The notes under the pieces: model-generated
The model's input: the letters and a program-made list of their open reading frames with translations, nothing else
The model's database searches: none
Told to the model about the DNA's origin: nothing
Program-made: the position numbers and the translations under genes
Origin: a virus
Strand: one strand, 5' to 3'
IMG/VR virus record: IMGVR_UViG_3300009443_000037
Coordinates: 1 to 22,185 of that record
DNA: 22,185 bases
Part shown: positions 1 to 22,185 of the stretch, piece after piece
How the letters are laid out: every line of letters starts with the position of its first letter
Position numbering within the stretch: position 1 is the first letter of the stretch

Positions 1-39
1 GGAACGAATTTAACTAATTTAATAGTAGCAAGAGGTTAA
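1..39 (+). CDS. C-terminal end of an upstream gene (partial)
   Basis: The first frame reads twelve codons (GTNLTNLIVARG) and then TAA at 37-39; the other two plus-strand frames stop within 16 bases. This fits the last residues of a gene that begins before the window, followed closely by the next plus-strand gene. Too little is visible to name it. In HK97-type gene order a portal or other head gene could lie here, but that is only a guess from position. Confidence 0.4.
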   Translation, partial: GTNLTNLIVARG

Positions 40-69
40 TATGGCAATTTACAATACAAAGGTTTAATT

Positions 70-2538
70 ATGAGTTTTTCAGAATCAGCAGGAGTTATTA
101 CACAAACAGGAACAGATACTAATTATAGTGGTATGATTGGACTGACTGGCGTTACTAAAAACGGCAATCAATATACGTTAGATAATACACGACTGTTAGT
201 TACAGGTACATTGGACGTAGACAGGACAACCGATAGATTGAGGTTTATTAATTATGCGGATTTGCCTGGAAGGGAGTATGTTTTTAAAATAACAGGTAAT
301 TTTGATAACTCAACTGTTAGAACGTATCAAAATACAACTATTTACGACCCTTTACCGTCAATTAGTTTTGAATTTGAAAAAATCAATGGGGGTAACAATG
401 GTCTGTTTGATGGTTACATTCAAACCACATCAACTTCTAATGTAACCATTCAAGGCATGGTCAATGTAAATGACGGAGCAACTACAGGGTCACAGTTTAA
501 TTTAGCTCATAATTTTGAAGGAAATGTAACCCTAGATAACGCAATATTTTTAAATAGCACAATAGGCACTTTAAAACTTATATTTACTGCACAAACAGCT
601 TCTACTATAACAATTAACAATTGCGAGTTTTATGGTCACGGATACAGGACAGCAGCAAACAGTTTAACGGTAAATGGGTTAAATACATTTGGACACCCTG
701 AAACTATCAATGTAAATACTACTAATTTTGTAAGCGATTTAACCTTGGAAGGAATGGAGGGCTTTGGGGTAAGTACAATTTTTAGGAGTGCGGGAGTATC
801 AGCTAACCTAAAATTTGTAAGATATATTAATCCCTTCTCGTCTATACCTGCACCGATACCATTAATTAATGTATCTTTATCTAGTGCAGCAGGCAGCCAG
901 ACGATTGTTCAGAATAGAATGATTTTTACAGTTCAAGATGCAAGCGGAGTAGTGGCTAACGCAAAGATTCAAGCAATTGACACAGACAACGGAAATAGAC
1001 CAACTACAAATTACGGAGCCTCCCAAGCTTATGAAACAGCCACATCAGGTGATTTAACATATTCAGAGATTACAGATATAAACGGTAATGCAACTTTTTT
1101 AGTCACAAGTGCCGTATGGTATTTAGGCACAAGCTCTACTGATAAAAATATAGATAATCGTGGAGTGGCTAACACGTATGATTTAAATTACAAACTTTCT
1201 AGTTTTTTACATTTACCAACAGAGCAAACACCCAATCATTACGCGTCAGGTGACAAAAAGCCAGTATTTTTATTATCATTAGATGCTTCTATTACAGAGA
1301 CAAACGAAACAACTATTGCTTCTTATAGTGTAATTGATAATGCTAACAAATTTTACGACAGGGCTAAAAAGTTTTGGTACGATAATTTTGATAGGCAGAA
1401 TTTATATGTAACTAAATCAGGTAATCAAATAGATGCAGGCAGTTACAACGTAATAATAGACGCAACGGCATCTAGTGTTTTTAATGTGTCTGGCAACACC
1501 ATTACAATAAAAGCAAATACCTTTACAGGCGATATGACTACAACAGGCGTTATTACACTACTGAATGGAGCAATCTTTAACGGCACACGAACAGATGCAA
1601 ATGGTACGGTTTTGCCTTTAAGAAACATATCTGTTACAGGATTAGTTGCTGGTTCTACAATTAGAATATACAACGAAACTACTTCTTCTCAAGTTTTTAA
1701 TCAAGTTGTAGCTGGTACAAGTTATACAGCGCAATACGCTGAGGGAGTAGGCTATTCTATTGGTGACGTATTAGAATTAAAAGTTGCTAAAATAAATATG
1801 TTGGAATTTTCTACCTCTGTAGTTGTTACTCCTACAGGTTGGACTGCTTTAGTATCACAAGAGACTAATGCGATTTATAATGAGCATGGAGTAGATGGGT
1901 CAACTGTAACAGGTATCTCTTGGGATAGCGGAAATATGGAATTTGACTTTAATGACGCAGATAACAATATTGAAGGTGCAGATATTGGAGCGTGGTACTA
2001 TTATTTTATTACTACACAAGTAGGTATTTCAGAGGCGTTCGGTGCGCTAGTATGGTCTCAGGTTAATAAAATAACAAACGCAACCAATAAAGTAGATATA
2101 ACTTTTGACAATATTAAAAGTTCTCCTTTGCAAATTAACAACTGCTGGATAAATAGAGATGATGGTGTTTCTATAATTGCAACTACAAGTAATTCAATAC
2201 AAATTAACCCGCCTGCTGTATTTAACACAAGTATTGCTGATGTTGCATTGATAAAAGCTAAAACAGACTTACTTAATTTTACGGGTACAGATATTAAAGC
2301 AACCTTAGACGGTGAAGAAGTTGTTACAGATACAGCGAGTAGAGATGCAAGTAAAGCTGATGTAAGCGGTTTAAGTACATTTGACCCAAGTACGCAAGAT
2401 GTAAACACTAATAATTTAAGTAGGGAAGCAAGCAAAGCAGACACTACAGACTTAGCGACTAAAGATAATCAAGAAATAATAAATAACGGTGTAAAAAAAT
2501 CTAGTTTAATAATACCACATAATGAGGACACTCAATAA
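70..2538 (+). CDS. Large beta-rich virion structural protein (tail fibre or head fibre-like)
   Basis: An 822-residue protein rich in Thr, Asn, Ser, Gly and Val with alternating beta-strand pattern, no signal peptide and no membrane segment. Residues about 1-60 resemble the start of phage structural proteins (MSFSESAGVI, then GLTGVTKNG and GTLDVD). Residues about 100-260 look like a beta-helix or beta-sandwich region. Around W642 there is a conserved-looking block (AWYYYFITTQVGI) that I associate with phage tail/appendage proteins. The C-terminus carries two copies of a 12-residue repeat (residues 757-768 and 784-795, SRDASKADVSGL and SREASKADTTDL), probably a helical oligomerisation or attachment tail. 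It lies directly upstream of the prohead protease, where a fibre gene is not expected, so it could be a head decoration fibre. Its role in the virion is likely; the exact location is unknown. Confidence 0.6.
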   Translation: MSFSESAGVITQTGTDTNYSGMIGLTGVTKNGNQYTLDNTRLLVTGTLDVDRTTDRLRFINYADLPGREYVFKITGNFDNSTVRTYQNTTIYDPLPSISFEFEKINGGNNGLFDGYIQTTSTSNVTIQGMVNVNDGATTGSQFNLAHNFEGNVTLDNAIFLNSTIGTLKLIFTAQTASTITINNCEFYGHGYRTAANSLTVNGLNTFGHPETINVNTTNFVSDLTLEGMEGFGVSTIFRSAGVSANLKFVRYINPFSSIPAPIPLINVSLSSAAGSQTIVQNRMIFTVQDASGVVANAKIQAIDTDNGNRPTTNYGASQAYETATSGDLTYSEITDINGNATFLVTSAVWYLGTSSTDKNIDNRGVANTYDLNYKLSSFLHLPTEQTPNHYASGDKKPVFLLSLDASITETNETTIASYSVIDNANKFYDRAKKFWYDNFDRQNLYVTKSGNQIDAGSYNVIIDATASSVFNVSGNTITIKANTFTGDMTTTGVITLLNGAIFNGTRTDANGTVLPLRNISVTGLVAGSTIRIYNETTSSQVFNQVVAGTSYTAQYAEGVGYSIGDVLELKVAKINMLEFSTSVVVTPTGWTALVSQETNAIYNEHGVDGSTVTGISWDSGNMEFDFNDADNNIEGADIGAWYYYFITTQVGISEAFGALVWSQVNKITNATNKVDITFDNIKSSPLQINNCWINRDDGVSIIATTSNSIQINPPAVFNTSIADVALIKAKTDLLNFTGTDIKATLDGEEVVTDTASRDASKADVSGLSTFDPSTQDVNTNNLSREASKADTTDLATKDNQEIINNGVKKSSLIIPHNEDTQ

Positions 2539-2560
2539 TATAGATAAAATTTATACAATA

Positions 2561-2590
2561 TTGTCGTTTAATAAATTTTACTTATCTTTA
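2561..2590 (+). promoter_or_regulatory. Bacteroidetes-type promoter candidate for the head genes
   Basis: TTG at 2561-2563, a 19-base spacer and TATCTTTA at 2583-2590 match the Bacteroidetes -33/-7 pattern (TTG, about 19 bases, TAnnTTTG) except for the last base. It lies in the 83-base gap before the protease gene, with about 31 bases from the -7 box to the ATG. Inferred from pattern only. Confidence 0.45.
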
Positions 2591-2621
2591 CAAATGTGAT
2601 TACACCTATATAAAATTAAAT

Positions 2622-3296
2622 ATGGATTTTAAACAAATATCATTAGATTTGAAAGACCTAGACGATTCTCAGGGAATTGTTACTGCTTACGCTAACGCTT
2701 ACGATTTTAAAGATAGCGATGGTGATATTTCGGCAAGAGGTAGTTTTAATAAAACAGTATCAGAGAACTTTAAGAGGATTAGAGTTTTAAAGGATCACAA
2801 CCCTAGAGAAATGGTCGGTGTGCCTTTGAATATAGACCCTAATGACTCTTATGGATTGCTTACAACTACCAAGTTCAATATGAATAAGCCTTTAGGGAAG
2901 GATATGTTCACAGATGTTAAACTAATGCATGAATCTGGCTTAAACGCTGAGTTAAGTATTGGTTATCAAGTATTAGGTAGAGATAGTAAAAACAAATCAA
3001 TAATTAACGAGTATAAGTTAATGGAATACTCTTTTTTATCTAGTTGGGGTGCTAATGAATTAAGCACTGTACAAGGTATTAAGGGGATTAAATCTCATTA
3101 CGGAATAATGGAGTTGATAGAGAAATCTTATAACTTAGATTATTCAGACGATAGATTAAGACAAATAGAATCAATGCTAAAAGCACTTTCAGACAAAGAG
3201 CCGTCAGACACTGACACTTCTAATGATGAGCCGCTAACAGAAGAGCAAAAGAATATAAATATTATTAACGAATTTAGAAAAACACTAAGAAAATGA
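2622..3296 (+). CDS. Prohead protease (HK97 gp4 / U35-S78 family)
   Basis: A 224-residue protein of the HK97 prohead maturation protease family, which cleaves the scaffold/delta segment of the capsid protein inside the procapsid. The family pattern is visible: N-terminal strand with GIVTAYANAYDFKDSDGD, the catalytic His in LKDHN (H59), the catalytic Ser in ELSIGYQ (S112), and the following acidic block LMEYSFLS near residue 135. Residues from about 160 form a charged C-terminal extension. It sits immediately upstream of the capsid gene with a 4-base overlap (ATGA), the standard order. The ATG at 2622 follows an A/T-rich leader typical of Bacteroidetes. Confidence is high from motif and context together. 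Confidence 0.88.
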   Translation: MDFKQISLDLKDLDDSQGIVTAYANAYDFKDSDGDISARGSFNKTVSENFKRIRVLKDHNPREMVGVPLNIDPNDSYGLLTTTKFNMNKPLGKDMFTDVKLMHESGLNAELSIGYQVLGRDSKNKSIINEYKLMEYSFLSSWGANELSTVQGIKGIKSHYGIMELIEKSYNLDYSDDRLRQIESMLKALSDKEPSDTDTSNDEPLTEEQKNINIINEFRKTLRK

Positions 3297-4498
3297 GTTT
3301 AGATGCAGAATTAAAACAAATGAGTTCTGATTTAGAAGGTAAATCAAAAGAACAAATAAAAGAGGCTCTAGTAGAGTTCGGAGCAAAGAACCAAGAGGCT
3401 ATCCAAAAGTCTATTAACGATGCTGCTCAGGCATTTGAGGCTAAATTAAAATTAAGTCAAGACCATATCGACGCTTTAGATATTAAATTACAAGCTAAGA
3501 CAAAAGGAGAAACTGTTAAGACTACAGCGATGGAGCTTAAAGAACACTCTGTAGAGCTTAAAGCAATGTCTACTAAGAATAGCAATAAAGAGATTTCTGT
3601 AAAAGCTGATACAGTTAGGTCTACTATTAATGGAAATCAACAAGCTAGAGAGCTTGATTCTATTGGTCAATTGGCTACTAGAAAACTTACAATGTATGAC
3701 GCTTTTGTAAAGATTCCTGTTTCTGAGTCTAACAACAACGGGGTTATTAGATATTACGATTGGGATGAATCTACTATCAATAGAGCTGCTGCTATGGTTG
3801 CAGAAGGTGGTTCTTTTCCAGAGTCTACTGCTGCATGGGTAACAGAAACTATTTCATTAAAGAAAATTGGAGATACATTACCTGTGTCTGAAGAGTTTTT
3901 TGAAGATGAGGCTATGTTTGCTGCTGAGTTAGGGCAATTCCTTAACACAAACGTTAACTTAATCGTAGATGATCAAATTGCAAACGGTCCAGGAACAGGG
4001 AACAACCTAAAAGGGTTAATGAACTCTATCCCTACATATACGGCTTCTGCTAGTGGTATTCAAGACGCATCTATTTACGATTTATTCCCAAAAGTAAAAG
4101 AAGCTATAACAACTACAGGAGGTTCTAAGTATATGCCTAATATAGCTTTTATGAATATCGCAGACATCAACAAATATAAGTTGAAGAAAGATGCTAATAA
4201 CAACTATGTAATGCCTCCATTTGTATCAAGAGACGGAGAGGTTATTGATGGTGTAACTGTTATTGAATCTAATGTTATCACTGCTGATACAATGGCTTTA
4301 GGAGATAATAGATTTGGACGTATTTACGAAAAGCCAGGAGTAGTATTATCACAAGGTGAGATTAACGCACAGTTTACATCTGACATGACTACATTGAAAG
4401 CTAGACGTAGATTGTTATTCTTAATCAGAGGTGCTGACGCTCCAGGATGGAGAAAAGTTGACGGTATTGCTGCTGCATTAATAACTTTAGCGAGCTAA
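3293..4498 (+). CDS. Major capsid protein, HK97 fold
   Basis: A 401-residue HK97-family major capsid protein. Residues about 1-105 are Lys/Glu/Ala/Gln-rich and strongly helical, like the delta (internal scaffold) domain removed by the protease. The mature domain follows, with features common to the family: RKLTMYDAFVKIPVSESNN, AAMVAEGGSFPES, the dimer-like helix ELGQFLNTNVNLIVDDQI, and the C-terminal block with DGVTVIES, ALGDN and FGRIYEK. The start codon overlaps the end of the protease gene and a rho-independent terminator lies 150 bases downstream, after one small gene, consistent with a strongly expressed unit. The exact cleavage site cannot be read from sequence alone. Confidence 0.9.
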   Translation: MSLDAELKQMSSDLEGKSKEQIKEALVEFGAKNQEAIQKSINDAAQAFEAKLKLSQDHIDALDIKLQAKTKGETVKTTAMELKEHSVELKAMSTKNSNKEISVKADTVRSTINGNQQARELDSIGQLATRKLTMYDAFVKIPVSESNNNGVIRYYDWDESTINRAAAMVAEGGSFPESTAAWVTETISLKKIGDTLPVSEEFFEDEAMFAAELGQFLNTNVNLIVDDQIANGPGTGNNLKGLMNSIPTYTASASGIQDASIYDLFPKVKEAITTTGGSKYMPNIAFMNIADINKYKLKKDANNNYVMPPFVSRDGEVIDGVTVIESNVITADTMALGDNRFGRIYEKPGVVLSQGEINAQFTSDMTTLKARRRLLFLIRGADAPGWRKVDGIAAALITLAS

Positions 4499-4499
4499 T

Positions 4500-4643
4500 A
4501 TGATAGAGATAGAATTTACTAAATCTTTTGCTAACAAGGAAAAAGGTGATAAGATATTTATAGACTCGATGATAGCATCTACGTTAATAAACAAACACAA
4601 AGTAGCTAAGAGAGTTAAGAAAAGTAAAAAAGACTCTAAATAA
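4500..4643 (+). CDS. Small basic post-capsid protein
   Basis: A 47-residue reading frame starts one base after the capsid stop and ends just before the terminator. It reads MIEIEFTKSFANKEKGDKI and continues to a Lys-rich tail (KRVKKSKKDSK). The layout, a short beta-strand, a KxKGD turn and then an ID-xxxA-xxLI helix, resembles small proteins that often follow capsid genes in phages and that start with patterns like MKVKFLKDFKGYKKGD. Their function is not established; head completion, decoration or DNA contact are possibilities. Tight spacing and the terminator right behind it support a real gene. Confidence 0.65.
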   Translation: MIEIEFTKSFANKEKGDKIFIDSMIASTLINKHKVAKRVKKSKKDSK

Positions 4644-4651
4644 TAATAACT

Positions 4652-4680
4652 AGCCTGTCTTTAATTAGGCAGGCTTTTTT
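4652..4680 (+). terminator. Rho-independent terminator after the capsid genes
   Basis: An 8-bp stem AGCCTGTC (4652-4659) pairs with GGCAGGCT (4668-4675, one G-U pair) around an 8-base AT loop, followed by a T run to 4680. It stands out in this AT-rich sequence. It probably limits read-through from the capsid genes into the connector genes, so capsid mRNA can be more abundant. Confidence 0.85.
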
Positions 4681-4691
4681 AATATAAATAG

Positions 4692-5183
4692 ATGGCATAT
4701 ACGGATATAATATCACTAAACGACGCTAAAACCTATTTAAGGGTAGACGATACTTTAACAGAGGACGACCAATTTATAACTAGAACTATAAACGCTTCAT
4801 TTAGTTGGATCGAGAAGAGAACAAATCAAATAGTTTCAGCAAGAGAAAAAGAATATGTTTTAATTAATGGCTACACTAGAATATATGACAGCCCAATTAA
4901 CACAGACTTATCTACTTTAACTGATTACGAATTTACAAATAAGGGTTTGTATTATACGGTATGCGCCAACAGTTTAGACGTGGAAAATGAATTTACTTTA
5001 AATATTGGGGAGAGTTTCGCTGATAATGTAGATTTTGAACTTATCAACGTGGCTTATGAAATAATTGAGTACTATTATAACCAAGCTAAAAAGAAACAAG
5101 AGGTTAAAGGCATGACTGTTTCTGATTACCTTAGTGAAATGTCAAAAGAGTATATAAACATTAATAGACGCTTTATAATATGA
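4692..5183 (+). CDS. Head-tail connector protein (HK97 gp6-like)
   Basis: A 163-residue protein whose N-terminus (ISLNDAKTYLRVDDTLTEDD, then FITRTINASFSWIEKRT) is the typical start of the gp6-like DNA-packaging/connector family: a helix that begins LxxAKxYLRVD, an acidic turn and a second helix. These proteins form a ring under the portal. The C-terminal helix (INVAYEIIEYYYNQAKKK) also fits. It lies in the standard position after the capsid gene and overlaps the head-closure gene by 4 bases. It starts 12 bases after the terminator T run, so its transcript must come from read-through or an unseen promoter. Confidence 0.78.
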   Translation: MAYTDIISLNDAKTYLRVDDTLTEDDQFITRTINASFSWIEKRTNQIVSAREKEYVLINGYTRIYDSPINTDLSTLTDYEFTNKGLYYTVCANSLDVENEFTLNIGESFADNVDFELINVAYEIIEYYYNQAKKKQEVKGMTVSDYLSEMSKEYININRRFII

Positions 5184-5653
5184 GAGCTAGACAACTTAAC
5201 AGAAAAATAGAGATATGGCAAGCTAGAAGGGTTAAAGATGGTTCTGGTGGGTCTACAACCTACAATGAACTAATAACTTCGTCTTGGGCAGCCGTTAGAA
5301 CACACAAAGACACCCGTAGAGATACTGAGGTAGGTGTTAGTGATTATTCTGAAAAGTTGGATATTACGATGCGTTATAGAAACGATATACAATATAATTC
5401 TGTTAATCAGTTCTTAATGTATAGAGGGGTAAAATATACTTTTACTATGAGTCCAATGAATATGGATTTTAACGAGTCTTTTATTGTGCTAACAGCATCA
5501 AGAGAAAAAACTAAATCGGTTGAGGTATTAGAGCCTATAAATCCAGACGCTAACACTATATTTATTAATTACAAAAATAGAGTTATAGGGGATGGCGGTA
5601 CGTTTGAGGCTGATGATTGCGTGTTAACGTACATAGAAAACAATATAGCATGA
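5180..5653 (+). CDS. Head-closure / head-tail joining protein with C-terminal DGGTFEA module
   Basis: Residues about 1-112 match the phage head-tail joining family (HK97 gp7, SPP1 gp16-like): MRARQLNRKIEIWQ, then a WAAVRT strand, KLDITMRYRNDI and YRGVKYTF. Such proteins close the connector below gp6. The family is usually about 100-115 residues; here there are about 45 extra residues. They comprise a Pro/Asp linker (VLEPINPDAN) and a 26-residue C-terminal module (residues 131-156) containing RVIGDGGTFEADDCV and YIENNI. Almost the same module ends the protein at 12122-12628. The gene overlaps its neighbours on both sides by 4 bases. The core assignment is fairly sure; the module's function is unknown. 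Confidence 0.75.
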   Translation: MRARQLNRKIEIWQARRVKDGSGGSTTYNELITSSWAAVRTHKDTRRDTEVGVSDYSEKLDITMRYRNDIQYNSVNQFLMYRGVKYTFTMSPMNMDFNESFIVLTASREKTKSVEVLEPINPDANTIFINYKNRVIGDGGTFEADDCVLTYIENNIA

Positions 5654-6087
5654 AACTAAACGCAAATGTTGTAGGTGTTAAGGCTTTAGAAAAGAAGTTT
5701 AAAAAGTTTGGTATTGAGGGACAAAAACAATTTGAGGATATAACAAAGATTCAAGCTTTAGAGATTCAAGCAGACGCTAAAAGGCAAGCTCCCGTAGATT
5801 TAGGTAAGTTAAGACAAGGAATAGTCACAGAAGAAGTAAATAAAACAACTTACATAATTGCAGCTTTAGAGAAGTATTCGGCTTTTATGGAGTTTGGTAC
5901 AGGTATGCTAACATCGATACCTAAGGGTTGGGAAGAGATAGCTATATTATTCAAGGGTAAAGGAGTGAGACAAGTAAACCTACCAGCTCAACCGTTTTTA
6001 TATCCTGCATTTATGAAGGGTAGCGATCAATATATAAAAGACTTAAACACAGCGTTGAAACGTTTAACAGATAAATTTAATAAGTAA
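5650..6087 (+). CDS. HK97 gp10-like tail/neck component
   Basis: A 145-residue protein with the HK97 gp10 pattern: N-terminal VVGVKALEKKFKKFG, a long helix with IQALEIQADAKRQAP, then VDLGKLRQGI and YSAFMEFGTG, and a C-terminal QPFLYPAFMKG. The family lies between head closure and tail terminator genes and is thought to act at the head-tail junction. I place the start at ATG 5650, which overlaps the previous stop (ATGA). The frame stays open upstream to a TTG at 5617, but that would run 37 bases into the previous gene and add eleven residues not typical of the family. Confidence 0.75.
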   Translation: MKLNANVVGVKALEKKFKKFGIEGQKQFEDITKIQALEIQADAKRQAPVDLGKLRQGIVTEEVNKTTYIIAALEKYSAFMEFGTGMLTSIPKGWEEIAILFKGKGVRQVNLPAQPFLYPAFMKGSDQYIKDLNTALKRLTDKFNK

Positions 6088-6521
6088 TGGATAAGAATTT
6101 ACCTAATAAATGGGTTAGGAAAGCTGTTTACGATGCTATAGATGGGATTGTAGTAGATGGTTACGCTATAGAGTGTTTTGACACTTATGTATCGGGTGCT
6201 AATCAACCTGACCACTATACAATACTAAGCACACAAACAAGCTCAGTAGATAAGAATAATAAGTGCGAATGGTTTTGGGATAGCTCAATTACAATAGAGG
6301 CGGTTACTTATTATCCAAGACCAGGAAACCCAGGAAGTAAACTGCTTGCAAACAATATTATTGATGAGATTAGGTTTCAAACTAATGACTTGGTGTTAGA
6401 TGCAGCGAGTGATTTAGAGATATTTGTACAAACGCAAGACTTCCCTAACGGGCTAACTATTTCTACGGATCACGAAAACATTTTTAGAGAGTTTATCACA
6501 ATAAATTTTAGAATTAAATAG
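6087..6521 (+). CDS. Putative tail terminator / tail completion protein
   Basis: A 144-residue protein starting at an ATG that shares its A with the previous TAA stop. The N-terminal helix (KWVRKAVYDAIDGI), a central strand set (HYTILSTQTSS) and the C-terminal ENIFREFITINFRI resemble the general build of tail-terminator proteins (gpU / DUF3168-like), which cap the tail tube and attach it to the head. I do not recognise a decisive motif; the call rests mainly on size, secondary-structure feel and its position directly before the tail tube gene. It could be another minor tail protein. Confidence 0.5.
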   Translation: MDKNLPNKWVRKAVYDAIDGIVVDGYAIECFDTYVSGANQPDHYTILSTQTSSVDKNNKCEWFWDSSITIEAVTYYPRPGNPGSKLLANNIIDEIRFQTNDLVLDAASDLEIFVQTQDFPNGLTISTDHENIFREFITINFRIK

Positions 6522-6551
6522 ATAGAATTTAGAATAACTAATATGTTATAA

Positions 6552-6569
6552 ATTTTGCTTATATTTACA
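6552..6569 (+). promoter_or_regulatory. Promoter-like box upstream of the tail tube gene
   Basis: The 81-base gap before the tail tube gene contains ATTTTGCTTATATTTACA, which matches the box at 2575-2592 (before the protease gene) at 16 of 18 positions. The TATATTTA part resembles a -7 element and lies about 35 bases before the ATG, much as at the protease gene. No TTG is seen at the expected -33 position, so this is a weaker candidate. Confidence 0.3.
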
Positions 6570-6602
6570 TTAAATATTTTTTTAACTTAAAACACAATAA
6601 AT

Positions 6603-7046
6603 ATGTCTTTCATTAAAGGAGATGCTATTATTTTGTACATATGGGATAATGTTTCAGCCTATAAGCCTGTTGCGTGCCTTACGTCAAATAGTTTAGCACA
6701 AACAAGAAACATTATTGAATCACAAACAAAGTGCAATCCTGGAGTTGTCATTAAGGATGCAGGTTCTTTAACTTATGAGATTACATTTGAGGGTAACTAC
6801 ATTGACACAACGTCAGCAGGAAGTACCGATACGGACAAGGTATCACATGACGCTTTAAAGATTCTTTTAGAAACAGGAGCGGCTGAGACTTGGAAAATGG
6901 ATACGGGATTAGCAGATACTACTGCTTATTACGGGACGGGTATTTTCTCTGACTTAACTTTAGATGCAGCAGCAGGAGATGAACTAGCTACTTTTAGCGG
7001 TACGTTATCAGGAAGCGGAGCAATCACAACTACAGACCCTAACTAA
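6603..7046 (+). CDS. Major tail tube protein
   Basis: A 147-residue protein with the build of the TP901-1-type major tail protein. It starts with a strand (IILYIWDN), then ACLTSNSLAQTRNIIESQTK, which matches the family's typical S-L-x-x-T-x-x-x-I-E-x-x-T-K block. ITFEGNYI follows, and the end has GDELATFSGTLSGSGAI. These proteins stack as hexamers to form the tail tube. It has its own short leader with a promoter-like box and lies just before the assembly chaperones, as expected. A diverged paralogue is encoded at 12122-12628. Confidence 0.8.
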   Translation: MSFIKGDAIILYIWDNVSAYKPVACLTSNSLAQTRNIIESQTKCNPGVVIKDAGSLTYEITFEGNYIDTTSAGSTDTDKVSHDALKILLETGAAETWKMDTGLADTTAYYGTGIFSDLTLDAAAGDELATFSGTLSGSGAITTTDPN

Positions 7047-7052
7047 TAATAT

Positions 7053-7421
7053 ATGAAGAGCATTAAATTAGTTATTGCAAAGAAAGAAATTGAGTTTCAT
7101 TTTGGGCTTGGTTTTTTGGGAGAGTTGCTAGATAGTTTGGATTTATCTATTGAGGAATTAATGGGAGGGTTACAAAAAAACCCTTTTAAACTATTGCCGA
7201 AGATAATGCACGGAGCAGCTACATACGCATCATTACGAAAGGATGAGGAATTAGGTTTATCATTATATCAGCTGACCGACCTTATAGATGAAGATGGAGG
7301 AATAGTATCTGAAAACGTAAGTAAGTTTTTAGAGGCTTTTACTAAGAGTATGAGTAAAGATGTTCCTAACGAACCAACAACAAAATCCAAGGGAAAGAAG
7401 AGAGCGGTTCTACAAAAATAA
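7053..7421 (+). CDS. Tail assembly chaperone, short form (gpG-like)
   Basis: A 122-residue protein between the tail tube and tape measure genes, the position of lambda G. It begins MKSIKLVIAKKEIEFHFG with a helical body (FLGELLDSLDLSIEELM; LYQLTDLIDEDGG) and a Lys-rich C-terminus. Such proteins coat the tape measure protein during tail assembly and do not remain in the virion. Near its 3' end is a GGGAAAG heptamer in the correct phase for a -1 frameshift, after which translation continues to 7753 to give a predicted 233-residue GT-type fusion. No sequence-level family motif was certain; the call rests on position, size and the frameshift. Confidence 0.72.
   Translation: MKSIKLVIAKKEIEFHFGLGFLGELLDSLDLSIEELMGGLQKNPFKLLPKIMHGAATYASLRKDEELGLSLYQLTDLIDEDGGIVSENVSKFLEAFTKSMSKDVPNEPTTKSKGKKRAVLQK
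7391..7397 (+). promoter_or_regulatory. Programmed -1 ribosomal frameshift site (GGGAAAG)
   Basis: In the frame of the upstream gene the bases read aaG GGA AAG, so G-GGA-AAG has the X-XXY-YYZ phase and equals the lambda G/GT slippery heptamer. The -1 frame has no stop from 7370 to 7753. A small hairpin (AGGAC 7431-7435 with GTCCT 7441-7445) lies 33 bases downstream; whether it stimulates the shift is unclear. Confidence 0.8.
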
Positions 7422-7753
7422 ATTGGTCTGAGGACGTTTTGTCCTTTTCTTTGGGAGAGTTGAATTGTCCGTCCTTAGAATATGTTTACGATATGACTTG
7501 GGCGGAATTTCGTATAAGACAATTTGCATACAGACGAATGGATAATTATTCATGGATTAAAGTAAGGGAAATTGCTTATCAAGCTCTAGTAGGATCGCAC
7601 GCAGACCCAAAAAGACTACCTAAATCTAAAGAAAAGTTTATGCCTTTAGATGATAGGAAACAAAAAGAACTAACAGAAAGGCAGTTAGAGGCTATGAGAA
7701 ACGCCCAAGCTGTTTATCTAAAAGAAATACAAAAAAGGAATGGCAAGCAATGA
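7397..7753 (+). CDS. Tail assembly chaperone, frameshift extension (T part of gpGT-like)
   Basis: This reading frame has no convincing start: the first possible initiator is TTG 7439, and no ATG precedes the conserved-looking part. It is in the -1 frame relative to the upstream chaperone gene and is most simply expressed as its extension after the slip at 7391-7397. The extension begins EESGSTKINWSEDVL, continues through MTWAEFRIRQFAYRRM and ends in a charged helix. Total fusion about 233 residues (115 + 118). In lambda the T part binds the tail tube protein while the G part coats the tape measure. The end overlaps the tape measure gene by 14 bases. Confidence 0.75.
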   Translation, partial: EESGSTKINWSEDVLSFSLGELNCPSLEYVYDMTWAEFRIRQFAYRRMDNYSWIKVREIAYQALVGSHADPKRLPKSKEKFMPLDDRKQKELTERQLEAMRNAQAVYLKEIQKRNGKQ

Positions 7754-9854
7754 GTTAAACGTAAAAATAGGTGCTGATATAGATAACCTAATCGTAGAAC
7801 TTAACAAGGCTAAAAAAGAGCTTGGTTCATTCTCTAATGATGTAGATTCTTTTAGTAAAAAACTACAAAGAACAGGCGAGAAAATGAAGTCTATAGGTAG
7901 TGCTATGTCTAAATACATAACATTACCTTTACTTGCTTTAGGTGGTGCTGCTTTAAAAACGGCAGGAGACTTTGAGAAATTAGAAACCTCTTTAAGAACT
8001 TCTTTTAACGGTAATGCAGAGGCGGCAAGAAAAGCCTTTAAAGTTATTACTGATTTTGCAGCAAAAACACCGTTCCAGGTTGAGCAGGTTGCAGATGCTT
8101 TTATAAAACTTAAAAACTTAGGATTAGACCCAAGCGAAAAAGCGTTGACTGCTTACGGTAATACTGCGTCTGCTATGGGTAAATCACTTAATCAAATGAT
8201 TGAGGCGGTTGCTGATGCGAGTACGGGAGAGTTTGAGCGTTTAAAAGAGTTTGGTATTCGTGCAAGTAAGCAAGGCGATCAGGTTTCGTTTACTTTTAAA
8301 GGCGTTACCAAAACAGTTAAAATGGAGTCAGCGGCTATTGAGGGGTACTTGATGAATATCGGTCAAACTGATTTCGCAGGTGGTATGGAGGCACAAAGTA
8401 AAACCTTTTTAGGGCGTTTATCTACCTTAAAAGATAGTGTTTCTTTATTACTTAAAGACTTTGGAGATATAATGATGCAGTATGTAAATCCTGTTATTGA
8501 TACTATATCTGATTTAGTTAGAAAATTCGGTGCATTATCACCACAAACAAAGAAAATAATAGTAGTAGTTACTGCTTTTGTGGCTGCTTTAGGTCCTTTA
8601 CTTATAGGGTTAGGGTTTTTATCTACAACTATACTACCTGCATTGATTGCAGGGTTTGGAGTGTTGTTGTCACCTATTACTTTGGTTGTTGCTGCTATCA
8701 TAGCTTTAGCGGCTGTTGTTTACAAGAACTTTGATAGTGTAATAAATAAAGTATCTGAGTTTTATAATTCTTTTGTAGACGTATATAACCAAAGCGTATT
8801 ATTAAGGGGTATTATAGCAAGCGTAGCAGCAACGTTTAAAATACTTTGGATTAACGCAAAGTTAGCCATGGACAACGCTTGGGCTGTAATAAAAGGATTT
8901 GGTAAAAACGTTGTAGAGTTGTTTAGCAATATAGTAACTATTATAGCAGGTGCGTTAACCTTTGATTTAGATAAAATAAAAAAAGGTATTAGCGGTGTTA
9001 AGAGTGTAATATCTAAAGGTTTTTCTGAGATATCAGAAGAGATAAAAGGCAACATAACTAAAGCAGGAAACGATGTAGCGGTTGTGTTAGGCGAGGCTAT
9101 AGATTCAACTATAAGCGGACATTTAGAACACAAAACACCCGAACAAATAAAAGAAAGTTTGTCTAACATGGCAAACAACGTAGGAGAGTTTGCTAAAGGA
9201 ATAGGTGAAAAAATAGCCAATTCTTTAGGGTTAGGATTTTCGGGAGGTGAGGAAAGCGGCGGAGATACAAGTATAGGTCTTAGTAATGTTGTTTCTACAG
9301 AATCAGATAAAGTTGTAGAAGAGTTAAGTAATCTTAACAACCAAGCGAACGACATAATTAGCAACGGAATAGCAGGAACATTTGATGGGTTAGTAGACGC
9401 AATAGGAGGTTCTTTATCTAATGGTGGTAATGTTTTAAAGTCAACAGGAGCTGTTTTATTAAGCTCTTTAGGTAGTATTGTTTCTCAATTAGGTAGAATG
9501 GCAATAGGTATAGGTATAGGTATAAAGGCAATTAAAGCGTCTTTGTCAACTCTTAATCCATTAGCCGCTATCGGTGCGGGTGTTGCTTTATTAGCGTTAG
9601 GTTCTGCTTTCTCTGCGGGTGCTAAAAAACTAGGTTCTTCTGGAGGTGGAGGAGGTTCTGATGTAAGTATTCCTGCAAGTTCGGGTAGTACTGGTCAATC
9701 TTCGTTTAGTGGAAGTAGCCAATCATCATTTAGCGGTAACTCTAATAGTTTACAAAACGTTGTTTTTGAGATTCAAGGGACAAAGTTAGTAGGTGTATTG
9801 AGTAATACATTAAATAGAAATAGAAGTTTAAACGGTACTTTATCAATTAACTAG
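7740..9854 (+). CDS. Tape measure protein
   Basis: A 704-residue tail length ruler. The N-terminal half has the phage tape-measure pattern: a coiled-coil start (LNKAKKELGSFSNDVDSFSK), LETSLRTSFNGNAEAARKAF, TPFQVEQVADAFIKLKNLG and STGEFERLKEFGIRASKQGD. Residues about 272-328 form two to three hydrophobic segments, and residues 330-600 are helical. The tail of the protein is Gly/Ser-rich with a tandem 8-residue repeat (QSSFSGSS, QSSFSGNS; bases 9696-9743) and ends with VVFEIQGTKLVGVLSNTLNR, a terminus I associate with Bacteroidetes phage tape measures. It starts 14 bases inside the chaperone frame. At about 0.15 nm per residue, a tail of roughly 100 nm is expected (inference from the general rule). 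Confidence 0.9.
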   Translation: MASNELNVKIGADIDNLIVELNKAKKELGSFSNDVDSFSKKLQRTGEKMKSIGSAMSKYITLPLLALGGAALKTAGDFEKLETSLRTSFNGNAEAARKAFKVITDFAAKTPFQVEQVADAFIKLKNLGLDPSEKALTAYGNTASAMGKSLNQMIEAVADASTGEFERLKEFGIRASKQGDQVSFTFKGVTKTVKMESAAIEGYLMNIGQTDFAGGMEAQSKTFLGRLSTLKDSVSLLLKDFGDIMMQYVNPVIDTISDLVRKFGALSPQTKKIIVVVTAFVAALGPLLIGLGFLSTTILPALIAGFGVLLSPITLVVAAIIALAAVVYKNFDSVINKVSEFYNSFVDVYNQSVLLRGIIASVAATFKILWINAKLAMDNAWAVIKGFGKNVVELFSNIVTIIAGALTFDLDKIKKGISGVKSVISKGFSEISEEIKGNITKAGNDVAVVLGEAIDSTISGHLEHKTPEQIKESLSNMANNVGEFAKGIGEKIANSLGLGFSGGEESGGDTSIGLSNVVSTESDKVVEELSNLNNQANDIISNGIAGTFDGLVDAIGGSLSNGGNVLKSTGAVLLSSLGSIVSQLGRMAIGIGIGIKAIKASLSTLNPLAAIGAGVALLALGSAFSAGAKKLGSSGGGGGSDVSIPASSGSTGQSSFSGSSQSSFSGNSNSLQNVVFEIQGTKLVGVLSNTLNRNRSLNGTLSIN

Positions 9855-9855
9855 G

Positions 9856-12072
9856 ATGGCAAACAGTTTTTATACAATACAACTAACAAGCAATAATCTA
9901 GCAGGTAACTTTTTAAAGGTTCAAGTAGATCCTATAGGTAATACAGATAAATGGAGTACTACTACTTTTGTGAATGGTGCTACGTCTAATTACTATCAAT
10001 GTGAGATAGGTACAGATATTGAGCAAACTATTATAAACTTAAAAGACCAATTAGATTATTATTACACAGGTGCTGGATATACTAACCAACCATACAACAC
10101 TACTATAATAGCGACAGACACTTTAAAAGTAGAACTAATAGAACCTTATCTTGATTTTGAGGTTTTTTTGTTTAGTGGACTAGAAGACAACGCTATATTA
10201 GCAATAGAAAATGTTCCTAACATAAAATACTATATAGAATATAATGATAGTGTAAACATTTTACATAGATTTGAGTTATATGACTCTAATTATTTTGAAT
10301 CTCCTTCAGAGGTTCAAGGCTACGTTACTATGGATTACGGGCAAGTAGACGAAAACCTAGAGGCTATTAGAGGGCAAGGATTAAGAGTAAACTTAGAGGC
10401 TGATGCATCTTTAACTTTCGAAGAATTATTTGAGGAAAACGAAAAAACTTTTAAATGTATTTATTACAGAAATAACGTTATTTTATTTCAAGGGTGGCTA
10501 AACCCCGAAGGATTTTTTGAAGATTACGTAAATGACAAATGGATTGTGTCTTTTGATTGTATTGATGGACTTGGTTATCTTAAAAACTTAGCTTTTGTAA
10601 ATGATGACGGAACTAATATAACAGGTGTAAAATCACAATTAGAAATACTTTCTTTAGCGTTACGCAGAACAGGGATCGAAGTAAATATAAACGTAGATAT
10701 TGATGTGTTTTATACAGGATTAGCAGATACAAATTCTATTTTAGAAAACGTAAAAGCAAATACAAGGCGATACATAAAAGACGATGAGGTTACTGTAATG
10801 AATTGTGAAGAAGTTATTAGGGATATATTAGAGCCTTACGGGGCAGTTTTAACGTCTTACAATGGACGTTGGGCAATCTATAAACCAAATCAATTAGTAA
10901 GCAATCAAACGGCTACTTTCTTTAGATACGACTATTTAGGGGTTGCGTTATCTCCAACGACTATAACTTACGATTTTGATTTTACAATAGGTAGCCAAGT
11001 AGACGGGTACGACCCTCATTACTGTAACGGAAACCAACAATTTACAAATCAGCCTAGTTTTGGGGCTTATAGGATTAGTTATAAATATGGTGTTTTACGC
11101 TCTTTAATAGATAACAACAGTCTTTTAAGTAATGGAACTGGATATGATGACTTTGTAATAACAGACCTTTTAGAGATAGTGATTAAACCTGCTGGAGAAT
11201 ATGGATTTGGGTTAAATGTTTTAGGGCCTGGATTTAAGAACTCAGTTATAAACACACTTAACTACATAGTACCAAGTGGGTCTAGTTTTAAATTAAGCCT
11301 TGCTTATTCTTTTAGTAATGTATCTAGTTCTGATTTAAATAGAAATAAATTTGTAGTAAGAGTAGACGACGATAATACTTCTAATTACTACACTTTAAAC
11401 ACAAACGGCTCATGGAAGTTAAACGGTAGTTTTTCTACTATAAAAACTGATTATTCAGAGGGTGATACACTAAGTAGTTATGATTTAGATGTTAATAACG
11501 TGCCCGTTAAAGGCACTATGCAAATTAGGTTTTACAATCCAGAGGACAATCCTTCAACGGTAAATAGTGGTATTTGTGATTTCACAAACATATCCATAAC
11601 TAGTTTAGATGTTGGAGACGAAGAAGGCGAGACATGGACTTTTGAAAGAACAAACAATCCGTCATCAAGAATAGAAAAAACCAGAGAGGTTTTTACTGGA
11701 GATTCAGAGTTTAATACATACGAGGGTACTTTATACAAATCAGACGGAATAACACCCACAGAAACATGGTATCGAAAAGGAATAACGGAAGCCGTGCCAG
11801 TTCTCGAATTAATGGGTTCGGAAGCCATGCGAATGAACGCAAACACAATGAGAATATTTAATGGTGATGTTTTTGGTTATTTTAATTATTTGAGTGTTAT
11901 TACTATTGATGGAAGGACTGGTAAGTTTGGAGTTACTAAATATAGCTACGACACAAAGAGTAATATTATATCTGCTGAGTTTAAGCAAATGTTTGGCGAT
12001 GAGCTAACGGATTTAGACGTAGAGAAACGGTTAGACTATGGTAATGTAGTAGAGCCAACTATTAGAGGATAA
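9856..12072 (+). CDS. Tail-tip / baseplate hub-like protein
   Basis: A 738-residue beta-rich protein directly after the tape measure gene (one base between), where distal-tail and hub proteins are encoded. Residues about 213-247 hold GWLNPEGFFEDYVND, KWIVSFDCIDGLG and YLKNLAF, a block I associate with the large tail protein of Bacteroidetes phages and prophages. Residues about 310-345 (EEVIRDILEPYGAVLTSYNG, RWAIY) also look conserved. The central part (about 430-590) has lectin-like or jelly-roll strands, and the C-terminus (TIDGRTGKFGVTKYSYDTKS) ends in the kind of module seen in tail tips. It probably combines distal-tail and hub roles. Enzymatic activity is not evident. Confidence 0.65.
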   Translation: MANSFYTIQLTSNNLAGNFLKVQVDPIGNTDKWSTTTFVNGATSNYYQCEIGTDIEQTIINLKDQLDYYYTGAGYTNQPYNTTIIATDTLKVELIEPYLDFEVFLFSGLEDNAILAIENVPNIKYYIEYNDSVNILHRFELYDSNYFESPSEVQGYVTMDYGQVDENLEAIRGQGLRVNLEADASLTFEELFEENEKTFKCIYYRNNVILFQGWLNPEGFFEDYVNDKWIVSFDCIDGLGYLKNLAFVNDDGTNITGVKSQLEILSLALRRTGIEVNINVDIDVFYTGLADTNSILENVKANTRRYIKDDEVTVMNCEEVIRDILEPYGAVLTSYNGRWAIYKPNQLVSNQTATFFRYDYLGVALSPTTITYDFDFTIGSQVDGYDPHYCNGNQQFTNQPSFGAYRISYKYGVLRSLIDNNSLLSNGTGYDDFVITDLLEIVIKPAGEYGFGLNVLGPGFKNSVINTLNYIVPSGSSFKLSLAYSFSNVSSSDLNRNKFVVRVDDDNTSNYYTLNTNGSWKLNGSFSTIKTDYSEGDTLSSYDLDVNNVPVKGTMQIRFYNPEDNPSTVNSGICDFTNISITSLDVGDEEGETWTFERTNNPSSRIEKTREVFTGDSEFNTYEGTLYKSDGITPTETWYRKGITEAVPVLELMGSEAMRMNANTMRIFNGDVFGYFNYLSVITIDGRTGKFGVTKYSYDTKSNIISAEFKQMFGDELTDLDVEKRLDYGNVVEPTIRG

Positions 12073-12077
12073 ATAAA

Positions 12078-12097
12078 AACTATAAAATATTATAGTT
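12078..12097. repeat. AT-rich inverted repeat between tail genes
   Basis: AACTATAA (12078-12085) and TTATAGTT (12090-12097) form a perfect 8-bp inverted repeat with a 4-base loop in the 49-base gap. There is no adequate T run downstream on the plus strand, so it is a weak terminator at best; an operator or mRNA-processing hairpin is equally possible. Confidence 0.4.
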
Positions 12098-12121
12098 AAA
12101 TAGATTTTGTATATTTAAATT

Positions 12122-12628
12122 ATGATAAACGGAACATTAAAGATATTATATATAAAACAATATGGCGAGTATTTGCCTATCGGTTGTTTAACGGATAATA
12201 GTTTTTCAGAAAGTGCCGAAATGTTAGACACAACTGTAAGAACAAATACAAACGGATGGACTAGCTCTATACCTGTTGGTCAATCTTACAATATTGATTT
12301 TAGCGGATTGGTAACTAACGATATTTCAAGCGACTCAATTATAACGTTTCAAGCGTTAAGGGACATAAAAAGACAAAGACAACTATTAGAATGGAGAGTT
12401 TCAGACGGTAATGGTAATGATGATTTTGGATCAGCATATATAAACAGCTTAGGGGAAAGCTCTACAATAGATGAGTTTGTTTCTTTTAATGGTAGTTTAG
12501 TAGGACAAGGAGAGCCAACAAATACTTTTGACGAGTTATTTTATGGCTATAAAGACAGGGTTTTAGCTGATGGGGGTACTTTTGAAGCTGAACGATGTGT
12601 AAAAGAATATATAGAAAAAATAATATAA
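12122..12628 (+). CDS. Second tail-tube-like protein with C-terminal DGGTFEA module
   Basis: A 168-residue protein that appears to be a diverged paralogue of the tail tube protein at 6603-7046. Both open with a short strand and ILYI, then a Y-x-P-x-x-CLT-x-NS block (here LPIGCLTDNSFSESAEML), a central F-x-G strand, an AL helix with a Trp, and an F-x-G-x-L-x-G-x-G end (VSFNGSLVGQG). After an EPTN linker, residues 143-168 repeat the C-terminal module of the head-closure protein (YKDRVLADGGTFEA, CVKEYIE), 17 of 26 residues identical. Lying after the tail-tip gene, it may form a distal ring or fibre adaptor; this is inference. It is two bases upstream of the next gene. Confidence 0.6.
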   Translation: MINGTLKILYIKQYGEYLPIGCLTDNSFSESAEMLDTTVRTNTNGWTSSIPVGQSYNIDFSGLVTNDISSDSIITFQALRDIKRQRQLLEWRVSDGNGNDDFGSAYINSLGESSTIDEFVSFNGSLVGQGEPTNTFDELFYGYKDRVLADGGTFEAERCVKEYIEKII

Positions 12629-12629
12629 C

Positions 12630-13340
12630 ATGAGTACAGTATTTGCATTTATACCGCAGTCTTATAATACAAGCAAAGCATTTATAATAGTTCCTAGCTC
12701 TGTTGGGTTTATTAATTTTAGTAGACCAGCACCAGCAGACAGAACAGACCCAAACGGAGACACTGAGTCTATGGCAACAAACGTTCCTAGAATTGATTAT
12801 TCAGGGGAGGGTTGCCCTGTTTTGCTTTTAGATAATTCTTTAACAGAGAGATGTTACCAAGCGTACCAACTAGCTATAAATCCTAATAAAATGGTTTGGG
12901 AGCTAGAATTAGCTGCTGCAAGTAACACAACAGGAACAGAAAGAGTTGTAGCTATGACAGACCTAACAAATAGCATTGTATCTATAGGTTACACTTCGAC
13001 TGATAATCAAATATCTACTAAGTTTATAAATAATAGTACTACAATAGCTGATATCACATTTGACCACTCAGACAATACTATACTAAGAGATATAAAAGTA
13101 GTCAAAAACGGAACAGATATCTTAGTTAAGATTGATAATGTTTATGTTGGTGGTGTATTTGATGCTACTAACTTACCTACAATTGAAGAAATGAGCTACT
13201 CAGTTGCCAACACTAGAGATTGGATGGACGGTAAAACAAGAGATAACACAGTTTTTGACGATATAACAAAATATGATAGTACTGATACATCATGGGGTCA
13301 AGTAGTACAAAATATTAGTAACTTATTTACAGAGAGATAA
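12630..13340 (+). CDS. Fibre/receptor-binding-type protein with lectin-like domain
   Basis: A 236-residue protein. Residues about 28-68 contain the appendage-protein signature F-S-R-x-x-x-A-x-R-x-x-x-x-G-x-x-E followed by ATNVPRIDYSGEGCPVLLLD, seen in many phage fibre proteins just before a carbohydrate-binding domain. Residues about 85-200 form a run of beta strands (MVWELELAAAS, VSIGYTSTDNQ, ITFDHSDN, VKIDNVYVGG) like a concanavalin A/LamG-type sandwich. It overlaps the next gene by one base (TAATG), which encodes a second protein of the same general type. A role in host surface binding is likely; the sugar target cannot be told. Confidence 0.6.
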   Translation: MSTVFAFIPQSYNTSKAFIIVPSSVGFINFSRPAPADRTDPNGDTESMATNVPRIDYSGEGCPVLLLDNSLTERCYQAYQLAINPNKMVWELELAAASNTTGTERVVAMTDLTNSIVSIGYTSTDNQISTKFINNSTTIADITFDHSDNTILRDIKVVKNGTDILVKIDNVYVGGVFDATNLPTIEEMSYSVANTRDWMDGKTRDNTVFDDITKYDSTDTSWGQVVQNISNLFTER

Positions 13341-14497
13341 TGGGATATGAAATAAATTTAGGTAACGGAGAATGGGCTACAGGTCAAGGCGGAATGGCTA
13401 TGACTGTTACTGATACAGATACAGGAGTAAAGGAGGCTGTTTTAATGGGCTGTGATAGAAACTCTAACAAAACAGCGGTAAACAAAGATGGTTTATTATA
13501 TGATGTTTTACCATACGAGCCTAGTGTAACTTATGTTGATGGTGTTGGTGTTTTGAATAACGAACCACAAGCCACTAATATTATTACTTATAGCGAAGAT
13601 TTTAGTCAGTGGAATAGTTCTTCATCAGGCTTAGGAGATTCCGTAATCGTGACTCCTAACAACTCAATAAGTCCAACGGGTTTAAATGATGCGACAAAAT
13701 TAGATTTTAATTTAAACGGAGGTAATACGGCATCTGATGTGTCTCAACTAATTTTATTATACAACGCTACTAGTGGACAAGAATTAACATCTTCCATATG
13801 GATAAAATCAGCAGATACAAATGATTATACAATTGCTCTTGATTCAGATAGCCAACAAGGAAATTTGGTTGTAGCCACTAACGAATGGCAAAGATTAGAC
13901 ACTAAAAGAACAGGCGCAAACACAGGTTCAAGAACTTTTAAAATAGGTCTAAGAGGTTCTTTTGGAACTTCTGATAGTGCTAGTGTTTTAGTTTATGGCG
14001 CACAACTAGAAGCAGGCTCACTAGCTACTTCCTACATACCAACAAACGGAGCAACACAAACAAGACTAGCAGACACAGGGTTTAAAACACCTGATATTAG
14101 TAAGTGGATTGATGGTTCTGATTTTATTGTGGAGTTTTCTTTTAAGGATTTAGGAGCTTCTAGTTCACGAAGAAGATTAACATTGTCTGATGGTAGTACC
14201 TCAAACAGATTGCGTATAACAAAAGAAGCTTTAGGCACTCTGTCTGTTAACTTTGACATAGGAGGCGTATCTTCTGCGGTTGCAATGGCTATTTCAAGTA
14301 CTCCGAGTCAGGATTTTGTATTAAAAATACGGGGTAAGTCAGGAAGTTATTTTGCTAGTATAGATGGTGTTGATTTTGGAAACTCCACAAATAGTGTTGC
14401 TCTTGGTGTAGATGATATCAAATTTTTAGTTTTAGCAGAAGTAAACGATACTCTTATTTTTGATGCGAAAATAAAATCAATAAAAATAACTTCATAA
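13340..14497 (+). CDS. Tail fibre / receptor-binding protein with carbohydrate-binding modules
   Basis: A 385-residue protein with a classic phage fibre module. Residues 72-91 include NEPQATNIITYSEDFSQW, then SPTGLNDATKL (111-121), SSIWIKS, and YGAQLEAGSLATSYIPT (219-235) with TRLAD (241-245). This arrangement marks the jelly-roll, carbohydrate-binding-like domain widespread in phage appendage proteins. Residues about 260-385 form a second beta sandwich (FIVEFSFKDL, LSVNFDIGG, YFASIDGVDFGN). The first 60 residues are probably the attachment part. Together with the previous gene it likely determines host recognition. It ends in a TAATG overlap with the next gene. Confidence 0.75.
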   Translation: MGYEINLGNGEWATGQGGMAMTVTDTDTGVKEAVLMGCDRNSNKTAVNKDGLLYDVLPYEPSVTYVDGVGVLNNEPQATNIITYSEDFSQWNSSSSGLGDSVIVTPNNSISPTGLNDATKLDFNLNGGNTASDVSQLILLYNATSGQELTSSIWIKSADTNDYTIALDSDSQQGNLVVATNEWQRLDTKRTGANTGSRTFKIGLRGSFGTSDSASVLVYGAQLEAGSLATSYIPTNGATQTRLADTGFKTPDISKWIDGSDFIVEFSFKDLGASSSRRRLTLSDGSTSNRLRITKEALGTLSVNFDIGGVSSAVAMAISSTPSQDFVLKIRGKSGSYFASIDGVDFGNSTNSVALGVDDIKFLVLAEVNDTLIFDAKIKSIKITS

Positions 14498-14814
14498 TGA
14501 AACACTACGGAAAATACATATTCCCAACACACGAGAAAGCGTTGGAGATGCTAAAAAGTTTACAATCAACAGAAGAAAACCATAGCTTTCATATAGCGGG
14601 GGGTTTAATCAGAGAAAAGATTGCAGAAGCTACAGAAGCAGAGTATTCGGATAGATACCAATTAGATGTTATTTGGCATAATCTACCAAACGAGGGTACA
14701 GAAGAAGAACCTGTTTATGACCACCCTTACGGATGGAAAAAATACAAAGCAGAAGTATCAGGAGAAGGAAATCATAGGATGGGAGCTTACTCATACCAAA
14801 AGTGTAAACTATAA
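14497..14814 (+). CDS. Small protein of unknown function next to the fibre genes
   Basis: A 105-residue acidic protein, start coupled to the fibre gene stop (TAATG). It begins MKHYGKYIFPTHEKALEML and contains DRYQLDVIWHNLP and DHPYGWKKYKAEVSGEGNH. I have seen this pattern (a GKYIF start and a PYGWKxYxVxVxGxGxH end) in small proteins of Bacteroidetes phage tail regions, but no function is known to me. No signal peptide or membrane segment. A fibre assembly factor or a small virion protein would fit the place; neither is shown. Confidence 0.6.
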   Translation: MKHYGKYIFPTHEKALEMLKSLQSTEENHSFHIAGGLIREKIAEATEAEYSDRYQLDVIWHNLPNEGTEEEPVYDHPYGWKKYKAEVSGEGNHRMGAYSYQKCKL

Positions 14815-14817
14815 TCA

Positions 14818-15243
14818 ATGCTAACAAGTTTTCACACAGCAGTATCGTATGCAGTAGGAACGTGTATAACATACGTAACTAAGAATCCTTACCTTGGTGC
14901 TGCTTGCGTGTTTGCTTTACATTATCCTATTGATTACTTAGGGGAAAACGTTAGTAAGGGTTATCAGAAGTATGAGATTATATTTCATGCTTTATATTTA
15001 ACATTGGGTATTATTTATAATGATTGGATAATGTTTTTAATATATGCTTTGTCGGGTAACTTAATGGATGTTATAGATAAGAAGTTGTATTTATCAATAT
15101 TATATCCTTACAAATATAGTCATTGGTATATATTCCACAAAAAAGAAAGAAAGACCCTAAAATTAAGCAAAGGATTAACAAAAGAAATAACTTTCTGTAT
15201 GATTGCTATATTGATTATATTTGTAGTATTAAATTTAAAATAA
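14818..15243 (+). CDS. Multi-pass membrane protein, possibly DUF457-like
   Basis: A 141-residue hydrophobic protein with about four membrane segments (near residues 8-20, 27-38, 50-83 in two parts, and 122-140). Polar residues within it, H6 in FHTAVSYAVG, HYPIDYLGE, and NLMDVIDKK, resemble the His/Asp pattern of the membrane-bound metal-dependent hydrolase family DUF457/YdjM, but the match is loose. It opens the stretch of membrane proteins that I read as the lysis region. An accessory holin or a superinfection factor are alternatives. Confidence 0.5.
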   Translation: MLTSFHTAVSYAVGTCITYVTKNPYLGAACVFALHYPIDYLGENVSKGYQKYEIIFHALYLTLGIIYNDWIMFLIYALSGNLMDVIDKKLYLSILYPYKYSHWYIFHKKERKTLKLSKGLTKEITFCMIAILIIFVVLNLK

Positions 15244-15249
15244 ATAAAA

Positions 15250-15501
15250 ATGAAAAATTGGAAAACAACAGCGATTGGTGTAATTGCTTTAATCGGATTA
15301 GGATTTAATGCTTACACTAACGGAGGTTTTAGCGTTGCTGACTTCTTGTTATTAATTACGGGTATTGGGTTTTTAGCGGCTAAGGATGGAAACGTAACAA
15401 ATTCAAGCAATGGTAAGTTATATACAAAAGGTAGCTCCCTAGCTGCTAGAATGAAAAGAAACATTGGAGGTGATGGACTTCCTAAAAGCGAAAGAGATTA
15501 G
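15250..15501 (+). CDS. Small two-segment membrane protein, holin candidate
   Basis: An 83-residue protein with a short basic N-terminus (MKNWKTT), a membrane segment at about 7-23 (AIGVIALIGLGFNAY), a short polar turn (TNGGFS), a second segment at about 29-46 (VADFLLLITGIGFLAA) and a charged C-terminus with KDGNVTNSS and RMKRN. This is the layout of class II holins and matches small proteins of phages that start MKNWKTTxIG and contain AKDxNVT. It lies upstream of the endolysin candidate. Holin function is likely from topology and context but not proven by a specific motif. Confidence 0.6.
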   Translation: MKNWKTTAIGVIALIGLGFNAYTNGGFSVADFLLLITGIGFLAAKDGNVTNSSNGKLYTKGSSLAARMKRNIGGDGLPKSERD

Positions 15502-15504
15502 AAA

Positions 15505-15894
15505 ATGACTAAAAGAAACTTTTACATATTATTAGCCCTGAGTACAGTAACGTTGTTATCAGGGCTTCATAATTTATTCATAGGGATGGGTAGAATAAAC
15601 CCGTTTTTGTTTTATGATTACTATAATAGTGTAGGAGTAAAAGGTATAAATATATCTGCATTTGTTTATGAATTAGGTTATATGATACAGGTTTTAGTTG
15701 TTCTTTTTTTATGTATATTTATATCTAATAGCAAAAGCACTAAAAATATAATACAACCATTTATATTGATTGCACTTATTGATATTTTGGATTATATTGC
15801 ATTCTACAAACAACTATCATATATAAAATTGCCATTACTCGTTTTACTGGTGCTAATCTATAATATAAAATGGAAAAAATTAAAGGTAAAATGA
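15505..15894 (+). CDS. Multi-pass membrane protein of unknown function
   Basis: A 129-residue protein with four predicted membrane segments (about residues 7-27, 49-72, 82-101 and 106-122), a basic C-terminus (KWKKLKVK) and no recognised motif. It starts three bases after the preceding gene and overlaps the following one by 25 bases, so it belongs to the same operon. Its position between a holin candidate and a coiled-coil membrane protein suggests a part in lysis or membrane change, which is inference only. Confidence 0.5.
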   Translation: MTKRNFYILLALSTVTLLSGLHNLFIGMGRINPFLFYDYYNSVGVKGINISAFVYELGYMIQVLVVLFLCIFISNSKSTKNIIQPFILIALIDILDYIAFYKQLSYIKLPLLVLLVLIYNIKWKKLKVK

Positions 15895-16151
15895 ACGAGC
15901 CATCTACAAAACTTCAATTAATAATAGCAGTATTTATTGCTTTAATACCTACTTTTCTTGTCATGTGGAATAACTCCAGGGACGAACTAAACAAAACTGT
16001 AGCTAGACATGAGGTTACTTTAGAGAACCACGAGCTTAGAATAAATCTACAAGAGGTCAAAAGCGAAAAGATAGACGCAAGCTTAGAAGAGATCAAGAGA
16101 GGTATAACTAAAATACAATTATCACTAAAAGATAAAAAGAATAAAGATTGA
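15870..16151 (+). CDS. Membrane-anchored coiled-coil protein (Rz/XhlA-like topology)
   Basis: A 93-residue protein with one membrane segment at about 15-33 (LQLIIAVFIALIPTFLVMW) followed by a strongly charged coiled coil to the end (RDELNKTVARHEVTLENHEL; KIDASLEEIKRGITKIQLS). This topology occurs in inner-membrane spanins (Rz) and in XhlA-type proteins. Two starts are possible: ATG 15870, overlapping the previous gene by 25 bases, or ATG 15891 (MNEPSTK), with a 4-base overlap; the second is equally reasonable. With a separate u-spanin candidate downstream, its role is open. Confidence 0.55.
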   Translation: MEKIKGKMNEPSTKLQLIIAVFIALIPTFLVMWNNSRDELNKTVARHEVTLENHELRINLQEVKSEKIDASLEEIKRGITKIQLSLKDKKNKD

Positions 16152-16576
16152 GAGCAGTAAAACTATTAATAGAGAGATATTCACATGGGGAAAAGCAAAC
16201 CATAGGCAGTTTATTTGGTTTATCTGACTTTAACCACGTTCTTTTTAAATGTGATACACTAGAGTTGACATGGAAAGAAAACAAGACAAACATAAGTTGT
16301 ATTCCAACAGGGGAGTATATAGTAAAAAAGAGATACTCAAAGAAATTCAAAAACCATCTCCATATTACAGAGGTTATTGGGCGAACTCATATATTAATAC
16401 ACTCGGGTAATTTCTATACAGATATTTTAGGATGTGTTTTAGTGGGTAAATTAGGTTACGTAAACAAAGACGATATAATAGATGTGTCAAGCTCTAAAAA
16501 GACGTTAAAAAACCTTATCAACAGCTTAGAGTTTGATTCTAACGGAGAGATGCCTTTAGAAATAATTAATATATAA
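16148..16576 (+). CDS. DUF5675 family protein, endolysin candidate
   Basis: A 142-residue protein that matches what I know of DUF5675: T-I-G-x-L near residue 18, DTLELTWKENKTNISCIPTG (36-55), YSKKF, ITEVIGRTHILIHSGN (73-88) and the Gly-Cys block ILGCVLVG (93-100). The H85-S-G-N...G-C96 layout recalls L,D-transpeptidase-type active sites, but catalysis is not established to my knowledge. It occurs in phage lysis regions and no other endolysin is seen here, so a cell-wall role is inferred. The start is TTG 16148, overlapping the previous TGA (TTGA); no upstream start is possible because TAA lies at 16142. A terminator follows. Confidence 0.65.
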   Translation: MRAVKLLIERYSHGEKQTIGSLFGLSDFNHVLFKCDTLELTWKENKTNISCIPTGEYIVKKRYSKKFKNHLHITEVIGRTHILIHSGNFYTDILGCVLVGKLGYVNKDDIIDVSSSKKTLKNLINSLEFDSNGEMPLEIINI

Positions 16577-16578
16577 AA

Positions 16579-16610
16579 AAAAACACACATTTTAGACTAT
16601 GCGTGTTTTT
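16579..16610 (+). terminator. Rho-independent terminator after the DUF5675 gene
   Basis: AAAAACACAC (16579-16588) pairs with GCGTGTTTTT (16601-16610) with one A-C mismatch and two more A-T pairs inside, around a short loop, and ends in five T. The A run before it makes it potentially bidirectional. Confidence 0.75.
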
Positions 16611-16633
16611 AAGAATTTTAGTAAAAAATCAAC

Positions 16634-16659
16634 CTAGTTTTATCGAACTAGATATCTAG
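16634..16659. promoter_or_regulatory. CTAG-containing inverted repeats, possible operator
   Basis: Within 26 bases there are three CTAG tetranucleotides: CTAGTT (16634-16639) pairs with AACTAG (16646-16651), and CTAGATATCTAG (16648-16659) is a perfect 12-base palindrome. They lie between the terminator and the lipoprotein gene, 32 bases before its ATG. An operator or alternative hairpins are possible. No clear -33/-7 pair was seen nearby. Confidence 0.35.
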
Positions 16660-16690
16660 AATTATTAATCACGGCTAAGATAATATAATT

Positions 16691-17140
16691 ATGAGATACT
16701 ACAAAGTTTTTTTAATACTTTTATTTATCTCTTGTAAATCTACAGAGTCTACAAACAATAACAAGCTAGACGTAGATAGAAAAACAATAGACAAAACTGT
16801 TACGGTTCAGAAATTAGACAGAGTTTCATTTTCTTTTGATGAGATTACAGTAGTTGCACACGATCCAAAACTAGAAACTACTATAACTGATTCTAACGGC
16901 ATTAAAAATACTTTTAAAAACGTTAAGACTATCACTATCAAAAAGCAAAAGAAAGACAGCGTAGTGCAATCTAATGAGGTTAAAAAGGATATAGACGAAC
17001 ATTTAAAAGACAAATCTATAATAAGAACTAAAGATAAGTCTATTTCTGATGCTAATAATTACAAGTGGATATTTATAGCGATAGCCTTTATAGTTTTATT
17101 TATGCTTATTGGTTACTTAGTTTTTAAATTCAAGAGATAA
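16691..17140 (+). CDS. Lipoprotein with C-terminal membrane anchor, putative unimolecular spanin
   Basis: A 149-residue protein that starts with a short lipoprotein signal (MRYYKVFLILLFISCKST; lipobox FISC, Cys15) and ends with a membrane segment at about 126-146 (WIFIAIAFIVLFMLIGYLVF) followed by FKFKR. Between them is a Thr/Lys/Asp-rich, partly beta-like periplasmic region (VSFSFDEITVVAHD; TITIKKQKKD). An outer-membrane lipid anchor plus a C-terminal inner-membrane anchor in one small protein is the topology of unimolecular spanins such as T1 gp11, which fuse the membranes in the last lysis step. It follows the holin and endolysin candidates. Its 3' end overlaps the convergent ninG frame by 28 bases. 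Confidence 0.6.
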   Translation: MRYYKVFLILLFISCKSTESTNNNKLDVDRKTIDKTVTVQKLDRVSFSFDEITVVAHDPKLETTITDSNGIKNTFKNVKTITIKKQKKDSVVQSNEVKKDIDEHLKDKSIIRTKDKSISDANNYKWIFIAIAFIVLFMLIGYLVFKFKR

Positions 17141-17757
17141 ACGCAAAACTCATCAGAATAAACAGCTAACTCTTTGTTTATTTTATTCCTAATTATTATC
17201 CTATTATCTAAAGAGTAGTTTAAATCTGCTTTCTTTAATCTTAGAACTATTTTTTTAGCCTTGTAGTAAAGTTCTTTGTATTCCGAATTACTTATATCTA
17301 AAGCAGGTGTTTTTCTTAGCTCGCTTATAAAGTTCATGTAGTCTTGACCGTATTCTTCAACAACACCCTCTCTTAGTAGTCCATCATCATTTTGAAAGTG
17401 GTTAGACCTTGCGCATTGCCTGTGTATATTGTGTAGGTTGTATCTTATTGTTTGGTTTCCACCTCTTGCAAATACATGACCTGCGTGCATTTGCCCTCCT
17501 GTTTTTCTAGCTAAACAAAACAAATCTTTATCTATTAGCCTAACTATTTTATTTATCTCGTCTTGAAACTTGCTTTTCCAATTAGTTAACTTCTCTCTAA
17601 GTTGTTTCTTTTCTGCTTTCCACTCTTTAGCCTTTTTGTCTTTTAGCTTTTCTTGTGATAGCTTATAACCGCAATATGGAGAACACCAAGACACCAAAGA
17701 ATTGAACTGCTCAAATTCAGTATTGCAAACTTTACATTTTTTCTTTTTAGGTTTCAT
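17113..17757 (-). CDS. ninG: NinG-like recombination protein
   Basis: A 214-residue protein of the lambda NinG (Rap) type, zinc-binding proteins that act on recombination/branched DNA. Visible features: an N-terminal zinc ribbon (C8-KV-C11 and C25-SPY-C29), a Lys/Glu-rich coiled coil (about 33-65), IVRLIDKDLFC, then AGHVFARGGNQTIRYNLHN (92-110), IHRQCARSN and YGQDYMNFIS. Lambda-type members usually have CxxC pairs where C81 (CLAR) and C115 (CARS) stand alone here; Bacteroidetes phage versions I recall share this change. I choose ATG 17757; the frame extends to a TTG at 17787, which adds a hydrophobic, unlikely start. Last gene of the minus-strand block. Confidence 0.8.
   Translation of the reverse strand: MKPKKKKCKVCNTEFEQFNSLVSWCSPYCGYKLSQEKLKDKKAKEWKAEKKQLREKLTNWKSKFQDEINKIVRLIDKDLFCLARKTGGQMHAGHVFARGGNQTIRYNLHNIHRQCARSNHFQNDDGLLREGVVEEYGQDYMNFISELRKTPALDISNSEYKELYYKAKKIVLRLKKADLNYSLDNRIIIRNKINKELAVYSDEFCVYLLNLKTK
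17155..17187 (+). terminator. Possible terminator of the plus-strand block inside the ninG 3' region
   Basis: AATAAAC (17157-17163) pairs with GTTTATT (17176-17182), extended by A-T and G-T pairs on both sides, followed by TTATT. It lies 15 bases after the spanin stop. The stem is AT-rich, so termination would be weak; it could also serve read-through in the opposite direction. Confidence 0.3.
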
Positions 17758-17771
17758 AGTAACGTATAAGA

Positions 17772-17783
17772 TTTTGTACAAAA
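17772..17783. promoter_or_regulatory. Palindrome TTTTGTACAAAA upstream of ninG
   Basis: A perfect 12-base palindrome lies 15-26 bases before the chosen ninG start in the 54-base gap after the DUF1367 gene. On the minus strand a TTG and TATACGTT flank it loosely like promoter boxes. It could be an operator or part of a weak internal promoter. Confidence 0.3.
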
Positions 17784-17811
17784 ACAACCTATTTGTATTT
17801 TATATTGAACA

Positions 17812-18225
17812 TTAAAAATGTTGTTCTATCTGTTCTTTTACTGATTCCTTATCAAAGTTAAAATACTTTTCTATACTATCCAACATTGCGGAGTAAAGTT
17901 CTGAGAACTCTAACTCGCTCATCTTGGCAAATGATATGCTTTTAGGCTCTGTTATCTCTTCTCCGTGTATAGTTATCCTTTTAGTATAGTAACCACTAGC
18001 AACCGTTAAATCTCTTCTTAGTTGATTTATATTGTTGTAGTGTTCTTGATTGTCATATACTAAATTAATCAATGCGAAAAACTTTCTGTGAAACTTTATA
18101 TTTCTGGGTTGTGTTATCTTGCATTTAACCTCTTTGAGAGGCTTAATCTTCTTTGCTTTTTCAAGGTCTGAGTCATAAGCCAATTTAAAAGAGTTATCAA
18201 ACTGTTTAATTAGTGTTAGCTCCAT
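17812..18225 (-). CDS. DUF1367 family phage protein
   Basis: A 137-residue protein with the DUF1367 pattern: MELTLIKQFDNSFKLAYDSD, then ITQPRNIKFHRKFFALINLV, the region QLRRDLTVASGYY, and KSISFAKMSELEFSELYSAM near the C-terminus. DUF1367 genes occur in the recombination/nin-type regions of temperate phages, often near NinB or NinG genes; the biochemical role is not known to me, though a nucleic-acid function is usually assumed. It lies 23 bases after the 75-aa gene and before ninG in one minus-strand operon. Confidence 0.75.
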   Translation of the reverse strand: MELTLIKQFDNSFKLAYDSDLEKAKKIKPLKEVKCKITQPRNIKFHRKFFALINLVYDNQEHYNNINQLRRDLTVASGYYTKRITIHGEEITEPKSISFAKMSELEFSELYSAMLDSIEKYFNFDKESVKEQIEQHF

Positions 18226-18248
18226 CTGTTAAGGTTTTACGTTTTTCT

Positions 18249-18476
18249 TTACAAATCAAATCCCTTTGATAACAAAATGTACGTATCGTTATCATAAAGC
18301 TTTATAGCTCTAACTATTATTATGCTATTTGTTTTCATTCTATCCTTTTCAACTTTTGTAAACTCAGAACCTAAATCTACGTTGTCAGCGTCTAGCCTTA
18401 ATAGTGCGTCTGTGGTTTCTCTATTGCTTAGTTTTAGGTCTACTATTTCTTGTATTCTTTCTCTAATGTTTTCCAT
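18249..18476 (-). CDS. Small protein of unknown function
   Basis: A 75-residue protein starting MENIRERIQEIVDLKLSNRE, with a helical first half (TTDALLRLDADN) and a C-terminal strand pair (IIIVRAIKL, TYILLSKGF). No recognised domain, signal or membrane segment. It is the first gene after the 100-base gap that holds the phased direct repeats, so its transcript probably starts there and continues through DUF1367 and ninG. Confidence 0.6.
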   Translation of the reverse strand: MENIRERIQEIVDLKLSNRETTDALLRLDADNVDLGSEFTKVEKDRMKTNSIIIVRAIKLYDNDTYILLSKGFDL

Positions 18477-18491
18477 TTTTTTTGTTTTTAG

Positions 18492-18555
18492 TTATACGTT
18501 CTTACATATAAAATAGCTTATTAACTATAAATTATACGCAACAACATATAAAATA
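18492..18555. repeat. Direct repeats, 40-bp period, in the leader of the DUF1367-ninG operon
   Basis: Two 24-base units, 18492-18515 and 18532-18555, share TTATACG at one end and ACATATAAAATA at the other, with a 5-base variable centre: 19 of 24 identical and spaced exactly 40 bases apart. They fill most of the 100-base gap between two minus-strand genes. They may be regulator binding sites or iteron-like sequences; a palindrome follows at 18561. Confidence 0.6.
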
Positions 18556-18560
18556 TTGTG

Positions 18561-18570
18561 TATCGCGATA
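18561..18570. promoter_or_regulatory. Palindrome TATCGCGATA
   Basis: A perfect 10-base palindrome beside the direct repeats, overlapping a second inverted repeat ATCGC (18562-18566) / GCGAT (18572-18576). It lies just after the phosphoesterase stop, so it could be a small hairpin or an operator. CpG-rich sequence here contrasts with the AT-rich surroundings. Confidence 0.35.
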
Positions 18571-18576
18571 TGCGAT

Positions 18577-19794
18577 TTATCTATTTATAAAAATTGGTAG
18601 TATTGTATTATCTACTCCTGTGAAACTTTCTATTACAAACCCTCTTCTACCTTTTTTAAAGTTGTTTTGTACCCATTGAGAGCTTGGAGATGCAGCAGGA
18701 TAGTTGTAATAATCAAAATCATCTGATCCAGCCATATCTAAAATTAATTGGTGTGAATCTCCTTTTTTAAATATAATCCTTTTAGCTTGACCGTATAAAT
18801 TATGATGTTTGATATATTGGTCTATCTTTTCTACTTGTTTAGAATCTAGTTGAGGTTTAAAACCAAACTTTAAAGTACTATCATCTTTACCATGTGAGAT
18901 TAAAAACAAGATACCGTTAACAATGTAGTGACTAATAAAATTAACGTGGTTTGTTATCTCTACGTTTTTATACTTTAACTCTGCGTATGTTTTAAACTGT
19001 TGATTAAGTAAGTAGCCAAAGTCTCCAGCGTGGTTATCATTGCAAACGTTATTAAATACTATTTTATTGTAATACTTTACTAATCCATCTAAGATAATAG
19101 ATTTAAACTCAAAAGCACAATCAAATGCTTCTTTATTTGTCATGTTCTGAGGTAGTTTATGCCCTCCACGGGTTGTTAAAGCGTTGAATCCGTCTAGTAA
19201 ATCTCCTAAATCATCAACAACTAATATATCAGACTTTCTATTAGATAGGGTTTTATTTACAATAAGTTTAGCAGTTTCTAAAATAGAGTCTCTGTTCCAT
19301 AACTCAGCATACATACTATTCTTATTCTTATTAGTGTCTAAGCCTACGTGTACATCTGTGAATGTGATAGTATCAAAGTCAGATTCTGTGTTTGTTAGAG
19401 GCTTTAGTTTAAGTTTAACAGGCTTTACGTGTTTTTTAATAATTGCAGTAAAATCTACTTCATCTTTTGGGCTATCCTTTTTAGGTTTGTATTGGATCCA
19501 TTGTTGCCCTGTTGTTTTTGATGTAGATATTTTAACTATCTCGAAATTATCAGGAATTTCTATTGGTTTACTTTGTAGCTTTTCAATCGTAGAAACTATC
19601 TCTCCATCTTTGTCAAGTCTTTTTTGTGTCTCTACAAAAGAACGGTCATTAGTTTGTAGCCTTAAAATTCTTAATTCTTCAATTTTTTGTTCATCTAAAT
19701 AATACCTATTCTGTTTTCTTCCTGGAGCGTCTTCTTTGGGTTTAAATCCTAGTATAACCGCTTCTTCTTTGTTTAACCATTTATATTTTTTCAT
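18577..19794 (-). CDS. Calcineurin-like metallophosphoesterase
   Basis: A 405-residue protein with the metallophosphoesterase metal-binding motifs in order: D147-V-H149 in TFTDVHVG, G197-D198-L-L-D201 in VVDDLGDLLDG, N254-H255 in CNDNHAG, H301 in LISHGKD, and GDSH (345-348). The usual GNHD is DNHA here (G and D replaced). Residues 1-130 are a separate, charged region beginning KYKWLNKEEAVILGFKP, possibly DNA-binding. Proteins of this kind are common in Bacteroidetes phages and may be nucleases or nucleotide phosphatases; the substrate cannot be read. Context (Rad52-type, SSB-like, NinG) favours DNA processing. Confidence 0.75.
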   Translation of the reverse strand: MKKYKWLNKEEAVILGFKPKEDAPGRKQNRYYLDEQKIEELRILRLQTNDRSFVETQKRLDKDGEIVSTIEKLQSKPIEIPDNFEIVKISTSKTTGQQWIQYKPKKDSPKDEVDFTAIIKKHVKPVKLKLKPLTNTESDFDTITFTDVHVGLDTNKNKNSMYAELWNRDSILETAKLIVNKTLSNRKSDILVVDDLGDLLDGFNALTTRGGHKLPQNMTNKEAFDCAFEFKSIILDGLVKYYNKIVFNNVCNDNHAGDFGYLLNQQFKTYAELKYKNVEITNHVNFISHYIVNGILFLISHGKDDSTLKFGFKPQLDSKQVEKIDQYIKHHNLYGQAKRIIFKKGDSHQLILDMAGSDDFDYYNYPAASPSSQWVQNNFKKGRRGFVIESFTGVDNTILPIFINR

Positions 19795-19823
19795 AAGATA
19801 TTATTTATAGTTTAAATTAATTA

Positions 19824-19879
19824 ACCCTCCCTTGTTTATAATCTACACAACGACGTTAAAATTATTAGTTTGGGAGGGT
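19824..19879. repeat. GC-rich inverted repeat with 40-nt loop in the minus-strand operon
   Basis: ACCCTCCC (19824-19831) and GGGAGGGT (19872-19879) are perfect complements 40 bases apart, and TTAA-type flanks allow the stem to extend past a bulge. The loop holds AACG-A-CGTT (19849-19857). It fills the gap between the DUF3127 stop and the phosphoesterase start. There is no T run on the minus strand, so a simple terminator is unlikely; an operator pair or mRNA structure is more plausible. Confidence 0.5.
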
Positions 19880-19891
19880 GTTAGTTAAATT

Positions 19892-20233
19892 TTAGAATGG
19901 CAAATCTGCTGATCCATCTTCGTAAGCTGTTAATTCAGGTGCAGCTTGTGTTTCAAAACTTGCTCCAGGTGCATCTGTATTAGCCTCTATCCTCCATCCT
20001 TGTAGACTTACGTAGTATTTACCTTTGTATTCATTACCTCTAATATTAATAGATACAGTAACACTATCTCCAATATTCCAAGAGTCTAATAAACTTGTCT
20101 TGTCTTTAAAGAAGTCCATAGCTATGTCTTGTGGATATTGCTCATCGGTTGTTATTACTAATTGTCTTTTTGTAAACCCACTATCAAAAGTTTGAGTTTC
20201 TGCTTTTAATTTAATTTTTCCTTTAATCTCCAT
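19892..20233 (-). CDS. DUF3127 SSB-like protein
   Basis: A 113-residue protein of the DUF3127 type found in Bacteroidetes and their phages. Seen: MEIKGKIKLK, FTKRQLVITTDEQYPQDIAM, a DK-containing helix, VTVSINIRGNEYKGKYYVS and LQGWRIE, an OB-fold-like strand order. It ends in an acidic tail with DLPF, like the protein-interaction tip of single-stranded DNA-binding proteins. A role in binding ssDNA is inferred from this tail and from the Rad52-type gene three genes upstream. I choose ATG 20233; the frame extends to TTG 20284, but that would overlap the 57-residue gene upstream and add low-complexity residues. Confidence 0.8.
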   Translation of the reverse strand: MEIKGKIKLKAETQTFDSGFTKRQLVITTDEQYPQDIAMDFFKDKTSLLDSWNIGDSVTVSINIRGNEYKGKYYVSLQGWRIEANTDAPGASFETQAAPELTAYEDGSADLPF

Positions 20234-20276
20234 TTGTTTATATTTATTATTGTTATTTATTTTAACTAATTCTTTT

Positions 20277-20450
20277 TTAATCAAATTGCTTTATTTCTCT
20301 TTCAACCATGTTCCAATACATAGCGGCTTCTCTAACACCGTTAGCACTCAAATACTTCCTTATTTCCAATGTACAAGCTAGTGCCATTTCTTTGCTTCCA
20401 AAGGTTTCTATCAACCCTACTGCTCTTTGTTTAGGTGTATCTCTTATCAT
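20277..20450 (-). CDS. Small 57-residue protein between the 81-aa and DUF3127 genes
   Basis: An ATG at 20450 opens a 57-residue frame, MIRDTPKQRAVGLIETFGSK, ending YWNMVEREIKQFD and TAA at 20277-20279. It starts two bases after the stop of the 81-residue gene, which fits the tight spacing of this operon. The TPKQRAxxLIxxF start and YWxxVxxEI end recall small helical proteins frequent in Bacteroidetes phages, of unknown function. Without it, the region would be a 219-base gap in an otherwise compact operon. Confidence 0.65.
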   Translation of the reverse strand: MIRDTPKQRAVGLIETFGSKEMALACTLEIRKYLSANGVREAAMYWNMVEREIKQFD

Positions 20451-20452
20451 AT

Positions 20453-20698
20453 TTATTTATTTCTAATTATTTCTTTATAATTCTCTCTTGCTTTCTTTAA
20501 ATCTTTGTAGTCCTTGTTTAGTTTGTTATAAATAGGGTCATCTTTAAAGTTATCTTTGTAGTCGTCTGGCTCTGCACTCCAATCTTTTATAATTTCTTTG
20601 TTAGGCTTTTGGAATCTCTCAAAAAACTCTAACTCTGTTAGTGGGTCTGTTAGTATTACGTAGTTCATACGCTCGTATTCTCTTTTACTTGCTCCCAT
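20453..20698 (-). CDS. Small acidic/charged protein of unknown function
   Basis: An 81-residue, highly charged protein starting MGASKREYERMNYVILTDP. The middle has FFERFQKPNKE and the C-terminus is a Lys/Asp-rich helix (KLNKDYKDLKKARENYKEI). No recognised domain. It overlaps the end of the Rad52-type gene by 14 bases and is two bases from the next gene, so translation is probably coupled with the recombination genes. A second possible start, ATG 20665 (MNYVILTDP), would remove the overlap. Confidence 0.6.
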   Translation of the reverse strand: MGASKREYERMNYVILTDPLTELEFFERFQKPNKEIIKDWSAEPDDYKDNFKDDPIYNKLNKDYKDLKKARENYKEIIRNK

Positions 20699-21293
20699 CA
20701 GTAAACGCTTTTGTTAACTTTATTGCTTTTACCTGAATCTCTGTTAAATCGTAAGTGTCTAAAACTGTTTGTAATTGAGTTTTATTAAACTTCTGTAAGG
20801 CTGTGTTAAATTTATCCTCCTCTAATTTAGGTTTATTCCCTTTATGTATATTATTACAATACTCGTTTACATCCCAAATTTGTTTACCGTTCTGAGCAGG
20901 AAAAAACTTATTATTCTTTTGAATTACTTCTTTAATTTTAATAATCTTTAAAGAGTATAAAAACCTACCAACTCCCCACATAACAGCAGCTCTTTTAAAA
21001 GCGTCGCTTGCCTCTCCTTTTTGTTTTTCTACCTGACTTTCAGTACCGCAATCAGATTTCCAAATCCAACCTGTATAACCAGAAAGGTCTGTGTGTAATA
21101 TACCTATACTTGCAAATAAATTTCCTTTATGTTCTTCATACTTTACTTGCCAATTACAAGCACCTACAACATCGTCTAATAAATCTTGAACATCTCTAGC
21201 ATCAATATAAGCTACACAAGTACAACCGTATTGGTTAGTGCTTTGAACCCTCCACTTAAAGGGCAATTCTTTTTTTAGTTCTTCTAAATTCAT
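20685..21293 (-). CDS. Rad52/Rad22-family single-strand annealing protein (Sak-type)
   Basis: A 202-residue protein with clear Rad52-family features: LPFKWRVQSTNQYG (10-23), AYIDARDVQDLLDDVVG (28-44), NWQVKY, NLFASIGI, WIWKSDCGTES (76-86) and the strongest block EKQKGEASDAFKRAAVMWGV (89-108) followed by GRFLYSL. Phage members anneal complementary single strands in recombination-dependent replication and repair. Residues from about 150 are a variable C-terminal tail. Neighbouring DUF3127 (SSB-like), metallophosphoesterase and NinG genes fit a recombination module. No partner exonuclease of the RecE/lambda-exo type is visible in the window. Confidence 0.9.
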   Translation of the reverse strand: MNLEELKKELPFKWRVQSTNQYGCTCVAYIDARDVQDLLDDVVGACNWQVKYEEHKGNLFASIGILHTDLSGYTGWIWKSDCGTESQVEKQKGEASDAFKRAAVMWGVGRFLYSLKIIKIKEVIQKNNKFFPAQNGKQIWDVNEYCNNIHKGNKPKLEEDKFNTALQKFNKTQLQTVLDTYDLTEIQVKAIKLTKAFTDGSK

Positions 21294-21304
21294 GGTTAAT
21301 AATT

Positions 21305-21568
21305 TTAAATATAGTTTTTAATCTTCTCGTATTCTCTTTTAATAATATCCTCGTAAAAAATTATAGCCTTATTGATGTAATCTAAGTTCTGTTTAATTGG
21401 CTTTGTGGCATTGTCTCCGTTCTTTACTTGGAATAAGAATGAGGGAGATCTTTTTAACTTATCTGCTACCTCTCTGTGTGCTCCTTTGAATACTCCGCAA
21501 GCGTTGTAAATATCTTTTAAGTATTCTCTTCTGTTTTCTAACTGTTCTTTAATTTCTGTTTTATCCAT
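21305..21568 (-). CDS. Small protein with possible helix-turn-helix
   Basis: An 87-residue, mainly helical protein. Residues about 30-52 (HREVADKLKRSPSFLFQVKN) look like a helix-turn-helix of the Cro/C1 kind: a helix with V-A-x-x-L, a turn and a recognition-like helix SPSFLFQVKNG. The rest is charged coiled coil (YINKAIIFYEDIIKREYEKI). It could be a phage regulator, but the match is by eye and no standard repressor features lie beyond it. Spacing to the flanking genes is 6 and 11 bases. Confidence 0.55.
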   Translation of the reverse strand: MDKTEIKEQLENRREYLKDIYNACGVFKGAHREVADKLKRSPSFLFQVKNGDNATKPIKQNLDYINKAIIFYEDIIKREYEKIKNYI

Positions 21569-21574
21569 AATTTA

Positions 21575-21886
21575 TTAATATATTTTATTCATACAATCTA
21601 ATTTATCTTTCCACTCTTTAGTAGTTAATGGCTCTTCATTATCTTCTGCCTCTACTAAGTCGTTTTTAAAATACTCTAGTCTATCTATAATACTTTTTAC
21701 TTGCTCAGTACTTAAATATACTTTTTGATTAACAATAAACAACTCACAAATAAAAGTAAAGTCATCATTTAGTCTAGCATCTAAATAAATAGTTACATCG
21801 TCTAACTTTGCAGTTGTTTTAAATACATCATAACTATAGTTAGCGTATGTAAGTATTTCGTTTAAATCTTTTTTGTTTATTTCCAT
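21575..21886 (-). CDS. Small acidic protein of unknown function
   Basis: A 103-residue acidic protein starting MEINKKDLNEILTYANYSYD. The centre has alternating strands (VTIYLDARLNDDFTFICELF, VNQKVYLS) and then a helix (EQVKSIIDRLEYFKNDLVEA), with an acidic end. No domain recognised. It lies two bases after the first gene of the block and six before the next, clearly in the same operon as the recombination genes. Confidence 0.6.
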   Translation of the reverse strand: MEINKKDLNEILTYANYSYDVFKTTAKLDDVTIYLDARLNDDFTFICELFIVNQKVYLSTEQVKSIIDRLEYFKNDLVEAEDNEEPLTTKEWKDKLDCMNKIY

Positions 21887-21888
21887 GA

Positions 21889-22101
21889 TTACTTAATTAT
21901 ATCGTTAATTTTCTCTCCTAAAGCTCCTATACTTGTTTTTCTAATCTCTGACCTTGTTTCGTTACCAAACATCTCTCCAGCGCTTAAACTTATCAGATAA
22001 CCACTTTCTACTTTATCCTCTTCAAAGTTATACCAGTAAACAATTTCTTTTAAGTCTCTAAACTCATCTCCTGACGTATTAGTGTAGTATGTTGTTTTCA
22101 T
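21889..22101 (-). CDS. First gene of the visible minus-strand operon, unknown function
   Basis: I choose ATG 22101, giving 70 residues that begin MKTTYYTNTSGDEFRDLKEI, with WYNFEEDKVESGYLISLS and a C-terminal helix ending EKINDIIK. The frame is open further up to ATG 22146 and GTG 22152, but those 15-17 extra codons would run over the best promoter candidate of the region (-7 box at 22124-22131), so a leader there is more likely. No domain recognised. Confidence 0.6.
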   Translation of the reverse strand: MKTTYYTNTSGDEFRDLKEIVYWYNFEEDKVESGYLISLSAGEMFGNETRSEIRKTSIGALGEKINDIIK

Positions 22102-22123
22102 AATATCTGTTTTAATGTTTTGA

Positions 22124-22154
22124 CAAATATATAACCTTTCAATCATTCCCACAA
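22124..22154 (-). promoter_or_regulatory. Bacteroidetes-type promoter for the early/recombination operon
   Basis: Read on the minus strand, TTG (22154-22152), a 20-base spacer and TATATTTG (22131-22124) match the Bacteroidetes -33/-7 consensus, including an exact TAnnTTTG. The predicted transcript starts about 20 bases before ATG 22101. It would drive the compact gene series down to about 19.9 kb or further. Confidence 0.55.
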
Positions 22155-22185
22155 GAAAAATCGTAAAAAAGTTTTTATTTCAATA

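Follow-up and report, generated by a model that had tools for sequence, protein, structure and literature searches.

Two virion proteins with a common C-terminal sequence

The window studied here, a stretch of 22,185 nucleotides that makes up positions 1 to 22,185 of the IMG/VR virus record IMGVR_UViG_3300009443_000037, raises the question of why two virion proteins with different cores should end in the same short sequence. Protein A (5180–5653, + strand) is a head-closure protein (Hc1, Phage_HCP) in which PF05521 covers residues 1–106 only (43.9 bits, Pfam cutoff 25), and protein B (12122–12628, + strand) is a second tail-tube-like protein in which PF06199 (Phage_tail_2) covers residues 2–133 only (38 bits, Pfam cutoff 23.8). 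The PHROGs assignments are concordant, with A as head closure Hc1 (phrog_25) and B as a major tail protein. The shared sequence, hereafter the module, lies outside the Pfam cores of both. The first tail-tube protein of the window (6603–7046, + strand; PF06199, 24.0 bits; phrog_1407) is homologous to the core of B (phmmer, 1.3e-7) and does not carry the module. No third copy was found in the window when all six frames were searched, and the window gave no match in Rfam or tRNA scans.

The original prediction, which was made from the letters of the window, described a tag of 26 residues. The gapless alignment of residues 131–156 of A with residues 143–168 of B was recovered, with 17 of 26 residues and 53 of 78 bases identical, although the module is actually longer, and extends over approximately residues 122–157 of A (5543–5650, + strand; 49–50 bits with the module profile) and 134–168 of B (12521–12625, + strand; 44–48 bits). 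The "EPxN linker" reported ahead of the tag is partly core, because GEPT is conserved in the B relative of locus L126, which has no tag. With a full-length local score of 104 for A against B and a maximum of 55 in 2000 shuffles, a chance origin is ruled out by the shuffles together with the cellular control given below. Two other statements of the prediction agree with our data: the tag is no recent copy (68% DNA identity), and usual head-closure proteins lack it, as the syntenic relatives in L126, L127 and L345 end at the core. The modules of A and B are each other's best match among 112 copies, so that a common origin inside this phage lineage is likely from the sequences.

A portable module, predicted as a helical hairpin

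The module has the consensus [FY]xxRVxaDGGTFEaxxCLxxxLxxL, with approximately 30 residues, of which G19 and E22 are invariant. AlphaFold2, run on an alignment of 68 copies, gives a helical hairpin in which helices 3–16 and 24–34 flank the loop DGGTFEA (mean pLDDT 95.8), and the module is predicted to fold autonomously as a stable hairpin. A cysteine-based link had been considered for the tag and finds no support, since the conserved cysteine is replaced by leucine in many copies of the distal-tail family F (see below), as would suit a residue with a role in packing. An assembly checkpoint, which had also been considered, is neither favoured nor disfavoured by the data. With the module masked out, the 112 carrier proteins fall into 38 clusters, which bears out the idea of a portable module on unrelated cores and is at odds with a normal part of one family. 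The positions among these carriers include C-termini, sites near N-termini, internal sites, tandem arrangements and short ORFs, and some small adaptors carry tandem copies.

A degenerate DNA pattern for the ADGGTFE run returned at least 120 stretches in IMG/VR, and approximately 95 among the 120 listed encode the module; the same pattern in a cellular genome collection gave none among the 117 stretches listed. The module profile, built from 68 copies, matches 29 of 30 viral records (most of them originally fetched through the motif) and none of 397 Flavobacteriaceae genomes, and gives one weak match, containing a stop, in 395 Bacteroidota genomes. The cultured carriers found are the Nonlabens phages P12024S and L. 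Beyond these two, single-peptide tblastn against cultured phages gave apparent chance matches only, a single-peptide search of plasmids gave none, and no cultured phage was retrieved through family F alone. Flavobacterium phage tooticki, the closest cultured relative by capsid, has no recognisable homologue of A or B. The phage group is referred to here as "Flavobacteriia" type from the two cultured Nonlabens phages and the capsid similarity of the window to Flavobacterium phages.

No Pfam match was found at the module in ten carriers, and no sequence match in the PDB. Foldseek with the hairpin gave no significant match, the hairpin being too small for a fold search to exclude a relation. The profiles of PHROGs 31097 and 28256 (function unknown) include the module, but these are whole-protein families, and the module is not described there as a portable unit. 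Literature searches, both for the motif and for docking modules of hairpin type, returned no description in open-licence full texts. The module family is undescribed and widespread.

At four-fold sites of identical residues, third-base agreement is 36.2% between phages and 36% within phages, where 33.8% is expected, and the module DNA shows no palindrome excess. These saturated silent sites disfavour a recent copy or mobile DNA; to judge from the sequences, the module is old and conserved as protein, with selection on the protein. Copies from the same phage are not generally nearest each other (mean percentile 0.53, p 0.24), and the weak excess of same-phage similarity that appeared in a cruder count came partly from a duplicated contig end.

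The module at the root of the tail fibre

The original prediction had missed a tie to tail fibres. Module copies in short ORFs and at C-termini lie directly 5' of a LamG-type tail-fibre gene, and in the window a divergent member of this fibre family with the motif MATNVPRIDY (12630–13340, + strand; fibre profile 22.9 bits; E 1.5e-9 with alignment A6) starts at 12630, 2 bases from the end of B at 12628. As the first loci had been found through the module, fibre genes were refetched by the fibre N-terminus alone, giving 80 genes, 79 of them with upstream sequence and some on contigs shared with the first scan. A clear module (15 bits or more) is located directly upstream in 64 of the 79, and ends 2–11 bases before the fibre start in 62; L387 and L420 have tandem pairs, in which the better-scoring copy ends approximately 110 bases before the fibre and the second copy is adjacent. 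The remaining 15 have a degraded or divergent copy upstream by eye, one apparently frameshifted. L016 and L356 have the module as part of the fibre protein itself, joined to its N-terminus. This is the location of a receptor-binding-protein anchor or adaptor, at the fibre root or on the product of the fibre-adjacent gene.

The relatives of B keep the core, and their C-terminal tag, which varies with the downstream fibre, is one of three: the hairpin, DGNNFVFSDGNNFIF or a GDPNVIITT tail. Three fibre types follow them: one is the LamG-type fibre, one a tailspike that ends in an S74-like chaperone and one a collar-like protein, the last two recognised by eye. In L126, L127 and L345, the relatives that show the head-closure region as well as the fibre region, head closure is without the hairpin and the LamG-type fibre is absent. 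The DGNNFVFSDGNNFIF and GDPNVIITT tags take the slot of the hairpin on the B relatives of L126 (9995–10486) and L342–L347.

Several other features were observed around these genes. L125, a relative of the window with 85–89% DNA identity, has an extra 46-residue ORF (6000–6152), placed after the B gene and before the fibre, that carries a hairpin of its own. The window gene at 9856–12072 has an N-terminal extension of approximately 120 residues; its homologues in L125 and L126 are without it and start at MALKYxxEYxDTVN. In small adaptors, the hairpin is preceded by NxIxWG-type repeats (MANNINWGQGANNDIYWGQG; L112 10728–10961, L054 12834–13073, L017 and other short ORFs), and adaptors of 123–143 residues are built of GSWLQALA-type repeats up to the hairpin (L021 3670–4086, L083 6416–6805, L104 1–369). 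An extra ORF, homing-endonuclease-like by eye, stands between the module ORF and the fibre in L071 (near 805–1657) and L102 (7300–8247). A few bases 5' of the adaptor start codon, L110 (upstream of 11112) and L119 (upstream of 6346) have TAACTTTG, which we take to resemble the Bacteroidota –7 promoter element TAnnTTTG.

Copies on distal-tail and portal-adjacent proteins

Module copies are also found on two families encoded by neighbouring genes of the distal tail, F and C. In family F, for which 66 loci were fetched by its own N-terminal half, the module is at residues ~190–222 or ~84–112 or, in G823 and G825, in a third loop; two members, each 360 residues long, are without it. The structural model of F places the two hairpin helices between strands of an N-terminal Ig-like part, with low-confidence hinges, and apart from the tube domain. 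The C-terminal domain resembles tail-tube and baseplate-tube proteins with Z values up to 8.8; as these are middling, "Dit-like" is kept as a cautious label for F. In family C, one or two modules occupy a loop that is short in gp45 of P12024S. An additional copy can be borne by VY, which is encoded beside the portal in P12024S.

Of 83 loci in which the F and C genes stand side by side, 61 have the module on F only and 18 on C only, while 4 have it on neither and 0 on both; clustering of the loci at 70% identity leaves 19 clusters, 0 of them with the module on both. The exclusivity is partly phylogenetic, and these counts are uncorrected for phylogeny. Where the relative of F has 508 residues, it and the neighbouring C are reciprocal, in that the module is in F and absent from C, or the reverse. 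Among 23 long contigs chosen only by their fibre, in which several carriers were assigned by length and family resemblance, all 23 have a fibre-side copy (weak in G007 and G822); F or C carries a further one in 20 (weak in G810), and both do so in 0. Those without a copy on F or C are G819 and G822, with no virion-side copy, and G821, with one on VY only. In ten records chosen through F, a fibre is present and the profile search finds the F copy only, with no clear fibre-side copy; two of these have divergent copies 5' of the fibre, and the others have tandem fibres or another adaptor. Tandem fibre-like genes are seen in G831, G835, G837 and G024, so that the gene upstream of the fibre is another fibre.

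A probable relocatable docking hairpin

The reading that we prefer, with a probability of roughly 55%, is that the module is a relocatable fibre-docking hairpin of Flavobacteriia-type tailed phages. The fibre-side copy would be either the N-terminus of the fibre or the C-terminal end of the product of the gene just 5' of it, the carrier in the latter case being B in this phage and a small adaptor in most relatives. The virion-side copy would in many phages be a loop or terminus of the distal-tail proteins F or C, the portal-adjacent VY or, here, head closure; it would have relocated among proteins and sites in evolution, and yet have been retained on one only of F and C. The hairpins would physically dock the fibre, by hairpin–hairpin pairing or otherwise, and we infer that the fibre of this phage may contact the neck, where A would provide the virion-side copy, a location observed only in this lineage. 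A docking site had been among the roles first suggested for the tag and is still the best reading, with physical contact as its conjectural part; the accompanying idea of a shared third partner appears less likely than A and B being the two sides of one linkage. Docking is favoured by the adjacency and fusion of the module to the fibre, by the copies on F or C in most fibre-chosen contigs and their exclusivity, by the way in which the tags of the B relatives and of head closure go with the fibre type, by the predicted stability of the hairpin and its place in F apart from the tube domain, and by the selection on the protein. Against it, copies of the same phage are not generally alike, as those of a co-evolving interface might be, the ten records chosen through F have a fibre without a clear fibre-side copy, and part of the F/C exclusivity is phylogenetic. 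In phage receptor-binding proteins, the N-terminal anchor domains and the T4gp10-like branching domains (PMC6872550) would work in a comparable way, as conserved structural elements near the fibre root and apart from the variable specificity part. No sequence relation of the module to either kind of domain was found. We know of no reports of such anchor domains recurring on several virion proteins or relocating between them.

A more specific proposal, which we put forward only tentatively, is a plug and socket, in which two hairpins of the same kind, one on the fibre or adaptor and one on the virion, would pair as a small helix bundle. The socket copy would hop between virion proteins, with three loops of F, the first loop of C, VY and, in this phage, head closure as its sites, and a phage would normally have a single baseplate socket.

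It is unlikely, though more probable than the other rivals of docking, that the module is a promiscuous display domain binding the host surface or the environment, as proposed for accessory domains on many siphophage virions. Ig-like domains are present on the C-terminus of lambda gpV, T5 pb6 and SPP1 gp17.1* (PMC8718954; see also Fraser et al. 2006 on Ig-like phage domains, as cited in PMC10385173), and 936 lactococcal phages have carbohydrate-binding modules (CBMs) on neck, major tail and evolved Dit proteins (PMC6669499). The module occupies the same kinds of sites, with a tail-tube C-terminus, the neck and a Dit-like protein: it shares with the CBMs that one kind of accessory module recurs across neck, tail tube and Dit, and with the Ig-like domains that it is a portable addition to the tail tube and to further virion proteins, apart from the core fold. 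However, the Ig-like domains (including FN3) are beta-sandwiches of approximately 90 residues, for which contact with the cell surface or stabilisation of the tube has been proposed, whereas the module is a predicted 35-residue helical hairpin (pLDDT 95.8) that goes with the fibre gene and is carried by only one of two neighbouring proteins. The CBMs bind host saccharides, of which there is no sign for the module, abutting or fused to the fibre as it is. Nothing in a display role would require the module to stand beside the fibre gene in practically all cases, to be carried by either F or C and not by both, or to track the fibre type, and a hairpin of ~30 residues is in our judgement small for a glycan-binding site.

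Still less probable, in our view, is that the module serves folding or oligomerisation, such as trimerisation of the fibre at its root, and does not itself bridge fibre and virion. The fusion or adjacency to the fibre N-terminus and the tandem copies in some adaptors would be in accordance with such a role, but it would account neither for a further copy on F, C, VY or head closure nor for the F/C exclusivity.

Rickettsia palindromic elements, which are short in-frame insertions with a conserved peptide in unrelated genes (PMC10969869), resemble the module in these respects; they are mobile DNA of approximately 150 bases in metabolic genes, with copies similar as DNA and palindromic, whereas only the protein is conserved in the module and its carriers are virion genes. 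That the module is a selfish micro-element of this type, tolerated in virion genes, is very improbable: ~100-base in-frame insertions at several sites in several unrelated genes would fit, but the module DNA is saturated at silent third positions and lacks a palindromic structure, residues G19 and E22 do not vary, and the positions of the module are ordered rather than scattered.

Implications for fibre attachment

To our knowledge, annotation is lacking for most structural genes of Bacteroidota phages, and little is known of the way in which the fibres of these phages are mounted. A tag of ~30 residues that marks the fibre-side and the virion-side attachment proteins would make fibre attachment readable from sequence in many uncultured phages, and the rule of one carrier between two neighbouring distal-tail proteins is directly testable. 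If the plug-and-socket proposal is true, the fibres of this phage would be anchored at the neck. The hairpin itself would be a small, transferable docking part.

Follow-up and report, generated by a model that had tools for sequence, protein, structure and literature searches.

A predicted lambda-type tail assembly chaperone frameshift at GGGAAAG in a phage with flavobacterial-phage relatives

Results

An overlapping ORF pair lies between the tail tube and tape measure genes

The window, a virus record analysed over its full length of 22,185 bases, carries a tailed-phage structural module that includes head-tail proteins. Its tail genes follow the order tail tube, G, T, tape measure, with G and T forming an overlapping pair of ORFs. 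The features that concern us are:

3293-4498: major capsid
6603-7046, plus strand: major tail (tube) protein, upstream of G (phrog_1407, E 3.3e-28; PF06199, E 4.3e-5)
7053-7421, plus strand: ORF G, putative short tail assembly chaperone, 122 aa
7370-7421, plus strand: G/T overlap, from the opening of frame T at 7370 to the G stop codon at 7419-7421
7391-7397, plus strand: GGGAAAG, candidate slip heptamer, in phase with G and near its end
7397-7753, plus strand: predicted -1-frame extension encoded by T, 118 aa beyond the slip
7439-7441, plus strand: TTG, sole early start codon of frame T
7740-9854, plus strand: tape measure protein, downstream of T (phrog_1716, E 4.5e-47; PF20155, E 5.2e-12)

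The tape measure protein has tblastn matches in 531 phage records. Past it and the next large protein, 12122-12628 encodes another protein resembling a tail tube, with 25% identity to the major tail protein at 6603-7046 (E 1e-9). The proteins of 5180-5653 and 12122-12628 share a 36-residue C-terminal tag (56% identity, E 3e-10) with the pattern YK(N/D)RV(I/L)xDGGTFEAxxCVxxYI, found here on structural-module proteins otherwise without notable likeness.

The heptamer is in phase with G and precedes an open -1 frame

Read in the frame of ORF G, the site GGGAAAG becomes AAG GGA AAG and fits X XXY YYZ. The preliminary description, made from the letters of the window, had reported this phase for 7391-7397 in the ORF at 7053-7421 and a -1 frame open from 7370 to 7753; both were correct, coordinates included. 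The G stop codon begins 28 nt past the first base of the heptamer. The predicted GT fusion, put at 233 residues in that description, computes to the same length (115 + 118 residues), with the junction ..KGK/EESGSTK, where the slash marks the slip. Likewise, T was said to lack a good start, and the only ATG, GTG or TTG ahead of its F..GE motif in the window is TTG 7439.

As bare letters the heptamer is no rarer than chance: the window holds two copies against a mean of 1.71 in 100 shuffles, 55 of which have at least two, and the other copy, at 12453, is out of phase with its own ORF. Counting letters therefore proves nothing, and comparison with relatives is the test.

Relatives keep the frame relation of G and T

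A tblastn search of window T against named phages found two records each for Cellulophaga phage phi10:1, at 52% identity, and Flavobacterium phage 11b, at 48%. IMG/VR scans contributed six close loci and, with an alignment as query, the best 80 of 209; a further scan with phi10:1 T contributed the best 80 of 104, one of which (L089) was already in the set. Bacterial genomes yielded no relative when scanned with window T and one, L090 in a Lacinutrix MAG, when scanned with the alignment. A G-type ORF precedes T in 82 of 84 loci of the first set and 75 of 79 of the second; the six loci without it (L076, L080, L127, L140, L155, L156), in which T lies within ~110 bases of the locus start, were dropped. 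Identical G-T sequences were collapsed, and the G row of L089 was left out of one alignment. The resulting 108 distinct G-T loci share ancestry; grouping them at a T identity of 90% leaves 49 groups, and at 80% it leaves 30.

T lies in the -1 frame in 107 of the 108 loci, the exception being phi10:1 (+1/-2). All 108 contain an in-phase XXXYYYZ heptamer within the G/T overlap, although a slip at that of phi10:1 would not reach T. In 53/108, the stop codon bounding frame T on its upstream side reaches into the run or ends no more than 1 nt ahead of the site; an example of a stop abutting the site is L017, where TAA is followed directly by GGGAAAG.

According to the preliminary description, relatives that lack the heptamer while keeping both frames would refute the site. 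Such relatives are the majority (96/108), yet every one of them carries an A-run at the junction instead. Since both frames survived the changes of site, this refuting condition applies to the letter but not in spirit, and its wording was too strict.

GGGAAAG recurs in phase within one clade

GGGAAAG stands at the junction of 12 of the 108 distinct sequences. Its first base lies 28 nt before the G stop codon in these sequences (31 in L017). Nine of them, counted without the window and its near kin L014 and L015, are 45-65% identical to the window in G and 53-63% in T; the 45% value belongs to L020, whose G was taken from an internal ATG onward (72 aa). In the window's clade (support 93/90) 12 of 14 rows have GGGAAAG, and L023 and L090 have A-runs.

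Between -90 and +130 the heptamer is the longest invariant stretch; choosing the 12 sequences by the heptamer accounts for part of this. The codon that supplies its first G is AAG, TCG or AGG, so that the amino acid varies and the G is constant; TCG makes up 4.2% of the Ser codons of these loci. Gly-Lys occurs within the last 16 residues of G at 13 loci and is encoded as G GGA AAG at 12 of them; at the thirteenth, L051, the pair closes G and follows an A-run. Codon usage gives the three synonymous choices a probability of 0.0035-0.023 per sequence, though coding in frame T may also constrain them. Some conservation near the site, such as AAAGCG downstream, may likewise come from two-frame coding. 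Judged from the loci compared here, the in-phase recurrence of GGGAAAG at the G/T overlap of relatives is beyond chance.

Downstream RNA structure

The preliminary description had also placed a hairpin downstream of the heptamer. It can be drawn at 7430-7446, starting 33 nt past the heptamer, but its arms are present in just 3 of the 12 GGGAAAG sequences, and we do not retain it. Folds of five window stretches stayed within the range of shuffled sequences (z -1.63 to +0.46), and single-stretch folds of L007, L008 and L009 gave no support for structure. Nor did the fold of the 12-sequence alignment (-4.95 kcal/mol), in which 2 of 20 pairs had changes on both sides. No conserved stem-loop a few bases downstream thus emerged from the window folds or the 12 GGGAAAG sequences, and we therefore class the site among plain heptamer slips, apart from those with a shown stimulatory RNA structure. 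The lambda site is not known to need a downstream structure.

Family and structure matches of G and T

G of the window matches phrog_183, 'tail chaperone protein', weakly (E 0.017); 3 of 48 G members match this family, with a best E of 0.0026. The best family of window T is phrog_16333, of unknown function (E 8.6e-6), as it is for 45 of 49 T members. Of 49 T members, 30 match phrog_441, 'tail assembly chaperone' (best E 1.1e-5); among the matches shown, the window's own T does not appear. Pfam returned implausible weak matches alone for G, and NCBIfam did likewise for T.

An AlphaFold2 model of G has a mean pLDDT of 83.9, with residues 104-122 under 50. This segment, which contains the candidate slip (residues 113-115), is probably a flexible linker. 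A Foldseek search of the G model against BFVD ranked four uncharacterised proteins first, each under E 0.001. The fifth match, the predicted viral protein A0A8S5M2L5 (E 1.8e-3, probability 1.00), is named tail assembly chaperone; further down, some matches bear this name and some are named tail tube. No BFVD match of the T model fell under E 0.001. One unnamed viral protein of 247 residues, A0A0K1LMC7, weakly matched the models of G (E 0.027) and T (E 0.10) alike, the pattern expected of a fused gpGT. Each of the two models also has one match in Cellulophaga phage phi18:2. Against solved structures the G model found nothing convincing by Foldseek (best E 2.6) or VIA-align (best Z 3.4, to 5ir0, an uncharacterised PICI-like-element protein).

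A ribosomal slip probably joins G and T in the window

Gene order, frame relation, in-phase heptamers, absent T starts and the chaperone matches of relatives bear out the G/GT reading of the preliminary description. We conclude, with a probability of roughly 0.93, that the two ORFs encode tail assembly chaperones of the lambda G/GT type, connected through a -1 ribosomal slip on GGGAAAG. We assign the slip in the window to the ribosome, given that base runs in the G/T overlap reach at most 5.

We infer the following course, in-cell slippage, its rate and the binding roles included. The majority of ribosomes would terminate at 7421 and release gpG (122 aa). A minority would slip by -1, two tRNAs moving from G GGA AAG to GGG AAA, and would continue to 7753 to make gpGT of 233 residues. 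By analogy with lambda, the G part would bind the tape measure protein (7740-9854) and the T part would recruit the tail tube protein (6603-7046).

From the relatives, we infer a flavobacterial-type host for the window. The Lacinutrix MAG that holds L090 has 62 Rfam tRNA matches; in this one MAG, ARAGORN called two tRNA-Lys genes, both UUU and none CUU, and left some of the Rfam matches uncalled. In E. coli, an extract of PMC5009743 links the sole tRNA-Lys to slipping at such a codon. The same MAG contains an array of 15 tRNA genes within 3.6 kb of one contig (L201, G002:C50:70400-74000), perhaps a phage or mobile-element tRNA cluster.

T could instead be a separate gene, started at TTG 7439 or re-initiated past the G stop. 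The in-frame TTG lies 17 nt past the G stop codon, and a GTG or TTG precedes the motif at 14 of the 108 loci, the window included. In phi10:1, T lies in another frame, has its own ATG ATG and is annotated from there; it is the one locus with an ATG ahead of the motif. The deposited T of Flavobacterium phage 11b also starts inside the frame. Against these points, 93 of the 108 distinct loci have no ATG, GTG or TTG at all before the F..GE motif. We rejected TTG 7439 as the true start: its first base is 6 nt ahead of the conserved F..GEL motif and it falls inside the conserved part of T, so that a protein begun there would lose the conserved K(I/V)(N/D)(W/F)..DV segment. A separate T would also leave the in-phase slippery heptamer at each locus unexplained, and we regard it as very improbable. 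Still less credible is a single gene split by a sequencing error or a recent indel. The gain or loss of one base would also divide an ORF, but four further IMG/VR contigs (L010-L013) carry the identical G-T stretch and relatives ~50% identical in G preserve the arrangement, which makes such an accident exceedingly unlikely.

Most relatives carry runs of nine to eleven A at the junction

At the 96 loci without GGGAAAG, the junction run is A9 in 60, A10 in 33, A11 in 1, A8 in 1 (phi10:1) and A7 in 1 (L038). Thus 94 of the 96 have 9-11 A, a homopolymer of about nine or more, which the G/T overlap of the window does not have. L038 has at most 7 A; its in-phase A AAA AAG sits 28 nt ahead of the stop, the position that GGGAAAG takes elsewhere. 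A slippery heptamer requires 6-7 A. Counted by distinct junction context, runs of at least 9 occur in 48/50, versus 3/126 in-phase A AAA AA(A/G) contexts elsewhere in the ORFs of the same loci (Fisher p 6e-37, with related sequences treated as independent). The run of 9 is reached in several codon phases (AAA AAA AAA G; GTA AAA AAA AAG; AAA AAA AAA ATA), and 32 of the 50 A-run contexts have one form, AAA AAA AAA G. Elsewhere in 211 genes of the same loci, we counted 3 runs of at least 9 against 9.2 expected, and none of 100 synonymous shuffles gave a number as low.

Because run length is held across codon phases, slippage by RNA polymerase is suggested for the A-run relatives, besides or instead of ribosomal slippage. 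In extracts of the literature, a run of 9 A or T is described as slippage-prone in vivo, with bacterial RNA polymerase slipping efficiently (PMC5009743), and selection on runs becomes visible in many genomes at a length of nine (PMC1088944). We think that transcriptional slippage contributes in the A-run branch. A stronger version, which concerns these relatives and not the window, holds that their fusion arises mainly by RNA polymerase slippage on 9-11 A and that a ribosomal and a transcriptional site were swapped, in either direction. It would account for runs of this length in 94/96 loci, far above the in-phase control contexts, for a length that is constant in several codon phases, and for the scarcity of runs of at least 9 elsewhere in these phages. 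However, the same runs contain an in-phase A AAA AA(A/G), so ribosomes could slip there as well; the form shared by 32/50 contexts may reflect descent; the avoidance of long runs elsewhere shortens the control; and L038, with its classical A AAA AAG, has at most 7 A. On balance we put a mainly transcriptional fusion in these relatives at just short of even odds. For the window itself, the ribosomal slip on GGGAAAG remains our reading.

Phages phi10:1 (L008 2986-3008) and phi39:1 (L213 2080-2100) both have exactly 8 A at the G/T junction, with T in the +1/-2 frame. The G/T region of phi39:1 gave no match to window T in the tblastn search of named phages. The two accessions belong to one series (KC821618, KC821626), and the pattern either is genuine, a second arrangement, or stems from a miscounted homopolymer in the records; a literature search on this question found nothing.

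Site type changes within the family

In a tree of 51 G+T rows, computed with the junction excluded, site type requires 3 changes, at least 2 of which are forced by well-supported branches. L023 (A9) adjoins L016 (GGGAAAG) with support of 98/98; L090 is a long branch of unsure placement. These placements suggest, tentatively, that recoding was exchanged within one chaperone family, with a ribosomal GGGAAAG site in the window's group versus RNA-polymerase slippage on A9-A11 in most relatives and the same G/GT products from both. We consider this exchange a serious possibility, if somewhat less than an even bet. If it is true, the G:GT ratio could be set at the RNA level as well as in translation.

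Discussion

GGGAAAG at window 7391-7397 is identical to the slip heptamer of lambda. As in lambda gpG/gpGT, the pair precedes the tape measure gene, G and T overlap, the predicted shift is -1 and the slip lies near the end of G (extract of PMC5009743, which gives a lambda product ratio of 30:1). The two systems differ in that no lambda G or T match appeared in the searches made and that the window's relatives infect flavobacteria.

Xu, Hendrix and Duda reportedly described tail assembly chaperone frameshifts in other dsDNA tailed phages in 2004. The window shares with these the place of the genes and the direction of the shift, with unrelated sequences. The 28 nt between the first base of its heptamer and the stop are close to the average slip-site-to-stop distance of 26 nt in SEA-PHAGES (extract of PMC10885494). 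What sets it apart from other tailed phages is a flavobacterial-phage family with an apparent exchange between GGGAAAG and A-runs. Literature searches found no case of frameshifted tail genes in Bacteroidetes, Flavobacterium, Cellulophaga or Bacteroides phages, and an exchange of recoding sites in tail chaperones is not described in the extracts searched (PMC5009743, PMC3711429, PMC8008677, PMC10885494, PMC4256274, PMC1088944). Slippage in Thermus dnaX, IS elements and T6SS tssM occurs on 9 A or more, a length reached by 94/96 A-run relatives (extracts of PMC5009743, PMC4256274 and PMC1088944). The window differs from these transcriptional systems in that the longest run in its G/T overlap is 5.

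On our reading, lambda-style tail chaperone frameshifting would extend to a clade of flavobacterial phages. The family also offers a natural experiment, the same two proteins being joined, as predicted, by GGGAAAG or by A-runs (mostly 9-11 A). With it one can study how the chaperone ratio is determined and whether slippage by ribosomes and slippage by RNA polymerase are interchangeable.

The nearest named phages have T (48% in 11b, 52% in phi10:1) and G (39% and 27%) homologous to those of the window and in the same place. They differ from it at the junction: 11b has 9 A with T in -1, and phi10:1 has 8 A with T in +1/-2, not GGGAAAG. In the 11b record, G and T appear as separate hypothetical genes, with an internal start for T, and the phi10:1 record has T as a hypothetical gene from its ATG and no CDS for G. 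Neither record lists a fused product; the GT protein is therefore missing there.

In Flavobacterium phage pippi8-1 (L214 2070-2120), the second ORF ahead of the tape measure homologue carries an in-phase A AAA AAG at its end, and the ORF after it lies in the -1 frame and is annotated from an internal start. This is possibly another unannotated tail chaperone frameshift.
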